DNA from: Desulfopila aestuarii DSM 18488
GTDB lineage: Bacteria; Desulfobacterota; Desulfobulbia; Desulfobulbales; Desulfocapsaceae
Length of the DNA: 64,000 nt
Assembly (NCBI GenBank): GCA_945863875.1
Contig: CAMBBS010000008.1
Coordinates: 62,001 to 126,000, forward strand
Direction of reading: 5' to 3'
Of this stretch, positions 1 to 64,000 are shown piece by piece. The notes under the pieces are model-generated. The model did not search any database. It saw only the letters and a list, made by a program, of their open reading frames with translations, and was not told the origin of the DNA. A program made the position numbers and the translations under genes. Every line of letters begins with the position of its first letter. The first letter of the stretch is position 1.

Positions 1-156
1 CCGGTCGAAAAAAAGCTTCTTGCCGAGTTCTACTTTTGCCTCCGTCTGCGGATTGTTATCCGGGACGGGGACTTTTCCGACCGGCAAAAGCGGGCCGGTC
101 ATTCCACAAACCGGCAGACAAAGCAGCATGAGAATCATGCAAAATATTTTTTTCAT
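1..156 (-). CDS. Di-heme cytochrome c peroxidase, N-terminal fragment
   Basis: Only the first 52 codons lie inside the window; the gene runs off the left edge. The product begins with a signal peptide (MKKIFCMILMLLCLPVCG) and continues with VPVPDNNPQTEAKVELGKKL and FFDR, the typical mature N-terminus of bacterial di-heme cytochrome c peroxidases (CcpA/MauG family), which reduce periplasmic hydrogen peroxide with electrons from c-type cytochromes. No heme CxxCH motif is reached yet. It starts four bases after the stop of the DsbA-like selenoprotein gene on the same strand, so the two are probably co-transcribed, which fits a periplasmic redox or oxidative-stress role. Family call is fairly firm; completeness cannot be judged. 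Confidence 0.75.
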   Translation of the reverse strand, partial: MKKIFCMILMLLCLPVCGMTGPLLPVGKVPVPDNNPQTEAKVELGKKLFFDR

Positions 157-160
157 CCGG

Positions 161-757
161 CTACATTCCTTTCTGCTTCAATAGTTCGTCGATTATCTTC
201 TTGAAGTACTCGAAGGGGCGTTCACCGACAATTTGACGGCCATTGATATAGAAGGTCGGTGTGTTGTAGAGATCTATTGACTCGGCGTACAGCACGTCGC
301 CGTCAATCTCCTTGCTGTGCCCACCGCTGTCGATGGATTCGGTGAATTTCTTTACGTCAAGCCCCAACTCTTGTGCATAAGAGATGAGACTGGCCCGGTC
401 GAGCTTGGGTGAACGGGTCAGGAGAATTTCATGCATCTCCCAGTATTTCCCCTGATCCCTTGCGGCCAGCGACGCCTCGGCAGCTGTTTTTGAGAAATCA
501 CGGTATTTGTAGGGATAATTCTTAATGACACGTCTGATCTTGCCGGGGTAGGTCTGCATGAGCTGTTTGACGGTCGGACCGGCCGCCACACAATGCGGTC
601 ATTGGAAATCGATAAACTCAATGATTGTCACCGGGGCATCTTCAGGCCCGAACGTGGGAGAGTCGCCAATGGGAATCTCGATCTTTTTCTCTTCCGCCTG
701 AGCCATACCAAAGCATAACAGAAGAACAACACCTAGCAGTAATTTTTTCATCATCAT
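161..757 (-). CDS. DsbA-like thioredoxin-fold selenoprotein (UxxC), secreted
   Basis: The reading frame is continuous from ATG codons at 757/754/751 to the stop at 161 only if the in-frame UGA at 599-601 is read as selenocysteine. The product is then 198 residues: signal peptide (about 1-21), a DsbA/thioredoxin_4 domain with the redox motif FQ-U53-P-H-C, and the cis-proline segment NTPTFYING. In the family the first position of this motif is normally the nucleophilic Cys of CPHC, so Sec replaces exactly the catalytic residue. The role is thiol-disulfide exchange in the periplasm, substrate unknown. Without recoding, the signal peptide and half the active site would be lost, yet the downstream frame is fully conserved, which argues against a pseudogene. 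No strong ribosome binding site separates the three adjacent ATGs. Sec-containing DsbA-like proteins are a known bacterial class. Confidence 0.85.
570..601 (-). other. UGA selenocysteine codon and putative SECIS of the DsbA-like gene
   Basis: TGA (599-601, minus strand) sits in the frame of the DsbA-like protein at the first position of its active-site motif. Bacterial SECIS hairpins lie directly 3' of the codon. Here the next 30 bases are GC-rich and contain CGG-TCCGA-CCG and overlapping GGCCGG segments that can pair. The fold is my reading by eye, so the UGA assignment rests mainly on the protein alignment. Confidence 0.6.
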
Positions 758-833
758 ATTATTTGACGAACCCGTAAAATTTTCGGATGGCTACCACGCA
801 GATGAACAGTTTTTACCACGCCATCATCATTTA

Positions 834-861
834 AAAAGGGGATACCGCAGTATCCCCTTTT
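834..861. terminator. Bidirectional rho-independent terminator
   Basis: Perfect hairpin GGGGATAC (838-845), loop CGCA, GTATCCCC (850-857), flanked by A and T runs on either side. It lies just beyond the stop of the formate dehydrogenase gamma gene and upstream of the DsbA-like gene, so it ends the fdn operon and separates it from the selenoprotein/peroxidase unit on the same strand. Confidence 0.85.
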
Positions 862-892
862 CTCCTTATATTACATCGTCAAAAAGCATGGA

Positions 893-1498
893 TTACATCT
901 TTCCAGCTGCTTTCATCCACTTGGGATAACGTCTCTTTGCTTCACTGAGCGGCAGGGTGCCGCTGACCATCAGCTTGAACGTCCCCGGATTTGCCAGTGT
1001 CCCTAGATAAACGTGCACCGGCACGGCGATAACAAAGACGATGAAGGCAATATTATGCACCAGGTGGGCAAGAAGCAACATCGACGCATTGTCTTTCATA
1101 AACCAGAGGGCGAAACCGGACAGGGCAATGGCAATACCGGCACCGACAATGGCCAGATAATAGAGCTTCTGCCCCGGATTGTATTTGCCCATCGGCGGAA
1201 CCGTCACCTTGTGTGACAAATACCCGCCGGCCACCTTGAACCATTGCACATCGTCGGCGTCATACTCCAGGGCATCCTTGAAATAGTGGCGCATGGAGTA
1301 GAGCAGGGACAGACTGAAAACCACCCCGCCATAATTGTGCACTGTTTTCATACCGTTCACTCCGCCGAAAACGGAACTGACCGCTTCCCAGTGGAACAGG
1401 AAGGCGAAGCCCGTGATCATCAGCAGGATGCAGCTTCCGGCGAGGATCCAGTGGTTCAGGATCTCGTCGACACTCGATTTTCTTACCATCTCGGCCAT
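893..1498 (-). CDS. fdnI: Formate dehydrogenase gamma subunit, cytochrome b
   Basis: This 201-residue integral membrane protein matches the FdnI/FdoI/FdhC cytochrome b family. It has about four hydrophobic segments and histidines inside or next to them (LNHWILAGS, TVHNYGG, LLAHLVHNI, PVHVYLG) suited to bis-histidine heme b. The C-terminus EAKRRYPKWM is typical of the family. It anchors the enzyme and passes electrons from the beta subunit to quinone or another membrane carrier. The ATG at 1498 is chosen because AGGAGGTG precedes it by four bases; a longer frame upstream only overlaps the fdnH end in another reading frame. The stop of fdnH lies one base away, so the genes are tightly coupled. 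Confidence 0.92.
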   Translation of the reverse strand: MAEMVRKSSVDEILNHWILAGSCILLMITGFAFLFHWEAVSSVFGGVNGMKTVHNYGGVVFSLSLLYSMRHYFKDALEYDADDVQWFKVAGGYLSHKVTVPPMGKYNPGQKLYYLAIVGAGIAIALSGFALWFMKDNASMLLLAHLVHNIAFIVFVIAVPVHVYLGTLANPGTFKLMVSGTLPLSEAKRRYPKWMKAAGKM

Positions 1499-1499
1499 G

Positions 1500-2270
1500 T
1501 TACACCTCCTCTTCCTTTTCCTTGTGGGGGCCAATGGCCAGATAGTGAATCGCCGCCGCGGCAACCACACCGCCCAGACCAAACAACGAGAGCGGCTTCA
1601 GATACGTATGCCAGAAGACGACGCTGCTCGGAATGGTTGGATTTTCTTTCATACCGTACAGCTTGGGCTCATCCTTGAAGGCGAAGATCGTGCCCAGACC
1701 GCTCAGATCCTTTTCGCCATAAATGGTATTGAAACCGTCCTTTTTAGCGAGACTGATCAGCTCATCCCGATCACCGTATTTCAGTGCGCCGGTGGGGCAT
1801 GTCTTGACACAGGCCGGTTGCATCCCTGCAGTAATACGGTCGTCACAGAGGTTGCATTTGGCCACCTTATTTTCCGCATCGTAGCGGGGAACATCGAACG
1901 GACAGGCGGTAACGCAGAGCTTGCAGCCGATGCACTTGTCCCGATCGTAGGCCACGGCACCCTCCGCCGTCCGGTACAATGCCCCGGAAGGACAGATGGT
2001 CATGCAGCCCGCGTCCTCGCAGTGCATGCACCGCCTGCTGACAAAGAGCCAGCGCACAGGATTCTCCTGTGACGGCACTTCGTTGTACTGAATAATGTTG
2101 AATGCCGCACTGGCCAGGTCCGGTGGGTTCTGGTACGTGCCGTTGTTTGTGGTCTTGATAGCCGGCAGCTGGTTCCAGGACTTGCAGGCGACCTGACATG
2201 CCCTGCAGCCGATGCAAGCCTCTGGCGTAACCAGGATTGCTTTGCGGTTTTTCGTAGTATCGTTTGCCAT
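1500..2270 (-). CDS. fdnH: Formate dehydrogenase beta subunit, 4Fe-4S ferredoxin
   Basis: A 256-residue FdnH/FdoH-type electron-transfer subunit. It carries four cysteine clusters typical of four [4Fe-4S] sites (CIGCRACQVAC, CMHCEDAGCMTIC, CIGCKLCVTAC, CNLCDD...CVKTC). A C-terminal hydrophobic segment (SLFGLGGVVAAAAIHYLAIG) anchors it in the membrane next to the gamma subunit, as in E. coli formate dehydrogenase-N. It passes electrons from the catalytic subunit to heme b. It is the middle gene of the three-gene operon and starts eight bases after the fdnG stop. Confidence 0.95.
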   Translation of the reverse strand: MANDTTKNRKAILVTPEACIGCRACQVACKSWNQLPAIKTTNNGTYQNPPDLASAAFNIIQYNEVPSQENPVRWLFVSRRCMHCEDAGCMTICPSGALYRTAEGAVAYDRDKCIGCKLCVTACPFDVPRYDAENKVAKCNLCDDRITAGMQPACVKTCPTGALKYGDRDELISLAKKDGFNTIYGEKDLSGLGTIFAFKDEPKLYGMKENPTIPSSVVFWHTYLKPLSLFGLGGVVAAAAIHYLAIGPHKEKEEEV

Positions 2271-2278
2271 ATTCCCCC

Positions 2279-5200
2279 CTATGCCTTTCGGACGTTGACC
2301 ATGAAGGCCTTCGACTCGGGTATCATTGTATTCGCGTCGCCCACGTTTGGCGTAAGCAGGTTAGCACTGTCATACCCGCTGCCATCCTCGGGAAACTGCC
2401 ATCCGAAATGCCAGGGAAGACCGACCTGGTGAACCGTCGTGTTGGATATCTTGAATGGCTTGAACCGTTCGGAGATCATCGCGACCGCTTTTACCTCGCC
2501 ACGGGCGGAGGAAACGATAACCGTCTCCCCGTTGGTCAAACTCAACTCTTTGCCAAGTTCAAAACCCATCTCCACGAAGTTCTGCGGCTGCATTTCCAGC
2601 AACCAGGAACAGTGCCGTGTCATACAGCCGGTCTGCCAGTGTTCCGACACCCGGTAGGTCGTCCCGACAAAGGGGAAGCGCAGGTCACAGGAAGCAAAGA
2701 CATCCATCTTGTCGCCGAAAATCTTGATGGTCGGATTAATCCGCTGACCGGACATCGCGTTTACCTCGACCGGACATTCCAAAGCTTCATAATGTTCCGG
2801 GAAAGGACCTTCCGCAAGGCCGGGGCCAAAGATCGAGGCGACACCGTCTGGCTTCATGATGAAGGGGAATTTCCCTTCAGTGCCCATCGGCGGTGCGGGA
2901 CCGTCGGGAATGTCACCTTCCCAGACGCCTGGTTTGCCGGTTGCGGCGGCGAGCTTGGTCGGATTCCATTTCAGGAGCGGTCGTTTCTCGTCCCACGGTT
3001 TTCCCTGCGGGTCTACCGAAGCCCGGTTGTAGATTATCCTCCGGTTTACCGGCCATGCCCATGACCAGCCCGGGTAGAGTCCAAGTCCGGTTGGGTCGTC
3101 CTTGCCGCGCCGCGCCATCATGTTAACTTCCTTGCCGTCCTTCAGGATATACGAATTGCAGTAGATCCAGTTGCCGCTCGAGGTGCTGCCATCCGCCTGG
3201 AGCGAGGGAAAGCTGGTGACCAGGTCACCTTTCTTACCGATGAGCTTCGGCGGAGTGACCTTCATGTCGTAGACATCTTCAAGGAAATAACCGTTGATCT
3301 CTTTGGCAACGGCATGTATGTCAATGTGTTTTACCTTACCGGCGGCATCACGTTCCCCATACTCCCAGCTGAGGTTGACAATTGGATCCGGGTAGGCGCC
3401 GCCTTCTTTCTTGTAGAGTTCCTTTACTTTGAAAAACAACTCATTAATGATCTCGGCATCGGGCTTTGACTGACCGATCGGCTCAACCGCTTTATAGCGC
3501 CATTGCGCCCAGCGTCCGGAATTGGAAATACTTCCTTCTTTCTCCATTGAGGAGCAGCAGGGCAGCATGAAAACTTCGGTCTGGATATTCTTCGGGTCCA
3601 TGCCGGGGCTGCGCCAGAATGAGCCGGTCTCGTTGTCGAAGAGGTTGACGTTGACCAGCCATTTGAGCTTGGTCATGGCCTCACGGGTCTTGTTGGAGTT
3701 GGCTCCCGAACATGCCGGGTTCTGCCCCCAGGCGAAAAAGCCGTCGAAATCACCCTTCAGCATTTTGTCGAAGATCATCAGCCACGAGGCGTTTTGACCA
3801 ACGTCGGTCTTCGGCAGCCAGGAGTAACCGAAATCATTCTCCTTGGTTGCCGCTTCCCCATAGATGGCCTTGAGGTAGCTGGTGATGTACTTATTTCGGT
3901 TGGACCACCAGTTGACGCTTCGCGGTTCTTTGGTTGTCGGGGTGGTCTTGTCGATATAGGTCGCGAGGTCGACAAGGGACGCATTCGGCGTCGGGTTGTA
4001 GCCGGGCAGGATATGGAACAGGAGGCCCTGATCCGTGGATCCCTGAACATTGGCCTCGCCGCGCAGGGCGTTGATGCCGCCGCCTGCTATGCCCATATTG
4101 CCAAGCAACTGCTGGATGATGGTCATGGTCCTGATATTCTGCGTACCGACGGTGTGCTGGGTCCACCCCATGGCATAGCATTCGGTGCCGGCACGATCGG
4201 GCTTGCCGGTCGAACCAAAGATTTCATAAACCGCCAGCAGTTTGTCCTTGGGCGTCCCGGTAATATCGACTACCTGTTCCACGGTGTACCGGTCATAGTG
4301 CTTTTTCAGAAGCTGGAACACGCAGTTCGGATCTTGCAGGGTAGGATCCTTCAAGGCAAGGCCGTTCTCGTCCTTCTGGAAGGTCCAGGATTTCTTGTCG
4401 TATTTTTTCGTCTCCAGGTTGTATCCGGAGAACAGTCCATCCAGATCCGCCGGGCCTTGGTAATCGAGACTTACCAGGTAGGAAGCATTGGTGTAGTTGA
4501 CAACGTATTCCTTGAAAAAGAGGTTGTTGTCGAGGATGTACTTGATCATGCCGCCGAGGAAGGCAATATCCGTTCCGGAACGGAGCGGGGCGTAGAGATC
4601 CGCCTTGGCGGCGGTTTGCGTAAAGCGTGGATCAACACAGATAAGTTTTGCACCCTTTTCCCGGGCACGCATTATCCACTTCATAGAAACTGGATGGTTT
4701 GATGCTGGATTTGAGCCCATTGCCAAGATAACATCGGCGTTTTTCAGGTCAATCCAGTGGTTGGTCATTGCACCGCGTCCGAACGACTCTGCCAGAGCCG
4801 CAACAGTTGCACTGTGTCAGATACGCGCCTGGTGTTCAACGTGCACCAGGCCCCATGACCGAACAAGTTTTTGCAGAATGAAGCATTCCTCGTTGTCAAG
4901 GGCGGCGCTGCCTATGTGGGCGATGGCGTCGGTCCGGTTGACCACGAAATCTTTTTCGACTTCAATCACGCTGCCGTCCGGCTGCGTCTCTTTGACTTTA
5001 GCCTTGCTCACCGTCTTGAAGCTCTTGTCACGGGAGTCTTTGACAAGGCGGGCGATTCTATCCAGCGCCCAGTCCCACTCCACTTCTTTCCACGCCGTCC
5101 CGCCGGGTTCGCGATACATCGGTTTTTGCACGCGATTGTCGTTGTTGACGAGCTGACTGACGGAAGACCCTTTGGAGCACAGGGTTCCTTCATTTATCGG

Positions 5201-5422
5201 ATGATCAGGATCGCCTTCGGTGTTGATAATCTTGCCGTTCTCGGCGTAGACGACTATGCCGCACCCGACCGAGCAGTACGGACAGATCGTCGTCGTCTGC
5301 TTTGCGTTTTTGATCCTCAATTCCCGGGCATACGCCTTTGCAGGGTCGAGGTTCACGCCAAGCGATGCGACCAGAACGGTGCCGCCTGACAGTTTAAGAA
5401 AATCCCGCCTTGATACTCCCAT
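2279..5422 (-). CDS. fdnG: Selenocysteine formate dehydrogenase alpha subunit
   Basis: One gene of 1047 residues that an automatic caller would split in two, because the in-frame UGA at 4817-4819 encodes Sec202. The context HVEHQARI-U-HSATVAALAE followed by SFGRGAMTNHW is the signature of FdnG/FdoG. The N-terminus has a twin-arginine signal (SRRDFLKLSGG), so the enzyme is exported folded. A [4Fe-4S] site follows (C47, C50, C54, C82), then the molybdopterin domains; Mo versus W cannot be told from sequence. It oxidises formate to CO2, with Sec ligating the metal. Length is close to E. coli FdnG (1015). AAAGGAG precedes the ATG by six bases. It heads the fdnGHI operon behind a long untranslated region. 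Confidence 0.95.
4785..4819 (-). other. UGA selenocysteine codon and putative SECIS of fdnG
   Basis: TGA at 4817-4819 aligns with the Sec codon of formate dehydrogenases. About 18 bases further on, GGCTCT (4799-4794) can pair with AGAGTC (4790-4785) around a GGC loop, within the usual distance range of bacterial SECIS apical stems. The pairing was read by eye. Confidence 0.75.
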
Positions 5423-5475
5423 GTAAAACTCCTTTCTTGTTTATCACAAGTGAGGTGAGGTAAGAAGTGTAAAAC

Positions 5476-5505
5476 CCGGTTGACATAAACCTGCATTTCA
5501 ACCGG
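5476..5505. repeat. Inverted repeat in fdn leader, CCGGTTGA arms
   Basis: CCGGTTGA (5476-5483) and TCAACCGG (5498-5505) form an 8-bp perfect inverted repeat with a 14-base loop, about 55 bases upstream of the fdnG start. No T run follows on either strand, so it looks more like an operator or RNA regulatory hairpin than a terminator. Confidence 0.55.
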
Positions 5506-5543
5506 ACCGTGTCCCATATGTAGCCGCGCCTTCCAACCCCTCC

Positions 5544-5563
5544 GTTTCCTGGTGTAAGGAAAC
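5544..5563. repeat. Inverted repeat in fdn leader, GTTTCCT arms
   Basis: GTTTCCT (5544-5550) and AGGAAAC (5557-5563) are a 7-bp perfect inverted repeat with a six-base spacer, about 120 bases upstream of the fdnG start. The short spacer fits a dimeric regulator site; no regulator is identified. Confidence 0.5.
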
Positions 5564-5795
5564 CGGAAAAAGCGCACTGGTCATGTACGCAAATCAAGTA
5601 TCTGTCCATGACGAGAAAATAAAGAGACCATATCCTGTCACGCAATTGGAACGGTCCCCATGCTAATCTAGTAGCGACAGTATAGAAAAATGACGGCAAA
5701 TAGGGAATCAGCCGGATGCTTTTTTTTATGTAAGGAAATGACCCAGGCGAACGCTGGAAAACGGTATTACGGGAGTAGGGTTTTTACTGAAGAAA

Positions 5796-5816
5796 ATGTA
5801 GGTCAGATGCCTACAT
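5796..5816. repeat. Inverted repeat ATGTAGG/CCTACAT, possible weak terminator
   Basis: ATGTAGG (5796-5802), a seven-base loop, CCTACAT (5810-5816). Read on the minus strand the stem is followed by TTTTCTT, so it could act as a weak terminator for a transcript from the right. The stop of a small minus-strand ORF falls inside it. Confidence 0.35.
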
Positions 5817-5970
5817 GGCGTAGCGGGGAGATGTGACAGATTTTTTTGCAGCAGATTCTTGATGCAGCATATTGTAAACGCTCTTTCCTGCCTGTCAACA
5901 CCGAAACCGAAACAAACCACAACACACCAAGACCGACAAAAAGGACCAGGGAAAATGCCGGTCGATCCAT
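5803..5970 (-). CDS. Possible 55-residue single-span membrane peptide
   Basis: An open frame whose product starts MDRPAFSLVLFVGLGVLWFV, a convincing transmembrane segment of about 20 residues followed by TGRKER, which suggests a cytoplasmic C-terminus by the positive-inside rule. The tail contains CC and C residues. No good ribosome binding site is visible and the frame matches no family I recognise. The hairpin at 5796-5816 overlaps its stop. It could equally be a chance hydrophobic reading in an AT-richer intergenic stretch. Confidence 0.22.
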   Translation of the reverse strand: MDRPAFSLVLFVGLGVLWFVSVSVLTGRKERLQYAASRICCKKICHISPLRHVGI

Positions 5971-6080
5971 GCGGCATGATCTGCCGTCGCTGACCATTGT
6001 CCGGACTTGACAGTTCGCACGGCGGTGAACGTTCAACGATGTTCCATGGCGAATGGTCCGAAAAGGCTTCGAAAAATCCA

Positions 6081-6110
6081 TTGACAAACGCTTCCGGTGT
6101 TTAGTATATA
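6081..6110 (+). promoter_or_regulatory. Sigma-70-type promoter of rpsU
   Basis: TTGACA (6081-6086), 18-base spacer, TATATA (6105-6110), about 100 bases upstream of the rpsU start. It is the best consensus promoter in this intergenic region. Confidence 0.65.
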
Positions 6111-6212
6111 AACGAGATTGTTTTCTTGAAACTAGAGCTATTTACTAAAAAGACAGATAACATGCTGATCTTTTTATAATAATCATGACTAATTCCCTAA
6201 ACGGAGCCACAA

Positions 6213-6407
6213 ATGATAGAAGTTGAAGTCCGAGGAGATCTTGAGTACGCAATTCGTCAGCTGAAAAAAAAGCTGCAGATAGACGGTATTAAGAGAGAGC
6301 TGAAACGTCGTGAGTACTACGAGAAACCGAGTGTGAAAAAGCGCCGGAAGCAGGCGGAAGCCCGCAGAAAACTCCGCAAGTTCAACCGAATGAAAAAATC
6401 ATTCTAA
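6213..6407 (+). CDS. rpsU: 30S ribosomal protein S21
   Basis: A 64-residue, strongly basic protein matching bS21 along its length (MIEVEVRGDLEYAIRQLKKK at the start; RREYYEKPSVKKRRKQAEAR in the middle). It binds the small ribosomal subunit near the anti-Shine-Dalgarno region and supports initiation. GGAG precedes the ATG by six bases. It has its own promoter and is followed by a palindromic hairpin, so it may be transcribed mostly alone, although xerD follows on the same strand. Confidence 0.95.
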   Translation: MIEVEVRGDLEYAIRQLKKKLQIDGIKRELKRREYYEKPSVKKRRKQAEARRKLRKFNRMKKSF

Positions 6408-6418
6408 CAGGCTGCCCC

Positions 6419-6450
6419 GTTCAAAGCCTGACTGCAGTCAGGCTTTGAAC
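6419..6450. terminator. 32-base perfect palindrome after rpsU
   Basis: GTTCAAAGCCTGACTG and its exact reverse complement are joined without a spacer and begin 12 bases after the rpsU stop. The RNA would form a long stem with a minimal loop. No uridine run follows, so it is either an imperfect terminator or an RNA-stabilising 3' end. Confidence 0.55.
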
Positions 6451-6499
6451 CATGTTCAGCTTCCTGACAAGGCAGCCAATGCCTGACAGCTGAGGCGCC

Positions 6500-7417
6500 A
6501 TTAAAACGACGACAATACCCGCACAATTTACCGCAGCACAGGAACTGTATCTGCACTACCTTATTTCCGAAAGAAGGTTGGCAGAGAACAGCGTCGAGGC
6601 GTATGCCGCCGATATCAACTTTTTTCTCATCTTTCTCACCGCGCAAAAAAAAAGAACGCTGAATGCTGTCGACCTGGCGGCGATTCATGGCTTTCTCGAG
6701 CAAGGCCGGGAACAACACCAGGTGGGCAATCGAACCAATGGTCGGCGTATTTCCGCATTGAAGTCATTTTTTGCTTTCCTGCTCCGGGAAAAGCTGGTCA
6801 CGCACAACCCCTTCAGCACCATCGACCTGCCCCGCAGCGGCAGAAGTCTGCCCAAAGCCCTTTCCCAAAATGAAGTGCTGCGATTACTTGCCCCGCCAAA
6901 CAGCCCGACGCCGATCGCCGGAAGGGATAATGCCATGCTCTTTCTGCTCTACTCAACAGGGCTCAGGGTCTCCGAACTGGTGCGGCTGCCCCTGTCCGGC
7001 TGTAATCTTGCCGCCGGTTTTGTCCGGGTTATCGGTAAGGGCAATAAAGAACGGTTGATTCCCTTCGGCAACCAGGCAAAAGAAAAGATTGAACAGTATC
7101 TCAAATTATCACGGCCACTTATCCTCAAGGGCAAAAGAAGCAACTATCTCTTTATAACTGCTCGCGGCAGTTGCATGACCCGTTTGAGGTTCTGGCAGAT
7201 AGTTCGTAAGACGGCACTGGCCGCCGGTATAGAAAAAGATATCTCCCCCCATATGCTCCGCCACTCGTTTGCCACCCATCTGCTCAGCCACGGTGCCGAT
7301 CTGCGTGCGGTGCAAATGATGCTCGGCCACGCAGACATCGCCACCACCCAGATTTATACCCATATCGATCAGGACAGATTAAAAAGTATCCATAAAAAGT
7401 TTCATCCCCGGGGATAG
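6500..7417 (+). CDS. xerD: Tyrosine recombinase XerD-like
   Basis: Numbered from 6500, this 305-residue protein has an N-terminal SAM-like DNA-binding domain (to about residue 110) and a C-terminal catalytic domain with the full tyrosine-recombinase set: R156 in STGLRVSEL, K180 in GKGNKER, H251-x-x-R254 in HMLRHSFATHLL, H277 in LGHADI and nucleophile Y286 in QIYTH. XerC/XerD resolve chromosome dimers at dif. The first conventional start in frame is TTG 6578, but homologous N-terminal sequence (AQFTAAQELYLHYLISERRL) continues upstream to a stop at 6491 with no ATG, GTG or TTG. ATT at 6500, preceded by TGAGG, is my tentative start; TTG 6578 would remove the first helix. XerC cannot be excluded. 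Confidence 0.85.
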   Translation: MKTTTIPAQFTAAQELYLHYLISERRLAENSVEAYAADINFFLIFLTAQKKRTLNAVDLAAIHGFLEQGREQHQVGNRTNGRRISALKSFFAFLLREKLVTHNPFSTIDLPRSGRSLPKALSQNEVLRLLAPPNSPTPIAGRDNAMLFLLYSTGLRVSELVRLPLSGCNLAAGFVRVIGKGNKERLIPFGNQAKEKIEQYLKLSRPLILKGKRSNYLFITARGSCMTRLRFWQIVRKTALAAGIEKDISPHMLRHSFATHLLSHGADLRAVQMMLGHADIATTQIYTHIDQDRLKSIHKKFHPRG

Positions 7418-7518
7418 CCGGGAAGATTTTTTGCCCTGCTTGTGGCATATTCCCGAAAAACGCCCTATAATATATTATTATTACAACATTTTTCACTCAG
7501 GATCGACAGCACACCGCA

Positions 7519-10182
7519 ATGCGCCTCATCACCACACATATCAACGCCGACTTCGACGGACTCGCATCGATGGTCGCCGCCCGGAAAATCTATCCCGATG
7601 CCGTCATGGCCTTCCCAGGATCCCAGGAAAGAAATGTCCGTGAGTTCATTGCCGAGAGCCTGCTCTACATCTATGATTTCCCGAAGGCCAGGGACATCGA
7701 TCTGCCGGGTGTCGACACGCTGATCCTCGTCGACACCCGTTCGTCCGAGAGAATCGGTCTTTTTGCACAGTGCCTGACCAACCCCGGCCTGCAGCTTCAC
7801 CTGTACGATCACCATCTGCAGCACAGCGGCGATCTGCATGGGGATCTGGAAATAATTAACGATCTTGGCTCCACCACCACCCTTCTGGTGAATATCCTCC
7901 GGGAAAAAAAGATCGCCATCAGCCCGGAGGAGGCAACAATCTTTGCCCTTGGCATCTACGAAGACACCGGCTCCCTCACCCATTTATCAACCACCCCGGA
8001 AGATCTCATGGCCGCGGCATGGCTGGTGGAGAAAGGCGCCAAACTCGACCAGGTCGCCCAGTTCATTTCCCACGAACTGACCTCCGGGCAGATTTCCATC
8101 CTGCATGAATTAATGCAGAGCGCCAAGCAGTATATGATTCAGGATATTCCCATCGTCGTGGTGACCCACTCTCTTGACGACTACGTCGATGAATTTGCCC
8201 TGATCGTCAAACGATTCATGACCATGGAAAATATTAACGTCCTCTTTGCGCTTATCTCCATGGGAGGCCGCATTTACCTGATCGCCCGCAGCCGGATTGC
8301 CGATGTCAATGTCGGCATCATTGTCCGTGACCTCGGCGGTGGCGGCCATGCCACGGCGGCCTCGGCCACGCTGAAGGAAATGACCCTGATCGAGGCACAG
8401 GAAAAACTGATCCATACCCTGCACCGACATATCCACCCCCAGCCCATCGCCAGCGAAATGATGTCCAAGCCGGCCATTACCATCACCCCGGATTCGACCA
8501 TTTCCGAGGCCAATGCCCTGCTGACCAGGTACAATATAACCGCAGCTCCGGTACGGGCGGACATTCGCACCGCCTCCACCGACAACCACGCCATCCTCGG
8601 CATCATCACCCGCCAGATAGTCGAAAAAGCAGTCCACCATACACTTGGCGACCGACCGGTTGGCGAGTACATGACCAGCGACGTGAAGTGTCTACCGCTG
8701 AAGGCAACACTGGCGGACATCCAGGAGCTGATCATTGAAAACAGGCAACGGCTCATTCCGATTGTCCAGAACAAGGCACTTATGGGTGTTATCACCCGCA
8801 CCGATCTCCTTAACCGGCTGGTGAATGATCCGGCCCATCTGCCGAAAAACCTGCTGCACGAAGCGGATCACCCCTCGCTGGAGAGAAAGAGAAACCTGAA
8901 CGCGCTCATTGTCGACTGCCTGAGCAGAGAAATGATCCAGCTGCTCCAGGCGATCGGCGGCGTCGCCGATAAGCTCGAGCACAATGCTTTTGCCGTCGGT
9001 GGCTTTGTCCGTGATCTGCTGCTGAAAAAACCGAACCTTGATCTCGACATCGTCATCGAAGGGGACGGCATCGGCTTCGCCAAAGCACTGGCGGCACATC
9101 TTGGTGGCAGATACCGCACCCATGAACGATTCAAAACCGCCGTTGTTCTCTTGCCGGACGGCTTCAAAGTCGACATCGCCACGGCACGGCTGGAATACTA
9201 TGAATATCCGGCGGCAATGCCGACGGTGGAGCTGTCGTCGATAAAGCTCGATCTCTACCGCCGGGATTTCACCATCAACGCCATGGCGATACAGCTCAAC
9301 CAGGAACATTTCGGCACCCTGATCGATTTTTTCAACAGCCAGAACGATCTGAAACAAAAATCCATCAAGGTGCTGCACAACCTCAGTTTTGTCGAAGACC
9401 CGAGCAGAATTTTCCGGGCGGTACGCTTTGAACAGCGCATGGGGTTCCAGATTTCTCCCCATACCAGACGGCTGATTATCAACGCCGTCAAGATGCAGCT
9501 TTTCGGCAAAAGCCAGGATTCGCGTTTCTTGTCGGAATTGAAGATTATCTTCTCCGAGGAGAATCCGCTTCCCGCCATTCAGCGGCTGGCGGAGTTCGAC
9601 CTCTTCCAGTTTCTCTGGCCTGACCTTCGCCCGCATTATGAGGTAGACCGAAGATTCATGCATATTCTCACCCAGGCCCAGCTGGCCATTTCCTGGTTCC
9701 GCCTGCTCTACCTCGACGAACCCTGCCGCAACTGGGTCGTTTATCTGCTGGCGATCATGTCAAGATCCGGGTTGAGCGAGCTGTCGGCCTTCTGCACACG
9801 ATTTGAGGAAACGGCAAAGGTGAAGGAATACCTCCTGGACCAGAAAGATCGGGCGGACAAGGCCCTGCAGCAGCTCTCCTGGGAAAACAACCACAAAAAG
9901 AGCAAAATAGTCGCCTGTTTTGAAGAGATCACCATTGAGGGACTGCTGTACATCATGGCCGTGGCCAGAAAAAAACATGTGAAGAAAGCTGTCTCGCTCT
10001 ACGTCACCTCGCTGCGACATATCGAAGCCGGTCTCTCGGGCAATGATCTGATGGCCATGGGCTACACGCCGGGACCACAATTCAAGAAAATACTCAGTTA
10101 TCTGAAAGACCTTCGCCTCGACAATCCGGCGGTCGAGCCGGAAGAGGCCGCCGAACTGGTGAAAAAGAAGTTCCCGCGGTAA
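7519..10182 (+). CDS. DHH-CBS-tRNA nucleotidyltransferase fusion (A-adding type)
   Basis: An 887-residue three-part protein. Residues 1 to about 310 form a DHH/DHHA1 phosphoesterase (HINADFDGLASM, VDTRSSERIG, YDHHLQ, GGGGHATAAS). About 315-445 hold two CBS repeats that usually bind adenine nucleotides. From about 480 on comes a class II nucleotidyltransferase with GGFVRDLLL and the metal-binding DLDIV, followed by the RRDFTINAMA segment and an RNA-binding tail. Proteins of this architecture are known in Aquifex and Desulfobacterota as A-adding enzymes that complete tRNA CCA ends with a separate CC-adding partner; the role of the DHH part is unclear. It lies between xerD and a site-2 protease gene. 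Confidence 0.88.
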   Translation: MRLITTHINADFDGLASMVAARKIYPDAVMAFPGSQERNVREFIAESLLYIYDFPKARDIDLPGVDTLILVDTRSSERIGLFAQCLTNPGLQLHLYDHHLQHSGDLHGDLEIINDLGSTTTLLVNILREKKIAISPEEATIFALGIYEDTGSLTHLSTTPEDLMAAAWLVEKGAKLDQVAQFISHELTSGQISILHELMQSAKQYMIQDIPIVVVTHSLDDYVDEFALIVKRFMTMENINVLFALISMGGRIYLIARSRIADVNVGIIVRDLGGGGHATAASATLKEMTLIEAQEKLIHTLHRHIHPQPIASEMMSKPAITITPDSTISEANALLTRYNITAAPVRADIRTASTDNHAILGIITRQIVEKAVHHTLGDRPVGEYMTSDVKCLPLKATLADIQELIIENRQRLIPIVQNKALMGVITRTDLLNRLVNDPAHLPKNLLHEADHPSLERKRNLNALIVDCLSREMIQLLQAIGGVADKLEHNAFAVGGFVRDLLLKKPNLDLDIVIEGDGIGFAKALAAHLGGRYRTHERFKTAVVLLPDGFKVDIATARLEYYEYPAAMPTVELSSIKLDLYRRDFTINAMAIQLNQEHFGTLIDFFNSQNDLKQKSIKVLHNLSFVEDPSRIFRAVRFEQRMGFQISPHTRRLIINAVKMQLFGKSQDSRFLSELKIIFSEENPLPAIQRLAEFDLFQFLWPDLRPHYEVDRRFMHILTQAQLAISWFRLLYLDEPCRNWVVYLLAIMSRSGLSELSAFCTRFEETAKVKEYLLDQKDRADKALQQLSWENNHKKSKIVACFEEITIEGLLYIMAVARKKHVKKAVSLYVTSLRHIEAGLSGNDLMAMGYTPGPQFKKILSYLKDLRLDNPAVEPEEAAELVKKKFPR

Positions 10183-10283
10183 CACGGCAGTTGCTTGCTG
10201 GAGAGGAAAAAATGCTTAGGATATGGCTGACGTCACATGACACCGCATAAAAACCGGAACTTTTCAGGTATGGATATACTCCC

Positions 10284-10916
10284 ATGAACCACTTTATAAC
10301 AGAGCTGCTCCTGCTCGCCCCGCCGCTGCTTTTTGCCCTTACCTTCCATGAGTTTGCCCACGGTCTTGTCGCCTATCGCCTCGGTGACCCCACCGCCAAA
10401 GCTGCCGGAAGATTGACGCTGAATCCGTTGAAACATCTCGATCCACTGGGGACAATCGCCTTTTTCTTCATTAAGATCGGCTGGGCCAAACCGGTTCCGG
10501 TCAATCCCGGCTATTTCAAGAATCCGAAAAAGGATATGCTGTGGGTGGCGCTGGCCGGTCCGGCAACCAATCTGGTCCTCGCGGTAGTGAGCGCGGCACT
10601 GACCAAGGGTGTCTGGCTGCTCGCCACCCTTCTGCCTTACTCGGCAGCGGCCGAGGCGGTCCTGGTGCCGCTTAACGCGATGCTGATAGCCAGTGTCTGG
10701 ATCAATCTGGTCCTGTGCATTTTCAACTTCCTGCCCATCCCTCCCCTCGACGGCAGCCGTATCCTCACCGGTCTTCTGCCCAACCACCTGGCGCTGTCCT
10801 ATATGCGGCTGGAGCGCTTTGGCTTTATCATCATTATCGTCCTGGCCTTCAGCGGTCTTTTGTCCAAGGCGATCGTGCCGATTATCAGCTTCGCCAATTC
10901 CCTTTTGCTCTCGTAA
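10284..10916 (+). CDS. Site-2 protease family membrane metalloprotease (M50)
   Basis: This 210-residue polytopic membrane protein has the zinc-binding HEFAH motif (residues 22-26) in the first membrane helix and a distal LPIPPLDGSRI segment supplying the third ligand Asp, the hallmarks of peptidase family M50 (short M50B group). Such proteases cut substrates within the membrane, often anti-sigma factors, but this short housekeeping form has no defined substrate. It follows the nucleotidyltransferase fusion by about 100 bases, an order I associate with Desulfobacterota genomes. It ends convergently with the molybdopterin oxidoreductase gene, eight bases apart. Confidence 0.88.
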   Translation: MNHFITELLLLAPPLLFALTFHEFAHGLVAYRLGDPTAKAAGRLTLNPLKHLDPLGTIAFFFIKIGWAKPVPVNPGYFKNPKKDMLWVALAGPATNLVLAVVSAALTKGVWLLATLLPYSAAAEAVLVPLNAMLIASVWINLVLCIFNFLPIPPLDGSRILTGLLPNHLALSYMRLERFGFIIIIVLAFSGLLSKAIVPIISFANSLLLS

Positions 10917-10923
10917 TCTTCTC

Positions 10924-12975
10924 TTATCTCTTTTCCCGCTCTTTAGCGGTCAGTGACACCAGGGATTCATGGAAGGTCGCCCCGCCGCCCATGTCGGTGA
11001 GCTTTTGCGAGGTAAGATTATTTATCCCGCCCAAACCCTCTTCCTGGCCCGGTTGCGCCACCGACCAGAAGATACCTTCGGCGACGAGCACCCCCTGTTG
11101 GGTATCCGCCGTAATCCTTGCCGGGCGGATCGTTTTTCCCCGGCTGTTTTGCAGTACAACCTCCTCGCCGTTGTGGATATTCCAGGCGGCGGCATCCTCC
11201 GGGTGCAAAAGGACCGTGCCGCACGTATCCGGATACAATTCCCCGAAGGTGCTGTTCAACAGGTCGGGATGCGGCGGGGTGATCAACTGGAAGGGAAATC
11301 TCGACAACAGGTCCGGATCGGCGAATTCACCGGCGGCGGTGAGACAGGCCATGGTCGGCTCTGGCCCCGGATCCGACGACAGGAAATGAAACCTGCCCCT
11401 ACCGCCCGTCATGACCCTGCCATCGGCGAAACTGTTTTGCGAATGCACCAGTTCACCGGCCAGCACCCGCTGCACGTCGCACTGGTCCGGCAGTCCCTGC
11501 ATCCCATCCAGGTAATCGACAATTCTGTCGGCACAGCTCTGATGAAATGGCGGCTCGTCAAAGCCCATTTTCAGCGCCAGGCTCTGGAACAATTTGAAGT
11601 TGCTCCAGGCCTCCCCCATCGGTTCAATGGCAGGTTGCGCCACACCGAGATAAAAATGGCCGTAACCGGTATAGATATCGAGATTTTCCAGAAAGGTCGT
11701 CGCCGGAAGAAGGAGATCGGCGTACCTGGCCGTAGGGGTCATGACCTGTTCGTGCACGACCGTAAAGAGATCGTCGCGGGCCAGACCCCGTCGAACCATC
11801 GCCCCGTCGGGATTGACACTTAACGGATTGGAATTATAGACGACCAGGGCTTTTACCGGCGGCTCGAGGGTGGTCAGCGCGTGACCAAGGTGGATCATGT
11901 TCACGGTTCTTGTTACATGGCCGGCCAGAGACGGGTAGGTCAGCCTGGCCTTATCGCCTTTGAAGGCGCCTGAGCTGAGCAGCACCCCCCGTCCTTTCCC
12001 TCCGGCAAAAAGACCGAGGCAGGCGGCCAGGGAAGAGATCGCCCGAACAGCCATGCCGCCCCGGCTGTTGCGCGACAGACCGATACCTAGGCGGAAAAAG
12101 GTTCTCGGAGACTGGGCGAGCAGGGTGGCAAACTCGTCCATTTGTTTTTTTGAAACGCCGCTTTGCTGCACAACATGCTCCCATGCCATGCCGTGCAGAT
12201 AGGCCGCCTGTTGGGCAAATCCCGTCGATTCATACTCGATAAATTGATGATCGACCATGTCTCTTTCAACCAGCGACTTCATCACCCCAAGGGCGAGGGC
12301 ACTGTCTCCGCCCGGTTTCACCTGCAGAAAGCTGTCTGCCGACTTTACGGTCTGATTGCGATACGGATCGATACAAAGCAGCCGGGCACCGTTTTTTCGC
12401 GCGGCGGCAACGTATTGCCAGAAATGGACATTGGTCACCTTGATGTTGATGCCCCAGGCGACAATCAGTTCGGCATCGGCGGCATTTTCCGGCGGACAGC
12501 CGGGAAGGTCGCCGCACTGCTTCTGCCAGCCGGCACCGGATGCGGCCGAGCAGATGGTCTGGTCCAGCTGCGAGGCCCCCAGCCTATGGAACAGGGGATA
12601 GCCGGCAAACCTGTTCACCGCCCCCATATTGCCGGCATAGGAATAAGGCAGTATAGCCTCACCGCCGTATTGTTGCCGGGTCTCTTCCAGCCGGGCAGCG
12701 AGGATATCCAGCGCCTCCGCCCAACCAATACGGCGAAATAGCCCTGCCCCCTTTTTGCCCACCCTCTGTTGCGGATACAAAAGCCTCTCGGCGGAAGAGA
12801 GCCGCTCCGGATACCGGCGCATCTTGCGGCAGATAAAACCATTGGTGTAGGGATGCCCCTTGTCGCCCTGCAGGGCAGTAATCCTGCCGTCCTCAACGGT
12901 GGCGATCATGCCGCAGCTGTCGGGACAGTCCAGGGGGCATATGGTCCTTTTCTGAAGTTTCATCGTCTTTTTCAA
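10924..12975 (-). CDS. Molybdopterin oxidoreductase, DMSO reductase superfamily
   Basis: The 683-residue cytoplasmic protein has no signal peptide. Its N-terminus has the [4Fe-4S] motif CPLDCPDSCGM (C13, C17, C21) with a fourth Cys at 49, then bis-MGD domains ending in a molydopterin dinucleotide-binding C-terminus (ITPPHPDLLNSTFGELYPD). In the position where formate dehydrogenases carry Sec/Cys it reads QTICSAASGAG, so C142 is the likely metal ligand. It belongs to the large cytoplasmic COG0243 group of unassigned reactions. Its ATG overlaps the stop of the upstream acyl-CoA synthetase gene (ATGA), so the two are translationally coupled and may act on related carboxylic-acid or acyl substrates; that is inference. 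Confidence 0.85.
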   Translation of the reverse strand: MKKTMKLQKRTICPLDCPDSCGMIATVEDGRITALQGDKGHPYTNGFICRKMRRYPERLSSAERLLYPQQRVGKKGAGLFRRIGWAEALDILAARLEETRQQYGGEAILPYSYAGNMGAVNRFAGYPLFHRLGASQLDQTICSAASGAGWQKQCGDLPGCPPENAADAELIVAWGINIKVTNVHFWQYVAAARKNGARLLCIDPYRNQTVKSADSFLQVKPGGDSALALGVMKSLVERDMVDHQFIEYESTGFAQQAAYLHGMAWEHVVQQSGVSKKQMDEFATLLAQSPRTFFRLGIGLSRNSRGGMAVRAISSLAACLGLFAGGKGRGVLLSSGAFKGDKARLTYPSLAGHVTRTVNMIHLGHALTTLEPPVKALVVYNSNPLSVNPDGAMVRRGLARDDLFTVVHEQVMTPTARYADLLLPATTFLENLDIYTGYGHFYLGVAQPAIEPMGEAWSNFKLFQSLALKMGFDEPPFHQSCADRIVDYLDGMQGLPDQCDVQRVLAGELVHSQNSFADGRVMTGGRGRFHFLSSDPGPEPTMACLTAAGEFADPDLLSRFPFQLITPPHPDLLNSTFGELYPDTCGTVLLHPEDAAAWNIHNGEEVVLQNSRGKTIRPARITADTQQGVLVAEGIFWSVAQPGQEEGLGGINNLTSQKLTDMGGGATFHESLVSLTAKEREKR

Positions 12976-14669
12976 CCGAGCATGGCATGCCCGGCGTACA
13001 GATAGCGTTTGATCTTGTGCGTGGCCGTTTTGATAAAGGGTTCTCTTCGCTCAAAAACCTGGGCCAGCCGGGAGGATTTGGGCAGTTGCCTGTTCAGTTC
13101 CGTCCGCATCGACTCAAGCAGGTTTTCGATATAGGCACGCCGATCCGCCCGGGAACTCCCGGCGGTCTGCTCATCAATGAACTCATAATCGGGGTACACC
13201 CAGGCTTCAATCTGGCCGCTGTTCTCGACCAGCAGGCTTTCAACGACCCAATGATAGGTGTTTAATTTATGCTCGATTGCTTCCGGATAGACATTCTCCC
13301 CACTGGCCAGGACGATGACATTCTTTGATCGGCCGCTGACATGCAGATTACCCGCTTTGTCAATAAAACCGAGATCCCCGGTCGAGAGCCAGCCATCTTT
13401 TGTCAACACCGCTGCAGTGGCTTCGTCATCATCATAGTACCCCCGCATGACATTGGCGCCACAGACGGTTATTTCCCCGATGCCTGTCTCCGGATCCGGA
13501 TCGGCTATTTTAACCTGCACCCCGGGAATCGGTTTGCCGGTCGAACCGATAGCGATTGTCTTGTCTCCCGCCGGCCCACCGGCGATCAGGGGAGCAGACT
13601 CGGTCATGCCGTAACCGACGAGATAAGGAAACCTCGCTTCATGGAGAAATTTTTCGACATCGGGGTTCAGCGCCGCTCCGCCGATGCCCATTAACTGCAG
13701 GTTACCGCCAAAAAAAGTGAGCAGTTTTTGGCCGATCTTCCGGTAAACGAACCTCCTGCCCATGCCGAATCGGCACACCCCTTTCAACAGGCTGCTTTTT
13801 TCAATCTGCGGCAAGACCCTTTTTTTGTATATTTTCTCCATCACCAGGGGAACGGCAAAGATGGCAAAAGGTTTTTCATAGGCGCACAACTTCTGCAGGA
13901 TGGCCGGGGTCGGCGTTTTTCCGGCGTAGGCGATGCGGGCACCGCACAGCAGCGGCAGGATGAACCCGCAGGTGAATTCATAGGTGTGCGACATCGGCAG
14001 AATAGACAGCCAGACCGATCCCGGTTCGATCTTTTTTAACCCGGCGGCCGCATAGGCATTCGCCGTCAGGTTTTTATGACTCAGCATGACCGCTTTCGAA
14101 TACCCCGATGTCCCGGAGGTGTACAGAATGGAAGCGAGGTCATTTTCATTTACCGGCGGAAAAAAAGGATTGTCCGTATTGTCCCTGAACGTGGCGAGGG
14201 CCTCGGCAAGATAATCGGCAAAGGGAATAACCGCGATGACACTGATCTCCGCAGTGTAGTCATCCAGGGTGATGACGGGGCCCTTTAGTTCCTGGCGCAG
14301 TTCGTATATTTTTTCGATCTGCTTTTGCGTGGTGAACAACACCTTCACCTGCATCTCATTGAGGATGTGGTGCACGTCGCTTTCCGGCAGGTCAGGAAGG
14401 ATAGGCACGGCAATGGCACCCAGACGGACAATGGCGAGATAGGCCATGCCCCAGTTATGCGAATTTTCGCCGAGGATGGCGACATGATCGCCCTTGCCGA
14501 CCCCCTCCTGCTGCATGCGTGTGGCCAGGGCGAGGATGCGTTCATGAAATTCCCCATAACTGAGAGGCTCTTCCATGGCCATGCCTATGGCCGGATTGTC
14601 TTTGTACTTCGAACAGCTGGAATCGATCACATAATTGAGAGTCATGCCGACTTCTACAATTGAATTCAT
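12972..14669 (-). CDS. AMP-dependent acyl-CoA synthetase (long-chain type)
   Basis: A 565-residue ANL-superfamily enzyme with the adenylation motifs YTSGTSGYSKAVMLSH (P-loop, about 190), YGMTESAP, the STGDLGFID segment and the C-terminal lysine region TATHKIKRYL. It activates a carboxylic acid to acyl-AMP and then acyl-CoA. VLASGENVYPEAIEH resembles long-chain FadD/AMP-forming ligases, but chain length cannot be read from sequence. ATG 14669 is used; an internal ATG at 14645 is possible. It is first in a two-gene unit with the molybdopterin oxidoreductase. Confidence 0.87.
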   Translation of the reverse strand: MNSIVEVGMTLNYVIDSSCSKYKDNPAIGMAMEEPLSYGEFHERILALATRMQQEGVGKGDHVAILGENSHNWGMAYLAIVRLGAIAVPILPDLPESDVHHILNEMQVKVLFTTQKQIEKIYELRQELKGPVITLDDYTAEISVIAVIPFADYLAEALATFRDNTDNPFFPPVNENDLASILYTSGTSGYSKAVMLSHKNLTANAYAAAGLKKIEPGSVWLSILPMSHTYEFTCGFILPLLCGARIAYAGKTPTPAILQKLCAYEKPFAIFAVPLVMEKIYKKRVLPQIEKSSLLKGVCRFGMGRRFVYRKIGQKLLTFFGGNLQLMGIGGAALNPDVEKFLHEARFPYLVGYGMTESAPLIAGGPAGDKTIAIGSTGKPIPGVQVKIADPDPETGIGEITVCGANVMRGYYDDDEATAAVLTKDGWLSTGDLGFIDKAGNLHVSGRSKNVIVLASGENVYPEAIEHKLNTYHWVVESLLVENSGQIEAWVYPDYEFIDEQTAGSSRADRRAYIENLLESMRTELNRQLPKSSRLAQVFERREPFIKTATHKIKRYLYAGHAMLG

Positions 14670-14868
14670 AGCTTACCTCGTATCTATCGCCCCGGCACGT
14701 TGTACTCTCGCGGCAATGCAAAGTTATCGTTTCTGACGTTTATGGACAACCTTTTGGATACTACACAATACGGGTTTTGTCGTCAATCGCCAAGGATCGC
14801 GGCACGATACAAAAGGTCATGCCGAAGGGAATTTCCGGGGGAATGCTGCAGGGATTTTTGGGCAGGAG

Positions 14869-15273
14869 CTACAGGTCGTCGGAACTCTCCAAACTCTGTT
14901 TCTGCAAAAGTTTTTCGACGGCCTCGACAATTTGCTCTATGGCAAAGGGTTTGGCAATGGTGATCACCCTATCGAGATACCCGGCCACGGCAAGATAGCG
15001 CTCCTTGGAGATAGTCCCGCCCCCCGAGATGGCGATAACCGGAAGCTCAGGTGCCTCCAGCCGCAGATCGAGGATGGTCTGCAGACCATCCTTAACCGGC
15101 ATAACCATATCGGTTATAACCAGATCACAGGGATGCTGCTGAAATGACTCAACTCCTTCCTGGCCATTTTTCGCGACCGCCACCTCGTACCCGTTCATTT
15201 CCAGAATCCTGCGAAGCAGGTCGAGGGCCGTCGGCTCGTCATCTATCACAAGGATACGCTTCGGGTTGGTCAT
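14869..15273 (-). CDS. Stand-alone response regulator receiver
   Basis: A 134-residue CheY-like receiver domain without an output domain. It has the acid pair D11-D12, the phospho-acceptor D55 (VITDMVMPVKDG), S83 and the switch lysine K108 (IAKPF). Such proteins act by protein-protein contact in phosphorelays. No cognate kinase gene lies nearby. It is transcribed in the same direction as the acyl-CoA synthetase gene 200 bases downstream; that intervening stretch (14670-14868) shows no gene. Confidence 0.88.
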   Translation of the reverse strand: MTNPKRILVIDDEPTALDLLRRILEMNGYEVAVAKNGQEGVESFQQHPCDLVITDMVMPVKDGLQTILDLRLEAPELPVIAISGGGTISKERYLAVAGYLDRVITIAKPFAIEQIVEAVEKLLQKQSLESSDDL

Positions 15274-15364
15274 TGGAATATTTTATAATTTTATATGCAT
15301 TATATACGACAGGGGGATGCCTTTCTCCTGTTATACGCTACTTTAATTTTTTTTCAAATCAAAA

Positions 15365-18300
15365 TTAACATGAATGGAGCGGACGTACTGCATCGACGGT
15401 GAGGGTCAGCGCACCAAAATCCGCCTCGACCATACCGGTGAGCAGATACCCTCGGCCACTCTGCAACATATGGGCGTGGCTTCGATAGACTTCAGGAAAG
15501 AAAGTCGTTTCAAGTTGTCCGGTCTCATCTTCGAAGGTGAGAAATTCCATGGCCTCGCCGGTGCGTGTCGAGACCAGCTTGCCGGTCAGCAACCAGGCCG
15601 CCAGCTGCACCCGCTGGCCGATGCGTTCCGCCAGAGCGGCCACTTTCAGCGCCCCTTTGTGCTGTTGATTAAAAAATTGCAGGGGATGGTGGTCGCAGAG
15701 AAAACCGAGAACCGCATACTCCCGGCGCAGCCGGCTCTTCAGATCCGGCGGCGACAGCGGCGGTGCCGGTGGCAGCCGTACCTGAAAAAGCGACAGCCGC
15801 CGTTTATCCTGCAGCAGCCGCTGAAAGCTTGCCCATTGCCAGAGCAGAGCGGTGCGGTTCCCCTCCGGGTGCAGGCCGTCCAGGGCCCCGGCGTGGATAA
15901 GCGCCCGGGCTTCATTATCCGCCGGTTGCGTCCGTCGGAAGAAATCGCCGATATCGCCAAAGTGTTCCCGGCCGCGTTCGAGCAGCAGCCGCTGCAAAAA
16001 GCCATCCGACAAGCCGTGGACACTCTGCAGGCCGACGCGTATCCGCTCCTTTTTCCCCGCCCAACGGATGGTGCTCGTTTGTACATCCGGGTGCAGAATC
16101 TGCAGCCCCAGCCTCTTTGCCTCGGAGACATAGGCAAAGGTTGAATAATAGCCTCCCTGATTGGCGATCACCGCGGCCATGAATTCCGCGGGATAGTGGC
16201 GTTTCAGATAGGCGGCCTGAAACGACACCCTGGCATAGGAGGCAGAATGCGGCTTACAAAAGGAATAGCCGTCAAAACTCATCATCATCTGCCACATACG
16301 TTCCACTTCGACAGGATCGACATGACGGCGGGCACAGCCGGCAAAAAACATCGTTTTGTAATGCTCCAGGCGGAGGATCTTGTCCTTTTTCGACAGCACC
16401 TTGCGCAGGCCATCGGCCTCGCCATGGCTGAAACCTGCCAGGGCCACGGCAACCCTGGAAACATCCTCCTGATATACCATCAGGCCGAAGGTATCGTCGA
16501 GGACATCGCCGATCTCCGGGCAAAGCGGCTGCCAGGTCCCCCCGTGCAGCCGCCGCACATATTCCCGGACGAATGCATTGGCCGCCGGGCGGATGATCGA
16601 GGACTGGATGACCAGTTGCTCAAAGTCGCCGGTTCCGGCTTTCTTCTCCAGCAGGCGCATGGCCGGGCTCTCGATATAAAAACAGCCCATGGTCGCCCCG
16701 TCGGCAACCGCCATCCTCGTCGCCGCGTCATCTTCCGGCTGCCAGCTCTCCTCGTCAAGGCAGATGTTGTCCGCGTTAATCGCCGCAATGCTGTCGCGAA
16801 TAACGCCAAGACTTCTGTTGCCGAGCAGATCGATCTTCACCAGCCCGGCCTCCTCGGCCCCGTCCTTTTCCCACTGGATGATCGGCACCCCCTTCGCCGC
16901 CCACTCCACCGGCACATAACAGCTGATCGGTTTCGGGGTAATCACCACCCCGCCCGGATGCACGGAGAGATAGCGCGGCACGCCGATCAGTTTTTCGGCC
17001 AGCGCCAGGATCTCCGGCCAGGGCGGGGAGAGATCCTGATCCCGCAGGGACGGCAGGGAAACAAGAGACTGCTGCAGGCTCTCCGTCCCACCGGCATGCA
17101 GCCAGGGGATACGTTTGGTCACCCGGGAGATCTCGCCGCCGGGCAGGCCGAAGGCCTTCGCCGTTTCCCGAATGGCCATGCGGAGCTGAAAGAAGACATG
17201 ATTGCAGACCATTGCCGCATGGCCTTGGTAATCCCGCAAGACATCGGTGAGGACCTCGTCGCGCTCATCCCAGGAAAAATCGATATCGATATCGGGCGGG
17301 TCGGTCCGGCCCGGATTGAGAAAGCGCTCGAAATAGAGGTTGTATTTGATCGGACAGACATTGGTGATGTCCAGGCAGTAGGCGACCAGCGATGCCGCCC
17401 CCGACCCCCGGCCGCAGATCCGCCTTTTTTTGCGCCGACCGTCCGCAGCCTTGCGGTGGACGATGTCCCGCACCACCAGAAAATAGGCGGAAAAACCCAT
17501 CGCCTCAATCACTTTCAGTTCATGCTCGAGCCTTTCGACGACCGGTTCGCCCAGGTCATCGCCGTACCTGTGCCTGGCCCCGAGATAGGCTTTTTGCCGC
17601 AGAACCAGCGCCGGCTGCCGCCCGTCCCCACCCCGCCAGGGCGGCATGACGACACCAAAGTCCGGGCCGGTAAAGGTGCAGCTTGCGGCCAGTTTGGCCG
17701 TGGCCTCCATCATTTCCGGCCAGACGGCAAACCTTGTGCGATACACCTCTTTCCCGGCCAGCCAGTTGCCTGCCGCCGTCTCCTGCCGCATCGCCTGACT
17801 GATGGTCTTCCCGTCCCGGACCGCCTGCAGCAGGCAGTAGAGCTGCCTGTCGTTCTCCTCCCCCATGGCGCTGTCGGCCGTGACAACGGCAGCAAGTCCC
17901 AGCCCCCCGGCAACGGCGCGAAGCGTGCGGCCAAGGGCATCGGGCCGGGCACCGAGATCGGCCGCCGCCTCCACCCCCTGCTCTTTATATCTTCGCAGCA
18001 GATCGGTATCACGGCAGAGCACCAGCAGCCCGCTGGCCAGCGGGGCCACATCGTCGGCAAGACTGAAACTCCCGGCCGAATTTCCGGCCAAACCCCCAGC
18101 CTTATGCCGCCTGGTCAGCAGGGCGCACAGGTTGGTGTAGCCGTCTATATTCTGCACCAGGCAGGTGATGATTTTCCCCGAGCCGGGCTCGGAAATTTCC
18201 GCGCCGACGATCGGCCGCAACCCTTCACGCCGGCAGGCTTTGAGAAAATCCCACAGGCCATAGAGATTGTCCCGGTCGGTCATGGCCAGACCGGCATAGC

Positions 18301-18388
18301 CCAGCTCTTTTGCGCGGCGGCAAAGGGCCGCGGGCGAGGTGGTCGCCTGCAGAAGCGAATAATAGGACCGGACACGAAGGGGCAACAT
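15365..18388 (-). CDS. dnaE2: Error-prone DNA polymerase III alpha subunit, DnaE2/ImuC
   Basis: A 1007-residue C-family polymerase, shorter than replicative DnaE (about 1160). Domains in order: PHP (1 to about 280), polymerase core with PDIDIDFSWDERDEV containing two catalytic aspartates, fingers, helix-hairpin-helix and C-terminal OB fold (VQLAAWLLTGKLVSTRTGEA). In the PHP domain the usual metal-binding HxH near the start reads RVRS, so its metal site is probably lost. Last gene of the lexA-DUF72-imuB-like-dnaE2 cassette, 23 bases after the imuB-like stop. DnaE2/ImuC carries out translesion synthesis in the SOS-induced mutasome. Confidence 0.88.
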   Translation of the reverse strand: MLPLRVRSYYSLLQATTSPAALCRRAKELGYAGLAMTDRDNLYGLWDFLKACRREGLRPIVGAEISEPGSGKIITCLVQNIDGYTNLCALLTRRHKAGGLAGNSAGSFSLADDVAPLASGLLVLCRDTDLLRRYKEQGVEAAADLGARPDALGRTLRAVAGGLGLAAVVTADSAMGEENDRQLYCLLQAVRDGKTISQAMRQETAAGNWLAGKEVYRTRFAVWPEMMEATAKLAASCTFTGPDFGVVMPPWRGGDGRQPALVLRQKAYLGARHRYGDDLGEPVVERLEHELKVIEAMGFSAYFLVVRDIVHRKAADGRRKKRRICGRGSGAASLVAYCLDITNVCPIKYNLYFERFLNPGRTDPPDIDIDFSWDERDEVLTDVLRDYQGHAAMVCNHVFFQLRMAIRETAKAFGLPGGEISRVTKRIPWLHAGGTESLQQSLVSLPSLRDQDLSPPWPEILALAEKLIGVPRYLSVHPGGVVITPKPISCYVPVEWAAKGVPIIQWEKDGAEEAGLVKIDLLGNRSLGVIRDSIAAINADNICLDEESWQPEDDAATRMAVADGATMGCFYIESPAMRLLEKKAGTGDFEQLVIQSSIIRPAANAFVREYVRRLHGGTWQPLCPEIGDVLDDTFGLMVYQEDVSRVAVALAGFSHGEADGLRKVLSKKDKILRLEHYKTMFFAGCARRHVDPVEVERMWQMMMSFDGYSFCKPHSASYARVSFQAAYLKRHYPAEFMAAVIANQGGYYSTFAYVSEAKRLGLQILHPDVQTSTIRWAGKKERIRVGLQSVHGLSDGFLQRLLLERGREHFGDIGDFFRRTQPADNEARALIHAGALDGLHPEGNRTALLWQWASFQRLLQDKRRLSLFQVRLPPAPPLSPPDLKSRLRREYAVLGFLCDHHPLQFFNQQHKGALKVAALAERIGQRVQLAAWLLTGKLVSTRTGEAMEFLTFEDETGQLETTFFPEVYRSHAHMLQSGRGYLLTGMVEADFGALTLTVDAVRPLHSC

Positions 18389-18411
18389 AAGTGGCTATAC
18401 AAAGGCTCTGG

Positions 18412-19617
18412 TTACAGGTTTCCTGAATACTGCCGGCCGACACCGATCACCCCGTGACCAAAGCGCCGGCGCAGAGTGTCCATGGCCCCGGTGACCTGCT
18501 TCTGCCGGCATTGCCCATTTTCCGCCTCCACTTCGGCAAAGAGTGACAGCTGGGACGACCTCCGCTGCAGGCGATCACAGACCAGACAGCAGCTGCGAAT
18601 CCTCGTCCGCCTCGTCCAGGCGCGCTGCAGGGCAGCAAGAGCCAGGGTCTGCAGCAGGACATCACCGGAGGTCCCGGTCTTGCAGGAGGCCTGACGAACC
18701 ACCTGCCCGCCGTCCGAATATCGCAGCCAGATCCCCACCCGTCTGGCCACCTGCTGCCGCGTGCGCAACTGGAAGCCGGCCCGGCTGACCAGTGCGGCAA
18801 CCACCCCGTGCAGCTGCTGCTCATCGTTGGTATCGTCGACAAAGGAGTGCTCGCAGGCGATACTCTCCCCGTCCGCGGCAGGCCCGCAGACCCTGCTGTC
18901 ATCGACACCGCGGCTGGCGGCGTGGAGATAGTCACAGCGACTGCCGAAGGGGACCATCAGCTGGTCGCGGTCCAACCCGGCCAGCGCACCAATGGTGGTC
19001 AGGCGAAACTCCTGTAATTTCAGCAGCTCGTTAGCGGACAAGCCGGGGAGGAGATGGATGGGCAGGGGGGCAAGAAAGATCGCCTCGTCACCGGCAGTGA
19101 CAATATATTCCCCCACCGGCTTCACCAGCCTGGAGGCGACCTTGGCCACCAGTTTGCTGGTACCGAGGGTCCAGATCGGATTGATGCCGAGGCTGGTGCG
19201 CACGTGGCGGCGTACCCGCCAGCCGACATCCGGAGCCGGGCCATAGAGCCGGTGGGTTCCGGTCACATCGACAAAAAAATGGCCGTCCGCCCGGCCGTAT
19301 TCGATAAGCGGGGAATAGCCCTGCAGCTCCTTCAAAAAGGCCTGCATCGCCTTGTGGTACAGACTGACGCGGGGGGCAAGAAGCTCCGCGCCCCGACAGA
19401 TTCTCGTCGCCTGCCTGAGGGGCATGCCCTTGCGCACCCCTTCCCCGTACGCCTCCTCACTCATGTCGTAGACCACCGCCCGTGTTGCCTGCAGCGGGGC
19501 AATAATGAGCGGCCGCTGCCGCAGACGGCTGTCGCTGACCCGTTCAACGGCAACGGCAAAATCGGCGACATTAAAATGAAGCACCGCCCGCTCGCGGAGT
19601 CTGAATCCTTCAGCCAT
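18412..19617 (-). CDS. imuB: ImuB-like Y-family DNA polymerase homologue
   Basis: A 401-residue UmuC/DinB-fold protein starting at MAEGFRLRERAV. The acidic positions of active Y-family polymerases are altered: the palm motif reads HFNVADF instead of DxDxF, and the catalytic DE pair reads ADG in the segment preceding HFFVDVTG. It is therefore likely catalytically dead, as established for ImuB. A beta-clamp-binding motif QLSLF lies near the C-terminus. Its ATG overlaps the stop of the DUF72 gene (TGATG), which fixes the start against a longer open frame. It probably bridges DnaE2 and the sliding clamp. An unusual active UmuC is less likely. Confidence 0.8.
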   Translation of the reverse strand: MAEGFRLRERAVLHFNVADFAVAVERVSDSRLRQRPLIIAPLQATRAVVYDMSEEAYGEGVRKGMPLRQATRICRGAELLAPRVSLYHKAMQAFLKELQGYSPLIEYGRADGHFFVDVTGTHRLYGPAPDVGWRVRRHVRTSLGINPIWTLGTSKLVAKVASRLVKPVGEYIVTAGDEAIFLAPLPIHLLPGLSANELLKLQEFRLTTIGALAGLDRDQLMVPFGSRCDYLHAASRGVDDSRVCGPAADGESIACEHSFVDDTNDEQQLHGVVAALVSRAGFQLRTRQQVARRVGIWLRYSDGGQVVRQASCKTGTSGDVLLQTLALAALQRAWTRRTRIRSCCLVCDRLQRRSSQLSLFAEVEAENGQCRQKQVTGAMDTLRRRFGHGVIGVGRQYSGNL

Positions 19618-20498
19618 CAGCGTGCCCCGGCCGGTAAACCGGCAAGGATCGCCGCCAGTTTCCTGCCATTTCTCGGGGCCTGGGCCCGGACATGGTTGTT
19701 GAAAAAGAGGAAGCCCCGGCCGGCCCGGGCGGCCATGGCATAGAGATACCTGTCGCACCAGGCGCGCAGTTCTTCGTCGGAATAGTCGTAATTGAACTTT
19801 TTCTGCATATTGCCCGATCGCCAACCCTCATTGTTCCGGCCGTGAAAACGCACATAGAACAGGGCCGGATTGGTCACCACATCAAGAGGAGGGAACAGCC
19901 CCGGCAGCAAGGGTTCATCGACGGCAACCAGGGTTATCTGGCGCCGCTCCAGCTCGGCAAAGACCGGATCGATGGCCCAGGAGCCGTGCCGAAACTCCAC
20001 CGCAACCGGCACATCATGCAGCCCGTCGAGCAGCGCGGCCAGATACGTACGGTTGGCAATGGAACGATCAAAGTCCGGCGGCAGCTGAATCAGCACGGCG
20101 ACAAGACGCTTGTGCAAAGGGGCGATGCCCTGCCGGAAAAGACGCAGCTGCTCCTGCCAGTTGTCCGCCCGCTCGTGGGTCATGGTCCGCGTCAGCTTCG
20201 CGGCAAACAACAGATGCGCCGGGGCCTTTTCCACCATACGGGCCAGGGCGTCGGCCCGGGCCATCTGATACCAGGTATAATTCAGCTCGACCACCGAGAA
20301 GCAGCGGCCGTAGAGCCCGAGCATCTCCGCGCTTTTCGTCCCTTGCGGATAAAAGCCGCTGTCCAACCACTCGGTATAGGAATAGCCGCAGGTGCCGACA
20401 TACACGGGACAGCTTTGCGCAGAAGCACCTCCGGCCGGTCCGGGAGCAAGGGCGAGCTCCACCCTGCCCGGGCGGATATCACTCTCCCCGCGCACCAT
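19617..20498 (-). CDS. DUF72 (YecE-like) protein in SOS cassette
   Basis: A 293-residue protein with the DUF72 TIM-barrel pattern: VGTCGYSYTEW, ELNYTWYQM, FAAKLTRTMTHE, VAVEFRHGSW, VRFHGRN and FFNNHVRAQAPRN. The biochemical role of DUF72 is not established. The ATG at 20498 follows AGGAG by four bases; the gene overlaps the lexA end by 20 bases and the imuB-like start by one, so translation through lexA-DUF72-imuB is coupled. It sits where imuA is found in the classical cassette, suggesting a part in the damage response. Confidence 0.85.
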   Translation of the reverse strand: MVRGESDIRPGRVELALAPGPAGGASAQSCPVYVGTCGYSYTEWLDSGFYPQGTKSAEMLGLYGRCFSVVELNYTWYQMARADALARMVEKAPAHLLFAAKLTRTMTHERADNWQEQLRLFRQGIAPLHKRLVAVLIQLPPDFDRSIANRTYLAALLDGLHDVPVAVEFRHGSWAIDPVFAELERRQITLVAVDEPLLPGLFPPLDVVTNPALFYVRFHGRNNEGWRSGNMQKKFNYDYSDEELRAWCDRYLYAMAARAGRGFLFFNNHVRAQAPRNGRKLAAILAGLPAGAR

Positions 20499-21123
20499 CG
20501 AACTCCTCATGTCTGCCCCGGATCACCCCGACCACCTTGCCCTGGATGAGCAGCTCGCTGAACGGATAGCACATGACCTGATAGTCATCATTGGCCGGTC
20601 GGAGCTCAATATGGTCGGCATAGAGGAAAAGTCGTTTGACCGTCGCCTCCTCTCCTTTGATGAGAACGGCGACGATTTCGCCGTTCTCCGCGTACTGCCG
20701 AGGTTCACAGACGACCAGATCGCCATCGAGGATCCCGGCATTTTGCATCGACCGCCCCTTGATGCGCAGACAAAAGAGATTATCACCGGGAAAAACCGAA
20801 CTGTCGACCACCACCGTGCCCTCCCACTCCTGCTGGGCATACATGGGCAGCCCGGCGGTAATCCGGCCGACAATGGGCAGCTCCCGCCCCGCCCTGACAC
20901 TCCTGCTCTCCCGGGGCTTGGGATAAAGGCAGACAGTCCGGCCATAGTAGCCTTCCCGCTCGAGCACGTTTTTCTTTTCCAGCTGATTCATCAGCTGGGC
21001 CACCGCCGTATGGCTGACGCCCAGATCGACGGCGGCCTGGCGCAAGGTCGGTATGCGTCCTTCCTCATCCATTCTCTCTGTCAAATAGTCCAGTAACTGT
21101 CTCTGCTTGTCCGTAAGTTCCAT
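20479..21123 (-). CDS. lexA: LexA repressor
   Basis: A 214-residue LexA. The N-terminal winged helix (1 to about 65) has recognition region VSHTAVAQLMNQLEK. The C-terminal S24 peptidase domain has the autocleavage bond A90-G91 (RITAG), nucleophile S125 (KGRSMQNAG) and general-base lysine K163 (ATVKRLF). RecA-stimulated self-cleavage should derepress the cassette. The start at 21123 is chosen because an upstream extension would read through the operators. The divergent DNA-binding helix agrees with the unusual operator sequence seen upstream. Confidence 0.92.
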   Translation of the reverse strand: MELTDKQRQLLDYLTERMDEEGRIPTLRQAAVDLGVSHTAVAQLMNQLEKKNVLEREGYYGRTVCLYPKPRESRSVRAGRELPIVGRITAGLPMYAQQEWEGTVVVDSSVFPGDNLFCLRIKGRSMQNAGILDGDLVVCEPRQYAENGEIVAVLIKGEEATVKRLFLYADHIELRPANDDYQVMCYPFSELLIQGKVVGVIRGRHEEFDGARGE

Positions 21124-21135
21124 ATCACCCCCGAA

Positions 21136-21184
21136 TGTAAATGTACATTTACCCCAATTGTACATTTACATATTTTTTTGTCAA
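21136..21184 (-). promoter_or_regulatory. lexA promoter with two TGTA-N4-TACA operators
   Basis: On the minus strand TTGACA (21184-21179), a 16-base spacer and TACAAT (21162-21157) form a strong promoter. TGTACATTTACA (21159-21170, plus strand) overlaps the -10 element. A second copy in inverted orientation, TGTAAATGTACA (21136-21147), lies between promoter and start codon and extends into a 16-base perfect palindrome (21137-21152). The 12-base core TGTA-N4-TACA is the likely LexA box, giving autoregulation of the whole cassette. Confidence 0.8.
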
Positions 21185-21356
21185 TATACAATTTCTGTCG
21201 GGAGACGGACAGATATGCAGCAAAGGGACAAACGGCTTTTGCCTGGAAAAAACGGAGGACTACTTGAAATTCCGCCCCCGCCACGAAGTGGCCGGAGGAA
21301 GGGGGGGGGACAACTGTCGGAGCCGGCAAGAGCCGGGCGGCCCAATCATCTCTTTT

Positions 21357-23219
21357 TCAGAAACACTCTGCAACGCACTGCCATTTACCCTTGGCCACCC
21401 ACTGAAGCTTTTCAGAAAACAGCAGATCGCTCTGGTAATATTTGCCGGTACCCTCCCTGGCGAGAAATTTCCGGTACTGACCTGGTCCACCGTTATACAT
21501 GGCATACACAACCCGGGAGAGGAGATTCGTGTCGGCACCCTTTCCCCAGACCGGGTCCTTCAACGCATAATTCCGCAGATACAGCTCGACGATTTCACTC
21601 CCGGCCAGGGCGTTGTACCGAATATCCCAACGCAGACGGCCGCGATCATATATCCCCCGCCAGACCCTTTCGTTAATCTGCATCAATCCCACCGAGGTCC
21701 GATTATACGAAAGCAGATAGGTAAGTTTGTTGTTTTTTGAGACGAACTGGCGAAAGCAGCTTTCCTGCCAGGCGAGTGCGGGGATGAGGCTTGCAAACAT
21801 TTTCCGGAGATGACTGGGAACGCCGCCCCTGGAAGAAACCGCACCGGAACCCTCGGCAAGAACGGCCTTGACCCTGACCATATATTCCGCCACGTTGTCC
21901 TTCGGCGCCTTCCATTGCAGAATCTCGGCTAAATTCGGCGGCTCCACACCATAGGCCGGGCGGAGAAAAAAATCGAGCAGCTGGGAAAGAGGTCCCACAT
22001 CCGGCTCTTCTTCCGGGATATCGATTTCCTGTAAATCGTCGAGGGGATTGACTTCTTCCTCCATCGGCGGCAACTGCAGCAGCTCCCTGAGCTGATTATC
22101 CAGTTGCGAACCGTAGGGGAGAGCCGTCTGTTCTCCCACAAGCATTCCGGCCAGGCGCAACAAGCCCTGTTGACTGATCTCCATGCCGACAGTCGGCCCC
22201 ATCCGGTCAAAAACCGCCAGGGCATCGGCGGCGGCAAAAAAGGCCAGATAGCCAAGACTGCTTGCCGAAGGTTGCCGATACAGCTGCCTTCGGAAGACAG
22301 GTGCCAGCTGTTGCCAGGCCTGGACAAACTGCAACCTGACAAAATCTTTTTCAAAATCCTCCCGGTCAAGGGCGGCAATAAAAACAGAACGGGTATCAAG
22401 CAATACCTCGACAAGGGTCTGCCGGTCTTCCGGATCGAGCGGCCGGGCGGCCATGGTGACAAGCAGCCGTACCAGCAAGGCGTCCCATGTTTCCCAGAGC
22501 TGGACCAACTGTTCACGTTCTTCCGTCGTCAAACCAGCTTCCGCCTGCTCCTCATCGAGCTCAAAAACCTCCTCAACCTCGGCATGCAGTTCGACCACGA
22601 CAGCCTCTTCGCCGACCTCGATCCGTCCCCCCCGCACACTGTCGAGCACGGCCTGGGCCGGCCGTTGCGCATCCCCATGAAAAATCCGGTCCAGAAAAAA
22701 GCGCAACTCCGATACCGGTGGAGCGAGATCGAGATGTATCCGGTCGAGATGTGCATACACCCGGGGTTTGGCAAATTCCCAGAGGATTCCGGCAATGGTC
22801 GCAGGCGTGCGGGACAACGTCAGAAGACTTGAATCAACCGTCTGAAAAGAAAGGGCAAAAGTCTGACCGTCAAAGATCGGCTGCTGCAGCAACTCCAGAT
22901 AGCCATGCCACTCAAGAGGGGTAAGGCAGGTCTCACCGAGTTTGGTGCCGACTTTAATATCCAGCTTTACTTCAAGGCGCAACAGTTTCTCCGCTGCAGA
23001 GAAATTCGGCTCCGAGATCCTGACATACGTGCAATCTCCAGGTTTCCCAGCTATCTCGGCGCTCTGTTCATCGTTTAGAAAAAAGTTGTGCAGCAAAAGC
23101 GAGGTCAGCAGGCGGTGATCAAGGGTCAGCGGCAGGGCAACATCGACCGCCTGCCCGGAAGAAGCGGACAGAACCAGCCAGAGCAACGCCGCGACAAGAA
23201 ATTTCAGTAATTTTTGCAT
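21357..23219 (-). CDS. Secreted lytic transglycosylase with long N-terminal region
   Basis: A 620-residue exported protein. The signal peptide (MQKLLKFLVAALLWLVLSAS) is followed by a large unassigned region containing acidic stretches (for example LHAEVEEVFELDEEQAEAG), and a C-terminal SLT/lysozyme-like domain (about 480-620) with the catalytic Glu in LAWQESCFRQF, then SVGLMQINERVWRG and YAMYNGGPGQYRKFL. It cleaves peptidoglycan in the periplasm. The internal ATG at 23219 puts the signal peptide at the very N-terminus; ATG 23267 is an alternative that adds 16 residues. It precedes, divergently, a type II secretion/pilus ATPase gene. Confidence 0.8.
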   Translation of the reverse strand: MQKLLKFLVAALLWLVLSASSGQAVDVALPLTLDHRLLTSLLLHNFFLNDEQSAEIAGKPGDCTYVRISEPNFSAAEKLLRLEVKLDIKVGTKLGETCLTPLEWHGYLELLQQPIFDGQTFALSFQTVDSSLLTLSRTPATIAGILWEFAKPRVYAHLDRIHLDLAPPVSELRFFLDRIFHGDAQRPAQAVLDSVRGGRIEVGEEAVVVELHAEVEEVFELDEEQAEAGLTTEEREQLVQLWETWDALLVRLLVTMAARPLDPEDRQTLVEVLLDTRSVFIAALDREDFEKDFVRLQFVQAWQQLAPVFRRQLYRQPSASSLGYLAFFAAADALAVFDRMGPTVGMEISQQGLLRLAGMLVGEQTALPYGSQLDNQLRELLQLPPMEEEVNPLDDLQEIDIPEEEPDVGPLSQLLDFFLRPAYGVEPPNLAEILQWKAPKDNVAEYMVRVKAVLAEGSGAVSSRGGVPSHLRKMFASLIPALAWQESCFRQFVSKNNKLTYLLSYNRTSVGLMQINERVWRGIYDRGRLRWDIRYNALAGSEIVELYLRNYALKDPVWGKGADTNLLSRVVYAMYNGGPGQYRKFLAREGTGKYYQSDLLFSEKLQWVAKGKWQCVAECF

Positions 23220-23473
23220 ATTTTTTTTGCTGCTGCTCCAGCCCCCTCGATAATAACCACCATCCATCTCTTATATGCCTCGCCCTCTTCTCCTTCGGTA
23301 ACCAGAAGTAATCTTTTACCATATTTAACGCCAAGAGACGGCCCCCTTTTCCAGCACGACCTCTTTTTATATTATTTTTTTGTCAAAACCCTTACAATCC
23401 TTACTTATTTGATGTAACTTTGACAGGTTATAATACTTTAGCAGCCGACAGTTCATTTTCCGAGTGCATAGCA

Positions 23474-25342
23474 ATGACCAACGACAAGAAAATTAAATAC
23501 GGAGAAATTGTCTCCCTTCTTCTGCAATCCAAAGCGGTGAACGAGAAACAGGTAGAGCATGCTGTGCGAATACAGCAGAAACTGCCGACTCCGACCTCTC
23601 TGGTTAATGTCCTCAAGGACCTGGGCTTCGTTTCTGATGATCTGGTGCGAAAAACACTCTTAAACACCGGGCTCTCTCTCCGCATTGGGGAACTTCTTGT
23701 TGAGCTGGGACATCTTTCAGAGAATGACCTGACCGCCGCTTTCAATATCCAGAAAGAACGGGAGCAGGAACTGAAACTTGGCGAAATCCTCATTAAATAT
23801 AACTTTATTGACGAAAAGATATTTAACCGGATTCTCTCCATTCAGCTTGGTTTTCCTCTGATAGATGTCAATATGTCCATCGTGGACAAGACTCTTATGG
23901 GCAAAGTTCCCATAAAAACAATTATTGAATATCAGTTTGTCCCTGTCAAAACCACGGACGGCAATGTTCTTGTGGCTTTTGCTGATCCGCTTGACAAAAA
24001 AAGCATCGAGGTCGCAAATAAATTTTTTGGCGGCAAGGTTAGTCCGGCCATTGCCGAGAAAAAGTCTTTAGGCAATACGATTAAACTGCTGACAAACCTG
24101 GCTGCCGGAAAAACCGTCAATGTCGATGGCAAAACAGTGGCCGGTATCGTTAATTCCCTGATTGTTGCCGCTATCAAAGAGGACTGCAGCGATATTCACA
24201 TAGAACCTCAGTCCGATCGCCTGCAGGTCCGTTTTCGTGAGGACGGTGTCCTGTGTCACTATAAAGATTTTCCGCCGGATATCATACCGACACTGACCAG
24301 TCGAATAAAAATCATGTGCGGCGCCGACATAGCTGAAAAACGCCGACATCAAGGCGGCCGGATTCTTTTCGACTACGATGAGGGCAGTATTGATATCCGA
24401 GTATCCTTTTACATCACCATATATGGCGAAAAAATTGTTTTCCGGTTGTTGAAGCAAAAAAGGGAACTGCTGGACATCCATACCATCGGCATGGCCCCGA
24501 ACATGCTGGCCAGATTTCTCGAGGATGCCGTCTATCAACCCAGCGGGGTGCTGCTGGTTACTGGTCCCACCGGATCGGGGAAGACATCCACTGTCTACAG
24601 CTGTATCAATCACATAAAAAATCCGCAGATAAGTATCATAACGGCGGAAGAACCGGTGGAGTATATCATTGACGGCATTGCCCAGTGCTCCATTGACCCC
24701 TCGATCAATATGACCTTTGAAGAAACCCTGCGGCATATCGTTCGCCAGGATCCCGATGTCATCCTCATCGGTGAAATCCGGGACAATGCTTCAGCGGAAA
24801 TGGCCATGCAGTCCGCATTGACCGGCCACAAGGTCCTCAGCACCTTTCACACCGAAGACAGTATCGGCGGCCTTATCCGTCTCCTGAACATGGATATTGC
24901 ACCCTTTCTCATTTCGTCAACGATTGTCAGTGTCCTCGCCCAACGGCTCTTACGTCAAATATGTGAATCCTGTGCCGAAGAGGTGAAACCAACACCGATC
25001 CAGCTGCAGAGAATGGGAATTTCGGCAGCTGATCTCCAGGGAGCACGTTTCAGGAAAGGGCGGGGATGTTCTGCCTGCAAGCAGACCGGATATAAAGGCA
25101 GAGTAGGCGTGTTTGAATTGCTGGTGCTCAACGAGCTTGTCCGGGATGCCATAATTGAGCAGAAAACCAGCCATGAGATACGACAAATAAGTGTCCAGCA
25201 TTCCGGATTAATCACCTTATTTGAGGATGGCCTGGTAAAGGCTGCCGCAGGTGTGACCACTATTGAAGAGATACTACGCTGCTTGCCAAAACTGAGCAAG
25301 CCCAGGCCATTGGCGGAAATCCGCCGTCTTTCCGGAGAATAA
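23474..25342 (+). CDS. GspE/PilB-type secretion or pilus assembly ATPase
   Basis: A 622-residue T2SSE ATPase. N-terminal MshEN-type repeats (to about 200) are a class that can bind cyclic-di-GMP. The RecA-like core has Walker A GPTGSGKTS, the Asp box ITAEEPVEY, a Walker B region DVILIGEIRD and a His box. A tetracysteine zinc motif (CESC ... CSAC) is present. It powers type IV pilus extension or type II secretion; no other system component is in the window. The start is placed at ATG 23474 because a TATAAT (23429-23434) lies just downstream of the more distal ATG 23420, which would be within the promoter. Confidence 0.85.
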   Translation: MTNDKKIKYGEIVSLLLQSKAVNEKQVEHAVRIQQKLPTPTSLVNVLKDLGFVSDDLVRKTLLNTGLSLRIGELLVELGHLSENDLTAAFNIQKEREQELKLGEILIKYNFIDEKIFNRILSIQLGFPLIDVNMSIVDKTLMGKVPIKTIIEYQFVPVKTTDGNVLVAFADPLDKKSIEVANKFFGGKVSPAIAEKKSLGNTIKLLTNLAAGKTVNVDGKTVAGIVNSLIVAAIKEDCSDIHIEPQSDRLQVRFREDGVLCHYKDFPPDIIPTLTSRIKIMCGADIAEKRRHQGGRILFDYDEGSIDIRVSFYITIYGEKIVFRLLKQKRELLDIHTIGMAPNMLARFLEDAVYQPSGVLLVTGPTGSGKTSTVYSCINHIKNPQISIITAEEPVEYIIDGIAQCSIDPSINMTFEETLRHIVRQDPDVILIGEIRDNASAEMAMQSALTGHKVLSTFHTEDSIGGLIRLLNMDIAPFLISSTIVSVLAQRLLRQICESCAEEVKPTPIQLQRMGISAADLQGARFRKGRGCSACKQTGYKGRVGVFELLVLNELVRDAIIEQKTSHEIRQISVQHSGLITLFEDGLVKAAAGVTTIEEILRCLPKLSKPRPLAEIRRLSGE

Positions 25343-25346
25343 TACC

Positions 25347-26186
25347 GTGCAGCAGAACCTTTCCTTCCTTGATGTCATAAAGCAGCATATTGCCGCAGGC
25401 AATATCGTTTTGCCTGTATTAAGTTCAGCGGCCATGAGGATCCAGCAGGAGCTGGTCAAGAAAGAACCTGATATGCGAGTGGTGGAAAATCTTATTTCCC
25501 AGGACCAGTCCCTCGCCAGCCAGGTGCTGCAAATTGCCAATTCTGCATTTTACCATGGACTCGTTGAGGTTATGACCATCAGAGCGGCTATCGTCCGCCT
25601 GGGTATGCAGGAAGTGGGACGCATAACGCTGCTGGCTGCTACCAAAAATCAATTCCGGAGTAAAAATAAAGAGCACAATAGTATCATGCACAAATTGTGG
25701 CAGCACTCGGTAGGCTGTGCCCTGGGCGTGCAGTGGTTGTCAAAACGCTGTAAGTTTGATGAATTGAGAGGCCATGCCTTTTTTGCCGGCCTGTTTCATG
25801 ACGTCGGCAAACTGTTCGTCCTCATGGTGATAGAGCAGATGAAAGAAAAAAACGCCCATATCCCCATCACCCATGCCCTGCTTATGGAGGCGATGACCGT
25901 TCTGCACACGCAACAGGGATATAATCTCATGAAACAATGGAACCTGCCGGAAGACTACTGCGTCATTGCCAGAGACCACCACAGTAAAGATTTTGACAGC
26001 AAAAACATTCTCCTGCTGCTGGTTCGGCTCAGCAACATGGCCTGCATCAGGCTCGGTATCGGTGTAGAGCAAGATCCATCCCTGGTATTGTCGGCAACCG
26101 AAGAGGCACATCAGCTCAATCTTTCTGAAATCGACCTTGCCGAACTGGAAGTCCTCCTGGAGGATACGGCTATCCTGGCCGGTTGA
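25347..26186 (+). CDS. HDOD domain protein
   Basis: A 279-residue single-domain HDOD protein with GTG start, four bases after the GspE-like stop, so probably co-transcribed. Recognisable segments are LPVLSSAAMRIQQ, LISQDQSLASQVLQIANS, IRAAIVRLGM, HSVGCALGVQWLSKR and FFAGLFHDVGKLF. It retains the HDVGK core of HD proteins, but HDOD members are usually considered non-catalytic output or signalling modules linked to motility and c-di-GMP. The pairing with a GspE/PilB ATPase suggests a role in surface-appendage control; that is inference. Confidence 0.85.
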   Translation: MQQNLSFLDVIKQHIAAGNIVLPVLSSAAMRIQQELVKKEPDMRVVENLISQDQSLASQVLQIANSAFYHGLVEVMTIRAAIVRLGMQEVGRITLLAATKNQFRSKNKEHNSIMHKLWQHSVGCALGVQWLSKRCKFDELRGHAFFAGLFHDVGKLFVLMVIEQMKEKNAHIPITHALLMEAMTVLHTQQGYNLMKQWNLPEDYCVIARDHHSKDFDSKNILLLLVRLSNMACIRLGIGVEQDPSLVLSATEEAHQLNLSEIDLAELEVLLEDTAILAG

Positions 26187-26266
26187 TACTTTTTTCCCCC
26201 GTCAGCCGCTCCGGAAGAGGAGCTCTATCCATATCCACCAACCGGTGTAACGAGCCGGAGAGCGAA

Positions 26267-27214
26267 TCAACCAACCGTCCGCACCAACCTGCCGAACCCT
26301 CCGGGGATAGTTCCCGAGGACCAGAAGGCCCGACCCTGTTTATAATCAACAAACCAGTACCCGCCCGGTTTTCGCTGGGCGGCGACGAAAATAAACGGTT
26401 GCTCCTTGGAAAAGCACGGCTGCAAGAAAACATCCTTGCTGTTTTTCTCCGGTTCCATCAGCGACATGGCCTCTTCCATGCCCGGCAATCGCCAGTCGGA
26501 AAATCCGGCAAAACTCTTGTTGTTCAGGTCTTCGATATTTCTTTGTATGGTGCGGATGGAATTGATATCAAGACCATCCCGCTGCCACATAAGCGACGTC
26601 CGCTGATCAACAATCACCGCAGGATCCGTTGTCCTGACAAAAGAATTGTCAAACCTGCCGGACGGATTGTATTCCGAGTCAAAGAAATTCCATCTCTTAA
26701 GCACATCGGCAATCTGATCGTCATTGATAATGACAAAATCCGGCTGCGACGGCAGAAGGACCTTCTCCCCGGTAAACACCTGTTCAGACGCAGCGGGAAG
26801 CGGCAGGCCCATGTCCTCGGTGGAGACGATTGCAACGCTCGGCACGATAAACCGGGAATCTCCCCCGTCGAGGACGTTTGCTATGAGCCACTGCTTGATC
26901 TGTTCGTCAATGGCATAACTCTTCTCAAAAGTGGATGAACGGCCCTGGCTCTTCACACACTCTTTGATAATTTCCAGGGGGGCTTTTATTTCGGCGATAA
27001 TCTTCGCGTGTTTTACCGCCCTTTCCATAAGACAAAGCTTGGGTTCATCCCCCCAGTTATCAACGAAAAAATAATAGACGCACTCTTCATTGTTTCTTAC
27101 TCTTTCACGGCCGCCCCATGACTCAAAGGTGCCAAAAGAAATATCCGGACTCATCTCCCAATCGATGGGACTGATGACCTGATCACCGATTTTTACCTTG
27201 TGAAACATACCCAT
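26267..27214 (-). CDS. DUF1566 (Lcl C-terminal-like) domain protein
   Basis: A 315-residue soluble protein of unknown function. The C-terminal third carries the DUF1566 pattern: DQRTSLMWQRD, FAGFSDWRLPGMEEAMSL, YWFVDYKQGRAFWSSG and RLVRTVG. The N-terminal two thirds look like a separate domain that I do not recognise (MGMFHKVKIGDQVI). No signal peptide. ATG 27214 follows GGAGAG by four bases; an ATG 12 bases upstream is less well placed. It stands alone between convergent (HDOD) and divergent (debranching enzyme) neighbours. Confidence 0.7.
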   Translation of the reverse strand: MGMFHKVKIGDQVISPIDWEMSPDISFGTFESWGGRERVRNNEECVYYFFVDNWGDEPKLCLMERAVKHAKIIAEIKAPLEIIKECVKSQGRSSTFEKSYAIDEQIKQWLIANVLDGGDSRFIVPSVAIVSTEDMGLPLPAASEQVFTGEKVLLPSQPDFVIINDDQIADVLKRWNFFDSEYNPSGRFDNSFVRTTDPAVIVDQRTSLMWQRDGLDINSIRTIQRNIEDLNNKSFAGFSDWRLPGMEEAMSLMEPEKNSKDVFLQPCFSKEQPFIFVAAQRKPGGYWFVDYKQGRAFWSSGTIPGGFGRLVRTVG

Positions 27215-27371
27215 AGTTCTCTCCATATGCTTGCATGTATGCCTAATGTATCACCGCCGGCCATATATGGTTTCCATATTATCATGGCTGGAGTAACATT
27301 GTCCGACCAGCCTGCAAATTTCTGCCTGCTCCCACTCATTATCCTACAAAATAGTAGTAACCATTATTGAT

Positions 27372-29474
27372 ATGTCTACAGAGAAAAGACCGGAAATACG
27401 AAAAAGAGGCTATCCGCTGCCCGCAGGCGTCACCAGGTTCCAGGAGGGCATAAACTTTGCCATCTTTTCCCGCCATGCCACCCGGGTAACCCTGGTCATC
27501 GACTACCAGCCCAAAGATGCCAAGGCACCCAAACGCCTGGAATTTGAGCTCGATCCCACCGAGAATCGCACCGGCGACATGTGGCATATTCTTCTCACCA
27601 CCCATCAACAGAACTTCAGCTACGGCTATCGTATAGACGGTCCGCCACACAAGGCCGGCAATGGCCTGCTCTATGATGACGCAACAATCCTCATCGATCC
27701 GTACAGCATGGCGCTCCTGCCAAGAAAATGGGGCGCCGCGGCCGCATACGGCCGGAAACCCTGCTGTAGAATCGTGCAGCATGATTTTGACTGGCAGAAG
27801 GACCGTCCGCTGCGAACGCCGTTATCCGAAACCATCATCTACGAGCTCCACGTACGCGGTTTTACCAACGACAGCAGCTCCGGAGTCACTGCGCCGGGAA
27901 CCTACCGGGGAATTACCGAAAAGATCCCTTACCTGAAAAGCCTCGGTATAACCGCGGTCGAGCTCATGCCGGTCACCGAATTCGACGAAAATGATACCGT
28001 TTTCCGCAACCCGGATAGCGACGAAGCCCTGAAAAACTTTTGGGGCTATAACCCGATATCCTTTTTTGCCGTCAATTCCGGCTACGCCAACAATCCGGCG
28101 GAGGCCATCAATGAATTCAAGACCATGGTACTGTCCCTGCATCAGGCCGGAATCGAAGTCTATCTTGACATGGTCTACAACCATACGGGAGAGGGAGGGC
28201 ACGGCGGAAAAACCAGCAGTTTTCGAGGCATCGACAACCCGATTTACTACCTCCTCGACGGAAAGAGCAATTACCTCAATTTCTCCGGCTGCGGCAACAC
28301 CATAAATTGTAATCACCCGGTGGTTCGCCATCTCATCCGTGATTCTCTGCGCTTCTGGGTCACCGAGATGCATATCGATGGTTTTCGGTTCGACCTCGCC
28401 TCGATATTCGGCCGGGACCAGCAGGGGCGCGTTCTCGCCAACCCGCCAATGATCGAGGCAATCGGCGAAGATCCGGTGCTGCGCGACACGAAAATGATCG
28501 CCGAAGCCTGGGACGCGGCGGGCCTCTATCAAGTCGGTTCGTTTTCCACCGACCCCCGCTGGGCGGAATGGAATGGCCGCTTCCGAGACGATGTGCGGGC
28601 ATTCATGATCGGGAGGGGCAATACGGTGACGCACCTGGCCACCCGTATCGCCGGCAGTTCCGACCTGTACCAGTCAAGCGGCCGCGGTCCCCTATGTTCG
28701 ATTAATTTTCTCACCAGTCACGATGGTTTTACTCTGCGTGATCTGGTCAGCTTCGACCATAAACATAACCGGGCGAACGGCGAAAACAATCGTGACGGCG
28801 ATAACCACAATCTCAGCTGGAACAGCGGCCACGAGGGCCTTGCCTGTTCTGTCAGGATCGAGCGGCTCCGCCTGCGCCGCATGAAAACCTTTACCGTCCT
28901 GCTGCTTCTTTCCCAGGGCGTGCCGATGATCTGCGCCGGAGACGAATTCGGCCGCACGCAAAACGGCAACAACAACGCCTGGTGCCAGGACAACCGGACC
29001 AGCTGGCTGGACTGGTCCTTTTTAGAAACAAACAAGGAATTCCATCGATTCTTCAAGGAATGCATCGCCCTTCGCAAAGGTCATGCTCTTTTCCGAAGAG
29101 AAGACTTTTTCCAGCCCGTGGACGGGGTGATTGATGAACAGCAGGCGGTATCGACAGTCACCTGGCAGTACCTCACTCCCGGAGTGCAAAACTGGTCACC
29201 CGACTGCCATGGCCTGGCTTTTCTCCTGAGTCCGGCTGGCGAAGGGGAAAAATCAAGCTATTTCTTTATCATGTTGAACGGCAGCAAGGACCAGACATTG
29301 TCTTTCAAGGCCCCCGAACCACCGGGTAAGGGAAGGGCCTGGTATACGATCATCAACACAGCGGCAAAATCCCCAGACGATCTGGTCTCCCTCGTTGATG
29401 CACCGCCCCATTTGGCCAAAAAGAACATCGCCATCCCGCCCTTCGGCTGCGTTGTTTTGCAATCGGATTTTTAG
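27372..29474 (+). CDS. glgX: Glycogen debranching enzyme, isoamylase/GlgX type
   Basis: A 700-residue GH13 enzyme with an N-terminal CBM48 domain (about 15-110), the catalytic barrel, and a C-terminal beta domain. Catalytic residues are visible: nucleophile Asp in DGFRFDLASIFG, general acid Glu in MIAEAWDAAGL, and the transition-state Asp in FLTSHDGFTL. YNHTGEGG and GYNPISFFA are typical of the isoamylase/GlgX subfamily, which hydrolyses alpha-1,6 branches of (phosphorylase-trimmed) glycogen. No other glycogen gene is near. Length matches the family. Confidence 0.92.
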   Translation: MSTEKRPEIRKRGYPLPAGVTRFQEGINFAIFSRHATRVTLVIDYQPKDAKAPKRLEFELDPTENRTGDMWHILLTTHQQNFSYGYRIDGPPHKAGNGLLYDDATILIDPYSMALLPRKWGAAAAYGRKPCCRIVQHDFDWQKDRPLRTPLSETIIYELHVRGFTNDSSSGVTAPGTYRGITEKIPYLKSLGITAVELMPVTEFDENDTVFRNPDSDEALKNFWGYNPISFFAVNSGYANNPAEAINEFKTMVLSLHQAGIEVYLDMVYNHTGEGGHGGKTSSFRGIDNPIYYLLDGKSNYLNFSGCGNTINCNHPVVRHLIRDSLRFWVTEMHIDGFRFDLASIFGRDQQGRVLANPPMIEAIGEDPVLRDTKMIAEAWDAAGLYQVGSFSTDPRWAEWNGRFRDDVRAFMIGRGNTVTHLATRIAGSSDLYQSSGRGPLCSINFLTSHDGFTLRDLVSFDHKHNRANGENNRDGDNHNLSWNSGHEGLACSVRIERLRLRRMKTFTVLLLLSQGVPMICAGDEFGRTQNGNNNAWCQDNRTSWLDWSFLETNKEFHRFFKECIALRKGHALFRREDFFQPVDGVIDEQQAVSTVTWQYLTPGVQNWSPDCHGLAFLLSPAGEGEKSSYFFIMLNGSKDQTLSFKAPEPPGKGRAWYTIINTAAKSPDDLVSLVDAPPHLAKKNIAIPPFGCVVLQSDF

Positions 29475-29673
29475 AGACAGATTGCTTTCTCTGAACAAGA
29501 CGATTCCATGGCGCTCGTTGAGAAAATCTTTGGCAGCATTTTCGCCATGTGCTACTGTTGTAGGGAGTTCGACTTTTTACGATTGATAAACTGGTAAAAA
29601 GCCGGATTTCAAGATGGCCGCGGTCGATGCAGTTGTCCAATGGTTTTTTTTCCCTTAAAGCAGAACGGATACG

Positions 29674-30195
29674 ATGACACAGATATTACTCCTGGGCGAT
29701 TCGCTCGTCGCCGACCATGACTGGCAATCGCGTATGCCCTCCTACAAAGTCGTTAATCTGGGGGTTCCCGGAATGATGGCCACCGAGCTGCTTGCCCTGC
29801 TGCCGAATATCAAGCGGCAGACCCATCCTACGGATGTGATCATGGTCATGGTCGGCACCAACGACCTGCTTGCCAATAATTTCGAATTTATCAACACCCT
29901 GAAAAAAATATTCGTCCAGCTCAGCCATGACTTCCCGACGGCGGAAATTATCGGCAACAGCCTTTTTCCCATGAAACTGCCCCACCTGCCAGAACAGACC
30001 ATCGCCAATCTCAACAGTCACATTGAGACGTTCACCACCCAGACCGGCTGTTGTTTTCTTGACACGCACAGGCGACTGCGCGATACAGACCAGGCAATTT
30101 TCCTGGAAGACGGGGTGCATCTCACCGAAGCGGCCTATGAAATATGGACACGGGCCCTGCTCGAGCATATTGCCTTTCTCATTGAGAATGACTAA
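29674..30195 (+). CDS. SGNH/GDSL hydrolase
   Basis: A 173-residue SGNH hydrolase with all four blocks: LLGDSLV (Ser nucleophile), VPGM (Gly), VGTNDL (Asn) and DGVHLTE (Asp/His). There is no signal peptide, so it is probably a cytoplasmic esterase or acyl hydrolase; the substrate is unknown. It is followed after about 60 bases by a secreted OB-fold protein on the same strand. The 199 bases before it show no gene. Confidence 0.87.
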   Translation: MTQILLLGDSLVADHDWQSRMPSYKVVNLGVPGMMATELLALLPNIKRQTHPTDVIMVMVGTNDLLANNFEFINTLKKIFVQLSHDFPTAEIIGNSLFPMKLPHLPEQTIANLNSHIETFTTQTGCCFLDTHRRLRDTDQAIFLEDGVHLTEAAYEIWTRALLEHIAFLIEND

Positions 30196-30256
30196 TATGC
30201 TCCTTCGTCAGTCGAGCAACCACAACAATTTGGCCATTTCAAAAAGGAGCTTTTTG

Positions 30257-31054
30257 ATGCATCGCAAACTTGTCTTCCAGATACTTGCCGTACTGTTTTT
30301 TCTCAATCTTTTCTTCCTGCCGCTGCTGGCTGCGGCGATGCCGAAAGGTGCATCTCCAGGCGACACACCGGCAATTACCGGAACCATCACGGAAACAATG
30401 AACGCCTCCGGCTATACCTACATGCTCATTGACAGCGGAGCCCGGAAAACATGGGTGGCGATTCCGGCCACCACCGTGAAAAAGGGCGCTACCGTCAGCT
30501 ACTACGACGGCATGGTCATGGAGAACTTTACCAGCAAAACCCTTGCTCGGACCTTTGACGCCGTGGTCTTTAGTCCAGGACTGGCCGATGAAAAAGTACC
30601 ACCGGCCGGACAGGCAGCAGCGGACGATTCTTTTTCCGCCGCCATCAAGGCGGAGAAATCAACCGCCATACCGGAAGCGGCAGGGGCCCTCTCCGCCGGC
30701 AGTGCCGGAGCAATTGCCCCGCTTGAAGAAATTTCCATAGAAAAAGCGGCGGCTGAGAACGGCTATAGCGTCAAAGAAATATTTACCAGGGCGAAGGAAC
30801 TTGCCGGTAAAAAAGTACAGGTACATGGCAAGGTTGTTAAATTCAGCCCGATGATCATGGGCAAAAACTGGGTGCATCTGCAGGATGGCACCGGAGACCC
30901 AATGCAGAACAGCCATGACCTGGTGATTACTACCGGGGAAACTGTGGCCGTAGACAGTATCATCACCATTGAGGGGATCCTGGCCGCTGAAAAAGACTTT
31001 GGCGCGGGTTACAAATACGCCGCCATCGTCGAAGATGCCGCCGTCAGTAAATAA
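30257..31054 (+). CDS. Secreted OB-fold protein (NrfJ-like)
   Basis: A 265-residue exported protein. AAGGAG lies nine bases before the ATG. A signal peptide (to about residue 27) is followed by two repeats of a small beta domain: one about 38-90 (ITGTITETMNASGYTYMLID) and one about 180-262 (GKKVQVHGKVVKFSPMIMGK and VHLQDGTG), joined by an Ala/Pro/Glu-rich linker. The second resembles the OB-fold seen in NrfJ-like and tRNA_anti-like periplasmic proteins near multiheme cytochromes. Ligand and function are unknown. Possibly co-transcribed with panE downstream (43 bases). Confidence 0.7.
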   Translation: MHRKLVFQILAVLFFLNLFFLPLLAAAMPKGASPGDTPAITGTITETMNASGYTYMLIDSGARKTWVAIPATTVKKGATVSYYDGMVMENFTSKTLARTFDAVVFSPGLADEKVPPAGQAAADDSFSAAIKAEKSTAIPEAAGALSAGSAGAIAPLEEISIEKAAAENGYSVKEIFTRAKELAGKKVQVHGKVVKFSPMIMGKNWVHLQDGTGDPMQNSHDLVITTGETVAVDSIITIEGILAAEKDFGAGYKYAAIVEDAAVSK

Positions 31055-31097
31055 CGCAGCATAAACAACAAAAGAGAAACAGGGGAAAAGGCGGGAA

Positions 31098-32030
31098 ATG
31101 CACTTTCTACTCGTTGGTCCAGGGGCACTCGGTTGTCTGCTCGGTGCCATTGTCTTAAAAGGAATGACCGGCAGTGACCGACTGACTGTTCTTGATCACA
31201 ACGCCGATCGGGCCGGTCGGCTGAGCAGGGACGGCATTGGCTATCACCTGGAAGACCAGCTGGTGCGGTTCCCCGTCACCGCCATCGCCGACCCGCAGCT
31301 GGCCGATCCCGTCGACATTGTCCTCCTCTGCGTCAAGTCCTACGATGTCCTCAGCAGCCTGGAATTCTGCCGACCGCTGTTGTCAGAACGAGTGCTGGTC
31401 CTTTTCATGCAGAATGGCATCAGCCATCTGCAGCTGCAGGTCCATCTCGGCGAGGCCAAAGCGGCATTCGGCACGACCACCGAGGGGGCAACCCTGCTCG
31501 GTACGGGCGAGGTCAGGCACGCCGGCAGCGGCGCAACGTATCTCGGTTTTCTGAATACTCCGGAACCACAGGCTGCCGTGGGCCTGCAAATGACCCGCGA
31601 TATCCTGTCCGCCGGAGGCCTGCAGGTCCATCTGACCGACAATATCCTCGCCAGACTCTGGGCGAAACTGTTTATCAATGTCGGCATCAATGCCCTGACG
31701 GCGATTCTTGGCTGCACAAACGGGGAACTGCTGTCTCTGCCGGGGATCGACAGACGCATGGATGCGGCAATTGACGAAGCGATGCACATTGCCGGAAAGA
31801 AAAATATTCCCATCCTCGACGAGCCGCATCACGCCACCCGCCAGGTCTGCCTCAAGACGGCGAAAAACATCTCTTCGATGCTGCAGGATGTGACCAAAAA
31901 ACGACGCACGGAAATCGATGCCATCAATGGCGCTCTTGTCGTTCTCGGGAAAAAACTCGGCATCGATACGCCGGAAAACAGCCTCCTTTCGAGGCAGATA
32001 AAAGCAATGGAAGCCGGCTATGTTCGATAG
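31098..32030 (+). CDS. panE: 2-dehydropantoate 2-reductase
   Basis: A 310-residue ApbA/PanE enzyme: the N-terminal Rossmann motif (LLVGPGALGCLLG, a GxGxxG variant), the NADPH-domain segments VDIVLLCVKSYD and FMQNGISH, and the C-terminal all-helical domain with the conserved Lys in LWAKLFINVGINAL and with EIDAINGALV. It reduces ketopantoate to pantoate in coenzyme A synthesis. The start of the following HAD gene overlaps its end by 11 bases, indicating coupling. Confidence 0.9.
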   Translation: MHFLLVGPGALGCLLGAIVLKGMTGSDRLTVLDHNADRAGRLSRDGIGYHLEDQLVRFPVTAIADPQLADPVDIVLLCVKSYDVLSSLEFCRPLLSERVLVLFMQNGISHLQLQVHLGEAKAAFGTTTEGATLLGTGEVRHAGSGATYLGFLNTPEPQAAVGLQMTRDILSAGGLQVHLTDNILARLWAKLFINVGINALTAILGCTNGELLSLPGIDRRMDAAIDEAMHIAGKKNIPILDEPHHATRQVCLKTAKNISSMLQDVTKKRRTEIDAINGALVVLGKKLGIDTPENSLLSRQIKAMEAGYVR

Positions 32031-32634
32031 TACGTATGTTCTTCCCCAGCAGGCAATCATCCCGGCCATTCCGGTGCAGGAGATCGGCTTTGATTTTGAC
32101 GGGGTCATCGCCGACACCGCCGCGGCATTTATCCGCCTGGCCTGTTCCGAATACGGTTACTGCTCGTTCACCCTGGAGGATATAACCAATTTCGAACTGG
32201 AAAATTGCCTGAATATTCCCGGCGAAGTGGTGGAAAGGATTTTTACCGACATCCTCACCGACTCGCTCACCACCCGCGTGCTGCCGATGGCCGGTGCGCT
32301 GGAATGCCTTGAACAGTTCTCCTTAACCTCCAGGGTGACCATCATCACCGCCCGCCCGCTGCACAACCCGGTTTTTGACTGGCTCGACCGTTACCTCAGC
32401 AGCATCGCCCGGGAGAATATCAAGGTTGTCGCCACCGGTGACCATAATGATAAAGTTCGCCACATCCATGGGCATAAACTGAAATATTTCATCGACGACC
32501 GGGCCGAAACCTGCAAACAGCTGGTCCATGAAAACATCACCCCCTTTGTTTTCACCCAGCCCTGGAACAGAAACCGGCACAGCCTGCAGATGGTTGCCGA
32601 CTGGCAGGAGATAAGGGCTCTCGTTGCACGCTAA
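32020..32634 (+). CDS. HAD-superfamily hydrolase
   Basis: A 204-residue haloacid dehalogenase-fold protein with motif I IGFDFDGVIADT, motif II Thr in IITARPL, and a motif IV-like acidic segment YFIDDRAETC; the Lys of motif III is probably in the VATGDHNDK region. It resembles the 5'(3')-deoxyribonucleotidase-like/uncharacterised HAD-IB subgroup. Substrate is unknown. It overlaps panE, but a pathway link is not implied by sequence. Confidence 0.82.
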   Translation: MFDSTYVLPQQAIIPAIPVQEIGFDFDGVIADTAAAFIRLACSEYGYCSFTLEDITNFELENCLNIPGEVVERIFTDILTDSLTTRVLPMAGALECLEQFSLTSRVTIITARPLHNPVFDWLDRYLSSIARENIKVVATGDHNDKVRHIHGHKLKYFIDDRAETCKQLVHENITPFVFTQPWNRNRHSLQMVADWQEIRALVAR

Positions 32635-32659
32635 AAATCAGAAGAGGAAAAACTGAACC

Positions 32660-33082
32660 ATGCAATGCCCCCACTGCAAGGCCGAAATAGGAGGTCACAG
32701 GAATCCTACCCCGACCGTGGATATCATTATTGAAATCGGCGACCGGATCGTCCTCATTGAGCGAAAGAATCCACCCTATGGCTGGGCACTGCCCGGAGGT
32801 TTTGTCGACTATGGCGAGTCCTATGAAACAGCGGCCCTGCGCGAAGCGGAAGAGGAAACCGGCCTGAGAGTCATGGGGCTCCGCCAGTTTCACACCTATT
32901 CCGCGCCGGACCGGGACCCGCGTGGCCACACCGCCTCGACCGTTTTTATCGGCACATCCGACGGTTCGCCCCGGGCCGGAGATGATGCCGCCCGGGCGGA
33001 GCTTTTCGGCCAAGAGACTCTCCCGCCCCTGGCCTTCGATCATGCCAGGATCCTGGCAGATTATTTCCAAAGCAAAAAATAA
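32660..33082 (+). CDS. NUDIX hydrolase with N-terminal CPHC motif
   Basis: A 140-residue protein with a complete Nudix box: [20 protein letters not shown] followed by ETGL, supplying the Mg-binding REAEEE residues. The N-terminus [12 protein letters not shown] has a CxxC pair, possibly half of a zinc site. It likely hydrolyses a nucleoside diphosphate derivative; substrate not predictable. It ends five bases before the terminator hairpin at 33087. Confidence 0.88.
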
Positions 33083-33122
33083 AAAAGCCGTCCAGGGCGG
33101 AATTTTCTCCGCTCTGGACGGC
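33081..33122. terminator. Bidirectional terminator between NUDIX and selenoprotein genes
   Basis: GCCGTCCAG (33087-33095) pairs with CTGGACGGC (33114-33122), and inside it GCGGA pairs with TCCGC. On the minus strand the stem is followed by TTTTTT, giving a strong terminator six bases after the stop of the small selenoprotein gene; on the plus strand it can also end the NUDIX transcript. Confidence 0.88.
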
Positions 33123-33127
33123 CCACC

Positions 33128-33289
33128 CTACAACACCGTCCGCAACAGCCAATACGTGAAAAGACCCATACCTATGGACCCGTAAATCATCATTCACGGC
33201 GTGCAGTTACTGCCGTACTTCTTGGCGATAAAACCAAAGGTGGCCAGGCCGATCAGACCGGCCCCGGCCAGAAGCAGTATTTCTTTCAT
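33128..33289 (-). CDS. Small membrane selenoprotein with CTPU motif
   Basis: Reading the in-frame UGA at 33194-33196 as selenocysteine gives 53 residues: MKEILLLAGAGLIGLATFGF, then IAKKYGSNCTP-U32-MMIYGSIGMG and LFTYWLLRTVL. There are two hydrophobic segments (about 3-21 and 33-52) flanking a short loop with C29-T-P-U32, a CxxU redox-type motif. The gene starts seven bases after the typA stop, on the same strand, and ends just before a strong minus-strand terminator, so it is the last gene of the typA transcript. A hairpin with an AGGU loop lies at the right distance 3' of the UGA. Without recoding only a 31-residue peptide would be made. I do not recognise the family; a redox or metal-handling role is speculation. 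Confidence 0.75.
33170..33196 (-). other. UGA selenocysteine codon and putative SECIS of small selenoprotein
   Basis: TGA at 33194-33196 (minus) is followed 16 bases later by CCAT-AGGT-ATGG, a four-base-pair stem that extends with weaker pairs, and a loop containing the G-U found in bacterial SECIS apical loops. The GU lies about 22 bases after the UGA, similar to E. coli fdhF. Confidence 0.65.
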
Positions 33290-33296
33290 AAGAATG

Positions 33297-35096
33297 CTAC
33301 CCCCTTATTTTCGTCCCCGATCTCTTGCGCAGACGGATTGAGGCCGGGGTCACCTCGACGAGTTCGTCATCATTAATATAGGCAATACATTCCTCCAGCG
33401 ACATGGTCACCGGTGGCGTCAAGACAACCGCATCATCGGTACCGGAGGCGCGCATGTTCGTCAGTTTCTTGCCTTTGGCCGGATTAACCACCAGATCGGT
33501 TGACCGGCTGTGTTCGCCGATGATCTGTCCCGGGTACAAAGGCGCCCCCGGATGGATGAACAGTTTGCCGCGCTCCTGCAAATTAAATAAGGCAAAAGCC
33601 ACCGCGGTGCAAGGTTCCTTGACCAAAAGGACCCCGCTTACTCGATTGATGATATCCCCGGCGTAGGGGCCGTATTCGGAAAAAACATAGGACATCATGC
33701 CCATTCCTTTGGTGTCGGTCATGAATTGCGAACGGTAGCCCAAAAGACCGCGGGTGGGGATATTGAACACCATCCGCACCATGCCGTTGGCACTGTTCAT
33801 TTCCTCGAGCTGACCTTTTTGCTTGCCAAGTTTTTCTATAACCGGCCCCTGGTACAATTCATCAACATCGACGGTAAGTTTTTCGTATGGTTCGAGGACC
33901 TTACCATCTTTTTCCTTAAGAATAACCTGGGGGCGAGTCACTTGAAACTCATAGCCTTCCCGTCTCATTTTTTCGATGAGGATGGAGAGGTGCAGCTCGC
34001 CGCGGCCGGAGACCTTGAAACCTACGGCATCTTCCAGTGGTTCACACTGCAGGGCAACATCGGCAAGGATTTCACGCTGCAGGCGGTCATTAATATGCCG
34101 GGAGGTGACAAACTTGCCCTCTTTACCGGCAAAAGGGGAATCGTTGGGGATGAAATTCATCGAGATGGTCGGCGGATCGATGGTCACCAGCGGCAGGGGA
34201 CGTGGATTCTCCGGATCGGTAAAGGTTACCCCGACCGTCACATCCTCCATACCGGCGACCGCTACAATTTCTCCGACCCCGGCCGATTCCACGGCAATTT
34301 TCGCATCACATTCAAAGCGGAAAATTTTTGAGATCCGCACCGGTTTGATAGTGCCGTCACGGCGGGCGACGACGATCGGCTGATTCAGGCGCATGGTGCC
34401 GTTGACCACTTTGCCGATACCAAGCCTCCCCAGATACGGTGAATAATCGATGGTACCGACCTGCATCTGCAGCGGCTCGTCACTTGAGCCGGTCGGCGCC
34501 GGGGTATGGTCGACAATCATCTGGGAAATATGCACCATGCTGCCGCCGTTAATCACCGGATCTTCCGGGTCGAGCAGGGAATAGCCGTTTTTCGCCGAGG
34601 CATAGACCACGGGAAAATCGAGCACATCATCAGGGGCATTGAGTTTGACGAAGAGATCAAAGACCTGATCGACGACCCACTCGCAACGGGCGGCCGGTTT
34701 GTCAATTTTATTGATGACGACGATGACCGGCAGCTTGTTTTCCAGGGCCTTCTTCAAGACAAAATAGGTCTGGGGCATTGGGCCTTCCTGGGCATCAACG
34801 AGCAGCAGTGCGCCATCGGCCATCCGCAGGACACGTTCCACCTGACCACCAAAATCGGCATGTCCCGGGGTATCGATAATGTTGATCCAGTAATCATTAA
34901 AATTATAGGAACCGTTTTTAGCCGTGATGGTGATGCCGCGCTCACGTTCCAGATCCATGGAGTCCATTAATCGCTCGGACACCTCCTGGTTGTCACGAAA
35001 CATTCCGGATTGTTTAAAAAGTTGATCAACCAGCGTTGTCTTGCCATGGTCAACATGAGCGATAATGGCCACGTTACGAATTTTACTCTGTTCCAT
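33297..35096 (-). CDS. typA: Translational GTPase TypA/BipA
   Basis: A 599-residue ribosome-associated GTPase. G motifs: AHVDHGKTTL (G1), the DTPGHADFGG segment (G3), VVINKID (G4) and VYASAKNGY (G5 region). EF-G-like domains III and V and the BipA-specific C-terminal domain follow (GALLYPGQIIGEHSR-like segment reads GAPLYPGQIIGEHS). It assists 50S assembly and stress or low-temperature growth. Length is close to E. coli BipA (607). A TATAAT (35168-35173 on the complement) 75 bases upstream may be its -10 element. The small selenoprotein gene follows in the same unit. Confidence 0.95.
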   Translation of the reverse strand: MEQSKIRNVAIIAHVDHGKTTLVDQLFKQSGMFRDNQEVSERLMDSMDLERERGITITAKNGSYNFNDYWINIIDTPGHADFGGQVERVLRMADGALLLVDAQEGPMPQTYFVLKKALENKLPVIVVINKIDKPAARCEWVVDQVFDLFVKLNAPDDVLDFPVVYASAKNGYSLLDPEDPVINGGSMVHISQMIVDHTPAPTGSSDEPLQMQVGTIDYSPYLGRLGIGKVVNGTMRLNQPIVVARRDGTIKPVRISKIFRFECDAKIAVESAGVGEIVAVAGMEDVTVGVTFTDPENPRPLPLVTIDPPTISMNFIPNDSPFAGKEGKFVTSRHINDRLQREILADVALQCEPLEDAVGFKVSGRGELHLSILIEKMRREGYEFQVTRPQVILKEKDGKVLEPYEKLTVDVDELYQGPVIEKLGKQKGQLEEMNSANGMVRMVFNIPTRGLLGYRSQFMTDTKGMGMMSYVFSEYGPYAGDIINRVSGVLLVKEPCTAVAFALFNLQERGKLFIHPGAPLYPGQIIGEHSRSTDLVVNPAKGKKLTNMRASGTDDAVVLTPPVTMSLEECIAYINDDELVEVTPASIRLRKRSGTKIRG

Positions 35097-35178
35097 CTTG
35101 TGCCTGTAAGGCCTCCAAGTACTGCAGCTTTATCCTTCCACTCCAAACGATGAAAAATAACTGCTTGATTATATAAAC

Positions 35179-35209
35179 AAAAAAAGCACTCGCTTCAACT
35201 AAGCAGTGC
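35179..35209 (-). terminator. Terminator of the helicase gene
   Basis: Minus-strand GCACTGCTT and AAGCGAGTGC form a stem around AGTTG (35186-35209), followed by seven T residues. It lies 110 bases after the helicase stop and upstream of typA on the same strand. Confidence 0.75.
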
Positions 35210-35318
35210 CTTTACTCCACAATTCCCAAGTTGAAAACTCTATAGCATACCCGACTGTTCATTTAAAAGCAAGGGTGGCAGCCGGAATGAACAATAACCA
35301 TGATTTTGCCATAAGCCA

Positions 35319-36671
35319 TTAAAGTTGCGATAAAACAACACTGCGGGCCCTCGCCGAGCGGAGCAAGGCCGGTACATTTTCATCGATATAGTCAAAGACC
35401 CGGGGGCGTTTATTTTTTGCCGGACGCATTATCCGGCCAATAACCTGGAGCAGCCGTCCCTCAAAACTGATAGGCGTGGTCAGAAAGAGCGTGGCAAGAC
35501 CGGGGCAGTCAAATCCTTCGCTGATCAGCTGCAGGGTCGCGACAAGTACCTCCACCTCCCCCGCCTGAACCGCCGCGACAATGTCCTGCCTGTTTTCCGG
35601 GGTAAGCTGTCCATGGAGCAGCTGCACGCCAACGCCTCTTTGCTGCAATTTTTCGGCAAAGAATCGGCAATGATTTACCCGGTCGGAGACCACCAGGACG
35701 GTTCCGTTGTCCGCCTCCCGGACAACACGAAGGACATCGCCTAAAATCTGCATATTCCGCCCCTCATGGCGCACCAGGGCCTTGATCAACGCCTGGTAAT
35801 CACCGCGATACCCGTACGAAAAGGAAGTGGCGGTGCGGATAACCTGCGGTGCCAGAATTGCCCCGGTCGCCTTCAGCTCGTCCTGATCGACCTGGTGCAG
35901 CCGGTCGCCCATATAAAAGTAGATCAACTTCGTCAATTCGTTATCGCTGCGATAGGCGGTCGCCGAAAGCCCGAGCAGGTAATGGCAGTCAAATCGGGAG
36001 ACAACGTCGGTAAAGAGATGCGCCGGCACCCGGTGACATTCATCGACAATCAGGTGGCCAAAATGCGGCACAAGCTCGGCGACACGCTTGCGGGCACTGT
36101 TGACGATGCCGATGGTAAGAGGTGCCAGAACAAACTTGCCATCCCCGACCAGTCCCGGCTCCACCCCGAGAAACTGCCGGGCACGCTCCTGCCACTGGTA
36201 CAACAGCTCTTTGGTATGCACCACGACAAAGGTCGGCTGCCGCCGCTTGGCGATGAGGGCCAGGGCCATGACGGTTTTACCGCTGCCGGTACCGGCCTCG
36301 ATCACTCCAAAGGATTTTTTTTCCGCCGAGGCAACCGCTTGCTGCTGATAGGGTCGTAAGGCCCCGCCAAAGACAAGGTCAATCTCCGGCAGCAGCCGTC
36401 TTTGATCGATTATTGCCGGATTTTTGCCGGTGAATTGCCGACAGAAAAGCACCGCCCGGTTGGAAAAGCCACGAGGAAACCGCAGTCCTCCGGGGACGGG
36501 ATTGTAGTATTGCAACTGGGGTTTGAGTTTTTTGCCTATCCAGCGGCTATACTTCTTGGCGGCGATATACTGCGGGTTGTCAATGGTCAGCCTGCCTTTC
36601 AATTCCTTTTCCAGTTCGACATCTATGCCGGTGAGAAGACAGTCTGCGCTTACGATAAGTGTCGGTTCCAT
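35319..36671 (-). CDS. Superfamily 2 DEAD/DEAH-box helicase
   Basis: A 450-residue SF2 helicase of the COG1061 (XPB/SSL2-like) type. Q/I region LRPYQQQAV, Walker A IEAGTGSGKTVMA, motif II DECHR, motif III LSATAYR, motif IV-V region LLHGQLTPENR and VATLQLISEGFDCPG, motif VI QVIGRIMRPA. The first 100 residues are an extra N-terminal domain. It likely unwinds or remodels DNA; specific role unknown. It has no defence-system neighbours and seems monocistronic, with its own terminator. Confidence 0.87.
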   Translation of the reverse strand: MEPTLIVSADCLLTGIDVELEKELKGRLTIDNPQYIAAKKYSRWIGKKLKPQLQYYNPVPGGLRFPRGFSNRAVLFCRQFTGKNPAIIDQRRLLPEIDLVFGGALRPYQQQAVASAEKKSFGVIEAGTGSGKTVMALALIAKRRQPTFVVVHTKELLYQWQERARQFLGVEPGLVGDGKFVLAPLTIGIVNSARKRVAELVPHFGHLIVDECHRVPAHLFTDVVSRFDCHYLLGLSATAYRSDNELTKLIYFYMGDRLHQVDQDELKATGAILAPQVIRTATSFSYGYRGDYQALIKALVRHEGRNMQILGDVLRVVREADNGTVLVVSDRVNHCRFFAEKLQQRGVGVQLLHGQLTPENRQDIVAAVQAGEVEVLVATLQLISEGFDCPGLATLFLTTPISFEGRLLQVIGRIMRPAKNKRPRVFDYIDENVPALLRSARARSVVLSQL

Positions 36672-37027
36672 GGCAGGTAGAGGGATGACAGGGCAAGTTG
36701 TGAAATAACAGCAAAAGACTTTTCTGCGAATGTCCTTTATAAGGAAGTACCTCGGGACTCTTCATGGCGCACCTTGACACCATTCATTCTTTTTTACCAT
36801 AAAATTTGTCTGTTACCTGTTCAATAAAACCACCGGGTCGACCGAAGAAAATTTTCATTTGCCCACTATGCCTGCCGGCGGCGGGTGATTCCTGCCGCAC
36901 GGATTTCTCTGCTTTCACCCCCTTTCACGGTTCTTTTATGGCTTGCACTTTCCCGCCGCAGTCGTTATTACTAGCGCAGTTCACCGTGAGACAAACTCAA
37001 CCAAAAACCACTCTTAAGAATAGAATA
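36672..37027 (+). other. Intergenic region with promoter and long 5' leader
   Basis: Between the divergent helicase and secreted-protein genes. TTGACA (36774-36779), an 18-base spacer and CATAAA (36798-36803) form a plausible plus-strand promoter, which would leave a leader of about 215 bases before the ATG at 37028. I see no recognisable riboswitch consensus in it. Confidence 0.45.
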
Positions 37028-37636
37028 ATGCGAAAATATTTTGCTTTGTATTGCATCACCCTGCTCACTGCGGCCACTTTGTCCCGTGCGGCGGCGGCAG
37101 AGGATTTCATTACCCTTAATCTGCCGCAAACCGTTATCGCTAAAGCGACCGCCGCCATCCTCCCCCTGCGCATCGATGCCCATTCCAAATCCATTGAGGG
37201 AGATCTGCGCATCATCAACATCAGCGAGCTGCAGCTGACCGACGACCATCTTGCCTGTCGCCTCCATCTTGCAGGCAACAACCTGGTCTTACTTACCGAA
37301 ATTGCCGGACATGAAATAAGACTGAAGGTGGGGGCGGTAGAAATAGATTTCAAAACCGAGGCGGCAATTCGCTTTGATGCCAAGCAACAGATGCTCTATA
37401 TCAAGCCAATGGTAAAAGACGTCACCACCAGTGGTGCCGATTCCGGTGCCGATATAGGTCAGGTCCTGGTAGCACTGTTGAATGAGCAGGAGTTCCCGGT
37501 TGCAATACAAGACCTGGAGCCACTCATTGCCAGGGCCGGCTCGAAAACGATCACCTTTAACAGCACGATTGTTGACATCGAGGCAAAACCGCAGTCGATA
37601 CAACTCCGTCTGCGGGCTTTAGTTACCAGCCGTTAA
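37028..37636 (+). CDS. Secreted protein of unknown function
   Basis: A 202-residue protein with a signal peptide (MRKYFALYCITLLTAATLSR, cleavage after AAAA). The mature part is a mix of predicted beta strands (FITLNLPQTVIAKATAAILP, IEGDLRIINISELQL, HLACRLHLAGNNLVL), resembling the lipid-binding-like pattern of DUF1439/YceB proteins, but I do not assign it. It stands alone between divergent and convergent neighbours. Confidence 0.6.
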   Translation: MRKYFALYCITLLTAATLSRAAAAEDFITLNLPQTVIAKATAAILPLRIDAHSKSIEGDLRIINISELQLTDDHLACRLHLAGNNLVLLTEIAGHEIRLKVGAVEIDFKTEAAIRFDAKQQMLYIKPMVKDVTTSGADSGADIGQVLVALLNEQEFPVAIQDLEPLIARAGSKTITFNSTIVDIEAKPQSIQLRLRALVTSR

Positions 37637-37692
37637 CCGGGGCCGGGATGAGGATGAGCGAGGTCATCTCGCCACCCACCCACCTGCCTGTT

Positions 37693-38244
37693 TTACCACA
37701 CCAGGTCATCAGGCACCTCGTACCCGGCATAGGGATCGTCGGGATCTTTCACTGCGCCTGAAGATGCGGAAATGATGCTGACAAAGACCCGATCGCTGAT
37801 CGACTGAATTTTTTCAATTGTAGCCCTGGGGACCACTTCATACTGGCCGGCAATACCGACTATGCCAAGGCGACCGTCGCTCAGTTGATCGGCGGTCGCC
37901 GTGGCAACGAAAATACGCTGGATCTTATTGCTTACCGTAAAACGATAGGCAATGCCGCGGTCATCCTTGTCCAGCCGATGCTGCTCGACAAGCTGCTTAA
38001 CCTGGGCATCTTCAGCTCTTGCTTGCAGCTTGGCCTCCCGCTGCAAATTCAGTTTCCGGGCCCGGGCCTTCTTTTTCTCCTCAATCTGTTGCGCAAGCAA
38101 TGCGTTCTCATCGACCACAACCACATTTTTTCCGGCCTTGGCGTTCTGCTTTTTGTTTTGATGCTGCTCTTTTTTAACCTGCCCGGCCTTCTTTTTATCG
38201 ACCAGCCCCAGCTGCAGCAATTGTTCCTGAAATGTTTTTTTCAT
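37693..38244 (-). CDS. DUF2058 (YaiL-like) protein
   Basis: A 183-residue cytoplasmic protein. The basic coiled N-terminus (MKKTFQEQLLQLGLVDKKKA) and a lysine/glutamine-rich helix precede a conserved C-terminal domain (YRFTVSNKIQRIFV, GQYEVVPRATIEKI). This is DUF2058/YaiL, described as nucleoprotein-like in gamma-proteobacteria. ATG 38244 is chosen for its match to the family N-terminus and the AGAG six bases upstream; a start 27 bases earlier is less likely. Confidence 0.82.
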   Translation of the reverse strand: MKKTFQEQLLQLGLVDKKKAGQVKKEQHQNKKQNAKAGKNVVVVDENALLAQQIEEKKKARARKLNLQREAKLQARAEDAQVKQLVEQHRLDKDDRGIAYRFTVSNKIQRIFVATATADQLSDGRLGIVGIAGQYEVVPRATIEKIQSISDRVFVSIISASSGAVKDPDDPYAGYEVPDDLVW

Positions 38245-38357
38245 GAAGTGCTCTTTCTGATGCTCTTGCAAAAGTAAATTGTTGAAATAGTCCTTTTAAA
38301 CCGATTTTTTTGCCCAATTTCCTGGGAGCCTGACCGCATAGGTAAGATCGGAACCAT

Positions 38358-39800
38358 TTATTTCCCCTCAAGCATGGCCCTGCCGGTTGCGACCAGGTTA
38401 TTGAAAAAAGAATCGATATCTGCCCGTTCGGCGGCAGGATTGGCAATCAATAAACGCATTACCAACCGGCCATCAATATATGCGACACCGACGAGACTCG
38501 TTCCCTCATGATAAAGCCGGTTGCGAAGATCAAGATTAAACGCATTGCTCTGTTCTTTTGCAACCTTGAAACGAAAGCAGACATTAAAAGATGTCCGGGG
38601 AACCGCCATCTCCAGTTCCGGGCTGTGCTCAACCCAGCTTTCGGCGTATTCGCAGAGTTCAAGGTATTTCTCCACCCTGCTTGCCAGGCCTTCCCGGCCA
38701 AAGAATTTCCAGTCGAGGAACCATTTCAGGCTATCGACCCGTCGTCCGCACTGCAGAGAAACAGCCCCGAGATCTTCAATTTCACTGGTGTGTTCATCAC
38801 GAAACAGATAACTCCCGTCACCTGCACTGAGGACAGGCCCCAGGGTCGGGCTTCGCTTATTTATCAAGAGAATATTGCACATCAGCGATGAACCGAGCAT
38901 CTTATGAAAATCACAGGTAAAAGAATCCGCCTCGGCAAGGCCCGGCAGGTATTTTTCCTTGAGCCCTGGACTGAGGGCGGCTGCCCCTCCCCATGCGCCA
39001 TCGACGTGCAGCCAGAATTTATATCTATCCCGGAGTTCCAGCAAAGGCGGCAGAGGATCATAGGCCCCGCGTACCGTCGTTCCTGCCGTTGCCGAAACAA
39101 AAAACGGCAGACCGCCATTGACCAGAACCATGTCAATGGCCTGGGCCAGCTGGTCAAACTCCATGGCCCCAAGGCGGTTCAACGGCACCTTAATCAGCTG
39201 ATCGGTACCTACACCGAGAATATTTGCTGCCTTATCCATCGAATAATGGGCATCGGCCCCGACAAAGGCAAAAAGTTTCTTCTGGCCGAAGAGTCCGGCC
39301 TGTTTCACCGAATCGCTGCAGAGGTTTCTCGCCGCCATCATGGCAATCATGTTGGCGTTGCTTGAGCCGGTGGTCATCTGTCCTTCCCCCCTCGTAAAGC
39401 CAACCAGCTGAAGCATCTGGCGAATCATATATTTCTCAAGCAGGGTCGAAACCGGCGCTGACTCAAAGGTACAGGCAGAAGAATTGGATATTGCAACAAT
39501 AATTTCCCCAACTATCGACGGGAGATTGGCACCCACCCACATCCGATTGACAAAGGCCGCGTGATTGGTCTTCGGCGAGTAGGCGAGATAGGTATCGACC
39601 CAGTGAAAAATCTCCTGCCAGTCCTGGGTTTTTCCCGGTCGTTCCAGGTCGAGGATCCGGCCCAATTCCGCGGGGCTGCGATAATCAAGAAATTTTCCCT
39701 TCCTCTGCGATGCATGATACTGCTCAATCACTTTCAGGAGGTGCTCAAATATGTGCTGCTCATTCATGGCTGCAGGGTCCAGGTACACGCTGTTCATCAT
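38358..39800 (-). CDS. PLP-dependent group II amino acid decarboxylase
   Basis: A 480-residue pyridoxal-phosphate enzyme of the glutamate/aromatic/cysteine-sulfinate decarboxylase group. TTGSSNANMIAMMAAR binds the phosphate, LHVDGAWGG holds D267 that contacts the pyridine nitrogen, and FTCDFHKMLG holds the Schiff-base lysine K300. Substrate is not certain: aspartate (PanP-type beta-alanine synthesis), glutamate, 2,4-diaminobutyrate or cysteine sulfinate are possible. The presence of panE elsewhere in the window is suggestive only. Monocistronic by position. Confidence 0.87.
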   Translation of the reverse strand: MMNSVYLDPAAMNEQHIFEHLLKVIEQYHASQRKGKFLDYRSPAELGRILDLERPGKTQDWQEIFHWVDTYLAYSPKTNHAAFVNRMWVGANLPSIVGEIIVAISNSSACTFESAPVSTLLEKYMIRQMLQLVGFTRGEGQMTTGSSNANMIAMMAARNLCSDSVKQAGLFGQKKLFAFVGADAHYSMDKAANILGVGTDQLIKVPLNRLGAMEFDQLAQAIDMVLVNGGLPFFVSATAGTTVRGAYDPLPPLLELRDRYKFWLHVDGAWGGAAALSPGLKEKYLPGLAEADSFTCDFHKMLGSSLMCNILLINKRSPTLGPVLSAGDGSYLFRDEHTSEIEDLGAVSLQCGRRVDSLKWFLDWKFFGREGLASRVEKYLELCEYAESWVEHSPELEMAVPRTSFNVCFRFKVAKEQSNAFNLDLRNRLYHEGTSLVGVAYIDGRLVMRLLIANPAAERADIDSFFNNLVATGRAMLEGK

Positions 39801-39911
39801 CGGTCATTCCTTGTTGTAAAAACACCGCGCCAACCGCTTTTTCACTATCGCGCGCGTTCTTTTTTGACCTCAGTTAATTCGGAAATAAGAAATTATCAAG
39901 GAAATAATAGG

Positions 39912-40519
39912 TTACGAACTCCTCCGGGCGAGCGCGGCGTTTGCTGCTAAAATGAGCAAAGCGCCGCACCAGCCGACAACAGTCAAGGGCGGATCAGCAA
40001 CCAGCAGGGGGCCAAGAAGGGCGGCCAGCAATATCCGGCTGGAAGAGATTATTGAACCATTGACCACGGTGACAACACCAGCCATATACCGGCAAAAGCC
40101 ACGCCGACGATGACAAGGGAAAACACATCGCGCTGGTTTCGCAGAAAAAACCAGGAAAACAGGGCGACAAAGAGCGGATAGGTCATATTAAGAATATTCG
40201 CTTCGGCAACCGATCCCACCGCCACGGCCTTATAAAAGCAGAACACCGCAAGAGTGTTGGCCACGGTACGGCCGATAAGATAATGATAATTTTTCGGCTG
40301 CAGGCGCTGTCCTTGCACAATCATGGTGGTCGCAACCACGATAAAACCGAGGAGAAACCGGCTGAAAACAAAATACGCCGGGGCTATCTCCGCATACGGC
40401 GCAGCCCAGCGGATGATCAGCGTGGCCAGATAAAAGAAAAAGGCCGAGCCAAACACCGCAAGCCAGCCGACCGCTTGCCGGGAAGCAGCCGAACCAGATG
40501 CAACATTCGGGATATTCAT
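39912..40519 (-). pseudogene. Decayed EamA/DMT-family transporter
   Basis: The frame from ATG 40519 encodes 156 residues with about five membrane helices of an EamA permease (FGSAFFFYLATLIIRWAAPY, ILNMTYPLFVALFSWFFL) and stops at 40049, half the family's usual 290-300 residues. In another frame, the following 130 bases encode the last two helices (NGSIISSSRILLAALLGPLL, PPLTVVGWCGALLILAANAA) down to a stop at 39912. The remnant is thus missing roughly three middle helices and carries a frameshift, most simply an internal deletion. Function as a metabolite exporter is presumably lost. Confidence 0.7.
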
Positions 40520-40924
40520 CAAAAATTCTACTGTTGAGAATGACGAAAAAGATATTTTCCAGGCACTGCTCCGCTGCACGTCGACAAGCCAATACAGTGC
40601 GTACCTGCCTATGACCAGAGAGAATACGAGTGGGCTATTCTACTCGCCAAAGTCATTACGGACACCATTTTCTGACATCCGCTAAACATTCGCAAGGGAA
40701 ATGCACACCAATGCCAAGAGTGACACCGTAGTAAAACAATGGCGGGAAGACGCCATGGATACCACAGGGTAATAACAAAATATCCCAGGTATAATCAGCA
40801 CCTAAGCTGCCGATAAGGGTTTAACAATATCAGTTTTTGCGGTATGATCTCCTTGTTATTCCTAACGTATGGGAACAGGTTTCAGTGCGCTCTTTTCAAA
40901 TCATCCAAACCATATGAGGTTACC
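40520..40924 (+). promoter_or_regulatory. Intergenic region with likely dsrE-like gene promoter
   Basis: TTAACA (40821-40826), a 16-base spacer and TATGAT (40843-40848) form a plausible promoter about 75 bases before the DsrE-like gene. The rest of the region shows no gene or notable repeat. Confidence 0.4.
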
Positions 40925-41275
40925 ATGGCAAATTTTCTCTTTGTATTGCAGTCAAATGACAATGAAAAAGCAACCCGTTGCTTTCAATTTGCAAAAATCG
41001 CCCATTCTAAAAACCACCAGGTCAACATTTTCCTGATCGACAGCGCCGTTGACTGGGCCATCAAGGGGCGGGACGGTTCTCTGAAGACAACGACCGGCGA
41101 CTGCGTCAACGACTACCTGCCGTATCTGGTGGAAAAAGAAGTTACCACCGGGGTCTGTACGCCCTGCGCCAAAAACAGAAACCTTGATGAGGCGAATTTT
41201 TACAGCAATATGGCGCTTGATGGCGGTCCGCACCTCATCGACATGGCGGCGGAGGCAAAGGTTTTCAACTTCTGA
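40925..41275 (+). CDS. DsrE/F-like sulfur-relay family protein
   Basis: A 116-residue DsrE-like fold: NFLFVLQSNDNEKATRCFQF, HQVNIFLIDSAVDWA and a C-terminal GVCTPCAKNRNLDEANF with a CxxC pair in the position of the redox or sulfur-carrying cysteine of the family, followed by MALDGGPHLIDMAAEA. GAGG precedes the ATG by five bases. DsrE-family proteins act in sulfur transfer or as peroxiredoxin-like small proteins in anaerobes. It is monocistronic, with its own promoter and a terminator. Confidence 0.85.
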   Translation: MANFLFVLQSNDNEKATRCFQFAKIAHSKNHQVNIFLIDSAVDWAIKGRDGSLKTTTGDCVNDYLPYLVEKEVTTGVCTPCAKNRNLDEANFYSNMALDGGPHLIDMAAEAKVFNF

Positions 41276-41337
41276 GACGAACCATGCACACCCTGCCGGC
41301 GGGCATTGATCGGTTCCATGAAGATACCGACAAAATT

Positions 41338-41379
41338 AAACAAAATAGCCGGGCTGTTTGCGGCCCGGCCATTTTGTTT
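41338..41379. terminator. Bidirectional terminator, DsrE-like gene / acyl-CoA ligase
   Basis: AAACAAAAT (41338-41346) and GCCGGGC (41348-41354) pair with GCCCGGC (41363-41369) and ATTTTGTTT (41371-41379) in one extended stem. It sits between two convergent genes and has T-rich ends on both strands. Confidence 0.85.
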
Positions 41380-41407
41380 AATCACTCCTTGCTGATGATA
41401 CGGGATA

Positions 41408-43060
41408 TCAGTAGCTGCCGTAATCCTCGCGCATCTGTTTCTTGTTCATCTTGCCGACGCTGGTCTTGGCTATCTGCTCAACCAGATTGACAGTCTCCGG
41501 CATGGCATATTTCGGCAGAACGCCTTTATCGATAGAGACCTGAATCGCCGCCCTGATATCATCTTCCGTAAGCACTTTTTCCGTCCCCTGCTTCGGCACC
41601 ACCAGGGCCATCGGCCGTTCCCCCCACTTGGCGTCCCGTACACCGATCACCGCTACCTCACTGACCAGCGGATGCTGGCTGATGATATCTTCCAATTCCA
41701 GGGAGGAGATCCATTCCCCACCGGTCTTGATGACATCTTTGAGGCGATCGGTAATCTGCAGGTACCCTTCTTCGTCAATGTAGCCGATATCGCCGGTATG
41801 CAGCCAGCCGCCCGCCCAGAGTTCCCTGCTTTTTTCTGCATCCTTAAAATATCCCTGGGTCAACCAAGGCGCCCGCACCACCACCTCCCCGGTGGATTTT
41901 CCATCGCGGGCAACCTCTCTTCCCTCGGGATCCAGCAATTTCAATTCAACGTTATTGATGGGCAGCCCGGTGCGGCAACGGATCTTTATCTGCTCTTCCT
42001 CCGGCCATTGCAGCATATGCGGCTTAAAGTTTGCCAGGGTGAGTATCGGGCAGGTTTCCGACATGCCGTACCCGGTAAAAACATTGATGCCATGCCCCAG
42101 AGCCTGCTTACACAACCCCTTTGACAGGGCGGAACCGCCGATGATAACCTTCCAGCCGGTCAGATCATACCCTGCCGCCGCCGGATGGGAGAGCAGCATA
42201 TGCAGGATGGTCGGCACACAGTGGGAAAAGCTTACTTTATATTCGGAGACGAATCGCAGCAGGGTCGCCGGGTCGTATTTCCCCGGATAGATCTGTTTAG
42301 CTCCAAGCACGGTCATGAGATAGGGCATCCCCCAGGCATGGACATGGAACATCGGCGTAATCGGCATGTAGACATCGTCAGAGGTCAATCGAGACTGGGC
42401 ATCATAGCCGCAGACGGCAGCCAGCACCCCATAGGTGTGCAGCACCAGTTGCCGGTGACTAAAGAACACCCCCTTGGGCATACCGGTGGTCCCGGTGGTA
42501 TAAAAGGTTGTGGCAATAGTGTTCTCATCAAAATCCGGGAAATCGTAGGCCCGCGGCTGACGTTCGAGCATGGCCTCATATTCCTGCTCGAGGTCCAGGC
42601 TGGTTGTGTATGTCTCTTTTGCATCGGCCAGGACGACGATTTTCTTGACCGTCAGCAGTTTATCCCTGATAGGCTCGAGCATCGGCAAAAATTCCGTATT
42701 CACCAGCAGGACATCGTCTTCGGCATGATTGATGGTGTAGAGCAGCTGTTCACTTGATAAGCGGATATTCACCGTATGCAGCACGGCACCGATCATCGGC
42801 ACGGCAAAATAACATTCGAGGTAACGATGTGAATCCCAGTCCATGACTGCCACGGTATCCCCGGCCTTGACCCCCAGAGCAGTGAGGGCGTGGGCAAGCT
42901 GCGCAACCCTTTCGCCGAACTGGGTATAGGTAAATTCCTGCTGATCGCGGTAAATAATCTTCTGGCCCGGATAATAACGTAAAGGGGTGAGAAGCAGATT
43001 TTTGATAAGCAGTGGATAGGAATAGGCCTCTGGAGTCGGATCGATAAGCTTCGTCTTCAT
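41408..43060 (-). CDS. Fatty-acid CoA ligase (AMP-forming)
   Basis: A 550-residue ANL enzyme. P-loop FYTTGTTGMPKGVFFSHRQ (about 185-203), FTGYGMSETCP, the LHTGDIGYIDEEGYLQI and DRLKDVIKTGGEWISSLELE segments, and C-terminal K in KTSVGKMNKKQMR. The MFHVHAWGMPY segment and overall pattern match medium/long-chain fatty-acid CoA ligases used in beta-oxidation-related metabolism. Second acyl-CoA synthetase of the window, not closely similar to the one at 12972. It is divergent from the small two-helix protein gene at 43418. Confidence 0.9.
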   Translation of the reverse strand: MKTKLIDPTPEAYSYPLLIKNLLLTPLRYYPGQKIIYRDQQEFTYTQFGERVAQLAHALTALGVKAGDTVAVMDWDSHRYLECYFAVPMIGAVLHTVNIRLSSEQLLYTINHAEDDVLLVNTEFLPMLEPIRDKLLTVKKIVVLADAKETYTTSLDLEQEYEAMLERQPRAYDFPDFDENTIATTFYTTGTTGMPKGVFFSHRQLVLHTYGVLAAVCGYDAQSRLTSDDVYMPITPMFHVHAWGMPYLMTVLGAKQIYPGKYDPATLLRFVSEYKVSFSHCVPTILHMLLSHPAAAGYDLTGWKVIIGGSALSKGLCKQALGHGINVFTGYGMSETCPILTLANFKPHMLQWPEEEQIKIRCRTGLPINNVELKLLDPEGREVARDGKSTGEVVVRAPWLTQGYFKDAEKSRELWAGGWLHTGDIGYIDEEGYLQITDRLKDVIKTGGEWISSLELEDIISQHPLVSEVAVIGVRDAKWGERPMALVVPKQGTEKVLTEDDIRAAIQVSIDKGVLPKYAMPETVNLVEQIAKTSVGKMNKKQMREDYGSY

Positions 43061-43417
43061 GTATGCTCCTTCTGGTAAAGAATTATGGATGAGCTGACCT
43101 GTTGTCCTCTCTCTCCCTGGGAGACCACGATGGAGAAATAGGGGTATTTTCCGTAAACGTTAATATACACCGAAGCCATTTTACCCGGCAACATAATTTA
43201 TCTGCTGCAACAGACGAGTATGCCGCGGATAATCGGCCAAGCCGGGGTGACGATGGCGAATCCTCTCGTTTTAGTACACCATATTTTGCCAGGAATAAAG
43301 GGGCATTGCTGCACGGGTGTCTGGTCTTCGTTGATTTTTCCCATATCCATGTTACCTTGGGGGCCGAAATGATTGAGCGGAGGGGCTGTGGAGTTTATTT
43401 TTTCAGAGAGGTTTCCA
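43061..43417. other. Intergenic region without recognised features
   Basis: Between the divergent acyl-CoA ligase and small membrane protein genes. Presumably holds both promoters; I could not pick a convincing pair of -35/-10 boxes and saw no strong inverted repeat. Confidence 0.4.
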
Positions 43418-43741
43418 ATGAATTTGAATGATCCCTTTGGCCGGTTGGCGCATCGTCGCCAGACCGGTTATGAATCGGTGCGCGACAATTTGCGTAACAG
43501 CCACATCGACACGCCGCAGGCGGCTTTAGAGGTCATCGGACAGATAAAGAAACGTGCCCTGAAATATATCGCCGTCGGGCTGGCTCTGTTCCTGCCCGTG
43601 GCCTTCTTGCTGCCAAAAGCGTTGCCCGTGACCCTCAGCCTGGCACTTTTTCTCATCGTCTGGGTTGCCAATTCTGCGTCCAGCGGCCAGCGCTATATCA
43701 AGCGTTATATTGAGGAAGAGCTCAAGAAACCCAAAGAATGA
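43418..43741 (+). CDS. Small two-helix membrane protein
   Basis: A 107-residue protein with GAGAGG seven bases before the ATG. A basic, hydrophilic N-terminus (LAHRRQTGYESVRDNL) precedes two adjacent membrane helices (about 52-88: IAVGLALFLPVAFLLPKALP and VTLSLALFLIVWVANS) and a basic C-terminal helix (RYIKRYIEEELKK), so both ends are predicted cytoplasmic. I do not recognise the family. It ends 18 bases from the convergent MFS gene. Confidence 0.65.
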   Translation: MNLNDPFGRLAHRRQTGYESVRDNLRNSHIDTPQAALEVIGQIKKRALKYIAVGLALFLPVAFLLPKALPVTLSLALFLIVWVANSASSGQRYIKRYIEEELKKPKE

Positions 43742-43758
43742 CAGGTGCCCTCCCCCCC

Positions 43759-44913
43759 CTAACCGTTGCTGCGCGTTTTCGGAAAGAATGCAATAAGAGG
43801 CAGGGCACAGAGGGGAATAAAGGCAATCACCGTAAGAACGGGGCGGATGGCAAAGGTATCGGCGAGCTTTCCGACAAGCGGCGTAATGACTCCGCCAAGG
43901 CCGTAGGCAAAACCCATCATCAGGCTGGCAACCATGGAACGGCCTTTCGGCGCCAACGTCTGGGCCATTGTCACTCCCAGGGGAAGAGGCGCCAGGACGA
44001 AGCCGCCGGCCAGGGCCGCGCCGAAATAGACCCAGCCGCCGCTCAGCTGCATGAGCAGCCAGAGGGCCGGGGCCATAAGCAGATAGGAAAAAAGAAAAAC
44101 CGGTTTAAATCCGATGCGATCCGAGATGTGCCCGGCGAGCAGGCCGCTGACGGTTCCGGACACAAGAAAGAGCGCGTAAATCCCCCCTGCCGAAACCACG
44201 CTTAAACCCTCCTGGACATAAAGCACCGGCATGAAAGTAAGAAATGACTGCCCCACCACCGCCCGCAAAAACATGACCAGCCAGATTAAGGCCACAGCTT
44301 TCCAGGCGCTGCCCAGGCTTTCCTTGAGTGCTCCGAAAAAACCGGCGCGACGCAGTCCCTCGCTCTGCGGTTTTGGCACCACTGTCAACAAATAAGCGAG
44401 CACCAGCAGGCCGCCGATCATCGTCACAGGCATGGCCGTCAAGCCAAAAAAGGCGACATACCAGGTGATGAAGAGGGGACCAAGGCCAAACGCCAGCGTG
44501 CCGCCGGTGTTGAATACGGACATGGAAAAACCGGCCTTTGTTCCGGCATACACCGGCACCATCCCGGTGACCGAAGGATGGAACATCGAGGAACCAACTG
44601 ACCCGAGTGCGACACACAACAGCAGGACCCAGAAATTAGGGGCTATTCCGGAGAGCGGTATAAAAACGATAGTCAGCGACAGACCGATGAAAATGAAGGC
44701 CCGGGTCTGATAACGGTCGGCCAGGTAGCCGACGGTTGGCTGGATGATGAAAGCGAGTAAACGCATCGTACCGGCAATGATGCCGACCTGCGTCAGCGAC
44801 AGACCGAGTTTGTCGACAAAAACCGGGAAAAGCGGGTTGATGAAGGAGGAGTAAAAATCGCCGGTGAAATGAATAAGGGTCAGAGCGAAAAGGACTTTCA
44901 GATTGGCAGACAT
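43759..44913 (-). CDS. MFS transporter, fosmidomycin-resistance (Fsr)-like
   Basis: A 384-residue major-facilitator protein with about 12 helices. N-terminal LFALTLIHFTGDFYSSFINP followed by LFPVF and the loop motif GYLADRYQTR are typical of the Fsr subfamily; SSMFHPSVTGMV is also a family hallmark. It probably exports a small drug-like or metabolite compound, substrate unknown. No neighbouring regulator suggests an inducer. Confidence 0.83.
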   Translation of the reverse strand: MSANLKVLFALTLIHFTGDFYSSFINPLFPVFVDKLGLSLTQVGIIAGTMRLLAFIIQPTVGYLADRYQTRAFIFIGLSLTIVFIPLSGIAPNFWVLLLCVALGSVGSSMFHPSVTGMVPVYAGTKAGFSMSVFNTGGTLAFGLGPLFITWYVAFFGLTAMPVTMIGGLLVLAYLLTVVPKPQSEGLRRAGFFGALKESLGSAWKAVALIWLVMFLRAVVGQSFLTFMPVLYVQEGLSVVSAGGIYALFLVSGTVSGLLAGHISDRIGFKPVFLFSYLLMAPALWLLMQLSGGWVYFGAALAGGFVLAPLPLGVTMAQTLAPKGRSMVASLMMGFAYGLGGVITPLVGKLADTFAIRPVLTVIAFIPLCALPLIAFFPKTRSNG

Positions 44914-45080
44914 AGGGCCGGACCAGGGAATTCGCGCAGGTTGGACAGTGGCCTGCCGCGTCTTTTATTTATGATGACATGTGCATTGACCATGCCTTTT
45001 ACCAGACCCGCACCTTTCGTACCATACAGATTTTCTCTTGTTTTCTTTTGCCAGAAAAAAATCTGTTCCAAGGTACTTCT

Positions 45081-45160
45081 CCCTGCAAAGCACAGGGACT
45101 GAGCTGAGTCCCTGCAAAGCACAGGGACTGAACTGAGTCCCCGCAAAGCACGGCCACTGA
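45081..45160. repeat. 29-base tandem repeats upstream of MFS gene
   Basis: Two nearly identical 29-base units (45081-45109 and 45110-45138, one mismatch) beginning CCCTGCAAAGCACAGGGACT are followed by a degenerate third copy (about 45139-45160). Within each unit CCCTG...CAGGG can pair. They lie in the 306-base gap between the ECF ATPase gene and the MFS gene, which shows no other feature. Confidence 0.7.
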
Positions 45161-45219
45161 AAAGGCAGCCCTCAAGGGGGTATTGGCAAGAATCCCGGCT
45201 TATTTCCCGTTTACCGGGG

Positions 45220-46863
45220 TTAGTCAATAGGCAGAATCCTCACGCCTTTCTCATGATCCTGCAAGGCCATGATCCGGCGGCCGCAATCGGACTTGTAGGA
45301 ATAATCCAGGCCATTCACCGACTGCAGATGGTCATCGGTGAGGAATTCGGCGGTTGAATAATCGCGGATGATCGTACCCTGGTGCATGACAATGGCCCGG
45401 GTACTGAGCCTTTCGATAAAGAACAGGTCGTGGGTGATGAGGATGGTCGTCAGCCCCAGACTCTCAAGGATCTCGGTGAGCAGCTCCTCGCCATGCGGGT
45501 CGAGGCTGGCCGTCGGTTCATCGAGAATGAGCAGCTCCGGATGCATGCTCAGGGCGGCGGCGATGGCCAGCCGCTTACGTTCCCCGCCGCTCATATTCAG
45601 CGGCACCTTATCCTCAAACCCCTGTAGGTGGACCCGGGCCAGGGCGTCATTCACCCGGTCGTTCAGCTCATCGCCTTTCATCCCCATCTGCTGTGGGCCA
45701 AAGGCGACTTCCTCGCGGCAGGAAGGGGTAAACAGCTGGTCGGCGGAATTCTGGAAGACCATGCCGACCCGGCGCCACAAGCCCCTGCGCAGAGCGTTGT
45801 TCACCGGCTTGCCATTGACGAAAAAATACCCTTCCCCACGATTGAGCCCGAGCAGGCAGGCGGCCAGGGTCGATTTACCGGCACCATTCTCTCCGACCAG
45901 GGCCAGGGTGTCACCCGGGCGAATGATCAGATTGGCATTGGAAAGTCCAAGTGTCCCATCACCATACCGAAAGGAATAATGCTGCAGCTCCATGAGCGGC
46001 GGCACCGGGAGAACGGAAGGCGCATGGACTGCGCCGATCGGATGCTCATGGGTATGTTCGTAATGCTGATGGACATGGACACTCTGCTGATCGCCGCAGC
46101 AACTGAAACGAAAGGTAAAATCCAGCCCGTGCTCACGCAGCGATTCCCGCTGGGAAACCAGCTGGTCAAAGGAGTAATTGTGGTGGATTGCGCCATCGCT
46201 CATCACCACCGCCCGATCACAGAGATCATAGAGAAAGAGCAGGTCGTGGTCGATAACAATCAGGGTTCCCCTATACTCCCGCAGCAGTTCCTTGAAAATC
46301 TTTTCCTGGCGCGGATCAAGATTCGCGGTCGGTTCGTCGAGAATGAGCACCTCGGGGTGCATGGCCATAATGGCCGCGAAGGCCGCCCGTTTTTTCTGGC
46401 CGTAACTGAGCAGGTGGGCAGGTTTGTAGCACAGTTTTTCCAGGCCGACCGCCGTCAGCTGTTCGAGAACCCTGGAGATCACCGTATCCTCGTCAAGTCC
46501 CTGATTCATCGGGCCGAAGGCCACGTCATCAAACAGGGAATTACAGAACAGATGATCATCGGGGTCCTGAAAAAGAACGCCGGTGGCAAGCCGCAGGCCC
46601 GGCAGCATCGCCTCGGTCAATGGCTCGCCTTTATAGCTGATGCTGCCCTGCTGACAGGAATGCAGGCCGTTGAGGTGCTTGACCAGGGTGGTTTTGCCGG
46701 AACCGTTTCGGCCGACCAGCCCAATCCGATCACCCCGATGAATTTTCAGTGAGATGTCCCGCAGGGCGTAGGTGCCGTCCGGATAGCGAAAAGAGAGAGA
46801 ATCGAGATCATACAGCGGTAATTCGCCTTCCCGGGGAATGTGCTCGTCGGACATGAAATGCAT
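45220..46863 (-). CDS. cbiO: ECF transporter ATPase, fused double nucleotide-binding domain (Ni/Co)
   Basis: A 547-residue protein made of two ABC ATPase domains in tandem. The first (about 15-235) has Walker A GLVGRNGSGKTTL, signature region LLSYGQKKRAAFA and Walker B LILDEPTANLDP. The second (about 290-520) has LVGENGAGKSTLA, LNMSGGERKRLAIA and LILDEPTASLDP. The linker holds a histidine-rich stretch (VHVHQHYEHTHEH) next to CC, a probable metal-binding site. Group-I ECF transporters for Ni/Co usually have single-domain CbiO/NikO, so the fusion is notable. It drives uptake with CbiM, CbiQ and accessory proteins, last in the operon. Confidence 0.88.
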   Translation of the reverse strand: MHFMSDEHIPREGELPLYDLDSLSFRYPDGTYALRDISLKIHRGDRIGLVGRNGSGKTTLVKHLNGLHSCQQGSISYKGEPLTEAMLPGLRLATGVLFQDPDDHLFCNSLFDDVAFGPMNQGLDEDTVISRVLEQLTAVGLEKLCYKPAHLLSYGQKKRAAFAAIMAMHPEVLILDEPTANLDPRQEKIFKELLREYRGTLIVIDHDLLFLYDLCDRAVVMSDGAIHHNYSFDQLVSQRESLREHGLDFTFRFSCCGDQQSVHVHQHYEHTHEHPIGAVHAPSVLPVPPLMELQHYSFRYGDGTLGLSNANLIIRPGDTLALVGENGAGKSTLAACLLGLNRGEGYFFVNGKPVNNALRRGLWRRVGMVFQNSADQLFTPSCREEVAFGPQQMGMKGDELNDRVNDALARVHLQGFEDKVPLNMSGGERKRLAIAAALSMHPELLILDEPTASLDPHGEELLTEILESLGLTTILITHDLFFIERLSTRAIVMHQGTIIRDYSTAEFLTDDHLQSVNGLDYSYKSDCGRRIMALQDHEKGVRILPID

Positions 46864-46919
46864 GATGGATTACCCGTAGCAGAGTGGCAGAATACCCTTC
46901 GCCGAGGCCCCCTGCTGCA

Positions 46920-47858
46920 TCAAAAGAAAGGATTGCCGTACATTCGGTCGATAAAGAGCAAGAAGAGGCCCATCATAATCCAAAGGGCGCCTTTCGCCCA
47001 GTCTTTTTGCGTCGTAGCGAAACGGACAAAGGAAGGAAACTGCCCGGCATAGCCCCGACTCAACATGGCGTCGTAGACCCTCTGGGTGCGGTCGAAGGAG
47101 CGGACAAAGAGCATGCCGAAAAAATTCCCCATGGCACTCATGGTGGCCATATTGGTCCCCGGGACAAAGCCCCGGACCCGCATCCCCCGATACATCCGGG
47201 TAATTTCATTGACGAAGACAAAGATATAGCGATGGGACAAGAGGACCATCTGACCGATGGAATCGGGCAAACCGAGGCGGGACAGGCTCTGCAGGGTGAC
47301 CGCCAGGGGCGCGGTGCCGAGGAGCGGTTCCATCATCAGCGCGATGGCGCAGGCCTTGACGACAATAAGCAGCGCGACAAAAAAGCCGGCGGTATGAAAC
47401 GGAAACCCGGGCAGGCCGGGGAGATAAATGAGGGTCTCGGAGCTCTGCAGCGGGGAGGTAAAGGGGACGACCAGGAGAAACATCGACAAAAAGCCGGCCA
47501 TGGCCAGCAAGCGTTTTCCCGCCCGGGCAAAAGGGATGTTACAGGCGACCACAGCCAGCAGCGAGATGGTAAAAGCAACCGTGCTCCAGCACAACGATTG
47601 CAGCGAGACGACCATGAAACAGTAGAGAAAGAGGCTGACGATCTTGATGCGCGGGTCCCATTGATGAAAAAAAGAAGACCGGTCGGCATAGGCATCGATG
47701 GTCGGCACCGACCAGTCCGGATCGCCGGTTCGAAAAGAGTCTCGTTTAGCCCGTTTTCCGCCGATACTCCAGTAAAACAGCACAAAGAGAACAGCAAGGC
47801 CGCCGATGATGCTGGCCAGTGTTGTCAGGGGGATATGGATTTCCGGATGTGCCGTCAT
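46920..47858 (-). CDS. cbiQ: ECF transporter transmembrane subunit CbiQ/NikQ with extra N-terminal helix
   Basis: A 312-residue EcfT-type protein. The C-terminal 250 residues are CbiQ: DAYADRSSFFHQWDPRIKI at the start, then membrane helices and the coupling motifs RMYRGMRVRGF and the second Ala-Arg-Gly-like YDAMLSRGYAG. The first 40 residues contain one additional membrane helix (LASIIGGLAVLFVLFYW) that CbiQ normally lacks and which resembles the C-terminal helix of CbiM/CbiN-type subunits. Its ATG overlaps the stop of cbiM (ATGA), so the genes are coupled. Confidence 0.87.
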   Translation of the reverse strand: MTAHPEIHIPLTTLASIIGGLAVLFVLFYWSIGGKRAKRDSFRTGDPDWSVPTIDAYADRSSFFHQWDPRIKIVSLFLYCFMVVSLQSLCWSTVAFTISLLAVVACNIPFARAGKRLLAMAGFLSMFLLVVPFTSPLQSSETLIYLPGLPGFPFHTAGFFVALLIVVKACAIALMMEPLLGTAPLAVTLQSLSRLGLPDSIGQMVLLSHRYIFVFVNEITRMYRGMRVRGFVPGTNMATMSAMGNFFGMLFVRSFDRTQRVYDAMLSRGYAGQFPSFVRFATTQKDWAKGALWIMMGLFLLFIDRMYGNPFF

Positions 47859-48466
47859 GTGCGAAACCGCCCGGTCGTAAGGAGTTCCGGCTTGACCCGG
47901 AACAGAAAAGAAACCGTAAAGGCGGAGACTCCGGCCTCGACAAGGAAGACCGGCACATGGGCGGCGAGGGCAAGTTTCGCCACCCCGACAAAATTTTCCC
48001 CGGCGGTGGCCAGCAGGCAGGCCAGCACGGTCGCCGCCATGGCCGTCCCCAGACCGCCGCAGACGGCTCCGGCAATGGTATGGCTCAAGACGGTTTTTCC
48101 ACGGATACCCTGAAAGAGCAGGCCGCAGAAAAGCGCCGGCAACCCCATCATCAGCGCATTGGCGCCCAAAGCGGTGAGTCCGCCGAACTGAAAGAGAATG
48201 GACTGGAGAAAAAGCCCCAGTACGATTGACAGAAAAGCGACTGGCCCGAGCAGTGCGCCGACGATTCCCGGCAAAATGAGGTGGACACTGGTCGGACCAA
48301 ATGGCAGATGAATCAGCGAGGCAACAAAAAAAGCCGAGGTCACCACGGCTACCTTCGGCAGGTCCTCATTTTTCATGCATCGCAGGCTGTAGGCCGCCCC
48401 TCCAAAGGAAACGGCCCAGGAGGCTACGGTTATGGAGATGGGCAGCACCCCATCGGAAATATGCAT
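47855..48466 (-). CDS. cbiM: ECF transporter substrate-binding membrane subunit CbiM/NikM
   Basis: A 203-residue CbiM/NikM protein beginning MHISDGVLP; the N-terminal Met-His and later histidines bind Ni2+ or Co2+ in solved NikM structures. Membrane helices and the segment HLPFGPTSVHLILPGIVGAL (second and third metal-site histidines) match the family. It is shorter than CbiM-CbiN fusions, so the CbiN/NikN role must come from other subunits, here probably the two small proteins encoded just upstream. Confidence 0.92.
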   Translation of the reverse strand: MHISDGVLPISITVASWAVSFGGAAYSLRCMKNEDLPKVAVVTSAFFVASLIHLPFGPTSVHLILPGIVGALLGPVAFLSIVLGLFLQSILFQFGGLTALGANALMMGLPALFCGLLFQGIRGKTVLSHTIAGAVCGGLGTAMAATVLACLLATAGENFVGVAKLALAAHVPVFLVEAGVSAFTVSFLFRVKPELLTTGRFRT

Positions 48467-48469
48467 GGC

Positions 48470-48805
48470 TCAGTGCTCCCCCGAGATATTTTTCTTACGC
48501 GACATGACATAGGCGGCCACGCCGAAGAGTCCGAAAATATAGCCGATACCGCCCATGATCTCCGCAATCCCGGGATTCTCCAACCGCTGGCCGAGGGCGG
48601 CAATTTCCCGCTTCAGCTGCCGGAATTCCCGACTATTGTTCTTCTCCTGTTCCTGCAGAAGAGCAATAATTTTTTCATATCCTGCCGCCTCCCGAGAAAC
48701 CGCCGATTCTCCGGCCATGACCGGCAGGGTCAGGGCCAGGAACAGGGCAAACACCAGGACAACAGCTGAGGGTCGACCAGTCTCTTGATTTCTCCCGCTC
48801 ACCAT
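48470..48805 (-). CDS. Small membrane accessory subunit of Ni/Co ECF transporter (NikL-like)
   Basis: A 111-residue protein: signal-like N-terminal hydrophobic segment (SAVVLVFALFLALTLPVMA), a charged helix suited to a coiled coil (KIIALLQEQEKNNSREFRQL), and a C-terminal membrane helix (MGGIGYIFGLFGVAAYVMS). This layout fits the additional small subunits (NikL/CbiN-like) of nickel ECF systems. ATG 48805 follows GAGGAGG by nine bases; GTG 48823, overlapping the previous stop, is an alternative. Confidence 0.65.
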   Translation of the reverse strand: MVSGRNQETGRPSAVVLVFALFLALTLPVMAGESAVSREAAGYEKIIALLQEQEKNNSREFRQLKREIAALGQRLENPGIAEIMGGIGYIFGLFGVAAYVMSRKKNISGEH

Positions 48806-48819
48806 GCTCACTGCCCTCC

Positions 48820-49158
48820 TCACATCTCGGATTTTAGTAACAGATAGCTGTTCTTATGCCCCATGGACGCGATGACGACAATGGTCAGATCTTCTTTTTT
48901 CTCGGGCAGGGGAAAGGAGAACCGACCGTCCTGGCCGGTCTTGCCCTCGAGCAGCTTGTTACCGGAGACGTCAAGAACCTCGATGGTACCGTTCTCAACC
49001 ATTTTCCCGTCCGGAAAATAGCTTTCCGTATAGACGACACCGCCTTCGACATAGGCAAAGATATTCACCCTGTGGGCCATCGCCGGTGCGGCAAGGACAA
49101 GAAATATGCCCAGCACCATGGCCAGACACGAAATTTTAGCCGAGTATCGACGTCGCAT
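48820..49158 (-). CDS. Secreted beta-sandwich accessory protein of Ni/Co ECF transporter
   Basis: A 112-residue exported protein with signal peptide cleaved after APAMA, giving a mature N-terminus HRVNIFAYVEGG, then a carboxypeptidase-regulatory/NikL-type beta sandwich (VVYTESYFPDGKMVENGTIE, LLEGKTGQDGRFSFPLP). The exposed N-terminal histidine is suited to metal binding. ATG 49158 follows GGGGAG and replaces a longer frame that would run into the upstream hairpin. It overlaps or abuts the next gene. Confidence 0.72.
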   Translation of the reverse strand: MRRRYSAKISCLAMVLGIFLVLAAPAMAHRVNIFAYVEGGVVYTESYFPDGKMVENGTIEVLDVSGNKLLEGKTGQDGRFSFPLPEKKEDLTIVVIASMGHKNSYLLLKSEM

Positions 49159-49206
49159 GCGCCAGACTCCCCTGTTAATTTTTGATAGCGTCGTAAAAAA
49201 CCCTGG

Positions 49207-49249
49207 TACCACCCTCCCGACTGACTTCTCGTCTACCGGGAGGGTGGTA
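49207..49249. terminator. Hairpin between nikK-like and downstream genes, attenuator or processing site
   Basis: TACCACCCTCCCG (49207-49219) and CGGGAGGGTGGTA (49237-49249) are a 13-bp perfect stem with a 17-base loop. It begins right after the stop of the DUF4198 gene; on the minus strand the stem is followed, after six bases, by TTTTTT. It may partly terminate, or stabilise the upstream message. Confidence 0.65.
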
Positions 49250-49250
49250 T

Positions 49251-50057
49251 TTATGGTAAATCAGTTGTATGTACCCAATACACTGCCCCGATTTCAATAC
49301 CTTTCTCGACGCCGTCCTGTTTCATTGTCCAGGAGGCCTCGTTCAAGGCGGCAAAACCCCACCAGCCGGCCTTCGGCATGGCATAGGAAAAAACACCATT
49401 TACATCGGCCTTGACCAGCTGGGTAACAAAGGGATCGCTCGGCGCATGGAGAATTTTCGTGTTACCGGGCGATTCATTCAGGTATTCCACCTCAACCTCG
49501 GCGCCGGGCACCGGCTGACCCTTGACGAGCACCTGACCGGTGAAAATATTGCCGGTCCACAGGCCGTAGGGCCTGGTCATCGGGATGATTTCGGTCTCCA
49601 GGCCCACGGGTGCATCCCAGCCTTCTTCCAACCCCAGGGCATTGACGCAGACCTTGGTGTAATGAATAATAAAGACATCTTCGGCCGGTTCCCAGTACGG
49701 GGCTGGTTCTACATAAAAGGTGTAGTCCCCGGGACGTTTGACCTGATATTCGTTTTTCCAGAAAGTAAATTCCTTCTCCTGGCCGCCGCTTTTACCCTTG
49801 GCGGCGGTCAGGGTGGACAGCAGATCGATCTTCTGCATATCATGCAGCACGCCGAACTGTTTCGGCTTTACCATCTCCATGTAGTGACCTTCCAGGGGAT
49901 GCAGAAATTTCGTTTCCAGGCCGAGCTTTTTACTGTCTGCCTGACTGATGATGTCGTCCGACGGCACGATGGCGCCAAAATGGGCAAATACGCTGGTTGT
50001 CATTGCCAACAGGCAGGCCATGGCCGCCGTTCCGGCGATAAATTGCTGCACGTTCAT
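49251..50057 (-). CDS. nikK: DUF4198 secreted protein, NikK-like nickel transporter component
   Basis: A 268-residue exported protein. AAGGAG lies six bases before the ATG; signal peptide [20 protein letters not shown] ends SVFA, giving mature N-terminus [10 protein letters not shown]. The rest is a DUF4198 beta-rich domain ([60 protein letters not shown]). NikK proteins of this type accompany NikLMQO nickel ECF transporters. It is the first gene of the operon, downstream of a NikR-like operator. Confidence 0.82.
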
Positions 50058-50424
50058 GCTTTTCTCCTTTTTCTGCAATTATTAAATGATTTTTCTCTCT
50101 CCATATTGCGGGAAGTAATGTTACATTTTCCAATTTCATCACACCCGGCAGCCGGCAAAAATTGGTACGGCAATGTTTTTTCTGGGTGGTCCGATTGCCG
50201 AAACTTCCTTTTGCCTGACAATACCGACAGCACAGTGTGACAAATATTTTTTTTGTAACACCAAAATGCATGATATATCCGCGCCTGTCAATATTTTTTT
50301 ATTTCACAGCATAATTACAATTACCCAGACTTTTCTTGCCGTTTAATCCGTTCCACCTTATAGTCCCGAGCCATTACCTTTTTCATAAAAAAATACTCCA
50401 TACCAACGACATACATCTGACATC
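50058..50424 (-). promoter_or_regulatory. Divergent intergenic region with NikR-like operator
   Basis: Between the nickel-transporter operon (minus) and the tolC-like operon (plus). GTGTGAC (50235-50241), a 13-base AT-only spacer and GTAACAC (50255-50261) match, with one mismatch, the GTGTTAC-N13/14-GTAACAC sites reported for NikR in Desulfobacterota; with flanking bases the arms GTGTGACAAA/TTTGTAACAC agree at nine of ten positions. It suggests nickel-dependent repression of the transport operon. No nikR gene is in the window. Confidence 0.6.
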
Positions 50425-51861
50425 GTGGGACTCGTGACTTCCTATCTGGCAAAAATGCTCAGCGCGGGCATAATAACAACCACCCTCCTGTGCTGCCAGA
50501 CACAACCGGCACGGGGGGGCAGCGCCGACCGCCCGATCAGTTTCGCGGCAGCCTGGCAGCAGCTTTTGGCGGAGAATGATACGCTTGCGGCAGCAAGGGC
50601 AAACGTCGAAATGACAGCCCATAAACAACATGCGGCAAGGGATCTGTATCTTCCGGAAATTGCCATATCAACAAGTTATCTGTACCTCGACGACGAGGTG
50701 ACACTTTCCCCGGCGGATATACTCGAGAGTATGCCCGCCGGAGATCAACTGGCGCCGGTCATTGCCGGTCTGTCGAAGAGTTACGGCAGGTCCATGGAGG
50801 AAATAAACCGCGGCCTCACGTCAACCATTGCCGAACGGGACAACCTCACCAGCTCCATCCGGGCGCAGTGGCCGATCTATACCGGTGGCAGAATGCGCGC
50901 GGCGCAGGACATTGCCGCGGGACAACTGGGCGAGGCCGGCCAGCATTTGAAAATGAAGGAGGAAGAGCAGTTTGAAAACCTCGCCCGCTATTATTTCGGT
51001 GTCGTCCTGTCAAAAACGATCCTCGACACCAGAGTTGACGTTGAAGCCGGCCTGCAGAAACATCGCGACCATGCACTGCTGCTTGAGGAACAGGGACAGA
51101 TAGCCAAGGTCGAAAGAATGCAGGCGGAGGCATCCTTTGACAAGGCAGTCGTTGAACGGCGCAAAGCGGGCCGCGATCTGCAGATTGCCAGGCTCGCCCT
51201 GACACGGATGTTGAAAAGTACCACAACGGTTATCCCGGCAGATGCCCTGTTTATCAATGACACCCTTCCGCCCCTGACCTCATTTCTCGACAAAACCTTA
51301 ACCGACTATCCCGGACTCGGTATTCTCGATGCCAAAAAAGAGCAGGCCACTGGTCTCCTTGCCGTGGAAAAGGGCAAATATCTGCCGACGGTGGCGCTCT
51401 TCGGCAATTACAGCCTCTACGAGGAGGACGACCTGGCGACCACGCTGCTTCCTGACTGGGTGGTCGGAGTCGGCGTCAACATACCTCTGCTGGAAAGATC
51501 CGGACGTTCGGGCAAGCTCAAGGCGGCTAAAAGCATGGTGACACAATTGAACGCCCTGCAGGCCCAAGCGCGCAGCGACCTTTCCGTGCTGGTGGAAAAG
51601 AGTTATCGGCAGGCCGAACAGGCCCTTGAGGAATATAACGGGCTCGGTTCAAGCCTTGAACTGGCCCGGGAAACCATCAACCTGCGGACGAAGGCCTTCA
51701 GCCAGGGACTCTCGACCTCTCTTGATGTGGTCGATGCCGAGTTGTTTCTGGCCGGAATAAGGACCCAGCGAGCGGTGGCTCTTTACAATTATGTCGTCAC
51801 CCTGGCAAAACTCACCGCAATCAGCGGCGAGCCGGAAAGTTTTTTGGTTTATCAGCATTGA
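50425..51861 (+). CDS. TolC-family outer membrane efflux protein
   Basis: A 478-residue outer membrane factor. The N-terminal export signal is followed by two repeats of the OEP domain; visible segments include ISFAAAWQQLLAENDTLAAA, APVIAGLSKSYG, SSIRAQWPIYTGGR, DLYLPEIAISTSYLYL, YLPTVALFGNYSL and VGVGVNIPLLERSGR. It forms a trimeric channel through the outer membrane. First gene of a four-gene export operon. The start is uncertain: GTG 50425, GTG 50434 and ATG 50455 are all in frame with a signal peptide. Confidence 0.88.
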   Translation: MGLVTSYLAKMLSAGIITTTLLCCQTQPARGGSADRPISFAAAWQQLLAENDTLAAARANVEMTAHKQHAARDLYLPEIAISTSYLYLDDEVTLSPADILESMPAGDQLAPVIAGLSKSYGRSMEEINRGLTSTIAERDNLTSSIRAQWPIYTGGRMRAAQDIAAGQLGEAGQHLKMKEEEQFENLARYYFGVVLSKTILDTRVDVEAGLQKHRDHALLLEEQGQIAKVERMQAEASFDKAVVERRKAGRDLQIARLALTRMLKSTTTVIPADALFINDTLPPLTSFLDKTLTDYPGLGILDAKKEQATGLLAVEKGKYLPTVALFGNYSLYEEDDLATTLLPDWVVGVGVNIPLLERSGRSGKLKAAKSMVTQLNALQAQARSDLSVLVEKSYRQAEQALEEYNGLGSSLELARETINLRTKAFSQGLSTSLDVVDAELFLAGIRTQRAVALYNYVVTLAKLTAISGEPESFLVYQH

Positions 51862-51899
51862 TGGCTCAGTAAATATAGACAAGGAACAGAGGTATAATA

Positions 51900-52877
51900 A
51901 TGCGTTTTTTCAGAACCTTTCTGGTCGTCATCGTTCTCGCAGCCGGAGTCGCCTGGCTCAGCTACACCTTCTGGCACACCTACCAGCCGAAACCCATGCG
52001 ACTGCAGGGCCAGGTCGAGGCGCAGCAGTATAATATCAGCTCAAAAGTCGCCGGCCGCATCGACCGGGTGTTTGTCCGCAAAGGGGATCCGGTGGAAAAA
52101 GGCCAGCTTGTTTTCACCATCCTCAGTCCGGAAATCGACGCGAAACTGGCCCAGGCTCATGCCGGAAAGGATGCGGCGGACGCCCAGGCCAAAGAAGCGA
52201 AGAGCGGGGCAAGAAAACAGCAGATTGCCGCAAGCCGAGATCAGTGGCAGCGGGCGAAGGCGGCTGCCGACCTGATGGAAAAAACCTTTCAGCGCATCGA
52301 CAACCTGTATAAAGACGGCGTCATCGCCGAACAGAAGCGCGATGAGGCCGCAGCCCAATTCCAGGCGGCGCGTTTTGCCGCCGACGGTGCCTTCCAGATG
52401 TTTAAAATGGCCGAAGAGGGCACCCGCGACGAGACGATAGCAGCGGCGGAAGGCAAGGCTCGCATGGCCGCCGGGGCGGTGGCGGAGGTGGAAGTCTATG
52501 CCGCTGATACCCGGATCGAGAGCTGGCATGACGGCGAGGTAGCCCAGATCCTCCTGCAAAGCGGGGAACTTGCCCCCCAGGGATTTCCCGTTGTCACCAT
52601 TATGGATATGCACGATGCCTGGGTGGTTTTCCATGTCCGGGAAGATCGACTGGCAGACTTTCAAAAGGGCGCCGAGTTTAACGCGGCAATTCCGGCTCTT
52701 GCCGCCGCGAACCATCGCTTTCGTGTCGACCATGTGGCGGTCATGGGGGATTTTGCCACCTGGCGGGCGACCAATGGCGATAAAGGTTTTGATATGCGCA
52801 GCTTCGAGGTCGAGGCCCGGCCGATCAGCCCTATTGCGGGATTACGGGTGGGAATGAGTGTGCTGGTAGAAAAATGA
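51900..52877 (+). CDS. HlyD-family periplasmic adaptor
   Basis: A 325-residue membrane-fusion protein. One N-terminal membrane helix (FFRTFLVVIVLAAGVAWLSY), lipoyl half-motif EAQQYNISSKVAGRIDRVFV and KGDPVEKGQLVFTI, an alpha-hairpin (about 80-190, KQQIAASRDQWQRAKAAADL), then the second lipoyl half DTRIESWHDGEVAQILLQSG and a beta-barrel. It links the inner-membrane permeases to TolC. GAGG precedes the ATG; its stop overlaps the next gene (ATGA). Confidence 0.9.
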   Translation: MRFFRTFLVVIVLAAGVAWLSYTFWHTYQPKPMRLQGQVEAQQYNISSKVAGRIDRVFVRKGDPVEKGQLVFTILSPEIDAKLAQAHAGKDAADAQAKEAKSGARKQQIAASRDQWQRAKAAADLMEKTFQRIDNLYKDGVIAEQKRDEAAAQFQAARFAADGAFQMFKMAEEGTRDETIAAAEGKARMAAGAVAEVEVYAADTRIESWHDGEVAQILLQSGELAPQGFPVVTIMDMHDAWVVFHVREDRLADFQKGAEFNAAIPALAAANHRFRVDHVAVMGDFATWRATNGDKGFDMRSFEVEARPISPIAGLRVGMSVLVEK

Positions 52878-54043
52878 CCGCCCCCTCGTTTGCATCAATG
52901 GCAGCGCGGGAATGGCGGGTCCTGGGGTGCGACCCCTGGCTGCTCTCGCTCGTCAGCTGGGTGCCGCTGCTGCTCTTTTTTCTCATGTGGGCGATCTTTT
53001 CCCAGGGCATTGCCAGAGACCTGCCACTTGGCGTGGTCGATCTGGACAAAAGCCGTATTTCCAGGGCCCTTATCCGCCACTACGACGCCAGTCCCACCCT
53101 GGCGACAACCGGCCATTACCTGGACGTGCAAGAGGGAGCGGCCGCCCTGCGCGCAGGAGAGATCTGCGGCCTGGTGATCCTGCCCGCGAACCTTGAAAAG
53201 AGAACTATGCTCGGCCGGCCGCCTGCGGTCGATGCCTTTGTCAACAGTCAATTTCTGCTGATCGGCAAGCTTATCAATTCCGCACTGCTGCAGGCACAGG
53301 GCACCTTTGTCGGCAAAATCGAAATCGCCAAAAATCTGGCAACCGGGACCCCGGTCTTTGCCAGGGCGCTTGCAACGGCGATGCCGATAGCCAGCCAGGT
53401 GACGCCCTTTTTCAACAGCAACAACAACTACGCCCAGTTCCTCGTTTCCGCCATGCTGCCGGCGATCTGGCAGATTCTCATGGTCGCGGTCACCGTGCTC
53501 TCTCTTGCTGCCGAACAGCGCAGAGACGGCTTGCGGGAATGGCTGGGAGCTTCGCCGGTGAAGGCCCTGTCTGCAAAATTTCTGCCGCTCATCCTGCTCT
53601 TCTGGCTGCACGGCATGCTCTTTCTCTGGGGGATGTATATCTTTCTCGGCTGGCCCATGCATGGGAACTGGACCCTGCTGCTTTTTGCCCAGCTGATTAC
53701 GGTTTGCGCGAGCCTTGCCGCCGCCGCCCTGTTCTTTTTTCTGACCCTGGACGCGGCGCGGGGCCTCAGCCTTGCCGCCGCCTATACGGCACCGGGCCTG
53801 GCCTTTATGGGCGTGACCTTTCCGGTGACGGATATGACCCTGCCCGCAACACTCTGGCGCGGTCTTTTGCCGATAAGCCACTACATCGAGATCCAGTTCG
53901 GCCAGGTAAACTATGGCGCACCGCTGCAGGCGGCAATGGAACCATTACGGCATCTCGTCTTTTTCGTCGTGCCGCTTTTATTTGTCTGCTACAAGGCCAG
54001 GCAGCTCGGCGCCGTTCCCGTGGCATCCGGGGTGAAGCAGTGA
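52874..54043 (+). CDS. ABC-2 type permease, first of pair
   Basis: A 389-residue protein with one N-terminal helix (LSLVSWVPLLLFFLMWAIFS), a large periplasmic domain (DLPLGVVDLDKSRISRALIR onward, typical YhgE/ABC-2 extracytoplasmic part) and five C-terminal helices. This is the ABC2_membrane_3 architecture of YbhS/YbhR and YhhJ. Translation is coupled to both neighbours (ATGA before, GTGA after). No ATPase gene lies in the operon. Confidence 0.87.
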   Translation: MTAPSFASMAAREWRVLGCDPWLLSLVSWVPLLLFFLMWAIFSQGIARDLPLGVVDLDKSRISRALIRHYDASPTLATTGHYLDVQEGAAALRAGEICGLVILPANLEKRTMLGRPPAVDAFVNSQFLLIGKLINSALLQAQGTFVGKIEIAKNLATGTPVFARALATAMPIASQVTPFFNSNNNYAQFLVSAMLPAIWQILMVAVTVLSLAAEQRRDGLREWLGASPVKALSAKFLPLILLFWLHGMLFLWGMYIFLGWPMHGNWTLLLFAQLITVCASLAAAALFFFLTLDAARGLSLAAAYTAPGLAFMGVTFPVTDMTLPATLWRGLLPISHYIEIQFGQVNYGAPLQAAMEPLRHLVFFVVPLLFVCYKARQLGAVPVASGVKQ

Positions 54044-55194
54044 GCTGGTGGGCTCTCTGCAGACAGGAACTGCGGGCAATATTTACCAATCAGGCGCTCC
54101 TGCTCACCGTCTTTGGCGGGGTGCTGCTGTATTCTTTTCTCTATCCGCTACCTTACACCAGTCAGGTGCCAAGAGAGCAACAGGTGGCCGTCGTCAATCT
54201 CGACGGCAGCCAGCTCAGCCGGCGCCTGGAAAGAATGATCGATGCAACGCCGCAGGTACAGCTCAGCGCACGGGGTTTGAGCCTTGAAGAAGCACAGAGC
54301 ATCTTTCTCGAGAGGAAAATGGCCGGGATTGTCGTTATACCGCAGCATTTCTACCGGGATCTGCTCCAGGGCAGACAACCAACCCTGGCCTATGCCGGAG
54401 ATGCCGGCTATTTTCTCGTCTACGGTACCGTTCTGGAAGGGCTGGCTGGCCCCGGCCAAAGCCTGGCGGCAGAGGTGAAGGTCTCACGGCTGGTGATGTC
54501 CGGGCAGGTACTGACTCTGGCCGCAGAACAGCACAGTGCGATACAACTCAACCTTCATCCGGTATTCAATCCGACCACCGGCTACGTGAATTACGTTATT
54601 CCGGCGGTCTTTATCCTTATCCTGCATCAGACCCTGATCATGGGCGCCGGCATACTAGGCGGCGGACAGAATGAACAGCGGTTGATGGCGGAAAAAGGAT
54701 ACTGGCTCGAGGCCGCGCCGTGGAAACTGCTGCTGGTGCGCAGCTCTCTTTTTCTTGCCATCTACTGGCTGTTGTGCATGTACTATTTCGGGTTCAGTTT
54801 TTCCTTCTATCATATTCCCCACGCGGCAGATTTTTCACAACTGAATCTCCTTATCCTGCCCTTTCTGCTCGGCGCCACTTTTCTGGGCATCAGCCTCGGA
54901 CTGCTCCTGCCGCGACGTGAACTGGCAACCCTGCTGGTCCTTCTCAGTTCAATGCCGCTTATCTTCGCCTCCGGCTTTATTTGGCCGGTCGCGGCGATTC
55001 CCGGACAACTGACCGCCATCGTGCAGATTATTCCGGTCATTCCAGCCATCAAGGCCTTTGTCGGGCTCAACCAGCAGGGTGCCGACTTTGCCGACATCCT
55101 GCCGCTCTGGCAACAGCTCTGGCTTTGTGCAGCTTTCTATGGCTGTACCGCCTGGGGGCTGCTGCGTCGGCTACAGAGACTCAGCCGTTCGTAA
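54040..55194 (+). CDS. ABC-2 type permease, second of pair
   Basis: A 384-residue paralogue of the preceding permease with the same layout: helix near residue 20, periplasmic domain (VPREQQVAVVNLDGSQLSRR), then five helices ending before RRLQRLSRS. GTG at 54040 overlaps the previous stop as GTGA, which fixes the start against a much longer frame antiparallel to real coding. The two probably form a heterodimer. A terminator hairpin follows. Confidence 0.87.
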   Translation: MSWWALCRQELRAIFTNQALLLTVFGGVLLYSFLYPLPYTSQVPREQQVAVVNLDGSQLSRRLERMIDATPQVQLSARGLSLEEAQSIFLERKMAGIVVIPQHFYRDLLQGRQPTLAYAGDAGYFLVYGTVLEGLAGPGQSLAAEVKVSRLVMSGQVLTLAAEQHSAIQLNLHPVFNPTTGYVNYVIPAVFILILHQTLIMGAGILGGGQNEQRLMAEKGYWLEAAPWKLLLVRSSLFLAIYWLLCMYYFGFSFSFYHIPHAADFSQLNLLILPFLLGATFLGISLGLLLPRRELATLLVLLSSMPLIFASGFIWPVAAIPGQLTAIVQIIPVIPAIKAFVGLNQQGADFADILPLWQQLWLCAAFYGCTAWGLLRRLQRLSRS

Positions 55195-55206
55195 AAGACA
55201 TGAAAA

Positions 55207-55238
55207 AACCGGAATTGCGCAAAGGACAATCCCGGTTT
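55207..55238. terminator. Terminator of the efflux operon
   Basis: CCGGAATTG (55209-55217) pairs with CAATCCCGG (55227-55235), one mismatch, with A and T tracts on the outside. It lies 14 bases after the second permease stop and 70 bases before the convergent NifU-like gene end. Confidence 0.6.
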
Positions 55239-55304
55239 CCCGTCCCTCTTTCTTTGGAGCGGAATCTTATGAAAGTAATCGGAACGGCAGCCTGGTGTTC
55301 CAGA

Positions 55305-55760
55305 TCAAATACCCTGCTTTTCACCTCTTACCTGGGCCACGAGAAAACTGTTGACCGCCTCCTGCAGCGTCGTCACCGCAAGATGCGCACAATGCTCTTC
55401 CGCTTCCGGGAAGGTGCCGATCAGCTGCAGGACATCGGCTCCTGCCAGGTCGAGCACTTCCTCAAAAGTTTTGCCCGTGGCCAGTTCAGCGGTAAAGGAG
55501 CCGGCGATGGAACTGGAACTGCACCCATCGGTGAAATAGCTCACCTGCTCAAGCCGGTCATCTTTTACCCGAATGTACATCTCCATGGTATCGCCGCAAC
55601 TCCCTTTCAGGCGTGCATGACTATCCGCACCTTGCATCACCCCGCAATACTTTGGATTACGCCATCGCTCAAAACCTTTTTCGCCGAGGACACCTTTCGC
55701 CTCGGTAAAAACTTCGTCCTGGATTTTGTTTATCAGTGCATCAAATTCCTGGTCATTCAT
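55305..55760 (-). CDS. IscU/NifU N-terminal-like Fe-S scaffold
   Basis: A 151-residue IscU-fold protein. The three canonical scaffold cysteines are present: C55 in KGSCGD, C80 in DGCSSSSIAG and C124 in EEHCAHLAV; an additional C39 sits in NPKYCG. It should assemble or carry an Fe-S or other metal-sulfur cluster in the cytoplasm. AAGGA precedes the ATG at 55760; a longer frame overlaps the next gene and is not used. Last gene of the ORP-like operon, so it probably serves the NifX-like and MinD/ferredoxin proteins encoded upstream. Confidence 0.85.
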   Translation of the reverse strand: MNDQEFDALINKIQDEVFTEAKGVLGEKGFERWRNPKYCGVMQGADSHARLKGSCGDTMEMYIRVKDDRLEQVSYFTDGCSSSSIAGSFTAELATGKTFEEVLDLAGADVLQLIGTFPEAEEHCAHLAVTTLQEAVNSFLVAQVRGEKQGI

Positions 55761-55833
55761 TATAACGTCCTTCAACACAGAGGCCGTGGGGGAAACCCAG
55801 ACCGGTAATGCCCATTGCCCCCTTATGACATGC

Positions 55834-56193
55834 CTACCAATGCCCTTCGGTATTGGCGTTCTCACTGTACTGTACCTTGCCGCTGAGAAATTTTTTGACC
55901 GCCTCTTCCACGGTCCCAGTGACATCACTGACCACCTTCATCCCAGCCGCCTGAATAGTTGTGAACGCATTCGGTCCACAGTATCCGGTGAGGAGCACCT
56001 TGGCTCCCTTGTCGGCGACCATGGTCGCCGCCTGGATGCCCGCCCCTTTAAAGGCATTGACGTTGGAACTGTTGTCCAGGGTTTCATATTGCATTGTCTC
56101 CGTATCAACGAGCAAGATATAGGGCGCCCTGCCGAATCGGGGGTCCACCTCGTCGGAGAGGTGCGTTCCTTTTGCCGTAACCGCAACGATCAT
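55834..56193 (-). CDS. NifX/NifB-like (dinitrogenase Fe-Mo cofactor) domain protein, ORP-like
   Basis: A 119-residue single-domain protein of the NifX/MTH1175 family: MIVAVTAKGTHLSDEVDPRF, GRAPYILLVDTETM, NVNAFKGAGIQAATMVAD, VLLTGYCGPNAFTTIQAAGM. This fold holds metal-sulfur clusters in nitrogenase assembly and the Mo-Cu cluster in the orange protein (ORP) of Desulfovibrio. The single Cys (TGYCGPNAF) could be a ligand. AAGGAG precedes the ATG. Of the three paralogues here this and the next are the best ORP candidates. Confidence 0.85.
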   Translation of the reverse strand: MIVAVTAKGTHLSDEVDPRFGRAPYILLVDTETMQYETLDNSSNVNAFKGAGIQAATMVADKGAKVLLTGYCGPNAFTTIQAAGMKVVSDVTGTVEEAVKKFLSGKVQYSENANTEGHW

Positions 56194-56235
56194 GACATCT
56201 CCTTTTGATTATTTGAATTTATCGTCCGACGGCTA

Positions 56236-56619
56236 TCAGTGACCACCACCGCCACCGCATACCTGATCGTCACCGATCATCGGCAGGATACCGGTAATCA
56301 TATCTTCGACCACCGGTCGAATATCCCGACGTTCGCCATCATAATAGACATCGATACCGACCTGTTTAAAGCCCATCAGCGGACGCATGCCGATACCGCC
56401 GACGACCAGTCTATGGACTTTATTTTCGGCCAGGAGCTGCACAGGCACCATACATCCGCCCTGCACATGCTCTTTATTGGCGAGGATAGTCACCTCTTTT
56501 ATCTGACCGTCCTCGATATCCACCAGGGTAAAAACATCACAATGTCCGAAATGTCCTGCGCGCAGACCGTCAAGGCCACCTTGTCCCTCAGAGGGTACTG
56601 CAATACGTACGAGTGCCAT
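56236..56619 (-). CDS. NifX/NifB-like domain protein with Gly/His tail
   Basis: A 127-residue NifX/MTH1175-type domain (RIAVPSEGQGGLDGLRAGHF, GHCDVFTLVDIED, HRLVVGGIGMRPLMGFKQVG) with a C-terminal tail CGGGGGH that could bind metal, as do similar tails in MTH1175-like proteins. AAGGAGAG precedes the ATG. It lies between the second MinD/ferredoxin ATPase gene and the other NifX-like gene. Confidence 0.85.
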   Translation of the reverse strand: MALVRIAVPSEGQGGLDGLRAGHFGHCDVFTLVDIEDGQIKEVTILANKEHVQGGCMVPVQLLAENKVHRLVVGGIGMRPLMGFKQVGIDVYYDGERRDIRPVVEDMITGILPMIGDDQVCGGGGGH

Positions 56620-56649
56620 TCTGTTCTCTCCTTTTTACTTTTTATTGAT

Positions 56650-57558
56650 TTATTGAATTATTGCTGAAAAATCTTTGATCCCCATCGCGTTCATGGATGG
56701 GAATGTTATTATCTTTTTCCAGACCTCTTTGATGGACGCCGCTACCGGTGAATCCGGCGCATATTCCAACACATTTTTTCCTTCGATCATCGCCTTGGTA
56801 AATATCGGATCAAAGGGAATACGACCCAGGACGACCATGTTGTGCGCCCTGCCAAAGGCTTCAACCTTTTCGGTCATGTCCATATTCAGATCGTATTTAT
56901 TGACGCAGACAAGCCCGGGCACCTTAAAATGCACAGCAAGCTCGGCAACCCGCTGCATATCATGCATGCCGGACACGGTTGGTTCGACAATGATGGCCAG
57001 CGCTGTCGCGCCTCCGATGGAGGCAATCACCGGGCAGCCGATCCCCGGAGGACCATCGGTCAAGATCAGCCCATGGCCTCTCGCCTCCGCCAGTTTTCTT
57101 GCTTCCTGACGCACCAGACTGACCAGTTTACCGGAATTCTCTTCAGCTATGCCGAGGCGGGCATGCACCATCGGTCCAAAACGCGTATCGGAAATAAACC
57201 ATTCACCGCACTTCTGAACCGGAAAATCAATGGCCTGCTCCGGACACAGGTCAACACAGACACCGCATCCTTCGCAATCGATCGCATCGACCACATAGTC
57301 TGCCGAGATAGCATCAAAACGGCACAATTCGATGCACCGGCCGCACTCGACACAGTCCTCTTGTCTGATCTCCGCCAGGCAGCCACCCATGAAATCACTT
57401 TTTTTCCGCACCGTCGGGGCCATGAGGAGGTGGAGATCCGCAGCATCCACGTCCGCGTCACAGAGCACACTGTTTTGTGCCAGGGAAGCAAACGCGGCAG
57501 TAATGCTCGTTTTCCCTGTGCCACCCTTGCCGCTGACAATCACTAACTCTCTAATCAT
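56650..57558 (-). CDS. MinD-superfamily P-loop ATPase with inserted 2[4Fe-4S] ferredoxin
   Basis: A 302-residue Mrp/NBP35-related ATPase. Deviant Walker A VIVSGKGGTGKTSI at the N-terminus, a ferredoxin insert (about 62-110) with two cluster motifs (CVECGRCIELC and CEGCGVCVDLC), then TDGPPGIGCPVIAS and CVNKYDLNM. Such tandem ATPases occur in pairs and interact with ORP in Desulfovibrio. The ATG overlaps the stop of the preceding paralogue (ATGA). Confidence 0.9.
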   Translation of the reverse strand: MIRELVIVSGKGGTGKTSITAAFASLAQNSVLCDADVDAADLHLLMAPTVRKKSDFMGGCLAEIRQEDCVECGRCIELCRFDAISADYVVDAIDCEGCGVCVDLCPEQAIDFPVQKCGEWFISDTRFGPMVHARLGIAEENSGKLVSLVRQEARKLAEARGHGLILTDGPPGIGCPVIASIGGATALAIIVEPTVSGMHDMQRVAELAVHFKVPGLVCVNKYDLNMDMTEKVEAFGRAHNMVVLGRIPFDPIFTKAMIEGKNVLEYAPDSPVAASIKEVWKKIITFPSMNAMGIKDFSAIIQ

Positions 57559-58409
57559 GAGGCGTTCCTTCCGTTTTGGACCAGTTTTTCAATACGCTGA
57601 TAGAGTGCCCGAAACTCGTTTTTCCATTCGGGCATAATCTCGACAATCGGTTTGCCGCAGGAATATGCCTCGGCGATTTTCCGATCAAAGGGAATTTCCA
57701 GGAGAATAGGTAACCCTTCCTCCTTGGCATACTCAAGTACCCCATCATCCCCCATATCCGAGCGGTTAATGACCAAACCACTTTGAATACCGAGAACCCG
57801 GACCGCCTCGACCGCCAGTTTCAGATCATGCAGCCCGAAAGGGGTCGGTTCGGTCACCATTAAAACGAAATCACTGCCTTTCATGGCGGCAATAACCGGA
57901 CAGGATGTTCCCGGCGGCGCATCGATGATTATCGTTTTCGCGCCAGCATGATGCGTTCGCACCTTTTTAATAAGCGGCGGCGACATCGCCTCGCCGACCC
58001 GCAGGCGACCCTGGCTAAAGCCCAGTTCACCGCAGTGCCCTGATTCCATCACGCCCAGTTCCCGCGCGCCTTCGGTAATGGCATTTTCCGGACAGACCAC
58101 AACGCAACCGCCGCAGCTATGACAGAGTTCAGGGAAAACCAGCACCTTCTTTCCCACCACGGTCAGGGCGCGAAAGCGGCAGATTTCCGCACACTTTTTA
58201 CAGGCTGTGCATAATTCGTCGCTGACAACGGGAATGCCCGTGGTCACCACTTCCGTCTCGGTTATCTCCGGGTAGAGAAAGAGGTGGGCATTTGGTTCTT
58301 CGACATCACAATCCAAAAGCCTGGTTCCTTTTCCCAAAGAAAGAGCAAGATTGGTGGCCACAGTGGTTTTTCCCGTGCCGCCCTTGCCGCTTGCAATACT
58401 TATGATCAT
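57555..58409 (-). CDS. MinD-superfamily P-loop ATPase with inserted 2[4Fe-4S] ferredoxin, paralogue
   Basis: A 284-residue paralogue of the next gene in the operon with SIASGKGGTGKTTVATNLAL, ferredoxin insert with CTACKKCAEIC and CHSCGGCVVVC, IDAPPGTSCPVIAAMKGSDF and VINRSDMGDDG. ATG 58409 is chosen for its start at the Walker A region and GGGAGAAG upstream. The pair probably forms a heterodimer that couples ATP hydrolysis to Fe-S cluster or electron transfer. Confidence 0.9.
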   Translation of the reverse strand: MIISIASGKGGTGKTTVATNLALSLGKGTRLLDCDVEEPNAHLFLYPEITETEVVTTGIPVVSDELCTACKKCAEICRFRALTVVGKKVLVFPELCHSCGGCVVVCPENAITEGARELGVMESGHCGELGFSQGRLRVGEAMSPPLIKKVRTHHAGAKTIIIDAPPGTSCPVIAAMKGSDFVLMVTEPTPFGLHDLKLAVEAVRVLGIQSGLVINRSDMGDDGVLEYAKEEGLPILLEIPFDRKIAEAYSCGKPIVEIMPEWKNEFRALYQRIEKLVQNGRNAS

Positions 58410-58435
58410 CGCTGTTCTTCTCCCACTGTCCGCTG

Positions 58436-58819
58436 TCACTTCCCCATAAGAAGGGCATATATTGATTCGAGCAGCCGCAGCATTTTCGCAGCCTCCTCAG
58501 CCCCCGGAGAAACCGGCAACTGCATGAAAACGCCGAGCCCCTCGGTCACCTCGTGAAATTCCTCTGGATCAAGAGGACTGACCATGGCGCAATTGACAAG
58601 AGGTTGCCGTTTGGTCAGTTCACGGACAAAGGGCAACGCCGGCCCATCCGCCAGTTCTTCGTCGGCGACGACGACATCGACCTTGTTACCGCCAAGGAAA
58701 TCCCAGGCCTGCTGCCCGGAACCAACGCTGCTTAGCCTGATCCCTTCATCCCTGGACAATTCGTCGGCAAAAACCGCCAGCGAGGCAGGATCTTTGCCGA
58801 CCAACAATATACTCACCAT
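58436..58819 (-). CDS. Degenerate receiver-domain protein in ORP-like cluster
   Basis: A 127-residue CheY-like fold (ILLVGKDPASLAVFADEL at the start, VVVADEELADGPALPFVREL with D53 in the phosphorylation position). One acid of the N-terminal pair is missing (GKD instead of DD/DE) and the conserved switch Lys-Pro reads PVSPG. It may be phosphorylation-independent. Position inside the MinD/NifX operon suggests a structural or regulatory part in that complex. Confidence 0.7.
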   Translation of the reverse strand: MVSILLVGKDPASLAVFADELSRDEGIRLSSVGSGQQAWDFLGGNKVDVVVADEELADGPALPFVRELTKRQPLVNCAMVSPLDPEEFHEVTEGLGVFMQLPVSPGAEEAAKMLRLLESIYALLMGK

Positions 58820-58864
58820 GCTCTTCTCTCCCCTTTATCCTTACCTTCCTGTGCGGCTGGCAGC

Positions 58865-58948
58865 CTGTCGGATTATGCCCTTTCCCCCCAGCTCTGCGTA
58901 CTTTTCGACAATGCCTTGATCTGAGGTGAAATTGCGGTAATCCGACAG
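58865..58948. repeat. 11-base inverted repeats flanking 62 bases
   Basis: CTGTCGGATTA (58865-58875) and TAATCCGACAG (58938-58948) are perfect inverted repeats on either side of a 62-base stretch, in the gap between the receiver-like and DUF5320 genes. Could be an RNA stem or a relic of a small mobile sequence; no further evidence. Confidence 0.5.
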
Positions 58949-58956
58949 CCTCCGAG

Positions 58957-59292
58957 CTATTTTTGACTTTCCAGTGCGGCTATTTTCGCCTCAAGCGAAC
59001 TGAGTGTCTGTCGCGCTGCCTGGTACTCCTCCCGCAAATTTTTCAATTCATCAGACACATTTGCGGGACCGGTTACCGGCGGGTTCACGCCACTGTCAAA
59101 CCTGCGACCCATCCTCAGGCCTTGTCCCAGACCTGAGCCTCGGCGCATGCCCATTCCTCTTCCACCACCGAATCCGAGTCCAGCCCCACGGTCAAATGCA
59201 AAAGATTGATCTTCCGTTCTCCGGCACATCCCTCGCTGCCGTCCCGTCATCGGTCCCATCCCTTCAGGGCCTCTCTGATTTAATCCTGGCAT
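58957..59292 (-). CDS. DUF5320 protein
   Basis: A 111-residue protein starting MPGLNQRGPEGMGPMTGRQR, the DUF5320 signature, followed by a Gly/Arg/Met-rich middle (GAGLGFGGGRGMGMRRGSGL) and a C-terminal coiled coil (ELKNLREEYQAARQTLSSLE). DUF5320 proteins commonly accompany NifX-like and MinD/ferredoxin genes in anaerobes, which fits here. Biochemical role unknown. AGGAGG lies nine bases before the ATG. Confidence 0.85.
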   Translation of the reverse strand: MPGLNQRGPEGMGPMTGRQRGMCRRTEDQSFAFDRGAGLGFGGGRGMGMRRGSGLGQGLRMGRRFDSGVNPPVTGPANVSDELKNLREEYQAARQTLSSLEAKIAALESQK

Positions 59293-59451
59293 AATCTGCC
59301 CTCCTTCTTCCGTTGTATTTTAGTACCTTACAGATTGTTTCCTGGTTGTTTTTTTCCAAGAAGTCAATCTATTTCAAGGTACTTATGCCCCCCTTGCGGG
59401 GTGCGAGTGTCCGCCTCGGCACACCCAACCGGCGTGCTTTGCGAATGTCTG
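59293..59451. other. Short spacer with hairpins in ORP-like operon
   Basis: The 159 bases between the first NifX-like gene and the DUF5320 gene contain GTACCTT (59330-59336 area) matched by AAGGTAC about 50 bases further on, and a GC-rich pair CCCC-CTTGC-GGGG. They may reduce read-through from the sigma-54 promoter. No gene seen. Confidence 0.35.
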
Positions 59452-59853
59452 CTATTCATCTTTTATCTGGGTGAGCCCTCGCTCTCTTTTCCTGCCCTCC
59501 CGCGTTCGACAACATCTCCCACGGCCACAGCCGGGCATGGCAAAGTCCTGCAAATCGTTCCCCTGGACAAAACATTGCAAAACTTTCTCCGCTTCCCCGG
59601 TGATAAAAGGAATCACCTCGATATCGTGCGACTCGATGAGTCTGGCCGGCCCTTCACAGAGGGCGCCGCAGATGAGCACCTTGACGTCCAATTCTTCAAG
59701 CAGTCTCAAGCACCGGTTAAACATCGTCGCCTGAAACAGCTGTATTTTTCTATCAACCACCTGATCGTCCCGGATTTCTACAACCAATAAGGTCTGAGCC
59801 GAGTCGAAAACTGGCGAAATGCGATTACCCCATACGGTAATGGCGACATTCAT
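59452..59853 (-). CDS. NifX/NifB-like domain protein with cysteine-rich tail
   Basis: A 133-residue NifX-type protein (MNVAITVWGNRISPVFDSAQ, LLVVEIRDDQVVDRKI, LEELDVKVLICGALCEGPAR) with a C-terminal basic, Cys-containing tail PGCGRGRCCRTREGRKRERG. The cysteines (CGRGRCC, also CGALC) could ligate a cluster. It is the first gene after the sigma-54 promoter at 59891-59906; AAAGGAG precedes the ATG by seven bases. Confidence 0.83.
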   Translation of the reverse strand: MNVAITVWGNRISPVFDSAQTLLVVEIRDDQVVDRKIQLFQATMFNRCLRLLEELDVKVLICGALCEGPARLIESHDIEVIPFITGEAEKVLQCFVQGNDLQDFAMPGCGRGRCCRTREGRKRERGLTQIKDE

Positions 59854-59890
59854 AACCGGAGCTCCTTTTTTTCATTATCACAATGATACA

Positions 59891-59906
59891 AGCAAGCAAC
59901 GGGCCA
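59891..59906 (-). promoter_or_regulatory. Sigma-54 (-24/-12) promoter of the ORP-like operon
   Basis: Minus-strand TGGCCCGTTGCTTGCT matches TGGCACG-N4-TTGCW with one mismatch and the correct ten-base distance between GG and GC. It lies 38 bases upstream of the first NifX-like start and downstream of the gene for a sigma-54-dependent activator, an arrangement known for ORP operons in Desulfovibrio. Confidence 0.85.
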
Positions 59907-59981
59907 GTTCTAATATAAACTATACATTTATTTAAAATCAGAATGTTACGAAGAAGTCGTCGTGCAACAGGAGACCGGGAT

Positions 59982-60030
59982 GCACCGTACAGTCGCGTAA
60001 ATGAGACTGCGTGCGACCATATACGGTCGC
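59982..60030. promoter_or_regulatory. Putative upstream activator sites for the sigma-54 regulator
   Basis: GCGACC-ATATAC-GGTCGC (60013-60030) is an 18-base inverted repeat with perfect six-base arms, about 110-125 bases upstream of the -24/-12 promoter. A related half-matching element GCACC-GTACA-GTCGC lies at 59982-59996, 31 bases away (about three helical turns). Position and spacing suit an enhancer bound by the adjacent regulator. Confidence 0.6.
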
Positions 60031-60042
60031 GATAGTGCAACC

Positions 60043-61428
60043 CTAGTGGAAATCTTTATGACCGGAACGGCCATCACTTTCCGGCAGGACTATCTGATAT
60101 TTTTTTACTTTGCGGAAAAAAGTACTTTTATGCACGCCGAGCTCTTTAGCCGCCGCCAGCCGGTTGTAGTTATTTTTCTTCAAGGCCTGGACAATGGTTT
60201 CTTTTTCACTCAGCCCGACACTCTCCTCCATGGACAAGCGGCCGGTAGTGTGGCCGCGGTCTTGCTGCAGCAGGTAGGCCGGCAGATGGGCCGCCTCTAT
60301 TTCTCCATCCGGGCAGAGGACAAAGCCATGCTCGATAATATTCTCCAGCTCGCGAATATTACCGGGATAGTCATGTGCGAGCAGCAGCGACATGGTTTCC
60401 TTACTGACCGAAGATACGGATCGCCCTTTGATATGATTCAATTTTTTGATAAATCGCTCCACGAGCAGGGGAATGTCCTCCATGCGCTCGCGCAGAGGCG
60501 GCAACAGGAAGCGGATAATATTGATCCGATAAAAAAGGTCGCGGCGAAACCCACCGTTTTCAACCATCTGGCCAAGATCCCGATTGGTCGCGGCAACTAT
60601 TCTCGTATCGGTCTTGATCTTTTCCACGCTGCCCAGCGGCTGGAACTCCTTTTCCTCAAGTACCCGAAGCAGTCTGACCTGAAAGGCCGAGCTGGTATCA
60701 CCTATTTCATCGAGCAGAATCGTTCCCTTGCCCGCAGCCTGAAACAAACCGGGTTTATCCCTGTCGGCATTGGTAAAGGCTCCGGCTTTATAGCCGAAAA
60801 GCTCGGATTCGAGGAGGGTATCGGGGAGGGCGCCGCAATTAATGGCGACAAAGGGTTCCTCCTTGCGCAGGGAGAGATTATGCAGCGCAGAGGCCATTAA
60901 TTCCTTGCCGGTGCCGGTCTCCCCTTCGATCAGCACGGTACTGTCGCTCTCGGCCACCTGCTGCAGGATATTAAAGATCTTTTTCATGCCCTTGCTGCGG
61001 CTGACCATGTCCCCGACCTCAAAAGTACCGATCAGCTCGCGGCGTAACTCTTCCACCAGGCTGTGATCACGAAATATTTCCACTCCCCCGAGGATCTCGC
61101 CTTTATGGTTTTTCAACGGCGAGGTTGACACACCGATCGGGACGCGCTGCTGGCGGTTATTGATGATGTAGGTTGAGCTGGAGACAAACGACTTGCCCTC
61201 CTTCATCGTCCGCTTCAGGGCACAATCTCCCTCGCACATATTCGAGCGGAAGACCTCCCAGCAGTAACGGCCAATGGCCTCATTACGGCTGGTGCCGGTA
61301 ATTTCCTCGGCGGCCCGGTTAAAACTCATGATCCGCCAGTTATGGTCAACGGTGAACACGCCATCGGAAATGGATTCGAGGATTATTTCATTGGCCGCCT
61401 TGGCTATTGTTTGCGAATCTTTCATCAC
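60043..61428 (-). CDS. PAS-containing sigma-54-dependent activator of the ORP-like cluster
   Basis: A 461-residue enhancer-binding protein. PAS domain (about 10-120) containing C65 and C69 in NMCEGDCAL, a possible Fe-S or redox sensor site. AAA+ domain with Walker A GETGTGKE (169-176), Walker B LLDEIGD, and the sigma-54 contact loop GAFTNA (216-221) instead of GAFTGA. C-terminal Fis-type helix-turn-helix (NRLAAAKELGVHKSTFFRKV). Its stop is 13 bases from the putative upstream activator palindrome, so it likely controls the operon. Its start overlaps the stop of the TesA-like gene (ATGA). Confidence 0.9.
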   Translation of the reverse strand: MMKDSQTIAKAANEIILESISDGVFTVDHNWRIMSFNRAAEEITGTSRNEAIGRYCWEVFRSNMCEGDCALKRTMKEGKSFVSSSTYIINNRQQRVPIGVSTSPLKNHKGEILGGVEIFRDHSLVEELRRELIGTFEVGDMVSRSKGMKKIFNILQQVAESDSTVLIEGETGTGKELMASALHNLSLRKEEPFVAINCGALPDTLLESELFGYKAGAFTNADRDKPGLFQAAGKGTILLDEIGDTSSAFQVRLLRVLEEKEFQPLGSVEKIKTDTRIVAATNRDLGQMVENGGFRRDLFYRINIIRFLLPPLRERMEDIPLLVERFIKKLNHIKGRSVSSVSKETMSLLLAHDYPGNIRELENIIEHGFVLCPDGEIEAAHLPAYLLQQDRGHTTGRLSMEESVGLSEKETIVQALKKNNYNRLAAAKELGVHKSTFFRKVKKYQIVLPESDGRSGHKDFH

Positions 61429-62081
61429 CCTTCTCTTCTTTCTATCGCTTCCAGGACATACGGATAGATGTTTTCCGTAATCTTTTTATAACCCTGACTA
61501 TTGGGATGGATGCCATCACCGAGGTTCAATTGACTCTGCGTGGCCACTCCCTCTAAAAAGAACGGGAGAAAAACCACATCAAAATCGTCGGCCAGCTCCG
61601 GATAAATGCGATTGAACGCGGCAACGTACTCCGGCCCCATGTTCCAGACCATTTTCATCCCGGCCAGGACCACCACCACATCCTTTTCCCGGAGGATCTG
61701 CAGCATCTGCCGCAGGTTTTTTTCAGCCAGCCGCGGATCAACACCACGCAGTCCGTCGTTTGCCCCTGTCTCCAGGATGACGATATCCGGCTCGAGGGTC
61801 AAAATCCACTCCATGCGGGACAGCGTGCCACTGCTGGTCTCGCCACTGACCCCTCCGTTGATTACGCGGTACTTGTGACCGGCCGCCTGGAGTTTTTCTT
61901 CCAGTAAGGCCGGATAGCCCTCGCTTTCATCAAGACCATATCCGGCGGTCAAGCTGTCCCCCACCGCGACGATTGTTTTCATCGGCTCCCCTGGTTCCTG
62001 CGCCGCAACATCCGGTTCTCGATTACAACCGCTGACGGACATACAAATTATGAACATAACCACAAAAAATGCCTTTGCCAT
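61425..62081 (-). CDS. TesA-like SGNH hydrolase, lipoprotein
   Basis: A 218-residue exported esterase. The signal peptide ends with the lipobox VSGC, so it is likely a lipoprotein. SGNH blocks: VAVGDSLTAGYGL (Ser), NGGVSGETS (Gly), ETGANDGLRG (Asn) and DGIHPNSQGY (Asp, His), all typical of TesA/arylesterase thioesterase I. ATG 62081 follows TTGGAGAG by four bases; TTG 62093 is an alternative. Neighbouring a YbbP-like permease, as in the E. coli tesA-ybbA-ybbP locus, and coupled to the sigma-54 regulator gene. Confidence 0.88.
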   Translation of the reverse strand: MAKAFFVVMFIICMSVSGCNREPDVAAQEPGEPMKTIVAVGDSLTAGYGLDESEGYPALLEEKLQAAGHKYRVINGGVSGETSSGTLSRMEWILTLEPDIVILETGANDGLRGVDPRLAEKNLRQMLQILREKDVVVVLAGMKMVWNMGPEYVAAFNRIYPELADDFDVVFLPFFLEGVATQSQLNLGDGIHPNSQGYKKITENIYPYVLEAIERREG

Positions 62082-62147
62082 CTTTCTCTCCAACCTGTTT
62101 TTCGCCGAGCGACATTCTTGGAACTCTCCCCTGCAGACAAGGGTATT

Positions 62148-64000
62148 CTACAGCTGCTCGCGCAGAAAGCGCACCGGTTTCTGGCGCAAAATCGACAGGG
62201 AACTCAATAGCCCGAGCGAGACGACCAGGCAAACCGTCAGCCCGAGCATGAGAAGAGTTGGCAGCCAGTTCGCATCGTAGGCGATATCCAGAAGGAAACG
62301 ACAGAGTCCCCAACTGCCTGCCTGGGCGACCAAGATTGCACATCCGCCACTGAGAAGGGCAAGCAGGAGGTTTTCAAGAAAAAAGACCTGCAGGACAAAA
62401 CGCGAATCGGCACCGAGAACTTTATAATACACAGCCTCCTTCATTCTGGCCATCCTGGTGGCGTAAACCGAGCTGATCAGAATCAACGCCCCGGCCAGAA
62501 TGGAAAAAGAGGCAAAAAAATTGATGATTGTCGACAGCTTCTGCATGATCTTGCCGAGTTCCACGGCGGTTTCGCTGACATTGATGGTGCTGATATTCGG
62601 AAAACTATTGACTATGGTATTTTCCATCTGCGACATCTTCTCTTTTTCCACCTTCAGTGCACCAAAAAAGGTCTGCGGGGCGGCCTGCAGATTTTTTTCC
62701 GGAAAGACAAAGTAGAAAAATGGATAGAGCATGGATTTGTTGCGGCTGCGTATGGAACTGACTTCTGCCTGCAAGGGGACGCCCTGAATATTGAAGAGCA
62801 ACACGTCGCCGATCCGCATGTCGCCCATCTCCGCCACGGAATCAAGAACGGAGACCGGCACCATTCCTTTTTGCAGCGGCTCTTTGCCGAAAAGCGAGCC
62901 GCCCTTAACAAGGAGTTCATCTTCCAGCAGTTGCTCGCGGTAGGTAAGGTTGAATTCACGGGCGAGGCTGTCACCTCGTTTTCTTGCTTCTTCCCTGCGG
63001 TTGATCATTTTGCCGTTGATCGAGGAGAGACGGGCGCGAATAATGGGAAAGAGCTCCACCTCCTCTCCCACCAGTTCCAGAAAACCCTGCTGCTGGTCTT
63101 TTTGAATATCCAGACAGAACAGATTGGGGGCGTCGGCGGGATAAGAAGCAATATAGGTGCCATGGAGATTGTCCTCCACCAGATAAATCGTCATCAATAC
63201 CGAGAGGGCAGAGGCCAGCGTCACGACTATGGTTCGCGTGGCATTACCGGGCCTGAGCAGGCTTCTTGCGGCCTGGCGCAGCGGCAATGCGGCAATGACG
63301 ATACGGGAGAGCGGAGCAAGCATTGCGCCGACAAGTACCGAGATAACCGCAATCAGGGCGAGGACGCCGCCGATAAAGTACAGGCCGATGCGCACATCCT
63401 CCAATTGCCGCACGACAAGGCCGGCGAGCAGGATGACCCCGCAGCCGATCAGCACGGAGCCCCCCCTGGCCGGCAGGCCAGGGTCGCCTTCCTTGCGAAA
63501 AACCGCCGCGGGTTTGACATTTTTTATCCTGCTCAGCGGCAGAAAGGTGAAAAAACCGATCACCACGATGCCCAGGCCTATTCCCTCCAATACATCAAAA
63601 AGTGTCCCGCCGAGGACTATTTTGTCCGGCAGCAGCCCGGCAAAAAGACGGGTAAAGCTCTTTTCGAGCAGCAGTCCGGAAAAAATGCCCAGCCCACAGC
63701 CTATGGCGCTCAGGATAAAGACCAGCAGCAGATAATGGCGCAGCAAAAATGAGCCGGTTGCCCCGAGGGAGCGGAGAATGGCAAAGCTTTTTTCCTTTTG
63801 CCGCAACAGGGCGGCAAGGGAGCTCTGCATGCCGATACCGGCAAGCAGCATGGTAAAAACAGAGACGAGGGAAAGAAAGAACAGCAGGTTATCAAAAAAA
63901 CGTTTCACCCTGGAGTTGGCGGTCGTTGCGGCAGCCACACGTTCCTGACCAAAAACCGTTTTGTCCTGCAGCGAGGCGACGATACTGTCTATCCGGCCCG
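62148..64000 (-). CDS. FtsX/YbbP-like ABC transporter permease, N-terminus outside window
   Basis: An at least 617-residue C-terminal part of a large MacB/FtsX-type permease; the frame stays open to the right edge. It shows two FtsX domains: helices around VSVFTMLLAGIGMQSSLAAL, then a large extracytoplasmic domain (about 290-440), and a final set of helices (FFASFSILAGALILISSVYA, LLMLGLTVCLVVSLGLLSSL). This is the YbbP architecture. With a partner ATPase (YbbA, not in the window) and the TesA-like lipoprotein it forms a conserved locus, probably for lipid or membrane-bound substrate release. Confidence 0.82.
   Translation of the reverse strand, partial: GRIDSIVASLQDKTVFGQERVAAATTANSRVKRFFDNLLFFLSLVSVFTMLLAGIGMQSSLAALLRQKEKSFAILRSLGATGSFLLRHYLLLVFILSAIGCGLGIFSGLLLEKSFTRLFAGLLPDKIVLGGTLFDVLEGIGLGIVVIGFFTFLPLSRIKNVKPAAVFRKEGDPGLPARGGSVLIGCGVILLAGLVVRQLEDVRIGLYFIGGVLALIAVISVLVGAMLAPLSRIVIAALPLRQAARSLLRPGNATRTIVVTLASALSVLMTIYLVEDNLHGTYIASYPADAPNLFCLDIQKDQQQGFLELVGEEVELFPIIRARLSSINGKMINRREEARKRGDSLAREFNLTYREQLLEDELLVKGGSLFGKEPLQKGMVPVSVLDSVAEMGDMRIGDVLLFNIQGVPLQAEVSSIRSRNKSMLYPFFYFVFPEKNLQAAPQTFFGALKVEKEKMSQMENTIVNSFPNISTINVSETAVELGKIMQKLSTIINFFASFSILAGALILISSVYATRMARMKEAVYYKVLGADSRFVLQVFFLENLLLALLSGGCAILVAQAGSWGLCRFLLDIAYDANWLPTLLMLGLTVCLVVSLGLLSSLSILRQKPVRFLREQL

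Follow-up and report, generated by a model that had tools for sequence, protein, structure and literature searches.

Bacterial selenoproteins are usually, albeit not universally, accompanied by Cys-containing homologues, and selenoprotein discovery relies on cysteine homologues together with a minimum gene length. Several selenoproteins bearing a CxxU motif are thioredoxin-like or AhpD-like soluble domains. Thioredoxin carries CxPC, with a proline between the two cysteines as in the CxPU motif described below, and DsbB/VKOR carry CxxC at the start of a membrane helix. Bacterial CxxU selenoproteins such as the SELENOW-like, GrdA and AhpD-like proteins appear in the available part of a catalogue published in 2026, whose 119 families and subfamilies of prokaryotic selenoproteins also include a MerT-like selenoprotein with C/SxxU (PMC13188914). 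The same source models the SECIS as a stem-loop after the UGA, with a G in the first two loop positions, a loop 16-37 nt from the UGA and an MFE <= -7.5 kcal/mol. From related sulfate reducers, the accessible text of PMC12013277 describes the hypothetical selenoproteins DF (NF049942), DG and DW; all new families in it are reported with Cys homologues, and its deep-Sep procedure retains a candidate only when its top hits include either a known Sec homologue or two or more Cys homologues. Finally, a selC* tRNA-Cys with a UCA anticodon, together with SelB* and CysRS*, is described for Desulfobacterales in the part of PMC7609411 available to us.

The window analysed here is a 64,000-nucleotide stretch of a Desulfobulbales genome, in which an earlier note had read, from the letters alone, a 53-residue membrane selenoprotein with a CTPU motif behind typA. 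The in-frame UGA, the motif, the coordinates, the typA neighbour, a GU-loop hairpin and a terminator were all recovered as that note had stated them (Table 1). The gene consists of 31 codons, TGA, 21 more codons and TAG, with the local translation ...NCTPUMMIYGSIGMG..., and its ATG begins 7 nt beyond the typA stop. A plus-strand reading of 33128-33289 makes no sense, and the feature was assigned to the minus strand. Beyond the gene, a 131-nt stretch with the terminator-like hairpin folds strongly (z -3.67). A small gene, named Nudix-like by eye, converges on the selenoprotein gene, and the terminator hairpin lying between the two may serve both. An Rfam search of the 64-kb window gave no match.

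Table 1. Features of the predicted selenoprotein locus and of the best tRNA-Sec match in the same genome.
Feature	Position	Strand	Basis
Predicted selenoprotein ORF, 53 codons + TAG stop	33289..33128	minus	translation with TGA=U, homologues, purifying selection
Start codon ATG	33289-33287	minus	
CxPU motif, codons 29-32	33205-33194	minus	
In-frame UGA, codon 32 (Sec), last CxPU residue	33196-33194	minus	invariant in 92/92 distinct proteins
SECIS-like hairpin GGGUCCAU-AGGU-AUGGGUCU	33181-33162, loop 33173-33170	minus	covariation in 77 sequences, synonymous-codon control
Stop codon TAG	33130-33128	minus	
typA, directly upstream	33297..35096	minus	ORF list; TIGR01394, 862.7 bits vs cut-off 757.3
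typA stop codon	33299-33297	minus	
GGGGG, possible ribosome-binding site overlapping the typA end	33300..33304	minus	inferred from reading the sequence
Intrinsic terminator-like hairpin + U-run, between two convergent genes	33122-33081	minus	fold, sequence
Small Nudix-like gene	32660-33082	plus	named by eye
94-nt tRNA, GCA anticodon	1498-1591, another contig of the window's genome	minus	best tRNA-Sec match

On comparative sequence grounds, the small protein is almost certainly a genuine selenoprotein, very probably of an undescribed family, for which a membrane redox role is the leading but tentative proposal. Like the earlier note, we could assign it to no known selenoprotein family. Scans of 34 members gave no convincing match in Pfam (best E 0.0065, DUF6249, 2 members) or NCBIfam (best E 0.015, Loki-CTERM, 5 members), and none of the 34 matched an NCBIfam selenoprotein model at E <= 1. 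Nothing recognisable as the 53-residue family is present in the available part of the 119-family catalogue, although this comparison rests on names, motifs and model scans because the table gives no lengths (PMC13188914). Searches of the mostly open literature and the catalogue tables of PMC13188914 and PMC9312934, as far as these are available, likewise returned no description of the family. It would rank as a new selenoprotein family, set apart by its tiny size, its predicted place in the membrane and, across the part of the phylum searched, the use of Sec alone.

How far the family resembles described systems can be stated case by case. It has in common with the catalogued CxxU proteins the motif itself, a SECIS behind the UGA and a presumed redox role; SELENOW-like, GrdA and AhpD-like proteins are however soluble, whereas here a 53-residue membrane hairpin is predicted, with no matching model and no Cys form found. 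DF, DG and DW are likewise unknown selenoproteins of Desulfobacterota, but they have Cys homologues (PMC12013277, available text) while none was found in the phylum for the present family, and the DF model (NF049942, 96 positions) had no match in the window's genome. The family also appears to fall outside what deep-Sep requires of its candidates. The MerT-like selenoprotein and MerF are small membrane proteins with a chalcogen pair, as here, but the MerF/MerT motif differs from CxPU, no profile matched, and the neighbours among those annotated were typA, mtnA, rubredoxin or others. As for DsbB/VKOR, the CxxC at their membrane-helix start compares with CxPU here; they have at least four helices, whereas our proteins have 51-58 residues, no Pfam match and two helices joined by a predicted cytoplasmic turn. 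Gene callers and methods based on Cys/Sec pairs would both tend to miss such a family because it has no known Cys form and is so short, in agreement with the expectation that standard annotation would overlook it.

Homologues with UGA at codon 32 had been expected, and they were found across the order and in a second class. A protein search reading through stops gave matches (E <= 0.1) in 47 of the 57 related genomes; four weak rows (E 0.009-0.09) were excluded, the stop being absent or an extra one present. A profile built from 34 members then located the gene in 211 of the 257 Desulfobulbales genomes searched (134 of 148 of good quality, 59 of 69 genera), leaving 46 genomes, including 14 of good quality, without a match. 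Exactly one TGA was present in each order-wide match, among the matches listed. Since the gene with its TGA recurs in this many genomes, the ORF is far beyond chance. Across the phylum, represented by 395 genomes drawn evenly, strong matches were confined to 15 genomes from the window's order plus a single genome from another class; in that second class the gene was found in 13 of 60 genomes, each with one TGA. When the genome collection was scanned with one protein as query, a search whose reach ends at close relatives, it gave at least seven loci titled Desulfopila, Desulforhopalus, Desulfobulbaceae, Desulfocapsaceae or Deltaproteobacteria, and the profile had no match in plasmid and phage collections. 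The earlier note had also allowed for homologues with TGC or TGT at codon 32. These did not appear: no Cys homologue occurred among the significant matches in the 395 genomes, and 13 of the 41 weak phylum rows (E 0.001-0.1) were inspected, all proving unrelated and none a Cys form. The Cys homologues that usually accompany bacterial selenoproteins were not found for this family in the phylum as sampled.

We compared 92 distinct proteins, 79 from the first locus set and 13 from the second class, ranging from 51 to 58 residues in length. Cys29, Sec32, Tyr36 and Gly42 are invariant in all 92; 88 of them have Pro31 and 89 have Gly40. From 223-224 gene pairs with identity >= 68%, pN/pS was estimated at 0.30 before the UGA, 0.34 in codons 33-52 and 0.47 in codons 44-52, which lie beyond the hairpin. 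Protein-level selection therefore persists past the UGA, albeit looser at the C-terminus, and the family shows what is looked for in a selenoprotein, namely a conserved in-frame UGA with conserved sequence on both sides.

The hairpin proposed at SECIS distance is present and covaries in the family, but the window's own copy is weak. Counted from the UGA, 42 nt can be aligned gap-free across 77 distinct sequences, in which a nine-pair helix joins columns 16-24 with 27-35, including the pair closing the GG loop. Standard pairs fill 90.6% of the helix cells in these sequences; shuffles reach 80.1% and slid controls 28-56%. The helix was chosen from the same 77 sequences used for scoring, which favours it over the slid controls. 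Both sides are changed in 82 helix cells of the 77 sequences compared with 28.2 in shuffles; at pair 18-33, for instance, we counted CG 30, AU 26, GC 3, GU 2, UA 2, UG 2 and other 12. Pairs 18-33, 21-30 and 24-27 link third codon positions, and much of the covariation is therefore silent, while in pairs 22-29 and 23-28 a first codon position meets a second one, hence the pairings Ile39/Met41, Val39/Thr41 and Ala39/Ala41. Synonymous divergence is lower within the hairpin (pS 0.32 vs 0.55-0.60).

Set against the SECIS model given above, 74 of 79 genes have the loop and spacing, 67 the energy and 64 both. With the protein held fixed, synonymous recoding reached both in a mean of only 15.5 of 79, and 124 of 2000 random 27-mers did so. 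In the window, the hairpin is in-frame and its loop lies 20 nt after the UGA (family loop pattern NGGN), so that loop and spacing agree with the model, but its energy of -5.1 kcal/mol falls short. Moreover, a 73-nt stretch that begins immediately ahead of the UGA folds no better than shuffles (z -0.48) and prefers a different hairpin. The SECIS is thus revealed by the family alignment and not by single-sequence folding. Among the 13 genes of the second class, a hairpin with a suitably placed G was found in 10, reaching <= -7.5 kcal/mol in 8, and none was found in 3.

Of the selenocysteine genes that the earlier note had proposed to look for, selA (618 bits) and selB (353.4 bits) are present in the window's genome, but its draft assembly of 93 contigs yielded no canonical selC, the tRNA gene with a UCA anticodon. 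A relative's canonical tRNA-Sec used as query, in a search without a positive control, had no match in the assembly either. The best tRNA-Sec match, at 54.8 bits (cut-off 47), has a GCA anticodon and probably is a selC*-type tRNA-Cys. We considered it as a new type of tRNA and dropped the idea, the selC* tRNA-Cys appearing to cover it in the available part of PMC7609411. A UCA tRNA-Sec was present in all eight relatives whose locus was retrieved for it, six of them of the same genus, and lay beside glyQ in five of seven; in those five it sits between glyQ and a conserved protein of about 120 residues of unknown function. The stretch around glyQ in the window's genome contains no tRNA. Order-wide, 215 of 257 genomes had tRNA-Sec matches above the cut-off, some of which could be selC*. 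The missing selC would most simply be explained by a gap in the assembly.

A conserved linkage to typA had also been predicted, and it holds for part of the family. By tblastn over the 92 distinct genes, 59 follow typA, 15 precede mtnA (TIGR00512, 394.4 bits for the one representative tested), 3 follow a rubredoxin gene (PF00301, 63.2 bits for the one of three tested) and 15 have none of these neighbours; in 11 of these last the flanks extended no further than about 1.5 kb either way, and in one the upstream flank was 0.9 kb. Because mtnA, rubredoxin and other contexts also occur, the typA link is a weaker hint to function. In three genomes, all from one genus of the second class, the distance from the end of the rubredoxin frame to the selenoprotein start is 0, 0 and 1 nt, which suggests that the two abutting genes form one operon there. 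No other neighbour has an obvious role in redox chemistry, and rubredoxin occurs beside the gene in that genus only. An uncharacterised protein of 272-430 residues is encoded directly after the selenoprotein gene in five genomes, overlapping it in one; a Pfam scan of one such protein gave no match.

AlphaFold models of eight sequences, with Sec modelled as Cys, are of modest confidence (mean pLDDT 69.5, pTM 0.33) and show helices at residues 2-28 and 30-52. Foldseek and PDB sequence searches found no relative. Over the 92 proteins, Lys+Arg average 2.43 in the turn against 0.68 and 0.72 at the ends; the turn holds more than both ends combined in 62 proteins and never fewer. By the positive-inside rule, this positively charged turn is therefore probably cytoplasmic. 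In the mechanism that we propose, SelB and Sec-tRNA would read the UGA of codon 32 as selenocysteine, and the product would fold into two membrane helices that form a hairpin around the charged turn. Cys29 would close the first helix and Sec32 open the second, while Tyr36, about one turn beyond, could steady the selenolate. The Cys29-Sec32 pair may cycle between a selenenylsulfide and a reduced form, take its recharge from the cytosol and pass the electrons to an oxidant on the membrane side, for instance a lipid peroxide, a disulfide or a quinone-linked partner; anaerobes that meet oxygen might, for example, reduce lipid peroxides or protein disulfides in this way. The earlier note had likewise pointed to the likeness of CxxU to redox motifs. 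A membrane-bound thiol/selenol oxidoreductase is the likeliest role, albeit a tentative assignment, and typA and mtnA, the commonest neighbours, are uninformative on it. The fuller proposal of a Sec-only two-helix membrane selenoenzyme, core to the order, fed by cytosolic carriers such as rubredoxin and in which Cys cannot replace Sec, is speculative and rather unlikely.

Several other explanations of the locus were weighed. UGA is an ordinary stop in many genes, and codons 1-31 alone would give a plausible membrane peptide, so the product might be a 31-residue single-helix protein followed by non-coding RNA structure or decay. This is extremely unlikely: the frame beyond the UGA contains no other stops, total length stays within 51-58 residues in 92 proteins, codons 44-52, beyond the hairpin, are under selection (pN/pS 0.47), and the covarying hairpin matches SECIS placement. 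Highly improbable as well is a recoding of the UGA as cysteine by a selC*-type tRNA-Cys acting through a SelB-like factor, as proposed for Desulfobacterales. Those systems share with the present case a tRNA-Sec-like tRNA and UGA recoding in related bacteria, and a UCA-bearing selC* with SelB* and CysRS* is known there (PMC7609411, available part); the window's genome does have a tRNA of selC* look. Yet they would place Cys and not Sec at the UGA, the GCA anticodon of that tRNA reads ordinary Cys codons, and gene-bearing relatives possess a canonical UCA tRNA-Sec. In addition, no Cys codon stands in place of the UGA in the copies read, a replacement that would be easy if Cys sufficed.

If the UGA is read as selenocysteine, as we favour, the protein could still act otherwise than as a stand-alone enzyme. 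Its small size, its glycine-rich second helix (YGSxGxG) and its near-universal presence in the order would fit a small subunit held by that helix in a larger membrane complex; this reading is unlikely but deserves some weight, no membrane-complex operon adjoining the gene in the contexts examined and the glycine motif overlapping the hairpin, which partly imposes it. A relay of metal or selenium at the membrane, in the manner of MerF/MerT, would account for a chalcogen pair placed where the two helices meet and has a counterpart in the MerT-like C/SxxU selenoprotein of the catalogue's available part (PMC13188914). It is improbable given that mercury-transport models in Pfam and NCBIfam gave no match and that no mer-type neighbours occur in the contexts annotated.

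The selenoprotein reading gives the family a significance beyond this locus. Most genomes of the order, which matters for sulfur cycling, have kept the gene, and every copy read has Sec; this would allow one to ask cleanly why certain functions depend on selenium. If the Sec-only minimal enzyme proposed above were real, part of the amino-acid covariation in it (39 with 41) would be dictated by the overlapping SECIS hairpin. The family also suggests that further tiny Sec-only proteins are still overlooked.
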